DNA of 64,000 nucleotides from Brachypterus glaber (lineage: Eukaryota; Arthropoda; Insecta; Coleoptera; Kateretidae), in contig OY294044.1 of assembly GCA_958510825.1 (NCBI GenBank), forward strand, positions 68,552,357-68,616,356. Direction: 5' to 3'. The notes under the pieces are model-generated. The model made no database searches. It had not been told where the DNA came from and saw only the letters and a program-made list of their open reading frames with translations. A program made the translations under genes and the position numbers. Shown here piece by piece: positions 1 to 64,000 of the stretch (positions within the stretch are counted from its first letter, which is position 1; every line of letters starts with the position of its first letter).

Positions 1-440
1 GATAAACATGATCAAAGAAAGGTTAATAATACTATAAAGATTACATGCGGTACGATGCTATCGCAAAAAAAAAAATTGGCCGCCACAATATTTTCCCGGT
101 TGCGTTGGAACCTAATTGTAACATTTTCTTGAGAATGGTTTGACTGTTTCGGAATTGCATTTAAAAAAAATACCCAGTAAAACACGCGATCTCAATAGAG
201 AAAATGTATTTACAGTGGCCGATTTATCATTAGAAGCTTAGTGACTGTGCCAAGTTTAAAATTTTTAAATAACGGCTTTTTTAAGATACTTAAAAAAAAT
301 TGACGCCATCTTCAAGGAGCTCTAGCTCCCCTAGGAAGTGGTTTTGAATTATGGCCATTTAGGTTAAATCACTATAAAATCACGTCTAGTATCTGGGGTT
401 TCCATTTGACAGGAGAGTTTAGTAAATAAAAAGCAACATA
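1..440. other. AT-rich stretch, no gene seen
   Basis: No coding frame, RNA gene or paired repeat was recognised here. Only short homopolymer A and T tracts are seen. Confidence 0.6.
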
Positions 441-562
441 TTGCTAAATGCAATAGTGGCACAACTCAATTTTTTTTAAATTTCTATTAGAAATCCTATA
501 AATTATATGGTATAATGCCAAATTTTAAAAGATTTTGAGTTATGCCACTATTGCATTTAGTA
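441..562. repeat. Short foldback, 29-bp arms
   Basis: The left arm (441-469) starts TTGCTAAATGCAATAGTGG and the right arm (534-562) is its near-perfect reverse complement, enclosing about 64 AT-rich bases. No protein frame is present. It could be a very short MITE or a decayed one. No clear target duplication was found. Confidence 0.6.
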
Positions 563-1722
563 AGCGACACAATCTTTGTAATTTTGTTTTTGATATTGGT
601 CTTTGGTTTTTTGTTTTTTGTTTTTTTTTTGTGTTTTTTTTTTGTTTTTTTTTTTGTTTTGGTTTTTATTTATGGCGTGGTCCATTGAAATTCGTCCAGC
701 ATAGGGCGCTCGACTATTTTTAAATTCATAATTTTTTGCCAGCTGTTTACCCTGTATATGTGTACTCTAAACCCAATTTAATAAAATTTTTATATTACTT
801 CGTTTGGGGGTGGCCACTCTCCCAAATTTGATTTTTTCTGATTTTTGCATGTTGGGAAACTTGATATTTCTTGGTTCTTAAAAGAGATAGTGATATGGAA
901 CAAAAGTCATTTTTTTAGGCAACTATTGGGCTACCTTTTTGTCTAAAACACTTTTTCCCCAAAAAGTTTAAAATAGGTTAAAATGGCATCCAAAGTTTTA
1001 CATAAAATTCAACAAAATCACGACTTTTAAATTTCAATATTTTTTTATAGGGTTGAATTAGGGGTTGAATTTTTTTTGTAGAAAAAATATAAGTAGGGGT
1101 GGGTTTGGAGGTAAAAAAAAATATTTTTTGGATCTAAGCGAGTACACCTTTAAATTTTCCGCTAGGTTGTCCTGAACACGAAAATAATATTTTTTTTGAA
1201 AATCGAATACGATTTCGGACGGAACCGGCCGAAAAAGTGGACTCAGCCAAAAATATCAAATCTTTAGGGTTTTTGGTTATAAATGGGTTGTGACAGACCT
1301 CTGGTTGAGTCAGTGTCATGGCAAAAGTTTTATATCCCTGGACTATAATAACAGTATGTGATCGGTGATAGGACCTATTAGTACTTAGCCATTGATATGA
1401 TCGTTTTAAGTTTGGAATGAGGAAGAAGCAAGTAAAAAGTATCTTATTTAATCGGCGATGCTCTATCGCTGACGAACTCGTTTGCAGCAAATTGCTAGAA
1501 GTTCAATATTACGGTATCTTATTTTTAATATCAAAGTTACTTCAAGTAGTATACCCATAATTAGGGTTAGATTTTCCATTAGGCAACAGGATTGTGTCGT
1601 GCATAGCGATTTTTAAATGTTTACTGAGTATCCATTTTCACAAAACGTTCCATTTTTAGGAAAAAATTGGCCCTTGTTTAGCAAAGAAGTCCCATATTTA
1701 CAAGAAAGTTTATAAGCAGTTA
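563..1722. other. T-rich and AT-rich stretch, no gene
   Basis: Bases 590-670 are an almost pure T tract with scattered G. Open frames in this stretch are low-complexity translations (F/V-rich) and are not accepted as genes. Nothing else was recognised up to the MITE at 1723. Confidence 0.6.
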
Positions 1723-2239
1723 CACTGAGAAAAATGACTTTCTTGGCTCAAAGTAGTCAACACTCTTGGCAGTTATTCTTTTAGCTTAAAAGATGTGTAT
1801 CTTCAAATAAAAGTATTTATCTTGTCCCAAGAAAAGTGTCGCTTTTGAAATATTTTTAAAATTCTCTTGGACCTGGCGTATTTGAGGCAAAAACCGTTTA
1901 TCTTGTTTTAAGACTGTTAAAAATTAAATAATTTTAAATACTTTGGCCTAAAAAAATTTCTTTTGAGACAAGGCCACTTGCATTTCACACAAAATCAAAG
2001 AATTTTAAGTTAAAGAATCAGAAAGATCTTGGAATCATGTAGAGCACTGGATAGGCAGGTTTGGTAGGGTGGGTAGGTAGTCTACACACTACACAAAGTT
2101 CCTGCAGAACCACTCAAACCTACCTATCTAGTGCTGTAGCATCATGTTAAGAGAAGGCGCTTTTGGGCGTATTCAAGAGTGCGAAGTAATTGGCCTAATT
2201 TCATTTGCCATTACCGCAAAGGATCCTTTTTTTTTAGTG
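1723..2239 (+). mobile_element. TA-flanked MITE, family M1, copy 1
   Basis: The ends read CACTGAGAAAAA and (inverted) CACTAAAAAAAAA, and both sides are bordered by TA, as in Tc1/mariner-type insertion. The same sequence recurs at 37952-38308 and, inverted, at 6893-7672; shared motifs include CTTGGCTCAAAGTAGTCAAC and TTATCTTGTCCCAAGAAAAG. There is no coding capacity. This copy is longer than the 357-bp copy because it keeps a central segment missing there and carries a hAT-like insertion at 2040-2138. Confidence 0.8.
2040..2138. mobile_element. 99-bp hAT-like MITE nested in M1 copy 1
   Basis: The terminal inverted repeats are about 24 bp: TAGAGCACTGGATAGGCAGG on the left against TACAGCACTAGATAGGTAGG on the right. 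They are bordered by 8-bp direct repeats GAATCATG (2032-2039) and GCATCATG (2139-2146), one mismatch. An 8-bp duplication and TAGAG-type ends are hallmarks of hAT elements. The M1 copy at 6893-7672 has the uninterrupted TTCATGTTAAGAG sequence, confirming the insertion. Too short to encode anything. Confidence 0.75.
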
Positions 2240-2689
2240 TAGGAATTTTTACTGGGTATACACTTTTGTAAAACGTCCTATTTTAATAAAAAAGTAGGCC
2301 CATATTTATCGAAAAAGGCCTATTTTGACATTTTTTTTTACAAGAAAGGCTTCCCAGTGACGGTCTGTCGGCTGTCACTTCAAGTGACTCACTTGGTATC
2401 GTGAACTTGGACTTTTGGTATCCACTCTGCAGATCTGATAGGCTTATGAATCCTTACAAAACTATCCGTTAAAAAATGACAGTCGTGATTTTTTTTTATG
2501 TGCGGCAAAATCACAATTTTACGCTCCCTTGGGTGGTCGGTCAGTTGATAACCAACAAAAGAAATCTACCAGGTAATTATGCCGTTATTTAGAAGCCCCT
2601 TTTAAAAGTTAACTGCATGAAACTTATCAACCTATCAACCTTAGGTCCAAATTGTGCAATCCCAGCACTAGGTCACTCCTAGCCAGGGA
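2240..2689. other. Stretch without recognised feature
   Basis: No gene, repeat pair or RNA was identified between the M1 MITE and the LINE relic. Confidence 0.5.
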
Positions 2690-3181
2690 GTGTGCAGAAG
2701 CCTTGGAAGAGTTAGCAAGGACCAAAAACGTTCAACTGGTATGGGTACCGGGTCATAGGTGTTACAAGGAAGCAAGTAAAGACCGCTCTTGATGAGTGGC
2801 CTTATACCAAGCTAAAGGAGCAATGGAGGGCGGTCGACGGTTGCCGGCAAGCTAGGTACTTCCTGGCTGGCTCAAGCAAATCAAAGACCGACTGGTTGCT
2901 GAAGAACTGCACTCAGACAACTTGTAGGGGTCCTCATGGGCCACTGCAAGCTAAGGAAGCACCTGGCAACAATGCGGATTCTAGAGAGTCCGCTATGCCC
3001 AGAGTGCGGAGAGGATGAAACATCCTCTCATTACTTAGCCGAGTGTGTCAGATACGACAGGATCAGGTTGCAAGTCTTTGAAACTCAAAGACTCAACCAA
3101 GAGGAACTAAGAGATCTCCCCTGGGCCAATATCCTGACCTTTATTGAAAGGACGGGCAGGTTCAAGGACGACTCAAATTAG
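2690..3181 (+). pseudogene. LINE ORF2 3' end: RNase H and CCHC-like tail
   Basis: Conceptual translation gives an RNase H segment reading QLVWVPGH near 2735-2760, followed after frame changes by a C-terminal domain: 2936-3181 encodes GHCKLRKHLATM, then CPECGEDETSSHYLAEC, a cysteine-histidine motif near residues 22-35. This is typical of the end of ORF2 in R1/Jockey-related non-LTR retrotransposons. The normal GNExAD catalytic stretch after WVPGH is lost, the 5' part (endonuclease, RT) is absent, and at least one frameshift separates the pieces, so it is a dead, 5'-truncated copy. The 3' flank to about 3245 (GGGCCTGTTGTCCGGC) is probably its 3' UTR. Confidence 0.8.
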
Positions 3182-3245
3182 TGAATGGCTGGGATTGCCT
3201 GGGGTGACAAAAAGGGCCTGTTGTCCGGCTTTGGACAACCCAAAA

Positions 3246-3790
3246 ATTTACTACTACCTTAGGTCCAAATTTAAAGTTTTTTGCTCGAAGTGTTTTTGAG
3301 TTATCGTGGTCACAAATTTCCCGGAGAGACAGAAAACTCGAAAGATTTTTTTTGATAAAATGCCGAGAAACGTAAAAAAAGCAATACATTTTTAATTTTT
3401 TTTTTACTAACGCAAGACTTTCCTCGGGGAAAGTAAAACAATTTAGCGTTTTCTGTTATTAATTTAATTATGATAAAGTAAATATTTAAATAAATTAATA
3501 ATAATAATAATAATATGGAAAATACATGCAGCATAATCGTATTTTTTTAAATACTTTAAAATTAATTAATATTTATGTTTTATGAGGGAATAGTGCTTAA
3601 TTATTACAAAAAAACTGCATAATTGATGTGTTCTTTAATTCGATGGAAACTCATTTTAAATGAGAGAAATCTTGCATACGCTAATCCATTATGTCTAGTC
3701 GCATGTAATTTATCTTTGGAACATACCTACATACTTACTTTGATAAAAATATTGACGTAAATTCAAAAGAAAGTCAATAATTAATTTAAA
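3246..3790. other. AT-rich stretch with AAT microsatellite
   Basis: Bases 3300-3425 resemble repeats at 30485-30620 and 40880-40980 (TTTCCCGGAcAGAcc-type motif followed by an A/T tract), so this is probably a decayed dispersed repeat. An (AAT)n run lies at about 3494-3514. Open frames here follow repeat sequence and are not accepted as genes. Confidence 0.5.
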
Positions 3791-4397
3791 TTAAAGTATT
3801 ATTTTGTTTACTCCAAAGTTTTTTATTGATGATAAAATTTATTTAATAGCTACAATGGCGATTTCTCCCGTTAGATTAGACAGGGACAAAAGTTCTACCC
3901 ATAAAGGATAGAAGACATACATACACTCCCACTTCCACCCAACCAAACAAATTCTGTATTTGTTTTTTGTTGAACAAATACAATATTTACTTGGCCGGGC
4001 GAAAAGAGTAACTATTATATTTTTATTAAAGAAATTACTGGCGCCATCTAAATTTTAGTAGAATTATCTTATTCTACAGATTCACATTAGCTATGTTCGT
4101 TCGTGCCGCTCAGTGCTACACTTTCCGGCCAACCAAATAAATACTGTATTTGTTGTATGAAAAACAAATACAGTATTTATTTGGTTGGCTGGAAAGTGTA
4201 GCACAAATGAGATAGAGATAGGGCAGACGTCTTTTGTTTCATAATTCTAGTTGTAGAGAGCTCCATTGTTTCACTCTTAAATATTGGGTCATCTTCAGGC
4301 TAAAATAGAAAACGACCCAATATTTAAGGGTAGAAACAAATTTATTATTAAAAATGCTTTAATAAAAAACTTTGGAGTAAACAAAATAATACGTTAA
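3791..4397. repeat. Composite foldback with nested hairpins
   Basis: Outer arms 3791-3827 and 4361-4397 are inverted copies (shared core TTTGTTTACTCCAAAGTTTT). Inside are three further inverted repeats: 3936-3990 (CCAACCAAACAAATTCTG type), a near-perfect hairpin at 4113-4204, and 4276-4328 (AAATATTGGGTC with GACCCAATATTT). No protein is encoded. The first two inner hairpins are related in sequence, which suggests one MITE family landing twice inside a larger foldback. Confidence 0.65.
4113..4204. repeat. 42-bp-arm hairpin
   Basis: Arms 4113-4154 and 4163-4204 pair along 42 bp with one mismatch around an 8-nt loop. The outer end reads GTGCTACACTTTCC. It is either a minimal palindromic MITE or a source of double-stranded RNA. 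A related but decayed hairpin lies at 3936-3990. Confidence 0.7.
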
Positions 4398-4575
4398 TTT
4401 TGATTTATCAAAACTCCAATATGAGAATGGTTCTTAATCACAGTTATTATATTATTCACAGCGCCTGCGGTAGAATAATATTCTATGGTAATTTCCAATA
4501 TTCAAAAAAAAAAAATTAATTCAAAAATCGTCCTATTATCTGTGTCTGAATTACACTGCAGTGACTCATTTTAGA

Positions 4576-5145
4576 AAACTAAATTAAATTGTTTGATATT
4601 TACAAATTTAAAAGATCTATATAAAACATTTTACTATTCCTTAAAACGACTTTTGTTTGATTAACGCAGTCGTCCCTCCGAAGTGACTGATCGATTTCGT
4701 GCTTTTTAGCACTCTTCAGAGCCACATATCGGTAGTAGGGACAACTACGAAAATCAAATCCTTTCCATATATCTCTATATAGAGTTTAAAAATCGTTATA
4801 AGGAAAAGCAAAAACAGCTAGCGACATCTACTGCTAAAAGCAGGGACTGGATAAACCTATCGACAGTCCAAAAAAGGAAGCAGTTATTGGTTTCAAGAAC
4901 CTATTGCACGCTGTCGATAGGGGGCAGATTAATCAATGCCACGGTGGACATTGCCGCCAATTGAATCCTAAACGCTAGGAGGTCACCTTTTACAGTGGTA
5001 TCTGAATTAATAAACTAAATTAAATTGTTTGATATTTACAAATTTAAAAGATCTATATAAAACATTTTACTATTCCTTAAAACGACTTTTGTTTGATTAA
5101 CGCAGTCGTCCCTCCGAAGTGACTGATCGATTTCGTGCTTTTTAG
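4576..5145 (-). mobile_element. Retrozyme-like tandem unit (1.3 x 436 bp)
   Basis: A 134-bp segment occurs twice, apparently identically, at 4576-4709 and 5012-5145, giving a 436-bp period and a total of about 1.3 monomers. No protein frame is present. On the minus strand the complete monomer carries a type I hammerhead ribozyme (4674-4739); the second copy stops inside helix II, so only its 3' half remains. TTTTAGAAA occurs at both borders (4569-4577 and 5140-5148) and could be a 9-bp target duplication. Animal retrozymes are known as hammerhead-bearing, protein-less units spread through circular RNA, probably by Penelope-like enzymes; this assignment is an inference from architecture. A plain tandem duplication is the alternative. 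Confidence 0.6.
4674..4739 (-). ncRNA. Type I hammerhead ribozyme
   Basis: Read on the minus strand: helix I 5' strand GUGGCU, core CUGAAGA (fits CUGANGA), helix II GUGCU-AAAA-AGCAC, core GAAA, tiny self-complementary helix III AUCGAU, cleavage triplet AUC, then AGUCAC, which pairs with GUGGCU over 6 bp (one G-U). Beyond an internal loop, CCGA (4729-4732) pairs with UCGG (4678-4681), and CCCU/AGGG can add an outer helix. All invariant core positions are present. The predicted cut lies between plus-strand bases 4689 and 4688. Very short, palindromic helix III is known from animal hammerheads thought to act as dimers. Confidence 0.75.
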
Positions 5146-5621
5146 AAAGTATGCTAAAAAGCGAGGATCATACCAATTCGGGTACGGTTCGCATAACTCG
5201 GTCTGAGGGGCATCCCTTATACGTCCGTCCGTCCATCTGTTTTTTCAATAATTTTTCGTTTTTTAAAAAAGATCTTTTTTTTAATGTATTTTTTTTAAGT
5301 GTTTGGGAAATGTAATATACCATTTTAAATGTAATACACAGTAATACTGTGAATAATATATAATGGAATACGTAGCATTGCATATCGGCTTGTTTAAGAA
5401 TAAATCTATTTCCGTTTCATAATATTTTTAATATGACACTGAAATCAGTTTCATAATAAACTTAATTAAAGACTTTTTCTTGGGTAACGGTGAATACCAA
5501 AAGAAAATCTACTTAGTCCATAGACGATTGTCCACAGATTTTCATAATAACTCAGGAACCTATTGGAACTATTTAAATTAATTTTAATCCGTGATATACG
5601 TTATATTTTGGTTCGTATAGT

Positions 5622-6383
5622 CAGGGTGGCCCATAAATCACTTTACTATTTAAAAATTGAATAATTTTTTTTTGTCAATGGAATTTTTTTTGAACTAGGT
5701 ATGGAAAATCATGTCTTTTATATGACGTCCATTTTCCGCTTTTGTAAGCACGGGCTCTTTTTACGATATTTTCCATGACAGCTCTTAACAGGTTTGGCTC
5801 TAGCTAGGGGCATGCACCAACGTGAATTGTACCCCCTCAAGGTCACGGTTTGGTGCTGTGTAACTTTCCAAATGGTAATCGGGCTTTACTTCTGCTAGGA
5901 AAATGGCAATACAATTACAGTGAACGGCGACCGATATCGCTCAATGCTGGAAAATTTTGTGTGCTCTGCAGTGGAGGACATGCCAGAGACATGGTGGCAG
6001 CAAGATGGGGCAACTGCCCATGCGACCAGAGCCACAATGCAGCTTTTAAGGCAGATTTTCGAAGAGCGAATAATTTCGCGAAATTTGTCTTTCCATTTTC
6101 CTTCACGATCGCCCGATTTGACAGCACCCGACTTTTTTCTTTAGAGCTACCTGAAAGATCGGGTGTATGTCAAGAACCCCAGGATTATTCAACAGCAACA
6201 TGTTAGGAGCCGTCAAAATGTCGTGAAAAGAGCCCGCGCGTCATTTAAAATACATGATTTTTCATGCATAGTTCAAAAAAAAATCCATTTCCTGTACTCT
6301 ATATTGTAAAAGAAATAAAAAAAATTGAGAGACAAAAAAGTTATTCAATTTTTAAATGGTAAAGTGACTTATGGGTCACCCTG
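5622..6383 (+). mobile_element. Internally deleted mariner-like element
   Basis: Terminal inverted repeats are long: about 50 bp start CAGGGTGGCCCATAAATCAC on the left and CAGGGTGACCCATAAGTCAC (inverted) on the right, with further subterminal matching to about 5713 and from about 6250. TA follows the right end, while the left border is less clear. The 762-bp length is well short of a full element of about 1.3 kb, and the N-terminal DNA-binding part of the transposase is missing. Confidence 0.8.
5835..6245 (+). pseudogene. mariner-like transposase fragment
   Basis: Translation gives KVTVWC near 5840-5858, then VNGDRYRSML at 5920-5950, WWQQDGATAHATRAT near 5985-6030 and SPDLTAPDFFL near 6110-6144. 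These are the catalytic-domain blocks of insect mariner-family transposases, including the second aspartate (QQDGA) and the third-aspartate region (SPDLTxxDFFL). An in-frame stop follows DFFL, after which SYLKDRVYV continues the family pattern. With the helix-turn-helix half missing and stops present, it cannot make an active enzyme. The 118-aa frame at 5850-6206 is an overlapping wrong frame. Confidence 0.8.
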
Positions 6384-6892
6384 TATCATGGTTAGATACA
6401 TAACCAATATGTAACCAAAGCATCCCGAAAAGACTTGAAGACTCTGGGTCCGGGAAAAATATTTATTTGTTGTCTTGTGTAATAAATAAATTAATTAGTT
6501 TTTAAAATTATATAGTGGCCCACCTTAGGTGGGTAGCCACATTTAAATTTCTTTTTCTTAAATACTACCTATTATAGAAGACTTATAATAAGTCTTCATT
6601 TTATCTTTTGTTATGTTATTAATATATTGTGCCATATATGGTGCTGGTATTTAATACCGGGTTAAAAAATAGACACATGTCTTACTTAAAATTCAAGGTT
6701 CCCATATTTATTATATTTATTACAGTTTACTATTATACTCTTTACAGCGTGCATGCTCTAAAAGAGTATAATACGGCAGTTTAAAATTATCCAAAATCAT
6801 CAAAAACGTCCTATAGGCTTAAACATAAAAATCTTTGATACACAAACAGGGTGTCCCAGCTTAGACAGATCAATCGTTTTTTGGCGTTATTA
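6384..6892. other. AT-rich stretch; edge of a CAGGGTGTCCC repeat
   Basis: No gene. At 6847-6892 a sequence starting CAGGGTGTCCCAGCTTAGAC, including CAGATCAATCGTTTTTTGGC, matches the inverted copy at about 9380-9415. It is the end of a dispersed mariner-type repeat into which the M1 MITE copy at 6893 inserted. Confidence 0.5.
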
Positions 6893-7672
6893 CACTGAAA
6901 AAAAAGAATCTTTGCGATAATGGCATATAAAATTAGGCCAAATGCTTCACACTCTTGAATACACTCTAAATTTGTCGGTCAATCTTACAGTAGTTTTAAC
7001 TGTAATAATTAAAGCAAATTTACAATGTCAGAATGTGAATTTACAATATTTATTAAATTAACCTCAATATTGTCGGTACAATAATTTTGCATTAAAATTC
7101 ATGCATCTAGTCCAAAAAGCCGGCACTTTTTCCCGAAAATTACAAGAGCTCGTAATACTGCTTGAAATACACATTAAATTCGATGCTTAAATTACTGTGA
7201 AATCACAATTCACATTTTTACAGATAACTGTGAATTTACAGTACTGATTTAAAATTACCACTTTTTTTGCTGGCAACATATGAATTACTTTATTTGCTGT
7301 AAAATTACCATATTTGCATTTACACTGTATGTCCAAAAGCGCATTCTCTTAACATGAAAATATAATTCACTTGCCAAGATCTTGCTAATTCCTTAACTTA
7401 AAATTCTTTGATCTTGTGTGAAATGCAAGTGGTCTTGTCTCAACAGAAAAATTCTTGGGTCAAAGTATTTAAAATTATTTAATTTTTAACAAGATAAATG
7501 GTTTTTGCCTCAAATGCCCCAGGTCCAAGAGAATTTTAAAAATATTTCAAAAGCGACACTTTTCTTGGGACAAGATAAATACTTTTGTTTGAAGATAGAC
7601 ATCTTTTTATCTAAAAGAATAACTGCCAAGAGTGTTGACTACTTTAAGCCAAGAACGTAATTTTTTTCAGTG
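6893..7672 (-). mobile_element. TA-flanked MITE M1, copy 3 (inverted)
   Basis: The ends are CACTGAAAAAAAAG and TTTTTTTCAGTG, bordered by TA on both sides. Read on the minus strand it matches the M1 copies at 1723 and 37952. It is longer because another TA-flanked element sits at 6962-7327. The 62-codon frame starting at 7632 crosses the right end and is not a gene. Confidence 0.8.
6962..7327. mobile_element. Nested TA-flanked element with CACTnTAAA ends
   Basis: Flanked by TA (6960-6961 and 7328-7329), it interrupts the M1 sequence whose uninterrupted form reads GAATACGTCCAAAAGCG in other copies. Ends are CACTCTAAATTT and (inverted) CAGTGTAAATG, a short imperfect terminal repeat. Flanks are rich in TGTAAATTTAC-like motifs and the core (about 7085-7160, GCCGGCACTTTTTCCCG) is more GC-rich. 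It resembles the larger elements at 20714 and 42974 in design. No protein frame. Confidence 0.65.
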
Positions 7673-7674
7673 TA

Positions 7675-8310
7675 TTAAAGCTATCGGTATAAAATTTGTC
7701 AGTCAATATACACCCAAAACGCGATATTTGTGCCTAATTAATAGTTTTTTACTGGCTTTTATCTCTAATACATTTTTTTTAACTGTTGCTTTAAATAATA
7801 ATTTAAAAAAATTATTATAATATTTAACTATTCATTAATTTATTTAATTTGCTAAACGAATCATATTAATATTAAATTATTTTTTAATTAATTTCTTTAA
7901 AAAACTATGATTTTTTTTAAATATTTTATAAAGAACTACATGAATTTAACTTATTTTGATTGCAGTTAAGGGTTTCGCGAATTAAATATCTGGTTAAATG
8001 TCATAAATTGTCAAAATTTAATAAACTTTAACTTGGGTAAAATGCATTTAGGATTTAAACATCAAACAATATAACGTATAACACTAACGTAAAAGTATAC
8101 ATAAGTAGTAACAAAAGAGACTTAAATGAACTTTATTCAGATTAAAGTGTTAAAAAATACAGTAGTTCCATCTAGGAAATAGTTTGGAAACCCTTAATCA
8201 CAAAAGGTAACATACAAATTATTGGTATTTTAACAAAATGATAAATTAGGATAATTCCAAATGAAATTATAAAACATTTGATCAATGAATAATAATATTT
8301 TTTTCTACGA
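7675..8310. other. AT-rich stretch, nothing recognised
   Basis: No gene, RNA or paired repeat identified. Open frames are short and of low complexity. Confidence 0.5.
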
Positions 8311-8340
8311 GCGTGCGGAAAGAAGGTCTTTTCCGCACGC
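8311..8340. repeat. Small GC-rich hairpin
   Basis: GCGTGCGGAAA pairs with TTTCCGCACGC around a short loop. It stands out from the AT-rich surroundings and may be the core of an old foldback or a structured RNA. No transcription signal was found. Confidence 0.4.
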
Positions 8341-9124
8341 ATAATTATTTTTTCATATAAACAATTAGCTTGTTTATACAAACGTGTAACATTATTGGCT
8401 AAGACACTTGTTTCCATGGCGACCTATCAACATGATAGCGTCCTAAGCTAGTTTGTTCGTGTCAACTGTGTTGTCAATTTTAATTGTAAAGTTTTTATAA
8501 AAGAAAATGATGAACCTTAAAGAAGAAGATAAAAGTTACCTGAATGAATAATAGAAATGCAATTGAAAACTTCAACAAATTTATCATTATTTAATGTTTA
8601 ACCAAAAGAGAATTGGTAATATTAGATTATTTTCAATTAATGTTAAAACTGTAAACAACTTAATTCTGTCGTGTTATTCTTGTTATATTTGTTCACAAAA
8701 TAATAAAAATATTTAAATTTCTTAATTGTTAATTGTTTTTCTATTGGAAAAATATATAAAAATAACATTTATCCAATGCATACAGATAATAAGACAATTA
8801 CCAGCTTTATTTTAAATAGATAAACTCAATAATAACCCCCGCGTGTCTTTTACTTTATTGAGTGGATAATTATTTATTTTACCCACTCAACTATCACTTG
8901 TCAAATTATTTTCTTGTAAATGTCATTAAAATTTTTAATAAAAATAGAATTCCTAAGCTATTTATTGGATAAAACCTTGTATGGCACTCATGGGTAAACC
9001 GATATTGCCCTCTTACTTTACCCACTAGTACCATAAATAACTATTATTCAATTAGGTATACTTATATATAAAAGCATATTTTATTTTTAACTCGTAGAAA
9101 TTTTTTTGTTACTAACGCATGCGT
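8341..9124. other. AT-rich stretch, nothing recognised
   Basis: No coding or RNA feature and no inverted pair recognised. Confidence 0.5.
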
Positions 9125-9214
9125 AAAGAGGCTTTTCAGCACTCGATTGCTTGCCTGAATTCCGCTACGCGTCGTTCAGGCAAATGCAGTCTAGTGCGGA
9201 AAAAAACCTCTTTC
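9125..9214. repeat. Imperfect hairpin with GCCTGAA stem
   Basis: Outer arms AAAGAGGCTTTTCAGCACT (9125) and AGTGCGGAAAAAAACCTCTTT (ending 9214) pair imperfectly. An inner stem GCCTGAA/TTCAGGC closes a GC-rich loop that holds ACGCGT. Probably a short foldback element. Confidence 0.45.
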
Positions 9215-9369
9215 CATCCTTGTTAATAAAATAGCTATCTCAATTTTAGTATTTACATTAAAATTGCATATAACAGTGGTGTCAAATAAGCTATATCTCA
9301 AAACAAAAACTAGAAGAAAACTTTTGTTTATGCACAGTTATAGCTTGACTGACATACATGTTATTCCGA

Positions 9370-10000
9370 TCTCTAATAATAACGCCAAAAAACGATTGAT
9401 CTGTTTTAGCTGTATGTTTAACGAAAAAATAAGTAACTAACTTTGAAAATGATCGTATGTCTGTCCGTTTGTCCGCCTGATGTCACTTTTTTTAACACGA
9501 TAACTCAAAAACGAATTATCCGATCAACTCGAAATTTTCAGGAAAAATCAATTTCTTTCAGAGAAATATACCTGTTTTTTTTTTTTTAATATGTAATCCC
9601 TTTAAAACAATAAAGTTAATTTTTGGTTCTCGAAACGTGTAATTTTTTGCCTTTAATTGTATTTTTGTTGAAAACTGTTTCAATAAGAGTACTTTTTTAT
9701 GTGTTTTTACCTAAAAAATACTAATCTAATAATAAACTTTAACTAAATTTAAGCATCGAAAAGTTTGGGGCAAAAAAGTGATAAGATCCCCCATTTTGGA
9801 CGCTCCTGGTTAAAGTAACTATGAAAATACCATTGGCTGATAGGCCTTATTAATGATATGTCATAGGCAAAACCTCGTTGATACACAAAGGGAGTTATTA
9901 AATAAAAATCGAATTATAAGAGCCCCTTTTGTAGAGGCGTAGCTCCCTTGTGAGTCATTTTTTAACATATATTTATAGGAACTTTTTTTATGTTTTTTTA
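9370..10000. repeat. Dispersed repeat fragments
   Basis: Bases 9380-9415 are the inverse of 6855-6892. Bases 9455-9560 carry the GTCTGTCCGTTTGTCC and ACACGATAACTC motifs of family F1 (compare 15200-15300 and 63510-63590). Bases 9740-9990 are an inverted copy of the repeat at 57255-57545 (shared CCCATTTTGGACGCTCC-side motif, TAGGCCTTATTAATG and GGAGCTACGCCC). No intact coding sequence. Confidence 0.55.
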
Positions 10001-10133
10001 TGTAGAATTATGTACCTCTTAAAAGAATGGCATCTATTTTAAAATCATTCTGTATGTTATTAGAGGCTTAATTTCTTTTTAGTTTATTTGTGGATGTTTT
10101 GCCGGGATCTCAAGTTTTATCTTCTTGTAAATA

Positions 10134-10305
10134 CAGCTCGTCAAACGTAGGAAGAGACGCGAGTTTTTAAAAATGGACACCCCCCTTGTGCGCATTTTAC
10201 AGCTTCTGAATTCACCAGTTGTTAGAGGTGCGCGTAGAACCTATCTTTCTTCCTCCGAATACTTTCTCTTACATGTCCATGTCTCTTCCTAAGTTTGACG
10301 AGCTG
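10134..10305. mobile_element. 172-bp TA-flanked MITE
   Basis: Terminal inverted repeats of about 25 bp begin CAGCTCGTCAAACGTAGGAA on the left and (inverted) CAGCTCGTCAAACTTAGGAA on the right. TA is present at both borders (10132-10133, 10306-10307). The inside is unique and not coding. This is a Tc1/mariner-type non-autonomous element. Confidence 0.8.
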
Positions 10306-11026
10306 TAATCAACAAGGTATTTACTTATTTACAAATAGTTTTTATATTTTAAATATAAAGGAAATGGTATGTACTGCCATACGACTCTTCTAGGTGGAAA
10401 CTTCAAAAACATTATATTGAATCAAAATTTTTAATAAAATAGAGTAGATAAAGTAAAAATATAACCGACGTCAATAACTATACTTTCAGAACAAATTTTA
10501 ATTTAGATTTGTTTTTTTGCAAAACATTCCTACTACCTTTTATCTACGTACAAATAGCCTAGAAAACACAGAGAAATGATTACAGAAAACAAGTACGTAT
10601 TATTCAGATCAAGTAGATTAAAAGTTTGTATATCCGCATGTTTTGTACTTAATTCAAATGTTTTACTTAACTGAGTGCTTGGTTTGAATAACAAAATTTC
10701 TTGCATTAAGTTTAAAAGAAACTTAATAGTTAGACAGCTTAACACTAAATTTTGAGTAGATGTTTAAATGCCGGACAAAAAAACCATTTTTTTACAAACT
10801 TCCTATATCGTAAGCTTTGAATTTTGAGTAGGATCCACTTTACACCACCAGTTACATGGCAGCCATCTTGAAAAATATAGGTTAAATTATGGGTCAGTTT
10901 CTAGAAATTCTTAGCCTATTATAGACTACCAGCCGAAAAGTACATTCTTCGCATGTATGATTTAAAAACTAAAATTGGTTCTCTCTTTACTTGTTTAATA
11001 ATTTTCCTCCAATTAAGGCGGTAAAT
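10306..11026. other. AT-rich stretch, nothing recognised
   Basis: No gene or repeat identified. The 70-codon minus-strand frame at 10533-10745 has no recognisable motif and is probably a chance frame. Confidence 0.5.
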
Positions 11027-11160
11027 TTTTAGATTTTTTTTTTAATTCTAAGATTTTTTTTCCAATTTTTAGATTTTTTTTCCAATTTTTAGATTTTTTT
11101 TTTTAATTTTACATTTTCTTTTAATTTTTAGATTTTTTTTCAAATTTTAGATTTTTTTAT
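11027..11160. repeat. T-rich minisatellite
   Basis: About six degenerate tandem copies of a 20-25 bp unit of the form TAGATTTTTTTTCCAATTTT. Confidence 0.7.
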
Positions 11161-11189
11161 TTTTTATTTCGGAGGTTAAGTTTCGGTTC

Positions 11190-11420
11190 TTTTTTTGTGG
11201 TCGTGGGCGGATTTTTACCCCATGCACATATTAAATTTAAAGTTTCTGACTATTCTAGAAGTGTTTAATAATTTTTTTCCCAATTGGAGTATAGGGGAAC
11301 AGAGCTCAACTTTCGGATTTTCCCATGTTTCCATGCAAAATTTCAAGTTTCTAGCTATTTTAGAAGTGGGTAAACAAAACTGGATAAACATACATACATA
11401 CACAAGTTTTTTTTGTATTA
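11190..11420. repeat. Dispersed repeat with internal duplication
   Basis: Two related segments (about 11222-11270 and 11330-11375) share AAGTTTCTnrCTATTyTAGAAGTG. The end carries ACATACATACATACAC. This looks like the 3' part of an insect dispersed repeat. Open frames on both strands follow the repeat and are not accepted as genes. Confidence 0.4.
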
Positions 11421-12100
11421 TAGGTTATAGTTTTCTGACGGCAGTATACAAGTGTACACCTGCCATATAAATAGGATGCGCTGGTTTTGGTCTGCTGGCC
11501 TGACGTTCTTTATGCGTAAAAGATTTTGAAGATGAGTGACTTCAAGGTAAAGAGAAAAGGTCAGCTCAATTCAACAAAGAGCCAAGTACACTTATAAATG
11601 TTAATACTTAGCGGATTATTGCGTTCATTTGGTCACGTTTGCCCTGAAGGGCCTAATAATTGTGCTATTATTGCGTGAAGTTTGAATTAAAATTACTTAG
11701 TTTTATATGAAAAATTTATATTTAATATTGTTATTGTCATAAAAATATACTTTTTTAGCCCTTAACTGGCGACGTAGTTAAAAATACACAACTGGCCTGG
11801 TGACACCCATTTCATATTTCAAATTAAAAAATATATATTTGGCTTCTTTTTTTTTGTTGCAGGGGCAATTAATAGTTTGGCATAATAATAAGATTCTAAA
11901 AAAGAACATCGGGTGAAAACACTTAAATAAAAATTAGCTGGTGGCATGGCCTCGAGATATGCACTAATTTGTTATGTTTACGAATGGCACCACTTCACCA
12001 ACTAAGGGTTAATTACGGTTAAACAATGTTAGCTACAATAACGAAAATATAGAAGCGCAGATCTGATTAGAATATAATTACTGCGGCTAATAAGGTAAAT
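11421..12100. other. Stretch without recognised gene
   Basis: Nothing recognised apart from short AT tracts. Confidence 0.45.
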
Positions 12101-12350
12101 TAAATATGGGTGCCAGGCCATCAAGGAATAGATGGTAATGAGAAGACAGGAGGCCTTGTAAAAAAGGGCTATACTCACAGGACCAGAGCTGTGCTGTGGG
12201 ATATAATACTCCACAGCCAGGTACGAGGTCAGGAAAATGTTGTGAGACAACCATCAGCAACACTGCTACTAAGATAAGGCACTCCAAACTCTTTCTAGGG
12301 TTGCTTGGTCCGCAAAAAAAGAACCAGCTTACTTTTGGACATGTGTAAAC
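12101..12350 (+). pseudogene. LINE RNase H domain fragment
   Basis: Translation gives WVPGHQGIDGNEKTGGLVKKG at about 12107-12168, the signature end of an RNase H domain from a non-LTR retrotransposon ORF2. The expected GNExAD aspartate is replaced (GNEKTG), and stops interrupt the frame farther on, where RHSKLFLGLLG (about 12275) recalls the region after RNase H. Upstream RT sequence is absent. A dead, 5'-truncated remnant, unlike the 2.7-kb one in sequence detail. Minus-strand frames here are shadows. Confidence 0.7.
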
Positions 12351-12517
12351 TTTTAAAAAAATCTAAAATAGCTGAAAAATTACGTATTCTTTTCCGAAAA
12401 TAGTTATTTTTGTATTGAGAGCGCAAAAATTCTTAGTTAAAATAGTTACAGTTGTGATGACAACAAACGGAAAAAATAATTTATCCAATACCTGTATAGA
12501 AACACTTGCTTTTATTA

Positions 12518-12670
12518 CTATTTTAAATATCAAAAGTTACATTTTTTCCACTAGTGACTAAAAAAATTTTCACTCACTCTTTTGCATAGTAGAGTACTAA
12601 TTTAAATATAAAAAGTTTTGTCCACTAGTGACCAAAAAATTTTTTGCTCACTCTTTTGCGTATTAAGTTA
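12518..12670. repeat. Tandem duplication, about 83-bp unit
   Basis: Two adjacent copies share CCACTAGTGACyAAAAAA and CACTCTTTTGC. Not coding. Confidence 0.6.
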
Positions 12671-13427
12671 ATCTTTTTGTCATATTTTTTTGCTAAATTA
12701 TAGATATATATTTATAATAAAGTTTATAGAGGCGCAACTTTTCAAAAAATTATAAAAAATAAAAGGGAGAGTCCGATACACACCAAATTTTTAGAAAAGG
12801 TTACTTTGATGATATAAAGAAATATTTGTACCAACTTTGTACGAAAAATAATTACGAACAAAAAATATTATAAGGGGCGCCAATTTTTCATAGAGTATAA
12901 AAAATAAAGTAAGCGCACGAGATCAAACCAGTTATATTCTGGGAATCCACACTTGTTTGTTTTTATAAGATGCTTAAAATCTAATTTTAAACTTACAATT
13001 AGATTTTTTAAATGCCATTTTTTATTATATACTTAATACATAATCATAAAGTGTCATCCATAAAGTAATACCATCGTAGCTATGTAATTATTTCTATGGA
13101 ATGTCAAGGTTTTTTTATAGGTATATCCAGAGCTGTAGTCGAAGCATTTTTATGGGGGCCAGTAAATTTTGCCAAAGAATGACGAAAATTGCCTAAAATT
13201 GGGCAGACTAACATCTCTACTCCTTATTTTCCTACTCTCTAACATCTCTGTTGAAGGTCCTAAAATGTGAACGATACAAGGGTGAAGGGGTAAAAGGGCT
13301 CTTAAGACATTGTATATTGAGTTTATTCCCACTAACAAAATTAACCATCTTTCCTTTAATTAACAACTAACAAATTTGAGAAGAATAGAAAAGAAGGCAT
13401 GTCCAATTAGTTAGTTTTCGAACGGGA
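12671..13427. other. AT-rich stretch, nothing recognised
   Basis: No accepted gene. A 62-codon minus frame at 13150-13338 has no recognised motif. Confidence 0.45.
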
Positions 13428-13486
13428 GTCTCGGTAGCTCAGTTGGTAGAGTACCAGGGGACTCTGGTTCGAATCCAGACTGAGAC
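13428..13486 (+). ncRNA. tRNA-like Pol III unit lacking anticodon arm
   Basis: The acceptor strands GTCTCGG and CTGAGAC pair over 7 bp with one G-T. The D arm is GCTC-AGTTGGTA-GAGT. The T arm is TCTGG-TTCGAAT-CCAGA, 5 bp. The A box TAGCTCAGTTGG and B box GGTTCGAATCC fit Pol III consensus, and a T7 run (about 13492-13498) six bases downstream fits a Pol III terminator. Only 10 nt (ACCAGGGGAC) lie between D and T arms, where a normal tRNA has 22-23, so the anticodon arm is missing and no CCA is encoded. It is either a tRNA pseudogene with an internal deletion, a SINE head, or an expressed tRNA-like RNA. It cannot decode. Confidence 0.65.
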
Positions 13487-13491
13487 CTGAC

Positions 13492-13498
13492 TTTTTTT
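13492..13498 (+). terminator. Pol III T-run terminator
   Basis: Seven T residues just downstream of the tRNA-like unit, as expected for Pol III termination. Confidence 0.5.
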
Positions 13499-13631
13499 CT
13501 AATTTTCTCTTCTGTCCGATATGCCACTAATATTTTCTTTCATAATTTATTGCGGAATTTTATTTTTTTTAATCACTTATAATGCTGATAAATTTTGATT
13601 TGGAATCAACTAACACGTGAAGAAGTTTTTA

Positions 13632-13766
13632 GGGCCAATTGCACCAACTTTTGGTACGGGATTATCTCAGCCAAACCGAGTTTAAGTTAAAAATGTTGCG
13701 TTCTGATTGGTCGGCCGTCAATTTAATCTAAGTTTAAAGTTAAATCATCATTGGTGCAAGTGGCCC
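13632..13766. mobile_element. 135-bp PIF/Harbinger-like MITE
   Basis: Ends GGGCCAATTGCACCAA and (inverted) GGGCCACTTGCACCAA form 16-bp terminal repeats with one mismatch. Both borders carry TTA (13629-13631 and 13767-13769), the TWA target of PIF/Harbinger elements. No coding capacity. Confidence 0.8.
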
Positions 13767-14896
13767 TTATACGTACAGAATTTTGTTATATACTAGCGCA
13801 TGCGCAAATATAATTACAAATTAGAAAAAACAGCCTTGTCAACAGAACGTATCTGTGGATACATTAAGAAGAAAAAGAAGACTGGGTATGGAATTATCCA
13901 GACCACTTCACCAAGTGACCCAATCTTCTAGAATAATATAAATACAAATTTATATTCAGCTTGCCAAATTCTATGAAAAGACCATTGATTTAAAGAAGAA
14001 GAAGAAGAAAAAGAATCATACTCCGTACTATAACAAGATGAACACTTCCTGAGAAAAAATAAAATTATCTAGAAAAAAGGTTTTTGTTTCAAAAACCACT
14101 CATTTATTATTAAGTGGCTAATTGAGTGGATATAGTCCGGAGTAGGGTTATTCGGGAGTAGGGATGTTATGAAAGATGTCGAATATGGTGTTTCTCCCAA
14201 ACGAGGCAAAAGTATTCCTGCAATTTGGTTTAATAATACACCAGGATGTGGCTAACAACGGACTGAAAATATCTCCAAGGGCACTCTCTAGATGCACAGG
14301 TGCACATAAACCACAAATGATATTTTTAGAACGGAAAAAGGACCAAAATAAAAAATTGCTACATCGCAAAATCTGTTTTTAAATTGAAAATGATTTTGTA
14401 TTATTTACTTTGTTTCCGATGATTTCAGTATCGAAAAATATGAAGCGTTTGGGTCAAATATTTGAACATCGAATTCTATGAATTTTTGGAAAGCCGAAAA
14501 AACTGTTACCCGTAAGAAATCAACTACCTACTTACATAAATTTTTAAAGACATAGATGAAACTAAATAAATATATTTTAATGAAAATTAAATAATACTAC
14601 CAAAAAGGCGATAAACCTAGATTTTACAGCACAAAAATATAAAAATTATTTTATCCACTGCCTATTAATCACGGGTCTGTGAAGATAAACCGTTTAAAAC
14701 CGAAACGGCCGTTGATAAAGTATGGTATTCTACTCGCGTATAATATCTATTAATCATTTGGATGATTAGGCCACTCGCCTGTCGGCTCGTGTCCCAAAAT
14801 TCATCCTCACTGATTAATATCAATTATTATACGCTCGTTGAATAATATACTATTATTCCACTATTTAATTTTGTATTCATATGCATTCATTAAATA
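13767..14896. other. Stretch without recognised gene
   Basis: A (GAA)n-like run at 13993-14013 may mark the 3' tail of a LINE or SINE. Overlapping 68- and 73-codon frames at 14148-14382 on opposite strands have no recognised motif. Otherwise nothing was identified. Confidence 0.45.
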
Positions 14897-15407
14897 ACAA
14901 GCCGTGAAGATATGTAATCCTACGCATTAAATTATATATTATTCACAGTAAATGGTATATTGCATTTTTCCAAATATTAAAAAATTATAAAAAAAATAAA
15001 AAAAAAGATCTTTTTTTGAAAAACGGCACTGGATTTTTTTTTTTTTAATTTTTTCAAAAAATTTAATTTTTTTTTGTTTTTTTTTTTGAGAAAAACGATT
15101 TTTTTTTTTTTAATTATAGTTTTTATTTTATTTTTGTTTTTGGGGAGATTACTTTGAAAAACAATAGTGAACTTGATTTTTTCTGAAAATTATTATATAT
15201 AATTCGTTCTGGAGTTATCGTGTCTACAAAAATCGTGACTTCGGACAGTCGGACGGACGGACAGACGGCCATTTTCAGTTTCTTATTTTTTCATGAAACA
15301 TATATGTATCCAAGAATTTTTTGTCTAGGACGTTTTTTGTCGATTTTGGAAAACCTCGAAACTACCGTATAATATATTCTAGCGCAGGCGCGGTGAATAA
15401 TATAATA
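14897..15407 (+). mobile_element. Dispersed repeat F1, copy b
   Basis: Begins ACAAGCCGTGAAGATATGTA and contains TATATTATTCACAGTAAATG, the CGGACGGACGGACAGACGG motif at about 15249, and ends with TTCTAGCGCAGGCGCGGTGAA then TAATATAATA. The same order of motifs is seen at 62998-63712. The internal TTATTCACAG and CTGTGAATAATA-type ends suggest a foldback transposon. A/T homopolymers fill 14985-15140. Confidence 0.65.
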
Positions 15408-15709
15408 AGCAAGAAGCTCGACGTTGCGCTTATCGCACAACCAAAGCATTACAGTGAATTAGTTTAAATACATTTACCCCGGTCCCTGCTTATAAATAGT
15501 AAGGTTATTATTTACCGGGGCTCCCAAAAAATTAAATAAAAAAAAAACAATTTTACATGTTGTTTAGGCTCTACTTATAGGCTTAGTTAAGCATCCCCTA
15601 AGTGCAGGACTTGTGTCGACTTTAACTGTCTCGAACCAGATTTTAGGAGGGTAGTAAGTAGGCACTACTACAACTCGACGCTGCTTTACATAGTAAGTCA
15701 TTTACATCA
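15408..15709. other. Possible upstream LINE remnant
   Basis: Likely upstream continuation of the LINE relic that is recognisable from 15710, but translation is too decayed to assign. Confidence 0.35.
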
Positions 15710-15949
15710 CATATTGATAGCATTTGTAACTCAGCATCAAAACTCTTGGGGTTTATTATACGAAACACAGCATCATTTACATTTATAAATAGCTTATAAA
15801 AAGTCCAAACGCTCTACTCTTGTTTTATCAGGTCCAAATTGGAGTATGGCTCTCTAATATGGTACCCTACTTACGAAAACCAAAAAAATAAACTTTAATC
15901 AATTCAAAGAAAATTTTTAAAATTGTTAAAATACGGGCTAGAAAGAGTA
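15710..15949 (+). pseudogene. Jockey/CR1-type LINE RT, thumb region, part 1
   Basis: One frame reads HIDSICNSASKLLGFIIRNT, then after a stop SKLEYGSLIWYPTYENQK, then after a second stop SIQRKFLKLLKYGLERV. These blocks match the segment after the RT catalytic core in Jockey/CR1-like non-LTR elements (ILEYGSxxWxP..., IQRKFLRxL). Catalytic motifs themselves are not seen. The frame is cut at 15949 by the TIR element 15950-16852 and resumes at 16853 after removal of one TA. Two stops make it a pseudogene. Confidence 0.75.
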
Positions 15950-16852
15950 GAGGAAAGTCGCCTAATTTCGGATACCATTTACAATGTATTCAATATTTAA
16001 TACTCGATATTACTTTTTCATATTTTTTTTATATAACCAGATACAACTTATTATAGCGAACCATGATTTATTATAAAAGCAATTTTATTACAGTTTATTT
16101 TTTCCAAAAAACACGGTTAAAAAAAATCAGCGCATTTTTGTGCATTTGAAAAAGGGCTCCTAATTTCGGACATATCCGAAAAAAATTTTTCAAGAGTAGA
16201 TCTGGTTCCCATTGCTTATGTTTCTTGTTATTCCTTCACATTTAAGACGTAATTTAATCATTAAGCGATTTTCTACGAAATACTATAGGAACTATAATTT
16301 TAGATTCCCAATTTCGAATATCTTAGTATCTTAGGTAATTTTCGGTTTTTCAAAATTGTTTATCTTAGTTTGTTGTATCATTATAAAGATAATAATTAAT
16401 GGTTGGTTATCCTGAATAATAATTACCTTGCGGATATCCGAAATTGGGAATCAAATGCACAAAAATGGTCTATCCGAAATTAGGCAACTTTCTGCTTTTT
16501 AGATTAGAAATTTGTAGAATGTTTACGTTTTCAAATTGCTTAATTATGAATAGTGGATCAACTTAACTAACATCATAACTTACCCAAGACAGAATCACGA
16601 ACTTTCATAACGATTATTTATAAAATAAACAAGCATAATAATGCAACTGAGCACAAAACTGCCATTTGCAATATAAACGATTTGGGCTGCCATTTAAAGG
16701 GGAGAAGCTCTACCGTTATCATATTACAGGACGGATTTAGTTTGACTTTTGGCTTCACATAAAAGTAGGTTTCTGTTTACCTTTGCAGACAGTATCTTAA
16801 ATACACTACTATCCGAAATTTGGAAACCATCCGAAATTAGGCGCATTTCCTC
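15950..16852. mobile_element. 903-bp TIR element inserted in LINE relic
   Basis: Ends GAGGAAAGTCGCCTAATTTC and (inverted) GAGGAAATGCGCCTAATTTC, bordered by TA (15948-15949, 16853-16854). Excising the element plus one TA restores the in-frame LINE reading E-R-V-Y-P-P-Q-G. The GCCTAATTTCGGAT motif or its inverse recurs inside (near 16170, 16440, 16470, 16810, 16830), perhaps transposase-binding sites. No transposase frame is left. Confidence 0.75.
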
Positions 16853-17190
16853 TATACCCGCCTCAGGGTACTAGTCAAACATTATAATTAAATAAAAATG
16901 AAATGTTATCTTTAGATATACGAAGAAAAAATATATCTTTCCCGTTTTTATTTAATCTTCTGCACAATAAAATCGATTGCGAATATTTATTAAGTAAAAT
17001 AAATTTTCTGGTACTACGTGGAAATTTAAGATATACCGAAACATTTTCAAAAAGTCAGGCTAGAACAAATCTCATGTTTAAATCGCCGATTTATATTATG
17101 TGCAATAATTTCAATTTATTAAATAACCAAAATATTGATATCAACTTTAGTAAATTAAAACAATATAAAGAACTTTCACTTTCGGGTTTA
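16853..17190 (+). pseudogene. Jockey/CR1-type LINE RT, part 2
   Basis: Resumes with YPPQGTSQTL, a stop, then MLSLDIRRKNISFPFLFNLL and IDCEYLLSKINFLVLRGNLR, then RTNLMFKSPI. This order (YPPRG, L..LSL..RR...FLFKL, ID...LL..INF.VP.R, RTN...SPI) is the C-terminal end of Jockey/CR1 RT proteins. It is in frame with part 1 before the TE insertion and, downstream, with the Penelope-like sequence that starts around 17190-17220. Confidence 0.7.
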
Positions 17191-18261
17191 GACCGTGTTA
17201 ATGGATTTTCACTTTCCGACGCAATGGGATCCCCATTATCACCCCCTGCGGCCAATGCTTTCATGGAATACTTCGAGAAAAAAGCTATTGAGTCATTTCC
17301 ATTAAAACCTAAAATTTGGCGCAGATACGTAGACGATGTCTATGCTATTTGGCCCCATGGTATGGAAAGCCTTCAAGGTTTTCTAAATCACCTCAATTCC
17401 CAACATAAATCTATACGGTTTACGATGGAAATTGAGAACAACGGATCACTTCCCTTTTTGGACGTTTTGGTTTACAAAACGGAAAATGGCTCAATAGGAC
17501 ACTCGGTATACAGGAAGAAAACCCACACTGACAGATACCTAAACGCATTTTCACATCACCATCCCTCTCAAAAACGCTCGGTAGTTAATTCACTTGTTCA
17601 TAGGGCTTTCATGATTTCAGACAAGAATTCCCTAGACACAGAACTCCTTAAACTAACCAAAGCCTTGACCATGAACGGTTATACCAAAAAAGACATTAAT
17701 AAGACCATATACAAATACAGAAATCCCAGACCCAAACAACAGGACAATAGTGACAATGACAGACAGACACAAGTTATACTTCCCTATGTAAGCGGTATCA
17801 CGGATAAAATAGGTAAACTTTTGAAGAAGTCAAATATTAAGCCTATATTTTGGTCCAACCAAAAATTAGGTCAATGTTTGACTTCAACAAAAGACAAAAT
17901 ACCCCTGAGTTCAGAAGGCGTATATAAAATACCCTGCTCCTGTGGTACGGTTTACATAGGTGAAACTAAGAGAAAAATTTCTACAAGATTTCAAGAGCAT
18001 GAGCGCAATATAAGAAAGAAACAAATTTCCTTATCGGCAGTAGCCGAACATGTACATGAAACAGGTCATAAAATCAATTTTTCTGAAACAAAACAAATAT
18101 TAACAGAAAACAGAAAAATGCCAAGGAAGATACGGGAATCGATAGAAATCATCAAGCATCCTAACAATATCAATCGGGACACTGGTTACCACTTACCTGC
18201 AATATGGAAGTCTTTGATAGGAAAAACCTCGTCACGGGTGAATAACCACAACTCGTCATAA
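16903..18261 (+). CDS. Chimeric ORF: LINE RT tail fused to Penelope-like RT/GIY-YIG
   Basis: A 452-codon open frame. Residues 1 to about 85-105 are the C-terminus of a Jockey/CR1-type RT (FLFNLL, IDCEYLLSKINF, RTNLMFKSPI). From about residue 107 it is the C-terminal half of a Penelope-like retroelement protein: AMGSPLSP (107-114), RYVDDVYAIW (141-150, catalytic YVDD), LPFLDVLVY (183-191), then a GIY-YIG endonuclease at about 337-440 with GVYKIPCSCG and YIGETKRK and the downstream RFQEHERN. RT motifs before AMGSPLSP are missing, so this is a 5'-truncated Penelope copy that landed in frame in a LINE relic. The frame has stayed open, but no promoter is evident and the start is just the first ATG after a stop. 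It is unlikely to be a working enzyme. Whether it is expressed is unknown. Confidence 0.85.
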   Translation: MLSLDIRRKNISFPFLFNLLHNKIDCEYLLSKINFLVLRGNLRYTETFSKSQARTNLMFKSPIYIMCNNFNLLNNQNIDINFSKLKQYKELSLSGLDRVNGFSLSDAMGSPLSPPAANAFMEYFEKKAIESFPLKPKIWRRYVDDVYAIWPHGMESLQGFLNHLNSQHKSIRFTMEIENNGSLPFLDVLVYKTENGSIGHSVYRKKTHTDRYLNAFSHHHPSQKRSVVNSLVHRAFMISDKNSLDTELLKLTKALTMNGYTKKDINKTIYKYRNPRPKQQDNSDNDRQTQVILPYVSGITDKIGKLLKKSNIKPIFWSNQKLGQCLTSTKDKIPLSSEGVYKIPCSCGTVYIGETKRKISTRFQEHERNIRKKQISLSAVAEHVHETGHKINFSETKQILTENRKMPRKIRESIEIIKHPNNINRDTGYHLPAIWKSLIGKTSSRVNNHNSS

Positions 18262-18564
18262 ATAGTGACACAAGTTGATTCGAAACTTAGTTTCAGATTA
18301 ATCCCTGAAGATGTCTCTAGTAGTAAGAGACGAAACGTCGGAAAGTGAAAATCCATTAACACGGTCTAAACCCGAAACTGAAAGTTCTTTATATCTTAAT
18401 GGCCGTGAAAGCTTAAAATCTAAAATTAAAACAAATTCTTATCTTAGAAAATTTAATTGTAGATTAAATAAAGTTATTAAGTATATGTATAGTATTATAG
18501 ATTTATATATGTTTATACACTTTGTCCTGTAAATGGTGTATTCTGTTGGACAATAAAGCAAAGT
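18262..18564 (+). mobile_element. 3' region of the Penelope-like element
   Basis: Follows the stop of the GIY-YIG ORF and contains the hammerhead-like motif at 18296-18353 and an AATAAAG polyadenylation-type signal near 18550. The 73-codon frame 18311-18532 crosses the ribozyme motif and is not taken as a gene. The exact 3' border is not clear; no target duplication was found. Confidence 0.6.
18296..18353 (+). ncRNA. Hammerhead-like motif of the Penelope element
   Basis: Core CTGAAGA (18305-18311), stem II GTCTC/GAGAC with a 9-nt loop, core GAAA (18332-18335), self-complementary ACGU stem III and GUC cleavage triplet (18337-18339). Helix I: TCC (18302-18304) pairs with GGA (18340-18342), then an internal loop, then GATT (18296) with AATC (18350). 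One extra U between CTGAAGA and stem II departs from the minimal consensus, so activity is uncertain. Hammerhead motifs are established features of Penelope-like elements. Confidence 0.6.
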
Positions 18565-20094
18565 ATAAAGTATTAGTTATTAACCCTAAAAACCTGTCAA
18601 TTGGACCTCGAATTTAAAAGGATGTTGAACTCGGTTTTTATCATGAATTTTAACGAAAAGTTGTTAGACAGTTTTTTGCTGTTTGTAAAAAAGGCAACGC
18701 TTTTGTGCCGTTAAGGCATAAACAAAGATGATAGAGAGTCTGGGTTAATGTCCCGAGCCTGGGAACGGGGTGATTGCCCAAATGACATGCTGAATCGATA
18801 AAGTCGTCTGGTGCCAACACGGTTTTATCAACGAGGAATCTCCAAATTTTAATTAGAGAAAAAAGACAATTAATTATTTAGATGGTAGTTGGTTTGAGAG
18901 ATAACCACCTTTAAAATACTGCTGCCCCAAAAAAAAAACGTTCTCATGAACCAAATGAACATTAAAAAAAACTTTTTTTTTGAAAAATTAAATTATTTTT
19001 ATTTTTTTAACAGACTTCCAAAAAAGGAGGAGGTTATCAATTCGACGTGTCTTTGTTTTTTTTCATTGGAACGGATGAACGGAATTTGATGAAAACTTTT
19101 GCAACTTAAAGAGGCATTCATGATGTGGTCCCATTTTAATTTGACGCTCGGATAATGCCGGGTAAGCCGGATAATTAAGATAAATCTAATCGTTTTAACG
19201 CAATTTCACTTAAAACCGGCTTAATTTGGTTCTAATACCAACGAAATTTTTAGAAAATGATAGGATAACTCGGATAAGCCGGATCAGTTGATTTAATCAA
19301 CTTAATTTAAGGTGTCACTCTAATATTACGGCAGGCTAAAACTGTTTTACATGTCGCTAAACTTGATTCTGTGGACCTGTAATGTTAAAATACCAAGAGA
19401 AAATTATAAAATTTGTGATTATACCATAAGGCGTTATTTGATTATTACTTAACGCTTAAAGATTTTCTTTGGTATTTCGTTTAAAATAAGGTTGGTTGGA
19501 CTCTTGGGCGCTGAAATAAAAATACTTACTACTAAATTTATTTTTTAGAAATTTATCTTTAAGATGATGACGTCACAACGCACTAACGTCAGCAGCTGGC
19601 CGAGATGGAAGGACAACTATAATTTAGCTTAGATGACGTTACAAAAAGTTCTGTGTCTCTAAAAAGTAAAAAATAAAAACTTTTCGCAAAAAAAAGGAAC
19701 TTCTGTCACTAAAAAGTAAAAAATAAAAAATAAGTTTGCGCCAATTTCTGGCAAACAATTTAACGACAAAAATAATTGTTGGTATTTAATTTAGGGAGTG
19801 GTGAAATTGGCACCGGCTTATTTTTTATTTGTTACTTTCTAGAGACTTTTTTTTGCGATTTTTTTTTTTAATTTAGAAAAAAAAAATATTTTTTTTTATA
19901 AAAAAATGAGGTCCTTTCTCAGCTCTAATAATTCACAGGAAAGCTAAATGTGAATCTGGGACAGTATATATGTAAGGAAATGTTTGTGTAAATCAATATT
20001 GTTTATATAATTTCGAATTAGGGCACACTTCTGAGGGGCGGACTGGCTAATAGCCAGTGGCTATAAGTGGACGGAAATCTGTTCGGGCCTCCTA
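18565..20094. other. Unassigned stretch with short inverted repeats
   Basis: A GAGGAGGTTATCAATTCGAC motif at about 19025-19045 is reminiscent of dispersed insect repeats. TAAAAAGTAAAAAATAAAAA is repeated at 19661-19735 and occurs inverted at 19825-19850, forming a decayed foldback. No gene was recognised. Confidence 0.45.
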
Positions 20095-20245
20095 GTATAC
20101 TATTCTCCGTGTCTGAAATAGCACGCAGTGACTAATACCTAAAACGTTTTATGTCGCTCTCGTATAAGGGATTCCCCCCAGACGGAGTTACGCGAACCGC
20201 ACCCGAATTGGTATGTTCCTCGCCTTTTAGCACACTTAGCAATTT
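20095..20245. repeat. Dispersed repeat shared with 4535-5225
   Basis: The first part (CCGTGTCTGAAATAGCAC... CAGTGACT) matches 4540-4570. The second part (GGAGTTACGCGAACCGCACC, GAATTGGTATG) is the inverse of 5160-5225. Not coding. Confidence 0.6.
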
Positions 20246-20713
20246 TTTTGTTATATATTGTTGTTTGTTTATTGTTTATAGTCATTGAGGTTCAGTTCAG
20301 CTACAATAATTTACATAAATATAAAAATTATGCTTTTTATACTTAAAACAATAACAAATCTTCAAAGAAATTTTCCAGTTGTAATTTTTCCTTCTGTATA
20401 ACTCAAATGCAAGATATCTGGAGGCCTTAGCCCTCCTCCAGTCATCTTGCTCAAATGTTTGTCATTTCTTCTGGAACTTTTTTAATTTTTGTCAGTTATG
20501 GTTTTTTGGTCAGTTTCTTCGAATATACCATTTGACTGGTGTTATCTGCATTTCCAGAACTAGAGAATAATATATCATAGTTCATATTACCAATGAAAAC
20601 TAGAATTAATTTTAGCTTGATACCATCATACAAATAATTTTCTTTTCAACACAATAAGACAAACAAATTGACATATCACTGCAATCTATTTCAGAAACGA
20701 AATATATAGGCTA
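20246..20713. other. Stretch without recognised feature
   Basis: Nothing identified. Confidence 0.45.
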
Positions 20714-21539
20714 CACTGTAAAAACTGCATGTAAAATAATGTAAAAATACATGAATTTACATAGTACGGAATAGTAAATTTACTATTCTGGACTATGCAT
20801 AATTCATGAATTTATGTAAAATAATGTAAAATAATGTAAAAGAATGTAAAATAATGTAAAAGAATGTAAAATATTGTAAAATAATGTAAAAAAATATATT
20901 TACATTGATTTACATATTTTTACATGATTTTACAATGTCAGGCTATGTTATTTTAAGACGCGCGTGCGCTTTGGACAATAACCAAGAGGGCGTCGCATCA
21001 TGAGACGGACCGTTTAATATTGTTATTGTACGCATGCTGCTAGGTTAAAGTGTTAAAAGTGTAAAAACGGTAAATATTATTTATGTACGATATTTAAATG
21101 CTTTATTTGTGGCCTAAAATTTATAATCATTATAAATTACGATCTTTATCAACCAATAGATCTTTAAAGAAAGATGTAAGCAGTTTCTACTCGTATTAAG
21201 GGTGCAAATCGTTTGGTTTATTAAACCAAATAATCTTTACGCTACGATATTTCAAAAAAGCTTTAACACAGAGACTTGTAATTTGGAACAAACATTTTCT
21301 AAGTAGTAAATATATTTTTTCAAATTTCAAGTCTATGCAAAATATTACCATTCTGGACTATGTAATTTTTACCGTTCCGGTCTATGCAAAATATTATCAT
21401 TATGGACTATGTAATTTTTACTGTTCCGGTCTATGCAAAACATTACCATTACGGACTATGTAATTTTTACCATTCCGGTCTATGGCAACGTATTACCATT
21501 TACGGACTATGTAATTTAATGTAATTTATTTTGACCGTG
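20714..21539. mobile_element. TA-flanked element with terminal tandem repeats
   Basis: Bordered by TA (20712-20713, 21540-21541); ends CACTGTAAAAAC and (inverted) CACGGTCAAAAT form only a short imperfect terminal repeat. The left side holds a 10-bp tandem array (TAAAATAATG/TAAAAGAATG, about 20815-20890). The right side holds about 3.5 copies of a 49-bp unit with GGACTATGTAATTTTTACC (about 21345-21520). The core 20950-21060 is GC-rich (ACGCGCGTGCGC, GGGCGTCGCATC). It resembles 42974-43824 in size and layout. No protein frame was recognised. Confidence 0.6.
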
Positions 21540-21549
21540 TAATTCCTCT

Positions 21550-21576
21550 AAACGTGATAGTGTCACTATCACGTTT
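21550..21576. repeat. 27-bp perfect palindrome
   Basis: AAACGTGATAGTG, one T, then CACTATCACGTTT. It lies 10 bp from the right end of the preceding element. Role unknown. Confidence 0.7.
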
Positions 21577-22072
21577 AAACGGATCATACTTTGGTAGAAC
21601 TGACCATCTCAATTTAACGTTCCTTGACGGAACCCTCCGTTGGACCGGGCACTTTACTGACGTGCTGTTGGTTCCAGTCCGCCACTAATATTTGTAATAG
21701 GTTATTACTATAACATACATATTTTGCAGATTGTATTTTAATACAGCCACAAACACTTCTAGGAATATTACTTCCGACTCGAAAGGCACCGAAATATTTC
21801 ATTCGTGCTCAAAAAATTTGGTTAGGTTTGATAATAAATTTTTTGGATTTTTTGTTTCCAAATCTGTAACATGTATAAAAAAGTCCCTCCAATATCAGCT
21901 TAATAGAGACAAGTAATAGGGCTGCAATTTCCGCCTCTAAACAAATCTACGCTGTCCCTATTTTTTAGCTGAAACTTTTTTTTTAGTCAAAGAACAAGTT
22001 TGGAGTTTTTGAGGTGGATGATCTTTTTTTTTTCATCAGCTTTTTGTCGTTTCAAACAAAAAACTGAAATTA
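21577..22072. other. Stretch with possible decayed coding piece
   Basis: Bases 21602-21690 are less AT-rich and open in one frame (LTFLDGTLRWTG), faintly like a DDE transposase, but too short to assign. The rest is AT-rich. Confidence 0.35.
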
Positions 22073-23146
22073 CACACGGGTAACCTTAAACAAAGTTAAA
22101 TGGAAAGTCAAACCACTCCGGATTTGTTGATTTTAGGTTGTTTTTGGGACATATCCAAACAGTTTTTGACAAAAATTGAAATCGCTCACGAAGCCGTTTT
22201 TAAATAAAGTCAAATGACTTTTCTTCTTCTTCAAGTTTTTCCTGACATCACAATACGGAGTTTTTTCTATGACACACCATATAGCATAGGTACTACCCAT
22301 GATACTCAATATAATTATGACCATTCACACGCCTACTTTGTCAATGTCCAAAATAAGAGGACCGTAAATTTGGACATTAACAAAGTATTTTGATTTCAGG
22401 AAAAACTTGAAGAAGAAGAATGACTTTGGGGGTCTTCCATAAAATACGTCACACTTTTTTAGGTGATTGACATAGATCTTAGCACAAAGAATTTATAATC
22501 GATTTTCGTCCAGGGTGTATCAACCCATTTTTGGATGTCTTGAATCACTGGCATCCCCTCAACTTTGTCAGTCAGGAATGAAATGGGTATCCACTTCTTT
22601 GTTTTCCAATCATATTGCATCTTCATCATCTGAGTCATACTCTGTATTATAGTCAACGAACTAATAACCCTTCCCTAGAATACGCATACCGTTAATATAA
22701 ATTATCGCCAACATCTCGGTTTGTTTGTAAACAAATAATAGGTATATTCAGGCCTGAACAATAACAACTAGTAACTGTTATTGTTGTCTCTGTTAGAACA
22801 AAGCTGTGCGAGTAAGACAGAGGAATGTATATGCTGGCTACGTTTTTGTCAGTTTTTACGAATGAAATGCCTATTCTAGAGAGAAGAGTTATTAGTTCGT
22901 TGATTATAGTAATTGTGTAGAACTTTGCGCAGCGATCCATTTAACCAGCATGTCACACTTCGTCACAGATGCCTCTTCCCCTCTAAAGGTGTGACGTATG
23001 TTATGGACGACCCCTTATTTAAAAACGTCTTCGTGAGCGATTTCTATTTTTGTCAAAAACTGGAAATGTCCCAAAAACAACCTAAAATCAAAAAATCCGG
23101 GGTGGTTTGAATTTTCATTTAACTTTGTTTAAGGCTACCCGTATAC
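22073..23146. mobile_element. 1.07-kb complex foldback element
   Basis: Outer arms (22073-22210 and about 23015-23146) are inverted copies sharing CTTAAACAAAGTTAAAT and GTTGTTTTTGGGACAT. Inner inverted pairs include CTTCTTCTTCAAGTTTTTCC (22224) against 22402-22420, and a 40-bp pair at 22636-22676 / 22868-22911 (AACGAACTAATAAC). Direct and inverted pieces are mixed, so at least two foldbacks appear merged. The right end reads GGCTACCCGTATACACCC. Confidence 0.6.
22459..22656 (-). CDS. Coding-like ORF of unknown function inside foldback
   Basis: A 65-codon frame on the minus strand with a protein-like composition (DWKTKKWIPISFLTDK, PVIQDIQKWVDTPWTK). I do not recognise a family. No signal peptide, membrane segment or cysteine pattern is seen. 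Its ends coincide with the inner inverted repeats of the foldback, so it may be a captured exon or a transposon-internal fragment. It may also be a chance frame. Confidence 0.2.
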   Translation of the reverse strand: MTIIQSMTQMMKMQYDWKTKKWIPISFLTDKVEGMPVIQDIQKWVDTPWTKIDYKFFVLRSMSIT

Positions 23147-23955
23147 ACCCCTATATCTATTTCTCTTGAACTATTTTATTTTTAAAAGTATTTCAAGGTC
23201 AAGGCTGAATAAATGTTGGCATAGCTTCAAGTTAATTAACTTGGCAAAATGAGAAAAACAGCTATTTTTTTGCAACAAAGCTAAAATTTTGCATCAAAAA
23301 GACTTAAATTAAACACGTATACCAAATTTAAAGTTTTACACTCGGTTCTTTTTAGTTAAGATCAACTGAGGGGGTGAGAAGCCAAGGGGTACAAGTGACA
23401 TTTTAAACGAAATTGAGTGAGGCATATGAGTAGGTTTTTGAGGCTTAGTACAACCTATTCCCATGCCTAATTCAATTTTGTTAAAAATGTCAATTGTACC
23501 CCTTGGCTTCTCACCTCCTCAACTAAAAATTAGCCATCCCCTGAAATAATGGGAAATCTGGCCATAGATAAGGTGCATACGTGCATCTGTGGTTGATTAA
23601 TTATAATTAGATTTTGTAATTAATATGTATATATATATTTGCATATGTGTACTGCAGTTTTAATTTCTATTAAACGCGTTCTAAGTGGTTATTGCCATAT
23701 CGGTTGACAATTACAATTTGTACTTTAGTGGTTTTCAGAATAGTATTATAGTATATTAAATAACTAGTGTGGAAAGTGACATATTTCACGCGAGTGGGAT
23801 GGTTTGAAACCCCACGAGTGTAAGAAATACACTTTTCCAAAAAAATATAAAGTTTAAACTTTAAGAATTCTTCATTTAATATTTTCTAATTTTTATTACT
23901 TATTCCGAGAATTTTTGAGAAAAGCAAAACACAAAATAGCATACAAATTTATATA
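23147..23955. other. Stretch with a short inverted pair
   Basis: GTGAGAAGCCAAGGGGTACA (about 23375) recurs inverted at about 23495 around CAATTGACATTTT-type sequence, forming an approximately 150-bp foldback (23360-23525). No gene. Confidence 0.5.
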
Positions 23956-24675
23956 CAGTGCGGTCCAAAAGTCACCCCCCTCCCCTTTAACTTTTGAACA
24001 AGTTGAGATATCGACTTCAAATTTAGAACTCTTAAATAAGACAACTTAAACTATCTTTTAGCATATATTTGATATTTTCAGCTCTTAAAATGTGGGCAGG
24101 GGGGCATGGGGGGACATTTTTTTTAATGGAAAGGGGGTCGTGTGATACATCATTTTAAAGCTTATAAAATTCTCTATTTAAACTAACATTTTTAAATTTT
24201 TTAATTTTTTTTTTTAAGGTTTTGATTTTTCAATTTTTTGTGCTAAAACATTCGATTTTTTAAGTTTTTTTTATAAATTTTTATTTATGTCAACTAAAAT
24301 TAGTTTAAAAGTATAATTAACATTTTTTTATGATGAAATTAGGCATTTTTAAAAAATTATTTGTTTTTTTAGAAGAATTTTGACCTTAATACCCATTTTC
24401 AACCCCATTTTAAAAACCCAATTTTTTTTTTATTTAAAAATATGGAGTTAAATGGAGAATTTTATAAGCTTTAAAATGATGTATTACACGACCCCCCTTT
24501 CCATTTAAAAAAATGTGCCCCCATGCCCCCCTGCCCACATTTTAAGAGCTGAAAGTATTAAATATATGCTAAAAGATAGTTTAAGTTGTCTTATTTAAAA
24601 GTTCCAAATTTGAAGTCGTTATCTCAACTGGTTCAAAAGTTAAGAAGGGGGGGGGGTGACTTTTGAACCGCTCTG
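23956..24675. mobile_element. 720-bp TA-flanked foldback, family A
   Basis: Ends CAGTGCGGTCCAAAAGTCAC and (inverted) CAGAGCGGTTCAAAAGTCAC, TA on both sides (23954-23955, 24676-24677). Arms of about 250-300 bp pair almost throughout, including TTAAAATGTGGGCAGGGGGG and its inverse. A half copy ends at 58090. This is a long-arm Tc1/mariner-type MITE without coding capacity. Confidence 0.8.
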
Positions 24676-24681
24676 TATGTA

Positions 24682-25287
24682 CAGTGTGTCCCCGGATCGA
24701 CTTGACATTACCACAAAATTACCTTTTTTTTTCGAATTAAGAAAAACTGCTTTGGGACTTTGCCCTCCTTGCTTAAAAACTAATTTTTGTCAAAATAAAA
24801 TTTTTTAAAATTAAAGGTGGCGCCAGATATCAGTGAAAGAGTAAAAATTTTTCAGGTAAACGTTTCGGTAAAAGATACGAAAAAAAGTTATTTTAAAAAA
24901 TATTTATAATCTAAAATAAGAGCCGCATGCCAAAATTTAATACTTTTACTTCATAAATTTTTTTTATTAAACAAGCACTGGAAACTTTTAAAAAAATTAT
25001 TACGAATTAAAATTATTAAAATTTGACGTGCGGCTCTTATTTTTAATTTATAATCTATTTTTTAAATGTCTTTTTTTGTTTTTTTGTATCTGTTACGAAA
25101 AGGTAAGTTTATCTGAAAACTTTATACTTTTTCACTGATATCTGGCGCCACCTACAATTTTTAAAAAATTTATTTCAACAAAAATTAGTTTTTACGCAAG
25201 CAGGGCAAAGTCCCAAATCAGTTTTTCTTAATTAAAAAAAAAAATGGTCATTTTGTGGGATTGTCAAGTCGATCCGGGGACACACTG
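24682..25287. mobile_element. 606-bp TA-flanked foldback, family B
   Basis: Ends CAGTGTGTCCCCGGATCGAC are perfectly inverted on the right; TA at 24680-24681 and 25288-25289. Arms of about 290 bp include GGTGGCGCCAGATATCAGTG and its inverse. It starts only 6 bp after family A ends. No protein is encoded. Confidence 0.85.
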
Positions 25288-25289
25288 TA

Positions 25290-26328
25290 TGTCAACAGGA
25301 AATATTTATTTTATTTACATTTAGTTTTCTTGGTTTTATATTTAATACAACATATTATGGAAGGTCAGCACTGTTTAATGGGTTGCCTAATCGCAAGCAT
25401 CTTTTAAATCAAGGAAAATTTGACAGTTTACTAATTAAATTTGATTTATGTGGATATGCTGCCATATGAGACTGTAAAATTCTACAATGTTTTACATTTC
25501 ATGAGGAAATATTGATGTTTTTTATAAAATGTAAGGTAACTAAATCACAAATTAAGTAATTTTTATAAAATCTAGACATTAATAAAACATATTAAGTTAT
25601 ATTGACTTGGGTCAAAATATTAAGGTTCTAACTATAGTTTTTATTTTTGACATGAAAAACAGAAATATTTTGATTGAAAAACATAAAAGATATCATAAAA
25701 TTCTGTGATGAAAGGTAGAAAATGTCATATAAAACGAGGTGAGCTAAATTCGTAGAATCTACAACGTAAATTAAGGCAAACCTACATACATAAATATCAA
25801 ACTAGGGTGATATAGAAATATCAAACTAGCGTTTTCTGAAGAACAAAAGAGTGTGCTAAATGTCATTTTTATAGGGGATCGTAGGAAAACATATTTGCGC
25901 CTTTGGGTTATCCTATCTTGTTTTCTAAAAGAAATTTAAATAATTTACGAGTAGAGCAAAACAAATTAAATGAAAATGAAAACCCAGTTACCATACGTCT
26001 TTTTTCAATTTTTATTAATTAATTTACTCAATAATTTTATGTGGGGTGCCAAGAAAAGATTGGAAAAAAAATAATAATAAGTCCTAAGACTCTCAAGACT
26101 TTTTATGTTAAAATAATAAAAATGGTAATAATCCCACATATTTAGGCGTAGATGCCCAATTAGGTTTCTCTAACATGAGAAAAGTTTCAGAAAAATCCAA
26201 GTTTCACGGATAATTTTTGCTCAAAATTTCCTGATTCTTGGGGAAAACGTATTTTAACTTAAGACTTTTATTAACTTTTACAAGAACTTTTTTGTAATAA
26301 ATTAAAAGAGTCGCCATCCATGTGAAAT
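25290..26328. other. AT-rich stretch, nothing recognised
   Basis: No gene or repeat pair was identified. Confidence 0.45.
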
Positions 26329-26529
26329 ATGACTATTTTAACAGTTTTGTTATTGCTATTTCTTATTGATGACAACGTCCTTGCAAAACCCAGTCGTGAT
26401 TGTTGGTTTTTCATTTGTTCAAATCAACGGATTACATCGCTCGACACGACCGATTACATAACGTCGAATGTTTTTGGATTTTTTGCCCCCGAGCCCCCGA
26501 CCCGCCTCGACACAATAACATTGCAATGA
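26329..26529 (+). CDS. Candidate small secreted peptide, 66 aa
   Basis: The frame starts MTILTVLLLLFLIDDNVLA, a plausible signal peptide with cleavage after residue 19 (VLA), followed by KPSRDCWFFICSNQR with two cysteines spaced C-x4-C, then an acidic and proline-bearing tail ending at a stop. An in-frame upstream ATG-TGA just before supports this start. The DNA from about 26385 to 26590 is far richer in CpG and GC than its surroundings. I do not recognise the peptide. Two other frames across the same CpG-rich DNA are also open (65 aa from 26400, 71 aa on the minus strand), so long open frames partly reflect base composition, and this may be a chance ORF. Confidence 0.3.
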   Translation: MTILTVLLLLFLIDDNVLAKPSRDCWFFICSNQRITSLDTTDYITSNVFGFFAPEPPTRLDTITLQ

Positions 26530-26590
26530 TCGGTCGTGAGATGCCATTTTTTCGCTGTAATCGAGATGGATGCAATTCTGATCGACGGTT
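26385..26590. promoter_or_regulatory. CpG-rich patch
   Basis: Roughly twenty CpG dinucleotides occur in about 200 bp (clusters such as ATCGCTCGACACGACCGA and CCCGACCCGCCTCGAC) in DNA otherwise poor in CpG. It could be an exon, a promoter-like island or a recent insertion. Confidence 0.4.
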
Positions 26591-26599
26591 TATATAGAT

Positions 26600-27393
26600 T
26601 TTTCGTAATCTGTTGCATGGAAAATGAGGTAATTTTTCAGATGGCAAAAAAGACTATATAGATACCTTATGAACGTTTAGAAAATAACATAAATGAAAAG
26701 TGTTTTGCAATAACATGTTAACCCACATTATGAAATAAGAAAAGATTTTTGAACAGTTTACTTAATATCTTTCAAAAGATTTGAATTAAATATAAAAAAT
26801 TTTTTACAAACTACGTGTGATGCATAAACAATTGACGCAAAAATAAACGTTAAAACATATTAAGGAAAATGTTGAACCACTTACTGTTATCTTACAATGT
26901 GGGTTAACAACCCAAATAATAATCTAAATAATCTAAATTTGGTAAAATTATTTTTTATTTAGTTTAAAAGTTGTAGCTAAAAGCCAAACAAAAGAGTTAC
27001 AAAATTGGCAAAGGGGCCAACATTGAAAACTGCCCCGAGTTGATATTTTCAACATATAGCCTGTTGAAAAACAGGCTTAAAGGCTTATTATAATATCTAC
27101 TAACATTTTTCGGACTTCACTCCGCTTTTTAAACGGGTTTAGCAAGAAAAAATGCTCTCATCAAAATCTGTTTATTTAGACTCAATAATTTAATTTTTAG
27201 GTTAAAACTCGAAATATATAATTATAAACAAAATTATATATAAACAACTCATATTATTACAAACAAATAAGTCCAAAATATTTTTGGAACACATAAAAAA
27301 ATTACATTAAACGACGTAAAATAAAAACATAAACATAAATCAACTGATTTAAAATCTTTGACATTTGATATTTAAGCGCTGTTGCCAGTGATA
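26600..27393. other. AT-rich stretch, nothing recognised
   Basis: A short CCTGTTGAAAAACAGG palindrome is seen at 27059-27074. No gene. Confidence 0.45.
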
Positions 27394-27659
27394 CATAGAA
27401 AAAACGGATTCCTTGAACCACGGACTCGTGTCTTTGGATGTGTTCAAAGCCATATTCTCTTGTTTCAAGGCTGGCATTTTCTTGAACCAAAGTCAATTTC
27501 CTTGAATAAAGAGCGCGGATTTTTATTCCAAAACCCGTGCTTTTTATTCAAGGACATTGACTTTGGTTCAAGAAAATGCCAGCCTTGAAACAAGAGAATA
27601 TGGCCTTGAACATATACAAAGACACGTGTCCTTGGTTCAAGGAATCCTTTTTTTCTATG
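27394..27659. mobile_element. 266-bp TA-flanked palindromic MITE
   Basis: Nearly the whole element is one inverted repeat: CATAGAAAAAACGGATTCCT at the left end pairs with the right end, and TTGAACCAAAGTCAATTTCC pairs across the centre. TA borders at 27392-27393 and 27660-27661. A half copy lies at about 48236-48363. Open frames on both strands are by-products of the palindrome. Confidence 0.85.
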
Positions 27660-27661
27660 TA

Positions 27662-28555
27662 CTTTCAACTAATTGTAATTAAAAATCAGGATGATTTGTT
27701 ATCCTCCTATTAAAACTAATTCAAAGAATAATAAAAATAATTTTACTATGGTTTGTTTCTTCAAGCAAGATAGTAAATTAAAAATTGCACAGTGAATATT
27801 TTCAAAACATATTCGAATATTGGATGTGCGAATATACTGCGTAGTTTATTTTTTAAAACATAACCACATTCTATACACAAACATATACTATTCAAACCTG
27901 TTTAAAAAAAATATGTACTGTGCGATTTTTAATTTACTATCTTGAAAAACAGACCATAGTACTTTTATTTCTATTCTTTCAAGATAATAATAATTGGGCG
28001 AAACGTTTTGTAACAATAAAACTAATATTTCTTATTTAATGCCAGCTACCGTATAAGCAATTAAACGGACTGTATAATTAAAGATCGTTAAGATATCGTG
28101 TGTCGAAACTGATTGAAATTGGCGTATCAAATCAGTATTTTTTTTTTGTGAAAGTGGCGTGTCAGTAAAACTGACCGATACCAACATAATACATATCATG
28201 TTTTGTTGCTATATAATTTATTGTTATTGAATTTTTTTGATTCATAATCTGAGATTTTATCTCAAGTTGATATTATTACTTTCTCGGTCTAACAACTTTT
28301 TACGGTTCTCACACAAAACTTCGTCAATTTTTTTTTATAAGTAGCCCTTTTTTTATTGCAATGTCATCTATGGCACTAACTAAATAAGTCATTCGTTTGG
28401 ACTTTTCAAAACATTCAATATTCATGCTACCAACCAATGGCATTCGATTTACAGCAATAAATATGCTAGCAATATTTTTTCAGCAATAAATGAATTTGTA
28501 AGATTTAGAGATCTATGGTGCATGTAACTTTATTACCAGTAAGTTACTGGCATAC
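27662..28555. other. AT-rich stretch with decayed inverted pair
   Basis: TACTATGGTTTGTTTyTTCAAG (27744) and its approximate inverse near 27935-27965 (CTTGAAAAACAGACCATAGT) enclose about 190 bp, an old foldback. No gene. Confidence 0.5.
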
Positions 28556-28580
28556 CTATGGTTACTGGCAGTAACCATAG
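28556..28580. repeat. 25-bp palindrome
   Basis: CTATGGTTACT, GGC, AGTAACCATAG: perfect arms of 11 bp. Confidence 0.7.
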
Positions 28581-28617
28581 CAGGATTGTGAAAAAGTACA
28601 CTTTTTTTTTAATTTTC

Positions 28618-28735
28618 CAGGCCGGTGGACAAAACCGGACAAAATTGGAGAAAACTGGACAAAATTGTACAAAACTGGAAAAAATTGGACAAAACTGGAA
28701 AAAATTGGACAAAGCTGGACAAAATAAAAAATTAT
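28618..28735. repeat. GGACAAAA minisatellite
   Basis: Tandem degenerate copies of a 10-bp half unit, alternately TTGGACAAAA and CTGGAAAAAA, over about 110 bp. Related GTCCAATTTTGTCC motifs recur inverted at 29360-29650, so this may be the two ends of one decayed element. Frames across it (QNWTKLEKTG type) are repeat translations. Confidence 0.65.
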
Positions 28736-28751
28736 CTCTCATAATATCATA

Positions 28752-28829
28752 TCATTTAAGGTGTTTTTTTCCTAGGGACGCCAAGTTTAAGGCTTGCTTC
28801 AGGGCGCCGAAATGCAAAGGCCGGCCCTG
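28752..28829. mobile_element. hAT-like terminal fragment
   Basis: Read inverted, the end is CAGGGCCGGCCTTTGCATTT, typical of hAT-type termini (CAGGGCCGGC). The partner end was not found nearby, so this is a single end. Confidence 0.45.
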
Positions 28830-29254
28830 ATCCCATCATAGACTATTCTTATTCACTTTGAACCTCTGAATCCTAATCTGGCTTCAAAATTTGCCTTATA
28901 CTCAGGATTTTAAGATAAATGGGTCTGAAACTATTAAAAAAATATTTAATTTGATTTACCTTGGAAACGAGACCAAATAAATTAAATATAGTGCCGATGA
29001 ATTCAGCAGCTTAAATTTAATCCTGTGTTGGATTTAGAAAACAAAAAGTTTTCTACTTTGAGTTTTTTGTTGTTTTTTTTTCTTGCTCTAAAACATAAAT
29101 TATAAGTTATGGAAAGGCAACAGATTTAATAAAAAAATCAATTTTTAAAATTTATAAATGAGGATTATTTTCAATATATAAGTATTTCAAACAGAACTTT
29201 TAGTTTATTAGGTTAACTAACCTAAATTTTATCACATATTTTTGGTATTTTTCG

Positions 29255-29590
29255 TTATGTTTTATTTTAATTATTTAAGTGTTTTTTTAATGTTTCTATG
29301 TATAAATACGTATTTAATAAAAGTAATTACTTGTTTTAAAATTTAATTTAATTTTGATTTTGTCCAAGATTTTGTCCATTTTTTTAAGTTTCTTTGTTTA
29401 AATACGCATTTAATAAAAATAGTTACGTGTTTTAAAATTTAATATTTAATTTAATTTTGATTTTGTCCAATTTTTTTTAATGTTTCTATGTATAAATACC
29501 TATTTATTATTTATATAAAATTTAATATTTAATTTTAATTTGATTTTGGCCAATTTTGTCCAAAATTTGTGGACAAAATCAGTTTTTTTG
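29255..29590. repeat. Tandem array, about 110-bp unit, three copies
   Basis: Units share TTTCTATGTATAAATAC, TTTAATAAAA and TTTGATTTTGTCCA. Not coding. Confidence 0.7.
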
Positions 29591-30164
29591 ATTTTGTCCA
29601 GTCCGGCCAAATTTGATTACTGCCGTCCAGTTTTGTCCACGCGGACAAAATCAAACAACCCTGAACCATAGGAATGTCAAACAAAGCTATAATTTATTTA
29701 TCTAAGATAAATTATCTCGTTAAAATAAATTCGAAGTAGATTTTTTTCTAGAAAGTTTGGTTAGAAAATAGAAATACGAAAAAAACTGTGAGAACAAATC
29801 GCAAAGAAAATATCTATATTTTGTGTAAATTAACAAAAAAAAGGTAAAATTGACGACGAATTGGGAGATGTGTAGTGGACACAGGGCTCCCCAGGATCAG
29901 CCACCTGATTTTTAATCTGGACGTAATTGCTGTGTGAATAAAAAAAGTGTGATCGTACCCCCTACTTTGTAAAAAATAAACCATATATAACTATAAAATT
30001 ACATGTAAAATTGTAAAGTTATATGTACAGTCAATGTACAAAAAGTCAATTTTACATGTACACTGAAAAACAAACCGATCGAAGTTCAAAAGTTAAAAAA
30101 AAATACGTTTTATGTACAGATTTTTTTATAAAATTATAAAAAAAAATACACTGCCCAGTAAAAC
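29591..30164. other. Stretch with TTTTACATGTA motifs
   Basis: Bases 29995-30065 contain several ACATGTAAAATTGTAAA-type motifs that also occur at 31185-31330. No gene. Confidence 0.45.
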
Positions 30165-30480
30165 AGCAATGGATTTTTTATTATTAGATTTACTTTTAAC
30201 AACCTCCTGCCCCTTAGGGAGTGGAGTAAGATTTTTTTATTATCAGATTCACTTTCATCAACCTAAAAAATCCCAGTATACCAATTTTCACGAAAACTAC
30301 CCCCCGCCCCTTTGGGGGTGAAGTTAGAATTTTTTTATAATCAGATTCACTTTCAGCAACCTCAGAAACCCCAATATACCAATTTTCACGAAAACTACCC
30401 CCAGCCCTCAGGGGATGGATTTAGAATTTTTTAATTATCAGATTCACTTTCAGCAACCTCAAAAACTTCAATATGCCCTA
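30165..30480. repeat. Tandem array, about 110-bp unit, three copies
   Basis: Units share TTATyAGATTCACTTTCA, CAACCTcAaAAA and CCAATTTTCACGAAAACTA. The 69-codon frame at 30112-30321 is a translation of the repeat. Confidence 0.75.
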
Positions 30481-31183
30481 GAGGGAAAAGTTATCGTGCC
30501 CACAATATTTCCCGGACAGACCGGATAGACCGACCGACCGATCGACATTTTTTTTTACTTGAAATTGATTTATAAACATAAAACGTCATAAAACGCAAGA
30601 ATACGCAATTTTTTTTTCATTTTTGCACGAATACAAGGCTTTCCTAAATTTTGAAAATTTTTAAAATGGAAAAGCAATACCATTTAAATACAGAATCATG
30701 TTTATTTAGGGGTAACCCCTTTTATCAAAATTGGGTGGGCAATTGATTTTTTTTTTGATAATTTCGTGCTGTACAATTTTTTTTTTATAAAAATGTAATT
30801 TATTTATTTAATTATTGCTAAAACAATAACTTATTTTAATTATCCGTGTGGGCAGTATAGTACAATTAATAAAAATATAAATCAACCTCTAGGATTAAAT
30901 TACCACTAGTTGATTACATTATTTAAATAAACTAGCAATAAATAATATAAACAGTAGATTGTTAATTAACTGGCACAGTTAATCCTTATTTAGTGTGGAT
31001 TTTACACCTTTTCCGTGTAAAACCAGTTAATGATCTGAGCGAAGATATAAATTTTACTTATCTAGCATTTTGTTGTTTTTTTTTGTTCGAATACTAAATA
31101 TTTGAGGTGCAAGAGAAGTTATTTTAGATAACCAACGTCAAACTTCATCATCATGATTAGGAGCAGAAACCTAAAATAATTGC
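30481..31183. other. Dispersed repeat edge, then AT-rich DNA
   Basis: TTTCCCGGACAGACCG at 30508 with CCGACCGACCGATCGAC is shared with 40895-40920, where it also follows an ACCAATTTTTACGAAA-like motif. The remainder is AT-rich without recognised features. Confidence 0.5.
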
Positions 31184-31620
31184 TACTGTAAAAAATAAAT
31201 ATGCAATTACACATGATTCTGTAAATGTGATTCAGTTTACTATATTTTACATGTAATTTTACATTTTTATATGAACATTACATGTAAAATTGTAAAATTA
31301 CGTGAAAAATCTTGTAAATTGTACATGTATCTGCATTAAATCATATTTACGTGCAGAATCATGGGCAATTTTACTTATATACTCAGACTTGCTGGTGCTT
31401 TCTCGCCATTTCAGTTCCAATATATTGCCAATTCGAATATCTTGGAAGCTGAATAAGTGGGGCAAAAAGTATTGCTTAGCAAAACAGTTATATCTCAAGT
31501 GACATCCAGACATTAAATAAAGATTTATTTTTTCCAGTTCCTTCCACTGTATTGACCAGTTTTCTCCAGCCCTATTAAAAAGTAGTCATTTCCGGAGCTC
31601 ACTGATGTCGTCGGCAAACC
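31184..31620. other. TGTAAAATTAC-rich stretch
   Basis: CTGTAAAAAATAAATATGC and several TTACATGTAATTTTAC motifs (31230-31330) resemble the flanks of the 20714 and 6962 elements. A second end was not found. Overlapping 66- and 71-codon frames on opposite strands at 31298-31513 are not accepted. Confidence 0.4.
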
Positions 31621-31629
31621 CGGCAAAGG

Positions 31630-31755
31630 GCATATCCACAATCTCGCATAAGAACGTAATACATAAGAATGCGATGCCGTGATTGCATTGATATGCCGCC
31701 ATGTATCTTGTAAGCCAATCACGGCATCGCATTCTTATGTTTTATGTTCTTATGC
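31630..31755. mobile_element. Palindromic MITE, family H, copy 1
   Basis: Arms CGCATAAGAACGTAATACAT and ATGTTTTATGTTCTTATGC pair, with inner arms AAGAATGCGATGCCGTGATT. Closely related to the hairpin at 31782-31914, only about 27 bp away. Confidence 0.7.
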
Positions 31756-31781
31756 AAGCTTCTGAATAGGCCTTAAGTGCG

Positions 31782-31914
31782 TATTCACAGCCTCGCATAA
31801 CAAGCATAGTACATAAGAATGCGATACCGCGATTGGCTTACAAGATACATGACGACACATCAAGCCAATCACGGCATCGCATTCTTATGTATTTTGCGTG
31901 TTATGCGAGGCTGT
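31782..31914. mobile_element. Palindromic MITE, family H, copy 2
   Basis: Arms CACAGCCTCGCATAACAAGC and GCGTGTTATGCGAGGCTGTG pair, inner arms TACATAAGAATGCGATACCG and its inverse. Pairing extends to flanking GTATT / AAATAC. Side by side with copy 1 in the same orientation. Confidence 0.75.
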
Positions 31915-32552
31915 GAAATACCAGCTTAAGTCCTTCAGTTTCTTTAGATAATTTTTTAACGTTTTTATCAACTAATCATTTAACAATATTTCTGACCACG
32001 TGTTTATTTCTGTCCAATCATATTACAGTTATATCGGGAATTTTCCACTGTAGAAAATTCTAGTGAGAATCGCTGTAGTATTTTGTTTTTCAGTATTTCT
32101 CTTTTAGGTATACTGTATGCAACAATATTTCATACCTAAAACTAATTAATAATTAAATAATTCAATATTACTATTTATAATTATTGTTAATACTTTATTA
32201 TTTACCAAAAAATACCACAAAATGTTTTTTTTTTATAAAATGTAATGACAGGTTTTATAGGTTGACTTTTATGAACATGTTGCAAGCCTAGCGCAGTACC
32301 GCGCTAGTAAGTACTGCATTAAGTGACTGAACTATTGACAGAACCATAATTTGCAATTTAAAAATGGACAAAAAAGGTTTTAGTTTAGCAATTGAGAATG
32401 GAATTAAATTAACCAACTTAAAGAATATGCCTGTAAAAATATTAGATAATAAAACAATCTATATCATTTTGCGATGAAAAAAAAATATAAAAGTTGGTTT
32501 GAAATATTATAAATCTTTAAAAAATAATCTTCCGAATTACACATGATTCTTC
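31915..32552. other. AT-rich stretch, nothing recognised
   Basis: No gene or paired repeat found. Confidence 0.45.
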
Positions 32553-32681
32553 GAATTATCGGGAAAAAATCACAGTTTTCATTCAAATTTGCTGTCAAAG
32601 AAAATAATTACTCCGCCCCGGCCGTAATTATTTCCAGACAGCAAATTTTTATGAAAACAGCGAATTTTTCCCGCATAATTC
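32553..32681. repeat. 129-bp foldback with GC-rich loop
   Basis: Arms GAATTATCGGGAAAAAATCA and (inverted) GAATTATGCGGGAAAAATTC continue through TTTGCTGTC/GACAGCAAA and AAATAATTAC/GTAATTATTT to a CCGCCCCGGCC tip. A short MITE or structured RNA. Confidence 0.7.
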
Positions 32682-33457
32682 TCAGCCTCTTGTGTATTTA
32701 TATTTGATAATTTCCCTGAATAAATAAAGTTTGCCATGGCATGGCTCTGCAGAGCCTGATCTAGTTCCTAAAGCAGAACTTGTCGTAAAGCTTACTTACT
32801 TTAGGCGATCCCATTTTCCTAAATCCCACTTTCCTAAAGGCATCGAATTAGACACTACGCCCTTAGTGTCACGCAGTCTTTGGCTTTGTATTGCCACACC
32901 AAATTTAGGAATCCTAAATAAATAAATACTAAATACTAGGAGTTAATAGATATTCAACTAAAGGAAAAAAACGCTAATAATAACAATTACAATTTTAATT
33001 GACTTCTAAGATTCTGAAATTATAGGTTTTAATTAGTGAATGTATATACATACATTCGTAGGTATACAAACAAAACGTAATAAATAAAAGAGGCCAACGG
33101 CCATCATTAATAAATATGAAGTTTTAATTAATATAATAATAATAATACAATCAGTAATATCTAACATCATTATAAACATAAAAATAACCATTGTATATTA
33201 ATAAACAATATAATAATCTCGTATCTATATTTAAACTTTTATTGAAAATATTAATTCTAGGGAATTTGTTGAACCTTATACTAGATTCACTCTATCTAGC
33301 TGTGGTTCTGAAATGACTTTATCTACTCTAAACGTAATAATTATTTTGCTTTTTCTAAATTAAGATAATAATGATCGAACATTTTTTTACGTGTTTTACT
33401 GACAGTTTATTAAAATATGTTAGGTTACGTAAAATTACATAAATCCAAAGTAATTCT
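32682..33457. other. Unassigned stretch
   Basis: A 64-codon plus frame at 32731-32925 sits in slightly GC-richer DNA (RRSHFPKSHFPKG includes a tandem SHFPK), but no family is recognised. The rest is AT-rich with AAT repeats near 33130. Confidence 0.35.
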
Positions 33458-33562
33458 AATTTAGAATTAATTTTTATTTAGAATTAATTTTCATTTAGAA
33501 TTAATTTTCATTTAGAATTAATTTTCATTTAGAATTAATTTTCATTTAGAATTAATTTTCAT
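33458..33562. repeat. 17-bp minisatellite, about six copies
   Basis: Unit CATTTAGAATTAATTTT repeated head to tail with little divergence. Confidence 0.85.
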
Positions 33563-33785
33563 AAACCGAAAACCCATGGGTTGCAACACAAGCATTTTTC
33601 TCACTATTATTTATGTAAAATATTTCAAAGTTCTGTAAAATTATGTATTTAAAACGGTATAACGTAATTCTTGAATTTTAATGGACATTTAAACTTACAT
33701 TTATAAAAAGTTGTAAAACTTTAATCATTATGAATGATAAAATTAATAGCTATGTTACATGTATCTACATATTTTAGGGACAAGG
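33563..33785. other. AT-rich stretch
   Basis: Nothing recognised before the TIR element. Confidence 0.4.
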
Positions 33786-35158
33786 CACTATGGGCCAGGA
33801 GACCTTCGTGTTTGGCGAAAACTTGGCCTTTGGCCGTAATATCGTAAAAATTACTAACAAGGGGTTTTTTGAGGGGTTTTTCTAGGATTTTGAAACCGAA
33901 TCTGTTTATAAAAATTTAAAATGGCGGATCCAATATGGCGTCCAAATCTGTTAGATGTTATTGGATTCTGATGAAAATTGGTACCCAGGGGTTTTCGAGG
34001 AGGCTGAAACCGAATTTGTGTTTAAAAATTCACAATTCAAAATGGGGTATTCAACTTCGTTTTTGGCCAAACTCCGCTTTTGGTCGTAATATGGTAAAAA
34101 TTAGTAACAAGGGATTTTCGAGGATGCTGAAACAAAATTTGTTTTTAAAAATTTAAAATGCCGTATCTAATATGGCGGTCAAATCTGTACTATTCGGGGG
34201 TTTATGAGGATGCTAAAACCGAATTTGTTTTAAAATGATTTTAGTATCAACTTACATCATTTAAGTTCTCAATTTCAGAATCGTCAAAAACCCTTAAATA
34301 CCTATTTTCATCCGAATTCAATAAATTTAAACTCATTTTGTCGCCCTATTGAATTTTAAATTTTTAAAAATAGATTCTGTTTAAGATTAAGAATCCAATA
34401 AAATTTTACAGATTTTGCCTCCATATTATATTTGATATTTTGAATTTTAAATTTTTAAAAACAGATTCGATTTCAGCATCCTGAAAAACTCTTAAATACC
34501 AGGTTTCATCAGACCCAATAAAATCTAACAGATTTCGCCGCTATATTGGATACGCCATTTTGAATTTTGAATTCTTAAAAACAGATTCGGTTTCAGTATC
34601 CTCGAAAACCCATTGTTACTAATTTTACTATATTACGACCAAAAGCGGAGTTTGGCCAAAAACGAAGTTTTACTCAAAAACTATATGTAACGTGCATCTA
34701 GGCACTAAAGTACTTAGTTTAGACTACCAAACGACGCATGGCAAAAACGGTAGCGTTATGAAAAGTTATTTTACATTGAAAGTGGAAATTTTGCTTAAAA
34801 TATTAGGTTTCTGCTAATTTAAAAGTACACAAATCGTAAGAATAAAAAAGTTTTATTATTTAAATATGAAATTTAATGAGTTAATATCTTTTTTAATTAT
34901 TTTAATTTCAAACAGAACTTAAATGATTGGTTATTCAAAAGTGTAGTATTTATTTTAATACTACAGGCATTGAAAAAATTATTTAGTTTTTTCTAGTTTA
35001 AACCCTTGTAGAAAAAAAAATGCTTTAATATAATGTAATAAAATTTTGAGAACAATTTCTCTAACTATTCCTTATTCGTTGCCCCATTTACTTTTTGAAA
35101 TTCAAAAGTCAATTTTGTCGAATTTTTGCCAAAAACGCAGCTCTCCTGACCCATAGTG
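33786..35158. mobile_element. 1.37-kb TIR element with CACTATG ends, possibly Transib-like
   Basis: Ends CACTATGGGCCAGGAGA and (inverted) CACTATGGGTCAGGAGA match over 17 bp with one difference. CACTATG fits the CACWATG start of Transib elements. The 5-bp flanks CAAGG and CAACA agree only partly, so the target duplication is not secure. Inside, direct and inverted copies of a segment with AAAATGGCGGATCCAATATG, TTTTCGAGGATGCTGAAAC and TTGGCCAAACTCCGCTTTTG occur at least five times. No transposase is seen; the 73-codon frame 33935-34156 is a repeat translation. Confidence 0.55.
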
Positions 35159-35546
35159 CAACAATGTATGTACATCGTTAACTTATAAGTGTGTGCATCA
35201 CGACTATTTTATATTAAATTATTTGCTTTAATTTACATTCTTTTATAATAACTTAAAATATTTTACATAAAACTAAATGTACATAAAAGTTAAATATCCT
35301 CGAGAAGGACTTATTACCAGAAATCTGCAATGTTTAAATTTATAGTGTACATTTAAGGTTTGTTTTAAATGAATGCAATAATGAATACATTATGCTACAT
35401 AATAAAAAATCACAGTTAAATAAATGTAAATTTTATTTTGTTTTCGATTCCGTTTGAATAAAATTTAAATAAGGAAACAAACAGTTTGAATTTAAAATTG
35501 TATATTATTATTTCAGATACTATTGATATAGGTTTTAACTTATATA
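35159..35546. other. AT-rich stretch
   Basis: Nothing recognised. Confidence 0.4.
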
Positions 35547-36089
35547 CACTGCCAATTCCGGACACCTAAAAAATTGACTTTTTTTAAATTCAAATATTTC
35601 AAAAACTAATTAATGGATTTGACTGATTCTTTTTTTGTTTTAAAGCTTAAACATTCTCTACTTTTGTTTGTTTTAAGAATCATTATTTTTTTTCTTCGTA
35701 ATAACAGCAACAAATAATGTACAACTATGTTTTTTAGGACTTGCATGGTACGCCACTGCAACTGTTTATCAAATTATTAAAGTCTTTCTTCATGCCGCAG
35801 TTTTAATGAATATTTTCTTTTTTATATTTTTACATTTTTAGTTAAGTACTATTTAAAACATTCCATTGTTTCTCAGTAACTAAAACAACGATTTTCGTTT
35901 GGACTTTTTTTTCTGGTTTAGGATATATCAGTATTTTCCTGAAAGTTGTAATTTTTTCAGTTAACTTAAAAAGTACTACATGAATTTGATTGATGCTGTG
36001 CTTTAAATTTGAAGCTTAACCGAGTTTTTCTTCTAATCAAGTTTATCAAAAACATAAATTGGGTTTGAAAAACTTGAGTAGAAGAAAAA

Positions 36090-36202
36090 ATAGTGTCACT
36101 CCGTCCGGCGGCAGTTCTGCGAAATTACCGTTAAGCCTCCGTCAGACGGCAATGGAAAGTTGCCCCGGGATAAAGAAACTGTAGAAGAAGAAGTAAAAGA
36201 CA
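36090..36202 (+). mobile_element. Probable LINE/SINE 3' tail insertion
   Basis: A GC-rich piece (CACTCCGTCCGGCGGCAG, GCCTCCGTCAGACGGC) followed by GTAGAAGAAGAAGTAA, unlike the AT-rich foldback around it. It interrupts the loop of the Tc1-like foldback. A GAA-repeat tail is common in some insect non-LTR elements. GTAGAAGAA also occurs just upstream at 36080, a possible target duplication. Confidence 0.45.
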
Positions 36203-36529
36203 TGAACTTCGAATACTGCTGATTTAGTACTTTTTGAGTTAACTGAAAAAATGACAACTTCCAGGAAAATGGTGATATCTCCTAAACCAGAAAAAAAAAA
36301 CGGACACCTTGAAAATCGTTGTTTTAGTTACTGAGAAACAATGGAATATTTTAAATTGTACTTAACTAAGTGAAATTTTATGTTGACACTTAAAAAATGG
36401 AACAAAAATATCCCTTAACAAAAAAAAATAAAAATAAAAACCGCAAAAAATTGAAATTAACGTTTTTATGAAAAATTTAAACAATAAAATAACACAATAA
36501 CGAACACAAAAAAAAATAATTAGTATTAC

Positions 36530-36620
36530 CACCACGAGATCTAATAGCCTCCCTCAAACGACGTGGCATGCTTTGAATGAGGGTGACAATATTCTGTTGG
36601 GATATTTGTGCCCATTCTTA
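36530..36620 (-). pseudogene. Tc1-like transposase C-terminal fragment
   Basis: Minus-strand translation WAQISQQNIVTLIQSMPRRL followed by REAIRSRGGNTNY matches the conserved C-terminus of Tc1-type transposases (LIxSMPRRxxAVIxAxGGxTxY). Only about 30 residues remain; the catalytic DDE residues are absent. Confidence 0.7.
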
Positions 36621-36640
36621 AATAAATAAAACAGTTTGTA

Positions 36641-36908
36641 TAATAACTTTACTAATTATCGACCCAAAATAATAAAAACAGTGACAAAAAAGATGATGAA
36701 TTATTGTGAAGAAAAAAGTTGACCATCGCGAGCCAATGTGTATAAAAAGTTACGTACGACGTACAGCGCATCAAGTACCCTGTTAAAATACCATAAAGAT
36801 TCCGATAAGAGTTCAAATCGGAAACTATACGATTCTTTTTGATTTTTCCATTTAGTATACTATAGAAAACGGTAGAATCTTTTTCTGCCATATGAAAAAC
36901 GATATATC
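36641..36908. other. Stretch without accepted gene
   Basis: The 79-codon minus frame 36652-36891 has no recognised motif. It lies beside the Tc1 relic and may be a decayed part of it. Confidence 0.35.
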
Positions 36909-37308
36909 TTAAGTTTATTTTTTAAGGTATAGTTATTTTAAACCTTCCCGCTTGTAGACAATCTGGAAATTACCATAGCAACGTAAGAAAAAGTCCAATT
37001 TACACAATCGTAAAACGTTGACGTGCCATTAACGAGAACAAAACAATGGTTTATTTCTCTAAATTATTGGAATAAAAGCGATTTTATAAGCAAATTTTGT
37101 TTCTACAGGAATACAAAAGTTTTTTTAGCAACAGCTTTATCAATTCTTTTTTTTTACATCAAAACATCATAAAAACAAAGTAAGTAAACAAAAATTATAA
37201 ATTTTGGTTATGTTGTTATTCAAAACAAGCCACATGCTTCAGTGTAAATCGGACTTTGTGGAGTATTTAGCGGCAAATTTAAAATAACTATACCTTTAAA
37301 AAATAAAC
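36909..37308. repeat. 400-bp foldback, 33-bp arms
   Basis: AAGTTTATTTTTTAAGGTAT at the left (36909) and AACTATACCTTTAAAAAATA at the right (about 37283) are inverted copies. The inside is unique and non-coding. Confidence 0.65.
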
Positions 37309-37951
37309 TATACGTACATCACACCAAAGTATACTTTATAAGTAAACGATTACGTAATATTTGATCAGCCCCTTATATTTGATATTAAATTTATAAAACA
37401 AAAGATAAAATCGTTTTTCACATTATCAGATATTTTTTTAATAACATTGTAAAAGTATACAAACTGTTATAACAATTTACAGCATACTTGTTGCAATAAT
37501 AATTCAATTAACAGAATATTATAAAATGCCAATAATTATTATAAATTATAATTTTAAAGCTGGTACTGGTTTATACTACCCATGTCCTGTTTATTCCGGG
37601 GTCTGCATCTTAATAATATAATAATAATATATACTTTCTAAATTCATTGAAAATTTCAAACGTTTAAAAAATGTTACATAACACCTTCATCCACTTGCCG
37701 CTTCAATTCTATTAGTGCATAAGAAGATAGTGTGTATCTGTCTATCTTTTTGTCGTTCCGAAGATTTTTTAGTTCATACTTCTCAAAAACTTCTCATATA
37801 TCAAGAAGCTAAGTTTGCTGATAAGAAAACTCTGAAACCCTAGAAATTTTCACCGGGGGTCTTGTGGGACAAAAAGCTTCTTCATTTACAAAATGGCGAA
37901 GGCGCATATTTGCTTTTTAAAAGTAAGATTACACCATGGGCTTAACAGCTA
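37309..37951. other. AT-rich stretch, nothing recognised
   Basis: No gene identified. Confidence 0.4.
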
Positions 37952-38308
37952 CACTGAAAAAAATAACGTTCTTGGCTCAAAGTAGTCAACATTCTTGGCA
38001 GTTATTCTTTTAGCTTAAAAGACGTGTATCTTCAAACAAAAGTATTTATCTTGTCCCAAGAAAAGTGTCGGTTTTAAAATATTTTTAAAATTCTCTTGGA
38101 CCTGGCGCATTTGAGGCAAAACCCATTTATCTTATTTTAAGATTGTTAAAAATTAAATAATTTTAAATGCTTTGGCACAAGAATTTTTCTTTTGAGACAA
38201 GACCACTTGCATTTCACACAAAAAGGCGCTTTTGGACGTATTCAAGAGTGCGAAGCATTTGGCCTAATTTCATATGCTATTACCGCAAAGGATTCTTTTT
38301 TTCAGTGT
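37952..38308 (+). mobile_element. TA-flanked MITE M1, copy 2 (shortest)
   Basis: Ends CACTGAAAAAAATAACG and TTCTTTTTTTCAGTG, TA at both borders. 357 bp, uninterrupted. Compared with copies 1 and 3 it lacks about 65 bp (the CAAAGAATTTTAAGTT to CATGTTAAGAG part), so it is either a deletion derivative or the ancestral short form. Confidence 0.85.
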
Positions 38309-38310
38309 AG

Positions 38311-39690
38311 TATTAAATAAATTTAGTTTACTGGAATACTTTAATCTATCTATACTTTTCCATCGACCGTAATAATTCTGTTAAACACACTGTATATGAT
38401 CTTAATAGCAATCAATAAAATTCATTTATTTTCCTAATCGAGTGACAATTTTACGAGTCCATAAAACGATATTGATTAACATATAAACATTTGGTGCTGG
38501 TATTAATATAGGCCATGTATTATAATAAAAGCTTGTGATTTATAACGTAACTACATTAAAAATCATAAATCATATTCAAAAGTTTACACTCAGAGACCGT
38601 TTTTCTATTTAAGTACACAAAGGAGACTGTACAATGTATTATTACATATCACATGTCATGATATCTAATAACACAACATCAGTAAATAATACTGTAACAT
38701 TAGTAGATAATGCTGTAACATTTGTAGTAAATTTTTAACAAAACAGATAATTTGGCACTCGGACTACACATTTTAACTTAATTTTAGCTTGTAAAATACA
38801 AAAGAAAACGAAAAACAACACTACAAAAATACACGTTTCGGCAAACGAACAAACACTAAGTCGCTTAATGCAGAAACATTTCAAATAATCTACAAGTAAA
38901 ACGTACTAAGTGCAATCAAAATTAAATTGGTACCTTTTTTATAGGGGGTCCCTTGGCAGTCCACCTAGAAGTTAGTTCGGTTTACCTGTACATAGATCAT
39001 CAAAAATTAATTACAGTGCCATTTAAATCCCATTTTTGCAAAAAAAGTGCCTTTTACTTGTAAGCCGACGATATATACTCAATTCAGAAAAAATAGCTGC
39101 AGATAGATTATTTTCTAAAAAAAAATGTAGTACAGTGTATTAAATTTCTGTCATAATATGTCAGAACAATAATTCAGGAATAATAGGTGTTTGACAAATA
39201 ATTTGTCATTAATCGACCTATATACATATTTTTTGAGAAAACAAGATGCAAAAAACCTAAATGATACTTTTTCCGAAATGGAAATCAATAGACCGTTTCT
39301 TTGAATGGATTTAAATTCTCTGATTAAAATTTATATAGAATAAGCTAAAACAGTATAAAATAAGGAACTATTAAGTCGACTGTGGTCATTTCTGATGAAA
39401 AAGTCCTTTATCTTCCGAAACCGAGCACATCAAATTTACCTGATTTTATAATGTGTAGACTTCGTACTAACAGGACTAACTGTTGGCAAGTCACTAAAAC
39501 TTAATTTGTATTTAAGATTACCGTGACAGCGAACGGGTGGCCGCTCGCTTTGCCCACTCCCTCAGCCGGCCCTAATTTATACTTAATATTACACTTGAAT
39601 TTTACCCCCATTTTTCTAAATAAAAATTGCACGATAGGTATTTTTTTTCTAATAAAATAATAGTTGTGTTTTAAATTAATAGAGTAAAAA
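38311..39690. other. AT-rich stretch with a hAT-like end
   Basis: At 39528-39575 GACAGCGAACGGGTGGCC and CCCTCAGCCGGCCCTA (inverted: TAGGGCCGGCTGAGGG) look like a hAT-type terminus without its partner. Two degenerate 20-bp units (ATACTGTAACATTAGTAGAT) lie at 38690-38730. No gene. Confidence 0.45.
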
Positions 39691-40292
39691 GGTCGATTCA
39701 GGCATAATGATCACTAACTTCATTAAACTGAATTAAGAAGAAATTAAGAAAATTAAGAAACATAACCTCAAATTCTATAATAAATTTTCCGTGGTACGCA
39801 ACAATAAGGTAACTGCCAAATAGATAATAAGCATGTGTAAATACGACTGAATAAGTAAGAAAAAAACAAATATCTCTTGAAATATCTATTGCGTAGCATG
39901 ATTATTACTATATTTCAGTTGTTGGGCCTAAAAATCGTGTTTTAAAATCAACTTATCTCCAAAAGTACCTTTTATTTTCTTATGTAACTACTGTGATTTT
40001 CCTTAAGCTAAAAATATACGAATTTTAAAATACAGAGGTTTCGCTATCTTGATTTTTATTTTGATACTTGGATAACGATTGTTTATAAAATTCTGCACTA
40101 AAGTTTGTGTATTTCAGAAATTATTTTTTTTCTATGGTGTTTTTTAATATTCTATTATTATTTTATGCTATATTTTATCTTTTATCTTAATTGTTGCATA
40201 CCACGGAAAATTTATTATAGAGTTTGAGGTTGTGTTTCTTAATTTCTTAATTCAATTTATTGAATTTAGTGATAATTATGCCTGAATCGACC
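39691..40292. mobile_element. 602-bp foldback
   Basis: Arms of about 110 bp: GGTCGATTCAGGCATAATGA at the left and its inverse at the right; both include ACATAACCTCAAATTCTATA and CCGTGGTACGCAACAA-type sequence. No clear TA or TTA duplication. No coding sequence. Confidence 0.75.
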
Positions 40293-40459
40293 TTAAAATT
40301 GGTAATTTAATTCGATTAAAATCTAGGAGCACACCGTTTATAGATATAGATAATCCAGATATGGTCGTTGATCTGAAAATCAACTGTACTCGTCCGATTA
40401 CACAGATCTACATATTTTTTGCTCTTAGGTGGTCTAGGTTAGACCTGTACAGTGCATTA

Positions 40460-40833
40460 TAGGCCGTAGCGAAGAAGATATAGTGGGGGGGGGGGGGGGG
40501 GAGAAGGTTGAAAATCACATTTTTGTTTAGTCTTAAATTACCACTTTTATCCCCTCGACAAAAAAACGTTAAACTGCTAAAATTACTTTAATTAAACTTT
40601 TATATTTTATTTTTAACCCATGAAATTTACAACTTTTTCGAATTTCAAAATCCACTACAGCTAAAATTACAACTTTTATTTCCTCAGGGAAAAAGCTGAT
40701 GACAAAGAAAAAACCTTTTCACTACTACTACTACTACAACTTTTATATGTTTGACACATGAAATTTACAACTTTTTTGAATTTCAATATAGGTGGGGGAG
40801 TCTCTCCCCATCCCCTCCATATCTACAGCCCTA
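40460..40833. mobile_element. hAT-like short element with G17 tract
   Basis: Left end TAGGCCGTAGCGAAGAAG, right end (inverted) TAGGGCTGTAGATATGGAGG. Ends of this kind are common in hAT-related MITEs. A run of 17 G lies at 40485-40501. Inside are repeated CAACTTTTw and GAAATTTACAACTTTTTyGA motifs (tandem, about 120 bp apart). No clear 8-bp duplication. Confidence 0.45.
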
Positions 40834-41309
40834 AACTTACCTATCCAGTCTAAACTTTACCAATATACCAATTTTTACGAAACTACCCCAAGATTTCCCG
40901 GACAGACCGATTGACCGAAAAATTTTTTTTGCTTAGTAATTGCTTTGAAAAAAATGAAAATTTTCAAAATGGGAAAGCAAAATTATGTAGACCTGTGTTT
41001 AATGGAGTGCTTTCTCCCGCAAAACGCGTGAAACTTATCGAGTACGCGGTCCTGATTACCTTATAAGGTATTGTTTGTTTTCTACGAGCGATAACAAAAC
41101 GATAGAGAGTGATCGAGATCGGCAGCAGGCCTCACACGGTTCACTTTTGGTCATTTTTGTCGGATGTCTGCGTACTCAATTTTTTTTTATATTCTGGTTA
41201 GTTACACTAACTAAAAGGCCAAAAATTAAAAATTCTATAAACTAACGTTTTTTATAGCGGAAAATATAAAATTAGTTAAAAATTATATATTTTTTTATCT
41301 ATGTACACT
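40834..41309. other. Dispersed repeat edge and unassigned DNA
   Basis: Bases 40858-40985 match the repeat at 30370-30620 (AATATACCAATTTTTACGAA, TTCCCGGACAGACCGATTG). No gene. Confidence 0.5.
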
Positions 41310-41716
41310 GGACAATATGGGGTCTACCCTTTTAAGTTAAATATGTTTTTTTAGTTAACCTTGATGCGCTAAATCGGAATGTGACCTTCAAAATACGTCG
41401 AGATTTTGCAAAAAACCCTCCTCAAAAAAACATAAAATATAATTTTTTAACATAAAAATTATGTGTACAAAAATTGGGTTAGTCCTATCGAAAAAAATGT
41501 AAGGAACAAAAAATGTTTAGAATAAAAACTTATATTTAAAAAATATATTAAAATATTTGGAAAAAAATCAAAAAAAAATTGATTTTTTTTTCAAAAATAT
41601 ATTTTTCTATTCTTAACCTTTTTTGTTCTACTCTAAAAACCAAATGGTACGTAAACCATTTGGTTTTTAGAGCTAAAAAACATGTTCAACTTTAAAGGGT
41701 ACAGTTTGCTGTATAA
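41310..41716. repeat. Foldback with 18-bp central hairpin
   Basis: Outer arms CTACCCTTTTAAGTTAAATATG and (inverted) GTACCCTTTAAAGTTGAACATG. On the right side a tight hairpin (41631-41672) pairs CTCTAAAAACCAAATGGT perfectly with its inverse across a 6-nt loop. Confidence 0.55.
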
Positions 41717-42080
41717 AAAGAAATAGCTCTAAAAGGTCAAACTATTCTACCAAAAGTGAATCGTGCTCAGTGTATGTAGAAATCTACAATTGTTTTTTTT
41801 AAGTAGTACCAAAATATATTTTTCACTCATTATCAAAGTATTTACTCGCTTTTTTGAATTCAACGATGTATTACACTTTATATTCCTTTAATGCCTATTT
41901 CAGGAAAAATTGTTACAGTTAATAGCTTATGACATAAGCCTTAAGTCCCAGATTTTTGTTTCCAGGCTTTTTTTAGGTTTTATAAAAGATAGGTATTTTT
42001 TTCAAAAAATGTTTAAATGGCAGGAATCCATTTTTCTTTTTTACATATCGCGACCATCGCGATAAAAAACAAGTTTTTAA
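41717..42080. other. AT-rich stretch
   Basis: Nothing recognised. Confidence 0.4.
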
Positions 42081-42343
42081 AGTTAAAACCCTTCTATTAA
42101 TTAAATGTAATGTATAACAAAAAAGTAGAAAACAATATACATATTATGTATCTTTAATTTATTAAATTACATAAATTTTCAAAAACTAGATTTTTAAAAG
42201 AAGGGTTTTGGAAACGTTCTTTAAACAATCAAAAATTCCAAAACCTTTTAAAAATCTAGTTTTTGAAAGTTTATGTAATTTTTGTATCTTGTTTTCTAAT
42301 TTTTAGTTATACATTAAATTTCATTAATAGAAGGGTTTTAACT
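42081..42343. repeat. 263-bp foldback
   Basis: Arms AGTTAAAACCCTTCTATTAA and its inverse at the right, extending inward through TGTATAACAAAAAAGTAGAAAAC-type sequence to AAAAACTAGATTTTTAAAAG. Nearly the whole length pairs. Confidence 0.75.
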
Positions 42344-42670
42344 TATTTTATTTCAAATTATAAAGGGTTACAAAGTCATCTTGGATATATCTTCTATTCT
42401 ACCTTTTCTATTTCAGTTTTTCCTACTCTGTGTTTTGGCTTATTTAAACATCCGGTATTAAAATAACAAATTAATATTAATCTGTTGATGAAAAGCTCAT
42501 CTCAAGTACACTAGGAAAAATAATAAAAATAGATAAAAATGTTAGCTGCAATAAATTAAAAAAAAAGTAAAAGTATCATCTAAGAAAGTCCTTTTTTAAT
42601 ATAGGTATTTAAATTATATTTTAATACATCTAAAGCAGCTATATTATTATTATTTTTTTTTTAATTTCAG
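42344..42670. other. AT-rich stretch ahead of a 3' splice-site-like tract
   Basis: The last 30 bases (TATTATTATTTTTTTTTTAATTTCAG pattern, ending at 42670) form a strong polypyrimidine tract plus AG. Confidence 0.5.
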
Positions 42671-42723
42671 GAGGAAATTACTGGAAGCCAAGATGAGACT
42701 GATGCCAATCGAAATCCAAGAAG
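42671..42723 (+). CDS. Candidate 53-nt internal exon of a host gene
   Basis: A T-rich tract ending TTTTAATTTCAG precedes GAGGAAATTACTGGAAGC, and the stretch ends CCAAGAAG before GTAAGATT, a near-consensus 5' splice site (AAG|GTAAG). GC content of the 53 nt is about 45 percent, clearly above its surroundings. Two frames are open: RKLLEAKMRLMPIEIQE, helical and protein-like, and EEITGSQDETDANRNPR, linker-like. The third has a stop. I do not recognise the protein. 53 nt is not a multiple of three, so it would shift phase, and flanking exons are not visible within the window. If real, the window lies in one or two very long introns. Confidence 0.45.
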
Positions 42724-42973
42724 GTAAGATTAAAAAATATTAATTCATAATAATTAATTTTGGCTTGAGCCAAATTAATTCAACACCACTGACACTGAAA
42801 AATAAATTAAAATTTTCTGAAATGTAAGAATAATACATTTTAATCAGGCAATTCGCAAAAAGTATACTTATAAATAAATAAATAATACGTTTATTTCAAT
42901 AATTATGAATGAGTACACAATAAAAACTCCAAACATGAAACTTGCCTCAAAAATACAAAAATAAAATTACTTA
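42724..42973. other. AT-rich stretch
   Basis: Nothing recognised between the candidate exon and the next element. Confidence 0.4.
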
Positions 42974-43824
42974 CACTAAAAGAAATTACATTAAAAAGGT
43001 GTAAAAAAATACACTCTATAAATGTGTAAATTTTACACCGTTATATAAATGTACATCAACATTGATGTGACAGTACACAGGTGAGGTGATATTGACATAG
43101 AGTGTGTATTTTTACATCCATACCTTTTGCAACGATACACTCGGAGCTCAAGAAAGTGTTTTTATAAACATACCTTTAGAAAAAATATATTTTATGGGTG
43201 TATACACCCAAAGTGTAAAAATCACACTTCTAATGTACAAGCCAGCCAATCGCCGGCGTTAAACTAGTCACGTGACTCGAGAAGCCAGAATTCCTGCTTC
43301 ATCGAGTGGCTGTCGACCATTTTAATTGTTTACGTTTGTAAGAGCGTACGTATAATTTTGTGTGTGCTAGATTTTTCAAAGAAACAATTGGTAAGTGTTG
43401 ATTAAAAGTAAATATTTAAAAAGTGTGATTAATTCAATATCCTTAAAACATACATTTTATAATATTTTACTTATTTAGGCGGTAACACTGGCCTGCTAAT
43501 TTTGAGTTGTTAAGACTTGTGTATGTTTTCTGTTTCTATTTTATATTGGTCCTTTTTGTAGCGCTGATTACGAATATACGTTTTATTTTTCTGTTGCGTA
43601 GTTTTTCCATAAAACACTATTCATAAATAGAAAAATAACAAAATGGTTATTCTATTTTTTTTAATAAATTGAAGGGTTTTAGGTAAAAAGTATATTTACG
43701 CGTTGGTTGGATGTAAAAATATAATACACACCGCATTTATATTAACGCTTCGAGTGTAAATTCACATCAGCAGCAGCTGCAAGTAAATTACCCATGCAAG
43801 TGGATGTAAAAATTTATCTCAGTG
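42974..43824. mobile_element. 851-bp TA-flanked element with GC-rich core
   Basis: TA borders at 42972-42973 and 43825-43826; ends CACTAAAAGAAAT and (inverted) CACTGAGATAAAT form a weak terminal repeat. Flanks are rich in GTGTAAAAATACACT motifs. A GC-rich core (about 43230-43400, GCCGGCGTTAAACTAGTCAC, GTCGACC) ends in AACAATTGGTAAGT, which resembles a first exon plus splice donor. Comparable to 20714-21539 in size and layout. Confidence 0.55.
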
Positions 43825-43826
43825 TA

Positions 43827-45107
43827 TAAAGTATAAAAATTCAATTACAAATTTAGTTGCAGATATTTTATAAGGTTCTAAATTTATTAAAAATGTTAAA
43901 ATACTTATTTTGTACATGTTAAAGTTCGTTACCGTTTTTATATCTTCTGGTAATTGATTGAAGACACTATACCTTATAAGGTTAATTGTTCAACGACTTG
44001 ACAGTAGAATTTAAAATTTGGTACTGTTTATTGCATCAGTTTCAAAATGCTTGATCTATTACAAAATGTAGCATTAAAACGGAATAATCTCGGGAATAAT
44101 TGACGCAGTCGATAAAAAGAAAACTAATTTAGCGATGCGTCTGTTTCGTCGGGCACTGGCCTTTACCGCGCAGAAAATACTTTTAAAAGTTAAAATTTTA
44201 TATTCAACTTTGAATATAACATTTTATAAGTATATATAAGCATATTATTTTTAAAAATTATATGCGGAAATGGACGCGCGGTACTGGAGGGCGCGGTATT
44301 TGATGCGCGGTAAAAGCATCTATCCTTCTCGTCGTACTAGACTCTTTTGAAGCACGTAGAGTTCCTAAACAAATAGAAATTGTTAGCGCACGTATGTATA
44401 GAAACTGTTGCTGTATTTTTCACACAGACTGGTGATATATTTAACGCCGCCAGAAAAATGCCACCGATATTGCATAGCACGGTTATGTCATTGGTGTAAA
44501 GCGCCTTTAAAACAGGCCGAGTCCGTTGGGCCGTGTCCCGCTGATTTTCCTCATTGTTGAAAATAATTTACTGGCGGAAACAAACATAAAACAAACCAAA
44601 TATAATAAACACACGAGTTGAATTTGTTGAATTGGTTTGCGATAAATATATCAGGTGTCAGCACTACTTTTTATAAATTATTAAATAATCTTCACACAAC
44701 AAAAAATGTAATTTTACATAACGTGTACCTAAGCATATTTAATTAAAGACAAAATGAAACAGGTTACCTACCATAGGTACCACTTTTCAGAAAATACGAA
44801 AAAGAAATCCCAAATTCACACTTCTTAAATGCAAAAACTTTCTTAGTATCTCTAAACCATCGATTTTCGGTTCCTTGAATTACACCTAGCACGACCCACG
44901 GGTAGTTTTTAGGATTTAGCTTCGAACCATCAAAGTTCTGATATCACAAAAAAGAAAATCCGAATGCTTGCATACGATTATTTTTATACCGTTAATTTCG
45001 AATAATGGTAAAGGTAATAGTAATAGTAGTTGTAGTTAATATTTTCCTTTGGCAGCTGTTTTTCCCGACTTCTCTTAACTTTGTAGTAGGTACTATTAGA
45101 GTATTAA
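43827..45107. other. Unassigned stretch with CCGCGC inverted pair
   Basis: CTTTACCGCGCAG at 44161 and TGATGCGCGGTAAAAG at 44300 form an inverted pair around 130 bp, with GGCGCGGTA repeated. CpG-rich pieces occur at 44125-44170 and 44270-44345. No gene recognised. Confidence 0.45.
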
Positions 45108-45951
45108 CCCTTCGTTAGGCGCGCGGTCTACGATTGTAGACTTTTTTAGCTTTTTTTTAGCTGGGTAACTTTTTACACGGAGTGTTTAGGTTTGCGCCCC
45201 TTCGAGTAGCTGTGCATTATGCATCAATCTATTAGATCAGTAATGATTCACCTTTGAATTGTTATAATATTGTTTTTATTCATATTGAAACCTGCCTGGT
45301 CTACAATTGTAGACCGCGCGACTAACCACGTTACCTTTTTTATTCTTGCATTTTTTTATTTTGTGTAAGTTTTTATGGTTTGTTTTTGTGAATATTGTTT
45401 TTCAATGTTAGTTTATTAGTTTAAAGATAAATTAAAGATACAATATGTCTTTACCACCAAAAAAAATAGCGGTTTATAGGAAGAAACTGGCACGAGTCTT
45501 TTTGGGCATGATACGTAATGTTTTTGATAAATAAGGTAATTTTCTGTTCTATAAAACTAAAAATTACTTTGGACACTAAATGTGCCTAAGAAGGGAAAAT
45601 TGAAAAATAATGCTCAAAATATCACTAATAGTACATGTTTAAAAAAAAAACAAATGTTTTAGTTTCAGAAAGTTTGTTAAGTTATTTTTATTTTTTTTTA
45701 CAAGTTACCGTACAGATGTAAAATATATGTTAAAATTGTATATCATTTTTCTTTTACCCTTAACACTTACTAAAACAATAATAATTTGAAAAAATATGTA
45801 AATAACTTTTAAATACAACCAAATAAATAACATAACATATTTGGTTTTTAAAATTATAAATGTGTTTTTTTTTAAACAAAAAATAAAATGGTCTACAAGT
45901 GTAGACCACGCGACCAATCTCGTAACTAAAACAAGCGCGCCTAACGAAGGG
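45108..45951. mobile_element. piggyBac-like non-autonomous element
   Basis: Terminal repeats CCCTTCGTTAGGCGCGC are perfectly inverted, and both ends abut TTAA (45104-45107, 45952-45955), the piggyBac target. Length 844 bp. A 16-bp palindrome of the form GTCTACAATTGTAGAC occurs three times: beside the left end (about 45127), at about 45300 and near the right end (about 45891), two of them next to CGCGCGAC-like sequence. A small frame at 45445 (MSLPPKKIAVYRKKLARVFL) may be a transposase N-terminal remnant. The 87-codon minus frame 45705-45968 is AT-driven. Confidence 0.85.
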
Positions 45952-45955
45952 TTAA

Positions 45956-47159
45956 ACACTAGAAACACAAAACTTTTTATTTGTCAAAAAGTTCACTAAT
46001 AAAAAGTGAAAAACAAAGTAAAGGTGTCCCATCCGTGACAAAAGAAATACCCTGTGTTTACATGTTTTTACCATTTATGATATGTACAATCGATGGACGC
46101 ATCCTTTGATATTGTGTAAGAAGAACGATGAATAAATATTTTACAATTCATTGCACTCTCTAATGCTTGCCGTGGCAAATCGAGGTCTTCCCAGCCAATT
46201 TGTCGCCTTTTATTGCACGGCTTATAGTCCAGTGAACGAGTTAAAATAAACTAAAAATTGTTCGGTTTCACCGCACTTACTTTCTCACGGAAAGGTTTGG
46301 ATGTTTTAAGGTTTGGATTGTTTAGTTGTTATTATAATCAATTTTCATTTTTTACTTTTCTCTGTATTATTACTAATCAAAATTTTGGTATTTTTTACCG
46401 ATTTTTATTTTACTAAATACTGTAACATACTTTAAACTAGATCCACAACAGAACAACTACAACTTAAAGTATACCAAACTATAACTGTGATATAATTTAC
46501 CAAATGTTACAGTATTAAAAAACACATGTTGCGTGGGGATCCAAATGTACCAGTACAGTCTCTATGTTATTATGACAACATTTTGTATAAAATACACACA
46601 TTGCAGTATTTTATATCACAAGTAAAGTATTAAATACCAATGGTGGCGATAAAAATAAAAAATATGTATTAACAAATAACATTCAGTATTAAAAATACAA
46701 CGAAATTTGTGTAGACCTTAAAGCGAAGTACATCAAAATTTTGAACTTTTTTTTTCGCAATACTACTTTAGAGGTCGTTGAAATTAAAAATGACCATGGC
46801 GTTGTTCATATCTTTAAGCACTGGGCTCCTTAAATACGCCTAAATCAAAATACATACACTTCATTGTTTTGTTGGTACTGAGTAAAACCAAACCAAAATA
46901 AAAATTTTCGGTTTTAAAAAGGCTGCTCTTGCCCCAAATAGTTTCGTAATTGCAGAAATAGATTTTTTTAATTATCTTTTTTGAAATCGCTTTTCTAAAA
47001 AAAAAATAATGAATGTTGTTTTTGGAAAAAAAACATATGTTGGGGTTATATCTAGTGACATTCGAGTGACATGTTTTAAAAATCAGAAAAAAAACTTTGG
47101 TTAAAAAAAACACAAACTAACTTTAAACTCCAAAAGTTATAAAATGGTGTAAATAAAAA
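45956..47159. other. AT-rich stretch, nothing coding
   Basis: AATACTGTAACAT (46420) and ATGTTACAGTATT (46495) form an inverted pair of 13 bp about 70 bp apart. The 99-codon minus frame 46814-47113 (F/K/N-rich) has no recognised motif. Confidence 0.45.
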
Positions 47160-47507
47160 AGCATACAATCCACGGTGCGATAACATTTAGTTCGACTTTA
47201 AATAAACCCATTTTTTTAGTAAATCCATTATATGAAACCTAAGGATTCTAGGATCATTTAAAGCAAAAATTAAAAAAAATCCATCAAGCCGTTTTTTTTA
47301 AACCCCGTGTTTGGCGTATTTTTTTTGTTTGCATAAATTTCTATCCTTTCAAATAACGGAGATATAGCTTGTCAAAAACCTGGGGGACACCGGGTATACG
47401 GGGTTTAAAAAAAATAGCTTGGCTAAAATTATCCTTGGGTCTTTTATAATGGATTTAAAGGGTTAAAAAATCGAACAAAATATTACCTCTACGTGAATCA
47501 TACAAAG
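47160..47507. repeat. Imperfect foldback
   Basis: Arms TAAATCCATTATATGAAACC (47219) and (inverted, near 47455) TAAATCCATTATAAAAGACC continue to AAACCCCGTG / ACGGGGTTT around the centre. Outer pairing reaches CATACAATCCACG and CGTGAATCATAC. Confidence 0.6.
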
Positions 47508-47691
47508 TTACTCTGACATAATTTTCGTATGAATGTATCTTTCTAGTGGACTAATCGAAGAAGACTTGATTGTTCAAGGAAACTGTGTCTGTGGGACGGA
47601 AAATGCTATGTAGGCGTTAATCAATTATATGTTTATTGACATATATGTATTATGAGGGCCGTATTAAGTGCATATGTGGCCCTCGGCCTTA

Positions 47692-47765
47692 GGGAACGTT
47701 CAAGTATTACGTAACGCTGGTTCAAAATGATCAAAATTCGCGTTACGAAATTCTTGAACGTTCCC
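47692..47765. mobile_element. 74-bp Harbinger-like mini-MITE
   Basis: GGGAACGTTCAAGTATTACG pairs with CGAAATTCTTGAACGTTCCC; TTA at both borders (47689-47691, 47766-47768). Among the smallest TIR elements in the window. Confidence 0.7.
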
Positions 47766-47789
47766 TTAAGAAAACCTGTGAAACCTCTA

Positions 47790-48033
47790 CACTGATAAAA
47801 CAGTTTATTTGTGTCAAAAAAATATTTGGTTGGATATGACCAATTGAATTATTTGGTTGTGACAAATACATTTTATTTCTGTCAAATAAACTATTTTATT
47901 CCCATTAATAAATCATTTTGAAATTTAAATATTTGTTTACACGAACTAAATATTTATTTGACTCAAATAACATTTGTTACTCATAACCAAATAATTTAAT
48001 TGGCCATATCCAAATAAATCCTTTTTATCAGTG
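47790..48033. mobile_element. 244-bp TA-flanked MITE M2, copy 1
   Basis: Ends CACTGATAAAACAGTTTATT and (inverted) CACTGATAAAAAGGATTTAT; TA borders 47788-47789 and 48034-48035. Inner inverted pairs include TTGGTTGGATATGACCAATT with its inverse. A second copy lies at 53560-53802. At 48036 a CACTGTAAAA sequence starts immediately, possibly another element end. Confidence 0.85.
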
Positions 48034-48235
48034 TACACTGTAAAAAATGAGGGAAAAATTAGAAAGTTATATTAGGAATAAATTGTAAAATTCATTAATT
48101 TAACCGTTTTTACTGCTTTATAGGATATTTAAGTGGATTTTTAAATGTTCCCTTTAAATTAACGATGACAACTTAATAATAAAGTTATATCCCAAAATTA
48201 TTTAAAATACAATATAAGCGCCGATCTTCATTTAA

Positions 48236-48363
48236 AAACCTGTGCTTCTCATTCAAGGACATTGACTTTGGTTCAAAGAAATGCTTGCCTTGAAAAAAGA
48301 GAATATGGCTTTGAACATATCGAAGGTCACGTGTCCTTGATTCAAGGGATCCTTTTTTCTGGG
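48236..48363. mobile_element. Half copy of the 27394 palindromic MITE
   Basis: GACATTGACTTTGGTTCAAA through ATTCAAGGGATCCTTTTTTC matches the right arm of 27394-27659 and ends beside TA (48364-48365). The left arm is missing. Confidence 0.7.
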
Positions 48364-48365
48364 TA

Positions 48366-48452
48366 TACGGTAGTTTCAGAATTTACAAAATCGCCAAAAA
48401 AACGTCGTGTATAGACAAAAAATTCTTGGATACAAATGTTTTTTATAAAAAA
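48366..48452. repeat. F1 repeat fragment
   Basis: CGGTAGTTTCAGAATTTAC, GTCGTGTATAGACAAAAAATTC and TTGGATACAAATGTTTTT follow the F1 order seen (inverted) at 15300-15375. Confidence 0.55.
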
Positions 48453-48609
48453 ATCTATTTTCTAATCATCGTACAGAGTGATTTGGTAGACTGATGACTT
48501 TATTTATTTTGCGAATAAAGTCAAAAACGTTTTCTCAGCATACTGAAGAGGGCCAGCAGCCCAAAACTGTCTATCATTATCAGTAAAGTACGATGATTAG
48601 AAAATAGAT
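48453..48609 (+). mobile_element. 22-bp inverted repeats enclosing a hammerhead-like core
   Basis: ATCTATTTTCTAATCATCGTAC (arm 1, 22 bp, 48453-48474) is exactly inverted at 48588-48609. Between them CTGAAGA (48543-48549), GGGC-CAGCA-GCCC, AAAAC and TGTC (ending 48571) follow a hammerhead layout. The G of the GAAA core is replaced by A, so it is probably inactive. AUA/UAU can pair as the first bases of helix I. Confidence 0.5.
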
Positions 48610-49244
48610 TGATTGAATATTTAATTAACTTGAATGTTAAAATATGGTACCGATATTGTACTCCACTGTACTAGTGAAATACAAAAAGTACTACAGCATG
48701 CTGCAGCATTAAACCTTAAGGTAGCCCATTTTTTTAAAGTTTAACTGTGTCTTCCTCAAATTTTTAAAAAAATAAAAATATCAGAAACTGTCACATAAAT
48801 TCATAGCTATATAGATTAATCCATTCTAAAAAAACTTAATATAAAGATTTAGATATAAATGCTTAGTTTCGGATATACAGGGATCAGTAACTGGCATGCC
48901 AAAAATATGAAAAAAAAATTCTATAAAGGTTGGTCCGGAAATGAGTGACCGGAAAGTAGCCTGTTTTTCAAACACCTGTAACTTCGATTGGAATTAATAA
49001 AATGTAAGGTATAAGTGCTCAAAATTTTTTTCTGGTCATGAACTTGTGCAAAAAGCAAGATTTATTGTTCTAGAAGCTAAACATCCCCTTAAACGAAGGG
49101 TTAACTATACTATGGGTATTTGAATTGAATTTTAGACTCTAAACTTCCTCACATTTTATTAAACATAACTAGCTGGATTCCTTTAACTCGATTTTTCTTG
49201 AGATACTTTATGATTTACTACTTTTTTTTGGTGCTTGGGGGTAG
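48610..49244. other. Stretch without recognised gene
   Basis: Nothing identified. Confidence 0.4.
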
Positions 49245-49517
49245 TTTAACCCTCTTTGTGGGGGTGAATTTTCATCAGATCCAAGGGTGATACCCCTTTA
49301 CGTGTTTTTTATATTTCATATTAGAGAAAAATGTTTTTTAAATTGATAGAAATGTTTTTTGAATTTTAACCCCTTTAAAAAATTAAAAATTCAAAAAATA
49401 TTTCAATTTAAAAAACATTTTTCTGTAATATAAAACATGAAAAACACGTAAAGGGATATCACCCTTGGATTTGATGACAATCCACCCCAACAACGAGGGT
49501 TATTTTATGCATGTGCG
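49245..49517. repeat. 273-bp foldback
   Basis: AACCCTCTTTGTGGGGGTGA and its approximate inverse (CACCCCAACAACGAGGGTT), then TTTACGTGTTTTT / AAAAACACGTAAA and ATTTAAAAAACATTTTTCT pair toward the centre. Not coding. Confidence 0.65.
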
Positions 49518-50141
49518 TAAAAAATAGAAAATTAAAACGTATACGCGATAGAAAGACTAAGCTCATCTTCAAATCACATTAAACATTAAATTGTTGCAGA
49601 TCTGTGCTAATACCCCTTATTAAGGTCCTCCCTATGCATATTCTGCTTTTGATGTAATCAGATTTGTAATAGTACACCCATAGTATGGTATCTTTTGTAA
49701 TAATTATCATATTATGATAACCGCGTACAAAAGAGAACCTTAGAGGATGTCCAATAATTACGTGATGCTTTTATCACACAGGATCACAACTGTGTAATAT
49801 TTCGGTCTGATTACGTATATGATGATGTCCGTTTGCGTAGTCTCGTGATTTTACCTTAATTTATTCGTATGTTTTTTTGAACACTTTCGTTGCTGACCTC
49901 ACGGATCCGCTTGATGTCACGCTAGCAAGAAGATTTTTAAAAATATGCGCCTTTTCGGGATTTTGAGCAGTTGGGCTAAAGAATCCCGGGAAATATTTTT
50001 TTTGCACAAATTCCACTTCAGCGCCTGGGTTAACATAATCTAGATTATAGAGGCGTTCGGGTTGAACGATCTTTTTACTCCATTTTTGTATTTTGCGACT
50101 CTTATTAGCTCATAATCACACGCATTTTGCGTGTTCTTATA
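49518..50141. other. Stretch without recognised gene
   Basis: Nothing identified. Confidence 0.4.
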
Positions 50142-50565
50142 CACGGAAAGAAATTAGTGGGCTCTGCGCTATACATTATAAGATATTTGGTAACAGTGGC
50201 AAATTATAGTGATTTAAGCTATAGTTTATAAGGGACACAATAACTAATAATGTTAAAAATAAATTGGAAACGATTATATATATTACAGACACGATTATAT
50301 TTATTACAGGCACTATTATAAATTTACAGAAATTTTATTATATTATAAAAATTATTAGCACGGACAATAATTAAATCTATTTAAGCTATAAATGCCATAC
50401 TATTTGTTATATTTTATTATTCACTAAACAATTAAAGTATTTCATATAAATTTTTACACTGACTGCCATAATTGTAAGAGAAAGCCTTGTATTTATATAA
50501 TAAGCGATTATAATTTGCTTGGTATGTGTGTTATAGCGCTCCTAGCTATAATTTTTTTTTCCGTG
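50142..50565. mobile_element. 424-bp TA-flanked MITE
   Basis: Ends CACGGAAAGAAATTA and (inverted) CACGGAAAAAAAATTA with TA at 50140-50141 and 50566-50567. Inner GCGCTATAC / GTTATAGCGC also pair. No coding capacity. Confidence 0.7.
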
Positions 50566-50902
50566 TAGGCCCATAAGAGGTCTCTACTTTTTTTTCTGTT
50601 GGGTTGCCAACATATCTCTTGACGTTTTGCGTGCAAATGTCAATGTCGATTTAAAGTTTAATTTTTTACAAAATTTTGTGTTTGGGTTATTTTTTATCGT
50701 GTTAAAATTGTGGACTGGTTAATTGCAGTGAAAAAAGAAGAGATGACTGTAAAATATATCAAAATATCATTTGTTCTTAGAATTTTAAGCACAGTGTAAA
50801 CTGTAATGCCAACCCAAAACAAAAATCCCTAAATCAGTCATCAATTTAAATGTAATTTTTTTAAATTTTGGAGCAAAATAGAAAAAATTGTATAAAGCAC
50901 TC
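50566..50902. other. Stretch without recognised gene
   Basis: Slightly GC-richer at 50595-50650 (GGGTTGCCAACATATCTC, GACGTTTTGCGTGC). No gene signature. Confidence 0.4.
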
Positions 50903-51005
50903 GTTTCATAACACGTTTTTAGCGCACTAGTACTTTAGAAAACTCGACGCTAGCGGCTCGTTTTCTAAACTTGTACTCGTGCGCTAAAAACGTATGTTAT
51001 GAAAC
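50903..51005. repeat. 103-nt hairpin, about 41-bp arms
   Basis: GTTTCATAACACGTTTTTAG and AGCGCACTAGTAC pair with TGCGCTAAAAACGTATGTTA and its neighbours, leaving a 16-nt loop rich in CG. Two small bulges. Either a short MITE or a precursor-like RNA hairpin. Confidence 0.65.
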
Positions 51006-52263
51006 TAGTACTTTAATATACTATTCTAACTTAATGTCAATTTTCATCCAATAATGTTGAATGACAGTTGCCATGAAATTAATAGAATGAAGAAAAAAGA
51101 GTAAAAATTTGTCCAGCCCGAACGCTCTTTAAATGTCGATATTATAGCCTCAAAAGCAGCAATAGTTTTAATCAATAGTACTTAGTACAGTTGCGATCTT
51201 TAAAAAGTACTACACCCAAAAAATTTACCATTTAAAACTAACTTGTCACTAAAGTCAATTGAGGACTTAACTAAGTCAGAGATATATAAAACTAAGTATA
51301 ATAGTCATTTTGTTTGAAACATAATTTTGTGTCAAATGTGTCAACATGCTTCACTTAAGCCAGCAACAAAAATCAATTTTAACAATATATTTTGGGGCTT
51401 ATGTAAGGAAAATGGCCGAGAAATTATAGAATTCTACACGCCAGAACTAAAATGTATAGAAATGAAGATTTGGGGTCCTTTAAAAGTTAAAATAATTCTC
51501 GGTTTATAGAACTTCGTTTAAAATTATATGTAAAGACAAAATTTGGAATTATTTTAATTATTACATAATTAGAACGAGAGAAAATACACATCATTTTTTT
51601 AGTTCTATATACTTCTGTAATTTTTACAAATAGGAATATATTTTTTTGAGAATGTGTTTTTATACCTTATTTAAATCTACTGATAATGTACATAACCCTA
51701 AAAAATTAATTGTCAATAAAGCACTTAAAACAGCTAAAATGTTAAAAATTTGGTGTAACCTAAGGTTCCGTGCTGTAGTACTTTTTTTTGATTCCAACTG
51801 TACCTAAAATGACTGAAAAAGCACAATTTTGAACATATTTTTAAACATTTCCGCAGTTTTAATTAAGAAATCAATTTATATTCAGCCATTTTAAAATCTT
51901 TTTACTCCCAAAACGTCAAAGGGGATCCTTCAAATTTTAATAAACATCGTAGAACATTGAATAATTGTCAAAAAGGGGTTGTGAGAGTCATTATTGGGAG
52001 ATATATCACCAAGGAATTGCAAAGGGTGGATAGTTTGACAGTGAGGGGCACTTTGATACTGTAGTTCCACCCGAAAAGGGAACTTGAGGTAAAAAGATTA
52101 AATATAAACAATAATTATTTATGATACCAGTGGGACAATATCTAATTACCCACGTGTGCCATACAAAATTTTATCAAATTAATTTTTAATCATAAGAAAA
52201 TCCATGTAGCTCTTGAAATTCTCTATAAGTTTTATATATTATGAATTTTCATAAGTATTTTGT
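51006..52263. other. Stretch without accepted gene
   Basis: A 60-codon frame at 51327-51509 has no recognised motif. The rest is AT-rich. Confidence 0.4.
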
Positions 52264-52314
52264 TACGGTTACAGTGGGCGGTAAAAGTTGCGAGTTGCGC
52301 CCTCTGTAACCGTA
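52264..52314. repeat. 51-bp hairpin
   Basis: TACGGTTACAG and CTGTAACCGTA pair around a loop that itself holds GGGCG and CGCCC. Confidence 0.6.
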
Positions 52315-53559
52315 CCAAAGTACCTATTTGTTCATAAATACTTTTATCGTCCGATGAATAATTTGGCCGAAAAATGGAAAAAACCAATTTCACCTCCAAC
52401 ATGGCTATTTATAAATTAACTAGATTGTTATTAATAAAATTCAAGATAGCGGACACCCCTTAGGCAAATCACCCGGTGAAAAACTAACAGGAGTGTTCTG
52501 TAACCATCCACTACTACCCTTTAAAATATCAGCCCGTGTACATTTATTGCAATTTACATTTATTATTTGACTGAACTATCTACTTAGTCCCTTAATTAAA
52601 ATTGCAACATGCGATTTTAAATATTGCCTTTGATTAAAAAAATGTATGATACATCATAAGAGGTAAAGGTCCCTTTTAACGTGGGCCGCGTCCGGACGTA
52701 ACACATCCATAACCAAGTAGAAGACTTTGTTTACTACCATGTTATTCCCAGTGTTTCTGGTGTAAATATGTTTTGGCATTGTATGCACAAAAGCTAATGG
52801 TATACCTCCATATTTGAAGGGTGTATGCATACAATTTGGGGTGCAACACATTGATTTAATACACAAATATATTATATTAGATATAAATATAAATTTTATA
52901 TGAACAATATATTGAATTATTAATTTGGGAGAGCATATTACTTTAGCACAAAATGTGCCGAATTAGTCATGCTGATGGCTTTAGGGGCTTCAATTTTGTG
53001 TATTAACTTTTTTATGTAGAGCTGTAATATAACTAGGGATTACATCCTTAGGCTTGTTGATTTTGCCGGTTAATCTGCAAATTTTTGAGAGAAAATAATT
53101 TAATTAAAACTAGCTAGTTTAATCGCCTTTAAAATTTAACTTAAAATTTGAAAAAGCTAGTTTTGGTTTAAACGCCGTTAAGGTTTAGCAAAGTCTAGCT
53201 TCGGTTTAGCAAAATCTAGCTTCGGTTTAATCACTGTTAAATTTTAGCAAACGTTGTTCAACGTTTTTGATAGCTCGGCTTTAAAAAATCCTACATTTTG
53301 ATTAATCTATATCTATTAAGTATAAGGAAAATAATTACGAGGCAAATAATCCTCAATAATATTTTTTTCTTTTTTATATTTGATTAACTTATTAATACAG
53401 CATTTCCCTAGCAACGATAGTGTTAAAATCAAATTGAATTTTCGGATTTTTTTTAAATATTTATATTGTGGATGCAATAACGAAGTAGTATGACATAAAA
53501 GTTTGTTTGCATGTACTCGCGGTGCATAAAAACTTTACCGCCGGGTATTAATAGATGTG
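52315..53559. other. Stretch without accepted gene
   Basis: A degenerate CTAGCTTCGGTTTA/CTAGTTTTGGTTTA motif is repeated at 53155-53235. The 70-codon minus frame 52654-52866 is cysteine-bearing but unrecognised. Confidence 0.4.
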
Positions 53560-53802
53560 CACTGATAAAACACTTTATTTGTGTCAACAGAATATTTGGT
53601 TGGATATGGCCAATTGAATTATTTGGTTGTGACAAATAAATTTTATTTCTGTCAAATAAACAATTTTTTCCCATTAATAAATCATTTGGAAATTTAAATA
53701 TTTGTTTACATGAACTAAATACTTATTTGACTCAAATAAAATTTGTTATTCACAACCAAGTAATTTAGTTGGCCATATCCAAATAAATCCTTTTTATCAG
53801 TG
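53560..53802. mobile_element. MITE M2, copy 2
   Basis: Same ends and inner sequence as 47790-48033 with few differences. The flanks are TG rather than TA on both sides, so this insertion used or later mutated to a different dinucleotide. Confidence 0.8.
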
Positions 53803-53805
53803 TGC

Positions 53806-54290
53806 ATGCCCCCATAAAAAACTCAATAAATGGAATTGAAAATCTAAAAGTTTGAATATTAATTTTAAACGCCCTGTATAAAACATTTTACTTTTTGTAC
53901 ATAAAGTAATTAGATATACCCTTTTAAGATAAGCTTGCAAAATTTTATTAATTTTTGACAAAAAGAATTTGAAGCAATTTTTATCTCATCACTAAAAATG
54001 CATTTTTTCTCAAAAAAAAAATAATATCTTAAAAACTATAAACAGTAGACCCATATAATACGATATTAAAATAAAGGTATTTTTATGACAAGTAAGATGA
54101 CATGATAAAAAATATACCATTCTATTTAAAAAAATTAAGCCAGATGTTACCCACCCTAGGAGGACCATCCTGTATATTTCAAAATATTTTTAGAATGTCC
54201 CTTTTTTAAAACCATCCAACTTTTACCTTTAAAGTTTTTCTTTAAAGTGGATACTTTACTATATATCGACTGAGTCGGCTTCGTTGAGAC
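53806..54290. mobile_element. Decayed mariner-type element ends
   Basis: ACGCCCTGTATAAAAC at 53870 and TAGGAGGACCATCCTGTATA at 54154 look like termini of mariner-type repeats, but they do not pair with each other clearly. No transposase remains. Confidence 0.35.
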
Positions 54291-54766
54291 ACGGAGATAT
54301 CAAGAAGAATCGGATTGGGATGGGCTGCTTTCAGAAACCTTAATTTCCTACTCAGAACTCAAGAACTCAAACATCCCCATATGCGTAAAAAGAAAAACAT
54401 ACGATACATGTGTTTTACCCGTTATTACGTATGGATTGGAAATTATGGCACTAACAAAAAAGAGTACCGAAAAATTATAAGTGGCGCAAAGGGCAATGGA
54501 ACGCGCTATGTTAGGGATTAGTTTGAGGGATAAGATCAGAAATGAGGAAATTAGACGCAGAACACAAGTTAGACATAATAAAAAGAGTGGCAAAACAAAA
54601 TTGGCAGTGGATAAGACGTGTGGCCAGAATGGACGATGTGAAATGGACACAGAATTACACAGTGGAGACCTAGAATAGCTAAAAGAAGCGTCGGTAGACC
54701 TCAAAAGAGATGGCTGGGCGATATAAAATACGCATGGAAACATTTGGAAGAGACCTACATCCTGCA
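54291..54766 (+). pseudogene. LINE reverse-transcriptase C-terminal relic, 5' part
   Basis: Frames read RIGMGWAAFRNLNFLLRTQE, then (other frame) VLPVITYGLEIMALTKKSTE, then VAQRAMERAMLGISLRDKIR and NEEIRRRT, then KRVAKQNWQWIRRVARMDDV. This is the familiar post-catalytic segment of insect non-LTR RTs (TYGxExW.LTKK...QRAMERAMLGxSLRD). Several frameshifts show it is dead. It is cut at 54766 by the element 54767-56692 and continues at 56693. The 142-codon minus frame 54348-54776 is a shadow. Confidence 0.8.
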
Positions 54767-56692
54767 CACGGTTCACCTGGGCGATTTTAAATAAAAATTT
54801 CGTGGACCCCTACATTTTTTGGACTAAAACATACCTGATGACATAAGAAATCAATTTTCATTTGAGAGGAAATCTTAAAAGATACACTTTTTTAGAAAGA
54901 TAAAAAAACGTTTTTTTGAGTAATAGGGTGTATCAAAAACTTCCGATTTTCGAAATCGAAAACGCTCTCTAGCTCAAAAGTTGCTCCTTAGTAAAAAACG
55001 GTGGCTACTCAAAAATGAGCCAAATCGATTAATGTTTAGAGGCAGCTCAAAGCACTCAAACTTTGAAAAATATCGGTACCTGTTTTTCGGATAAAAAGTG
55101 ATTGTATATAAAATTAAGGAAATTTTGGAGGGTTTCTTTGATAAAACTAATTGTGAGAAACTAAAAAAATTATATTCCCCCTCCCCTTAAGTTAGAACAT
55201 AAAAAAAAACGCTAATTATTTGAAGATTTAGCAATTTTTTTTTAAATAGGGCATATTTAAAAGGACATAAATTCCTTAGGAATGATTTTTTGACCAAGGT
55301 GCACATAAATTTTTTCTATGTTTTTAATGTTAAATAACCACCCATTACTAAAATATTTGTTTTTGGCTTTTATTTTTTTATTATTTTTATTTTTGGTTCT
55401 TCATGCGTAAAAATTTACCTTTAAATTCATTTATCTTTAAAACGGTTAAACCTGCGATGTTAAACCATAGAAACTTTTTTGTGTATTTTTACATAAAAAA
55501 GTATATTCCAACCAGAAAAAATAAAAAAGTACACCGAAAAAAGTTTTAGGCAAAAAACAGAAAATCCACCCGGTTTCGAATCGAAATTAATTTTTTTTTA
55601 CTCAACTTGCGGAAAAGAATTATGTCTTCTGTATAGTCATGTAGGTTAACATGTATATATGCTTATATACTAATATATAATTTTGCAGATTTTTTTTTTT
55701 AACTATTTTTTATGCACTTTTAAAAACTTGCAAAAATAAAATTTTCGCGAAATTTTCAAATAATTGCCGATTTTTTCATGTTCTAACTTAAGGGGAGGGG
55801 GGATATAATTTTTTTAGTTCTTACATTTAGTATTGTTTCTAAATATTACCAAAGATTTCCTCAATTTTTATCGGTATCAGTTTTTATCCGAAAAACAGGT
55901 ACCGATTTTTTTTTTAAGTTTGAGTGCTTTGAGCTACCTCTAAACATTAATCGATTTGGCTCATTTCTTATTGGCCACTATTTTTTTCTAAGGGGCAACT
56001 TTTAAGCCAGAGTGCGTTTTTGATTTTGAAAATCGCGACTTTTTTGACACACCCTATAACTCAAAAAACGTTTTTTATCTGTCTAAAAAAGTCTATCTTT
56101 TACGATTTTCTTTCAAATGGGATTTTATTTCTTATGTCATCAGGTACACTCAGAAAAATCTCATCTTGTAAAATCAATAAGAAATTATTTTAATTAAAAA
56201 AAATGCCTTTTAAAATATTAAAAGTTGTAACTTTACGTTTTCGTTATGAATAATATTAATTAAAAAAAAATAATTTTAACACCAAAACGTTTTTCACTTT
56301 AAAGTAAAAGTATTGTCCCTTACTTTCTTATTTTAATGTTTTCTTAATAAAATTATAATATTTCCCTTTATATTGTTGAAAAATATCAATATATTAAAAT
56401 AATTCTTTTTAAAATAACCAGTTTTATATTCAAATCATTTACAAGTTTACAAATGATTTAAAAGGAAATATTTTTAAAATTACAATGAATATTTTTATTT
56501 TTACAATGGATTATAAAATTAAAAAATATCTTTTTGAATTAACAAAAAACACTGTCCGAGCAAAAACATATTGGTTTTATTTTAAATCATATGACTTTTG
56601 TTTGATTTTACAACGATTTTTCTCTGAGTGTATGTCCAAAAAATGTAGGGGTCCACGAAATTTTTATTTAAAAATCGCCCAGGTGAACCGTG
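54767..56692. mobile_element. 1.9-kb Chapaev-like foldback element
   Basis: Ends CACGGTTCACCTGGGCGATT are mirrored exactly on the right; TGCA is duplicated at the borders (54763-54766, 56693-56696). A 4-bp duplication with CAC ends fits Chapaev elements of the CMC group. Arms of about 650 bp pair almost throughout (for example TACCTGATGACATAAGAAAT, AACATTAATCGATTTGGCTC), leaving a central AT-rich part. No transposase frame was found, so it is a non-autonomous foldback. The right arm is split by another element at 56147-56630. Confidence 0.75.
56147..56630. mobile_element. 484-bp TA-flanked MITE nested in the foldback
   Basis: Ends CACTCAGAAAAATC and (inverted) CACTCAGAGAAAAATC with TTGTAAAATCAA near both ends; TA at 56145-56146 and 56631-56632. 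The intact left arm of the host foldback reads ACATACCTGATG at this point, confirming a clean insertion. The 76-codon frame at 56485-56715 runs across the border and is not a gene. Confidence 0.8.
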
Positions 56693-56745
56693 TGCAGTGG
56701 ATGAATATGGGTTAAAAAAGAAGAAACAAAGAAAGAGGTGAAAAA
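56693..56745 (+). pseudogene. LINE relic, 3' end after the insertion
   Basis: Joined to 54766 across one TGCA, the frame reads DLHPAVDEYGLKKKKQRKR and then a stop, giving the natural end of the RT protein. Confidence 0.65.
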
Positions 56746-57210
56746 TATTACATTTCCTAAAGGAAAATTAGCTGACCCAGGTGCGTAGCCCCGCGGTCTG
56801 CTAATTCCCGAAGGAAAATGAAATGTTCCGCCGAGATTTGTAAACTATTTTATTCACAATTATACCTATTTTTTCACAATTTTTATTTCATTTTTCACAA
56901 CAAATCTGATACTCTTTAAATTTATAAATATTGGTGAAGTTAATTACACATTTTTGCTTTATCAGTACATGCATAGATGGCGATCTTCAAGAAAATAAAC
57001 AATAACAATGTGTAAATGTACACAGAAACAGAATTTATTAATTTTACTGTTAAAATGAAACATACACCATTTATGGTAAAATTTACATCGTTATCGGTAA
57101 AGTTAACACCGTGTTCAGTATAATAATATACCTATGTTTTTTTTTTTAAACAGGATAATGAAACAAATTGTATTATACTGATTCTTTATTAAATACTTAC
57201 GATAATTATA
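56746..57210. other. Stretch without gene
   Basis: Bases 57020-57120 contain TTTACATCGTTATCGGTAAA-like motifs similar to the flanks of the CACTnTAAA elements. TTTCCTwAAGGAAAA-type palindromes lie at 56750-56820. Confidence 0.4.
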
Positions 57211-57892
57211 CAGGGTGTATTTGAAATAGCGTAGGAAATTTTAACAGGTGATTCTACATGATAAAATATAACAAACAGTTCCTATAAACATATGTCTAAA
57301 AATGCGTCATAAGGGAGCTACGCCCCTTTGAAATTGGCTAAAAAAATCGGTTTTTATTTAATAACTCAGGAACCCTTTGAGATATATTAACGAGGTTTTG
57401 CACGTGAATTAATCCTAATAAGGCCCATCTTTGTATGTCATTTTCACGTACTTATTTAAACCAGGGGTGTGCGAAACGGGGGGGACTTATCAGTTTTTTG
57501 TCCCAAACTTTTTTCTGTGTAGCTTTTTTGCAATTTTATTTTTGAAATATGATTCCTCAGGTAAAAATAAATAAATAAATAAATAAATCTTCAAGAAAAT
57601 AAAATAAAAAATAATTGTTATTTAATAATTTTTGACGATTTTGTTAATTTGAAAATCATCGTATAATATTTATCATAGCTCGAGACTGTGAAGAGTATAA
57701 TAAAAAACACAGTGGTCTGTTTTATCGTTCCTTATAGGCGATGTATGTCGCAACGGATAATTGGAAATCGGGTCCACAGCCAACCCAGAATGGTCAGATC
57801 GGAAAACAATTGACGAGCGAATCTGAAGTTTTCTTCTTCTTTTTACTAAACGATCTTGAGAATAAGATTCAAATATAATTATAAACACCCTG
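57211..57892. mobile_element. Probable mariner-type MITE, CAGGGTGT ends
   Basis: CAGGGTGTATTTGAAAT at the left (after TA) and (inverted) CAGGGTGTTTATAATTATAT at the right. Bases 57255-57545 recur inverted at 9740-9990. An (AAAT)n run lies at 57563-57590. The right border is CTG-TT rather than TA, so the limits are tentative. Confidence 0.45.
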
Positions 57893-57956
57893 TTTATTCT
57901 AGCCATTATAAATAAGAAATGTAGGGTTTTCAATAAACAAAATATATATTTGACGA

Positions 57957-58090
57957 TAAGCTTTAAAATAATGTATAACACCCTTTCTCCCCCTTTCCAT
58001 TTGAGTTGTCTTATTTGCGTGTACCAAATTTGCAGTCGATATCTCAACTCGTTCAAAACTTAAGAGCTGGGTGACTTTTGGACCGTACTG
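57957..58090. mobile_element. Half copy of foldback family A
   Basis: AAGCTTTAAAATAATGTATA through GGTGACTTTTGGACCGTACTG matches the right half of 23956-24675 and ends beside TA. Frames here (58071-58379, 57673-58171) are not genes. Confidence 0.7.
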
Positions 58091-58156
58091 TATATTTATT
58101 GTTACCTTCTTAAGTTCACGATTGATGCAAATCTTTTCAATCATTTGTTTTGCATA

Positions 58157-58982
58157 CCGGGTGAGTTTCAACCCATGTACACCCCCTAAAATGGGATTGT
58201 TTTCAGCCCGATCAAAGCAATTTTTTTTTGTAGCTTATATTTTTAACAAGGGCTACAAAGTGGCGTACAAAATTATTTTTTTGCACTTCCTGTTTCACCG
58301 TAAACTAGGTATTTTTTTTTTAATGACGGCCCATGTATATTTTTGTATTTTTGAGTTTAGAAAACAATTTTGCATCTAAAAAAAATCATTTCATTTTTTT
58401 ATTTATTAAAAAAAAGCCTAATCCGGCAAAAGTGGAATGAAAGAAAAAAAATTACGCCATTTTGTAGCCCTTACAATAGCGCGCCAAAGAGTTAAGACCG
58501 TCCAAGGGGGTTGCTATTTGAAAAAATGAAGGAGAACCCGTTTTAAAAAATTTTAAGTACAAAAAAATTACCAAATTTATATTTTTACATAAATTTTGTA
58601 TTTTTCCCACATTTATCAAATAAATAAGATTTTATTTATAAAGAAATAAATAAGATTTTATTTATAAAAAAATAAATCTAGAATGTTAATAAACAAAAAT
58701 AAAAGAAACGTGCTAAAAAAATAAAAAGTTTTTAAATGATTTTTTTGTAATCTAAATTTGGTTTCTGAATCCAAAAAAGCAAAAATATACAGGGGGTGTC
58801 ATTTAAAAAATATATATTTTAACTTAGTTTCCGGCAAACCCGAAAGTGCAAAAAAAATATTTTGTACGCCATTTTGTTTGGACTTTTAAATATAAACTTA
58901 AAAGTCCAAACAAAAAAATTGCTTTGATCGGACTGAAAACAATCCCATTTTAGGGGGTGTCCATGGATTGAAACTCACCCGG
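58157..58982. mobile_element. 826-bp TA-flanked foldback
   Basis: Ends CCGGGTGAGTTTCAA are mirrored; TA at 58155-58156 and 58983-58984. Arms of about 80 bp include CCCCCTAAAATGGGATTGTT and its inverse; a second pair CATTTTGTAGCCCTTACAA / TTAACAAGGGCTACAAAGTG lies inside. A direct repeat AAATAAGATTTTATTTATAA is near 58620-58665. Confidence 0.75.
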
Positions 58983-58984
58983 TA

Positions 58985-60536
58985 TGTTTCCAACCATATT
59001 CATAAATCCCTAAATATGCAAAATGAATACTTTTCTAATTTGAAACATGTGTTAATGCCTGAAAGATGAGGAAATAGAAAAAACTACATTAAAAAACTCT
59101 GAATTTCTATCGGTCAGGGTAACAAATTTTTTTCGAGATATGTTTTCCACTTTTTTGTTTTATTTTAGTCTTGTTTTGTCGGCAACAGTATTTACTAATG
59201 TGTAACAATCATTTTTTTTTTAATTTTTCTATATTCATTCTTAGTTTACCTAAAAAACAAACGTTAATGTCTTGAAGACTTGTTTTGAAATTCATAACAA
59301 TCCGCCTACTAAAAAAATGTAGTTGGCTTTGCACAAGGGACCGCCTAACGAACCGAGTAAACACATTCGTGCCCGATGAGAGGGAGTACGAAAATAGAGC
59401 TAACCCAAATGTCAATCTAACAATAGAGGGTGTATTTTTTTAGAATGCAAAACGACACTTGTGCACGTCTGAGTCATCCTCAGGAAATGCGTATCAAGCC
59501 GCACATATCCATAGATATCGCTGACAGTTTTATATCTATATACCATTGTGGAAAACCTGAAACCCCTATCATATATAGTTACTTTAAAAGCTATAAATAA
59601 TTCGATAATTTTTTTCTAAAGTACATAATTTTACTTTTCTTTTCTTTTAGCCGTAGCCATGTGGGAGATTGGGGGAACCCCCTTTCACTTACATGAAAAT
59701 GTTGAAAATTTAAAGAAAAATTTAATTCTTTAATCAAAAAGTTGAGAAAAATCTATGGTTAAACCGCTAAAAAAAATTGTATACCTACATTCCTTCTAGG
59801 TGGTAATCCCCTAAGTTTCTTGAAATTTCCTTTATGATTACCTCAAAAAATCTTGAAAATCACCTAAAAAAAGATTCCACGTTTGGTAAAGATTCGATTA
59901 CCTCCAAGATTCCCTCCAATTTCTACACCTGAATTCCTCAGAGGTTTACGCCTCGGAAAAAAATGAGCTCATGAGTCGTTTTTTGGTCATTACTTGATTT
60001 GTCATTTTTTGTCAATAGCAGTGTTTTCAAAATATTACATCAGAGTTGGCGTGAAAACGTTGTTATCGACAAATTGGCATTGGCCCTTTTGGAACCAAGC
60101 CACAGAAATGTAACAGATCTTATAAAAGTGTGTAAAATACCTTTGTAAAACGGTCTCTATATAAATAAATAAATAAATACATAAAATAAATAAATGCATT
60201 TTGAATCATAATAAACAAGTGATTGCAAAAAATATGTAGACGGCACTTATTAGGCGCTAGGTTGGCGTGTCTTTGTAATTGTGTCGGCTTATTTCAAATG
60301 GACGTGTCGTTGACCATTCGTGTAAGTTATTCTTTCACTTATTGTAGTCACTAGGGTAAAAACATGTTATCTCCACTTTTTTATATGTTTTTCTTGGTTT
60401 TCTCTGTTTTACAACTGCTTTTAAGCAGTTAAAAGTCGAAATTTTCAATAGAACTCGAAATCATCAATAGATAAGTCTAGACACGATTTCTTTTTCAGCG
60501 AACGGTTTTTTTGCATACTCAACAAGAGCCTTTACC
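58985..60536. other. Stretch without accepted gene
   Basis: A 68-codon minus frame at 59209-59415 is unrecognised. TAGCCGTAGCCATGTGGGAG with GGGGGAACCCCC at 59648-59682 resembles a hAT-like end (compare 40460). (AAAT)n at 60163-60195. Confidence 0.4.
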
Positions 60537-60608
60537 TCATGTGAGGATTATAGTGTTCTAAATCCATTGGGTTTGCTATGGATATAGAACACTATAATCC
60601 TCACATGA
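60537..60608. ncRNA. Near-perfect 31-bp hairpin, precursor-like
   Basis: Arms 60537-60567 (starting TCATGTGAGGATTATAGTG) and 60578-60608 pair at 30 of 31 positions around a 10-nt loop. Size and shape fit a microRNA or hairpin-siRNA precursor, but near-perfect pairing is also typical of a recent tiny palindromic MITE. No expression evidence is available. Confidence 0.4.
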
Positions 60609-61020
60609 CGCTGTGTCTTTAATTTTTAGCATCGAAGTTACCTTAATTAATATTAAGACGCCAAAAAACTTTAAAAAGCATTTAAAATGTATGCCCTAGT
60701 TTCTTCAGTCATCTTGGAGAAGAGTAATGAACATTGTTCAACTGGTATAGTTGGAAATTGAGTTGAAGATGAGGTTGAGGAGCTGAAGTTCCTTATAGAG
60801 TATTTCAATTTTGGTAAAAACTGGAGTTAACTTGTTTTTGATTCTAGAGGTTTCAATTAGCCATGACGGGCGTCTGAATCAGTGGGTGATAATTGCACGT
60901 TGCTTCAATTAAAATTTTAAAACAAGAACAAATTAAAATTGTGGCGGATTCTTGTTTATAGGATTTTAATTGGTGCCTCATTGTTGTCAATGCTATAGCA
61001 GGGTGACCGATGGTCTGGAA
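60609..61020. other. Stretch without recognised gene
   Basis: Nothing identified. Confidence 0.4.
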
Positions 61021-61202
61021 TCAAGGGCGTAGATGAGGGGGTAATGGGGGTAATTACCCCCCTTCATAGGACAAAAATATATGTTTTTTTTTGCTATATC
61101 CTAAGAAAAAAAAAATGCCTTTTTTTATTTTTAATCCCGGAAAAAATAACCAAGATCTTGGTATTACCCCTCCCCCATAGAAAAAAACATCTACGCCCTT
61201 GA
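61021..61202. mobile_element. 182-bp hAT-like MITE
   Basis: Ends TCAAGGGCGTAGATG and (inverted) TCAAGGGCGTAGATG are identical over 15 bp; GGGGGTAAT / ATTACCCC also pair. No clear 8-bp duplication. The 69-codon minus frame here is not a gene. Confidence 0.65.
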
Positions 61203-62320
61203 TAGGACTAGTCTTAGAATATTTTTCTTCTACGGCTGCTTTAGAATGTAAGCAAATACACACTTTTCAAACACAGAATGAATGCATTCTGGCTCTAGAT
61301 ACGGTATAAATATTCCGTATCAAGTGTTAGAATGAGCACATGTAGTGCCATCTCTTGTTTATAAAAGTAAAGAAAACTGTGGAAAAATTAGCAAAAATAT
61401 ATATATACTTTACTATGAAATATTGAATAATTTAATGCAATTTAAAGTTTTGCCTTAAAATTACATAAAGTTTATTAGTTTTTCTTAATATTTGACCAGT
61501 TTTTTATCAATTTAGTTCAAAAAATTAAAACTGCTCCATCTATTGTTAAATATTTAAACCTAATATATGTCACAACAATCTGACATAACCTTCAATTTTT
61601 GCATTATAATTTGTAAATATGTGCTAAAATTTAATAAAAATCTTTTTTAAGTACTGATTTGATAAAATTATTAAATAACATTAATTGCTTTATTTAAAAA
61701 TATGTGTTTTGTTGCATTTACAATGTCGAGTCACAAAAAACATTGTTTTTAACCTTGCCCGCAGTTTAAAGCCATGCAGTGTTTCATATTTGCAGTCGAA
61801 AAAAAAGTATAGTCTACAACACGTATGGAATAGTCATTCCGCTCGCGCGGAATATTGTCTATTCCATAATAGTTATAAAATATATTTTTCTGAACACCTT
61901 TAAATTTCTTTGATTGGTATTTGTAGTTCTTTATAAAAATATACCTATTTAAAGAATGAAAGAAAATATTGACAAATTAAATATTTATCTTTAAAAGATC
62001 AAGAATAAATCTGAAATTAGTTATACGTATATTTATTTTGGTATCTGCGTGATATAAATTCTTAAAAACGCCATTAAGCTATTCTATTTGTTTTTGAAGA
62101 TAAACATTTGTTTTTTGGTATAGGTAGTTTTGTGTAAGCTTTTATTAAATTTAATTGTTTTAGTGAAGTGAAGACTAGATTTTGACCAAAATCAAAGGTT
62201 CGGTTTTCACCGAAACTTCTTGAACTTACAATGTAATTGTATTGAATTTTCAAAACATACACTTTCGGTTTCTTGCACTAACAAACTCTGTACATAATAA
62301 CCGTACCTCGGATCGAGGTA
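61203..62320. other. AT-rich stretch
   Basis: A 13-bp palindrome-like TATGGAATAGTCATTCCG with CGCTCGCGCGGAAT at 61825-61850 is the only notable sequence. The 72-codon frame at 61685-61903 is unrecognised. Confidence 0.4.
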
Positions 62321-62429
62321 TTCAGTTACCGGGTGTTCACAAAAATTAGAATTTTAAACACCATTTTTTAAAGTTAATAGATACTTTATACTATTTTTTA
62401 CTGACTGGACTTTCATACCTATGCTATTA

Positions 62430-62605
62430 TTGCAAAGTGAGTCACACAAAAAAAAATTGTTCTTGAGAAAAAAAAATAAAAAAAATATTTTTTTTTAACA
62501 AAAAAAAAGGAATATCTCGAGGAATATTGTTTTAGAACAAACAAAAATATTTTTGTTTGTTTTTTTTTTCATGTTCCAAATGACTCACCTTGCAATATCA
62601 GCGTC
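62430..62605. repeat. Imperfect foldback around A/T tracts
   Basis: ATTGCAAAGTGAGTCACAC and its approximate inverse CAAATGACTCACCTTGCAAT enclose homopolymer A/T runs. Confidence 0.6.
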
Positions 62606-62997
62606 GACTTGACAGACCCCTTAGTAACACGTGGTTTCGAATGTTTATATACTTTAAAAATTAGTTTCTTAACATTATAATTTTCGTGAGTAATGAATAC
62701 TTCAAATCCAGTAATAATAATTGATATAGAAACTCTAATTAATTATTCCAATAAGCACATAAGTTACCTTGTATTGGAATAATAAACTGGAGGAAGGAAT
62801 CTAAAATCGATTGCTGAAATACGAGGTTGAGAAAGTAACATGGCGATATCTATGTCTAAAAGTTGCTGACTTACATAAGAATCAAACTTAGGACTGTAAA
62901 AAATATTTCCTGCAATTTAATTACCAGCTATCAGTAGGTCCCAGAATTTTAAAAGAAATTGCAAAATTTTGCCGAATTTCGTACCGTAATTTAAAAA

Positions 62998-63712
62998 CAA
63001 GCCGTGAAGATATGTAATTCTACGCATTCCATTATATATTATTCACAGTAAATGCTATATTGTGTTTTCCCAAATACTAAAAAACAATAAATTTTCAAAA
63101 AAAAAAAAATAAATAAAAAAAAGATCTTTTTTGAAAAACGAAAAATTATTGAAAACAAAAATTTTTTTCAAAAAAACTAAACTTTTTTTTTAAATTATTT
63201 AATTATTAAATTTTCTTTTTGCGAGAAACGAAAGAAAAAATAAAAAAAAAATCTAAAAAAACTTTCAAAGTTTTTTATTTTTTTTATTTTTATTTATTTA
63301 TTTATTTTTTTGTAGAATTGAACCTTATAATAAAAGTAATTTTTCCTGAAAAAAATACGTTAATCGGAATTTTATTTCTTCATTTTTCGATTTTTCATAA
63401 AGTTTAACTCCCCATAACTTTTTTGTTTTTGGGGGAATTACTTTTAAAAACAATAGGGATCTTACCCTCATAGAACTTGATTTTTCCTAAAAGTTTCAAG
63501 TCGATGGGATTATTCGTTCTCGAGTTATCGTGTCTAAAAAAATTCTGACATCGGACAGACGAACGGACGAATGGACAGACGGACATTTAAATAAAAAGTT
63601 GCTTATTTTTTCATCAAACAAATTTATAACCAGGACAATTTTTGTAAATTTTTGAAAATTCGAAACTTCCGTATATTATTCTAGCGCAGGCGCTGTGAAT
63701 AATATAATAATA
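62998..63712 (+). mobile_element. Dispersed repeat F1, copy c
   Basis: Starts ACAAGCCGTGAAGATATGTA, then TTATATATTATTCACAGTAA; later GGACAGACGAACGGACGAAT; ends TATTCTAGCGCAGGCGCTGT then GAATAATATAATAA. Same order as 14897-15407. ORFs here (63219, 63404) are repeat translations. Confidence 0.65.
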
Positions 63713-63798
63713 TTGAAATTTTAAATAAGATATTAGGATAACATCGTTATCGTAAGTTTAAAGTGTAAATATAATCAATAATTTATTTGAGGTGTATA

Positions 63799-64000
63799 CA
63801 GGGCGGGCCATCTAAGACGTACAGGGCGTTTTTTGGAGTTATTTCTAAAGCTGCCAATTTAAAATTGATACTGTTGATTATAGACCCAATAAGCTATAAA
63901 TCTGACTAAACAACATTTTTTAACTAGCTTTGGTTTTGGAGTTACGGTCATATGAAACTGAATTTAATTGGTAAACTTTAGTTAAAACTTCTAAAATCTG
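63799..64000 (+). mobile_element. Start of mariner-type repeat, cut by window end
   Basis: TA followed by CAGGGCGGGCCATCTAAGAC, with GTACAGGGCGTTTTTTGG shortly after: typical mariner-type ends. The other end lies outside the window. Confidence 0.45.

Follow-up and report, generated by a model that had tools for sequence, protein, structure and literature searches.

The window, by which we mean the whole 64-kb stretch of Brachypterus glaber DNA analysed here, carries an insert that is very probably a non-autonomous retrozyme: circles made by its ribozyme would be reverse-transcribed by the host's Penelope-like elements (PLEs), on both strands of the target and from two fixed start sites. Several components of this account are established at the level of sequence: the repeat and its hammerhead core, near-identical arrays that are dispersed and flanked by target duplications, arms joined head-to-head with outer ends at two positions, and a matching anatomy in the PLEs of this genome; that a PLE enzyme mobilises the retrozyme is the likely reading of them. 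Coordinates are collected in Table 1.

Table 1. Features of the window that bear on the retrozyme and on the PLE.
Feature	Position	Strand	Remarks
Host repeat (F1), MITE-like	4444-5395	+	inverted ends of 14 bp (4448-4461 / 5347-5360); broken up in the vicinity of the insert
Left target site duplication, TTTTAGAAA	4569-4577		last 2 bases also match the element
Retrozyme insert, one-armed, 1.31 units of 436 bp	4576-5145	-	strand is RNA sense; same locus as L142
Terminal repeat, copy 1, 134 bp	4576-4709	-	134/134 identical to 5012-5145
Type I hammerhead with outer helix	4667-4737	-	Rfam HH9, 28.4 bits, below gathering score
Minimal ribozyme	4683-4725	-	helix I, CUGAAGA (from 4719), helix II, GAAA, palindromic AUCGAU helix III
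Complete 436-nt monomer, predicted cut to predicted cut	4689-5124	-	predicted circular RNA; 36.9% GC
Two inferred reverse-transcription start sites	5011-5054	-	sense ~114 (5011) and ~71 (5054), 43 nt apart; insert ends mapped at 40 loci
Terminal repeat, copy 2, 134 bp	5012-5145	-	breakpoint within helix II of second ribozyme
Right target site duplication, TTTTAGAAA	5140-5148		first 6 bases also match the element
Open frame, PLE reverse transcriptase and GIY-YIG endonuclease	16888-18258	+	PLE part from near 17220; motifs by eye
PLE target duplication, 12 bp	17152-17163 / 18423-18434		overlaps the last 4 bases of the element
Penelope-like element, 5'-truncated, two-armed	17164-18426	+	inverted arm of 59 bp at 17163-17221, a copy of 18336-18394
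Minimal PLE-type hammerhead-like motif, CUGAAGAU...GACGAAACGUC/GG	18305-18345	+	by eye, no Rfam scoring

The insert and its predicted ribozyme

The original prediction of a retrozyme-like element held that a 134-bp segment recurs without mismatch at a distance of 436 bp, that no protein is encoded, and that the second, partial copy of the ribozyme breaks off within helix II. All of this proved accurate: the two copies agree throughout at a period of 436, no stop-to-stop frame of at least 90 codons (the threshold of the frame listing) overlaps the insert, and the break falls at sense position 416 of 436, where position 1 of the monomer is the base directly after the predicted cut. The proposed target duplication TTTTAGAAA is likewise present at both borders as a maximal 9-bp match, equalled by 3 of 4000 random flank pairs; six of its nine bases at the right border and two at the left also match the element, so that the duplication overlaps microhomology. 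The placing of the insert inside an F1 repeat stood in part. The flanks 4444-4517 and 5242-5395 do match two other repeats of the window, but there is no clean F1 copy, and 5147-5223 matches a different repeat (20161-20237), which puts the insert within a nest of repeats.

The surroundings of the insert show some further structure. A MITE-like repeat family with the common ends TTATTATATTATTCAC...GTGAATAATATATAAT occurs at 14896-15408, 62995-63710 and 4444-5395. The repeat at 5147-5223 and 20161-20237 is 77 bp long, inverted and 90% identical, and starts 2 bases past the right border of the retrozyme; that border is itself spanned by a perfect 9-bp hairpin (GCTTTTTAG / CTAAAAAGC, 5137-5162), half flank and half element. 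Beside the left border is a 12-nt near match (11/12) between 4542-4553 and 4998-5009, at an offset of 456 rather than 436, which is perhaps due to chance or perhaps the remnant of an older copy.

On its minus strand the monomer contains the complete core of a type I hammerhead, as had been proposed: CUGAAGA, the helix II hairpin GUGCU-AAAA-AGCAC, GAAA, and AUC followed across the predicted cut by AGUCAC, all read directly, with a helix I of 6 bp (GUGGCU/AGUCAC) and an outer helix. The cut is predicted between plus-strand bases 4689 and 4688, 3' of the last C in UCGAUC. The covariance-model check named with the prediction gave a match: the best Rfam match in 4560-5160 is Hammerhead_HH9 at 28.4 bits (E 5.6e-5 over 601 bases), though this is below the gathering score of 52, which is why a scan of the 64 kb at gathering scores returned no hammerhead and a tRNA as its only entry. 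(A tRNA-like gene or tRNA-derived repeat, its middle part shortened, lies at 13428-13487; Rfam, 44.4 bits.) A descriptor calling for the full core, a helix I of at least 4 bp and a helix II of at least 3 bp finds a single site in the window, that of the insert; it finds two in 200 random windows, and none there with helix II of at least 5 bp and helix I of at least 6.

Helix III consists of a single A-U pair and a palindromic tetraloop (A-UCGA-U). In the predicted fold of the circular monomer, helices I and II have pairing probabilities of at least 0.9, and U407-A409 of the core are paired with U431-G433 (0.78-0.86); such pairing, if it forms in the circle, would keep the core masked as long as no second copy pairs with it. 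Striking as the rod-like fold of the whole circle is (-128 kcal/mol against -88.2 +/- 5.4 for 100 shuffles), we place no weight on it: the window is rich in palindromes, and a lower z is found for 5 of 60 random stretches of it.

Relatives were sought by exact-pattern scans, which found none in genome_contigs and, with the longer patterns, none in viral_contigs; a looser pattern matched 94 viral contigs, none of which passed the helix filter. Four diverged relatives of the retrozyme are present in the same genome (L171-L174), with the ribozyme at about 1490-1560 of each and matched stretches of at least 39 nt that are 73-95% identical. Their cores read CUGAUGA, and helix I has an A-U pair where the 436-bp family has G-U. 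The core is kept in all four, but as they were found via the ribozyme model they form a ribozyme-selected sample that is uninformative on conservation.

Dispersed copies and the position of their ends

A search of the host genome (648 Mb, 842 contigs) with the 570-bp element gave 955 first-look candidates, of which the 40 top-scoring loci were scored, and all 40 retrieved. They comprise 125 matches, mostly 97-100% identical apart from a few short pieces at 87-94%. Every one of the 40 holds a direct arm of 1.31-6.76 units (the largest, at L106, split in two pieces) that is 97.6-100% identical to the window's monomer. The monomer thus recurs in tandem as the original prediction had anticipated, in dispersed arrays of 1.3 to 6.8 units, and not as a single local duplication or as a satellite without ribozyme conservation: the core is intact in 85 of the 87 complete units, and each locus has at least one unit bounded by two intact cut sites. 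The ribozyme region has few mutations, yet it does not stand out: 34 of 436 sliding windows are as low when events are counted and 41 of 436 when units are. The repeats at the 40 loci are tandem units, not LTRs. With a type I core and its helices I and II, a non-coding unit of 436 bp and 36.9% GC, dispersal, and target duplications at 35 of 40 loci, the family carries these marks of a metazoan non-LTR retrozyme.

In 35 of the 40 inserts a second, inverted arm of 48 to 624 bp is joined head-to-head to the direct arm at its sense 5' side; the other five, the window copy (L142) with L104, L106, L107 and L128, are one-armed and count against the explanation that we favour. The meeting points of the arms are scattered, from 19 to 418 on the direct arm (starts of one-armed inserts included). 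The outer ends cluster in two bins. On a first pass, 3' ends of direct arms lay at 105-130 in 29 inserts, at 60-82 in eight and elsewhere in three (37/40 in the bins), and outer ends of inverted arms at 60-82 in 17, at 105-130 in 11 and elsewhere in seven (28/35). Position 113 is also where the query stops, so that ends there could have been favoured when the loci were chosen; loci with a direct arm long enough to free its 3' end from the query were accordingly checked apart: of 24 such ends, 14 are near 114, eight near 71 and two elsewhere.

Considered insert by insert, the first pass gave 24 two-armed inserts with one end at each site, one with both ends near 114, none with both near 71, and ten with a stray end. 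Target duplications of at least 8 bp were found on this pass at 24 of 40 loci, compared with a rate of 3.0% among 466 flank swaps. Most of them, 20 of the 24, measure 12-14 bp, and the composition is 87% A+T. The 16 loci lacking such a duplication were re-read for the longest common stretch near both ends. Eleven have a duplication of 12-15 bp, a length (12 bp or more) reached in 2 of 157 swapped pairs, and corrected ends at 67-73 and 109-115; the other five (L115, L120, L128, L133, L140) show 6-9 bp, often reached by swaps. Duplications, mostly of 12-14 bp, are thereby present at 35 of 40 loci. With eight of the ten stray inserts now falling in the bins, 32 of the 35 two-armed inserts have one end near 71 and the other near 114, the exceptions being L120, L133 and L140. 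The predicted fold of the retrozyme brings the two sites face to face within a single helix, with base pairs 70:114 and 71:113 at a probability of 0.78-0.79.

Penelope-like elements of the same genome

The window also contains a two-armed PLE. Its frame carries, by eye, the motifs YVDD and GIY-YIG, which we take to mark a reverse transcriptase and an endonuclease; Pfam gave no match on the frame, and NCBIfam a weak one to Drt2 only. Its assignment to the PLEs follows from these motifs and from its homologues, of which there are 2097: among the 120 listed, most combine PF00078 with PF26215 and a few also have PF01541, and the named homologues that match best come from insects, those from lizard, lamprey and sea star ranking below them. 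A genome search gave 5575 first-look candidates for the family, 116 of them scored at 98-100% identity, which suggests that it has probably been mobile in the host genome recently. At one locus (L159, 3317-4025) a PLE copy adjoins an array in which hammerhead-tail fragments alternate between direct and inverted orientation.

Insert ends were sought in a sample of 20 retrieved copies plus the window's own, using the tail of the window's PLE as probe. Eleven of these 21 were resolved as two-armed (ten retrieved copies and that of the window), their outer ends being hand-picked from the probe hits; the probe runs out of PLE sequence near position 86, so that an end at that point must be backed by the duplication. 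In all 11, the predicted PLE hammerhead cut is followed at 53-61 nt by one end and at 85-88 nt by the other; all 11 also have duplications of 12-16 bp, where 110 swaps reach 7 bp at most. The start sites are thus about 32 nt apart in this PLE, compared with 43 nt in the retrozyme, a spacing slightly above that of described PLEs.

The likeness is one of anatomy. Start-site sequences of PLE and retrozyme show no detectable resemblance, 22.65% of 2000 random pieces scoring as high, and the two elements share no significant sequence overall: their best scores were 25 and 31, and shuffled sequences reached up to 30. The same fold analysis found no pairing of start sites in the PLE like that of 70:114 and 71:113 in the retrozyme. 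Nor is the retrozyme a member of the PLE family: its unit has no frame of at least 90 codons, and so neither reverse transcriptase nor GIY-YIG.

Proposed route of insertion and comparison with known systems

Since PLE and retrozyme have the same insertion anatomy, the simplest account is that both strands of the cut target serve PLE protein as primers on the retrozyme circle. Retrozyme RNA would cleave itself into monomers, probably aided by the pairing of two copies through the palindrome AUCGAU, a help that we propose because helix III of a single copy is so short, and a host RNA ligase would close the monomers into rings. The target would be cut with a stagger of about 12 bp and each of its strands would prime once on the same circle, one at about 71 and one at about 114; rolling-circle copying could then yield the 1.3 to 6.8 units of the direct arm, and the two cDNAs would be joined at their meeting point.

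Comparison of units bears on the nature of the template. Among the 87 complete units of the 40 loci there are 2.12 differences per 436 within arrays (83 pairs) and 3.58 between arrays, a contrast that is modest because all loci are very similar; permuting the labels of the units gave 3.56 +/- 0.23, with none of 2000 permutations as low as 2.12. Each of the 28 inverted arms of at least 100 bp was also set against the arrays, at most three units being used per array. For 25 of them no array is closer than their own (with many ties; 0 of 5000 random pairings were as close), the exceptions being those of L114, L126 and L136, to which other arrays are closer. A circle, as the one template of each insert that gives the array and both arms, explains these data best; a long uncut transcript of a homogeneous array is a less likely source.

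That the template is such an uncut multimer instead of a circle, with a ribozyme of little role in movement, nevertheless has some claim to attention, improbable as we judge it. In vitro, a PLE inserted RNA whose hammerhead was dead, and unprocessed RNA was its main substrate (PMC11167929); in the retrozyme, helix III is weak and the core is partly hidden in the predicted circle. On the other side, higher likeness within than between arrays, modest as it is, and the match of both arms to their own array are what a monomeric template predicts, and the core has stayed intact in all but two of 87 units.

Should the enzyme be a LINE-type reverse transcriptase, the inverted arms would be products of twin priming; we regard this as decidedly unlikely. 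Twin priming by LINEs does yield inverted arms, but such an arm begins at a scattered internal position, whereas here its outer end fell in one of two bins in 28 of 35 cases even on the first pass, and the two ends of an insert are complementary in their use of sites (32/35 after re-reading), just as in 11 of 11 PLE copies. A LINE-like fragment may lie at 2716-3181 (weak zinc-finger match, E 0.018), for which a homologue search found none, and 15-bp duplications of Nematostella repeats have been likened to LINE movement by earlier authors (PMC4918200). Unequal crossing-over could also spread a common satellite, or a local tandem duplication, that bears a ribozyme motif by chance. This would fit the tandem arrays, and hammerhead repeats were long described as satellite DNA (PMC2837043), but it is scarcely credible for arrays that are short and dispersed, have fixed ends and are flanked by target duplications, and no chance ribozyme with such long helices occurs in 200 random windows.

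Priming by PLE protein on a retrozyme circle therefore remains our preferred reading. It leads to a more general proposal, towards which we lean with some reserve: animal retrozymes would be parasites of PLEs, whose enzymes, acting as a pair, would load a single circle made by the ribozyme and prime it simultaneously from both target strands, one per site, the two rolling-circle cDNAs meeting head-to-head. If this is true, the strict rule of one site per end, seen in retrozyme and PLE alike, would also show how PLEs themselves insert. The rule makes the model of two-strand PLE priming testable in any genome with young copies, and the anatomy of the inserts (ends at two sites, head-to-head arms, similar lengths of duplication) links retrozyme and PLE directly within one genome. 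The enzyme that mobilises animal retrozymes is left open in PMC7229834, where PLEs are a strong candidate because they occur in the same genomes, likewise carry type I hammerheads and likewise form tandem copies; a 2022 guide has retrozymes possibly relying on PLEs, and a 2024 review names LINEs or PLEs. As far as our search reached, mostly outside subscription journals, no earlier report was found of an insertion anatomy tying retrozyme to PLE or of the one-site-per-end rule, and both appear to be new.

Metazoan non-LTR retrozymes, as described by Cervera and de la Pena (2020, PMC7229834), have type I hammerheads in tandem repeats of 150-450 bp with GC below 50%, are non-coding, show target duplications of more than 4 bp when these are present, and share their genomes with PLEs. 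The element described here resembles them in all these respects: type I hammerhead, tandem organisation, low GC, lack of coding, duplications and accompanying PLEs. At 436 nt it is slightly longer than their RNAs of ~170-400 nt. Its helix III, of one pair and a palindromic tetraloop, has the form given there for amphibians, in which the hammerhead cleaves better as a dimer, but occurs here in an insect host; for Aedes, too, a loop III that is palindromic has been reported (PMC3088659). The present inserts have head-to-head arms and two start sites that are used as a pair, neither of which figures in the portions of the metazoan retrozyme description cited.

The non-coding tandem repeats of Dolichopoda (pDo500), Schistosoma (W-elements) and newts (PMC2837043, PMC8490949; newt, PMC7229834) are comparable; those of pDo500 and newt have type I hammerheads, and cleavage as double hammerheads has been proposed or shown. 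Unlike these, the 40 copies examined here are short inserts at dispersed sites; target duplications flank 35 of them, and 35 have an inverted arm. The LTR retrozymes of plants share a proposed life cycle through circular RNA, but differ in having type III hammerheads, LTRs of ~350 bp, a PBS and PPT, and 4-bp duplications (PMC4918200, PMC7761336).

As to the PLEs, a purified protein from a lizard was shown to cut AT-rich targets on both strands and to extend both; synthesis starts at two internal sites next to each other, which explains the genomic tail (PMC11167929). Two results of that work count against steps proposed here: use of start sites was the same on both strands, against one site per strand, and hammerhead mutants were still inserted, against a need for the ribozyme. 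In PMC3846280 a PLE is described with an inverted pLTR, an optional tail on one pLTR and a duplication of 9 bp, and with a gene that it captured and moved between its pLTRs; duplications in a rotifer are 8-10 bp (PMC11167929 / PMC3846280). The hammerhead-like PLE motif of the window resembles that of the lizard PLE in having an ATG that overlaps stem II. The retrozyme departs from PLEs in coding for nothing, in its length of 436 nt, in its canonical rather than minimal hammerhead and in a tail of 43 nt against about 32; it shares with GIY-YIG PLEs (PMC11167929, PMC3846280) two internal start sites that give an optional tail, an inverted arm, partial tandems, AT-rich targets and a hammerhead upstream of the start sites.
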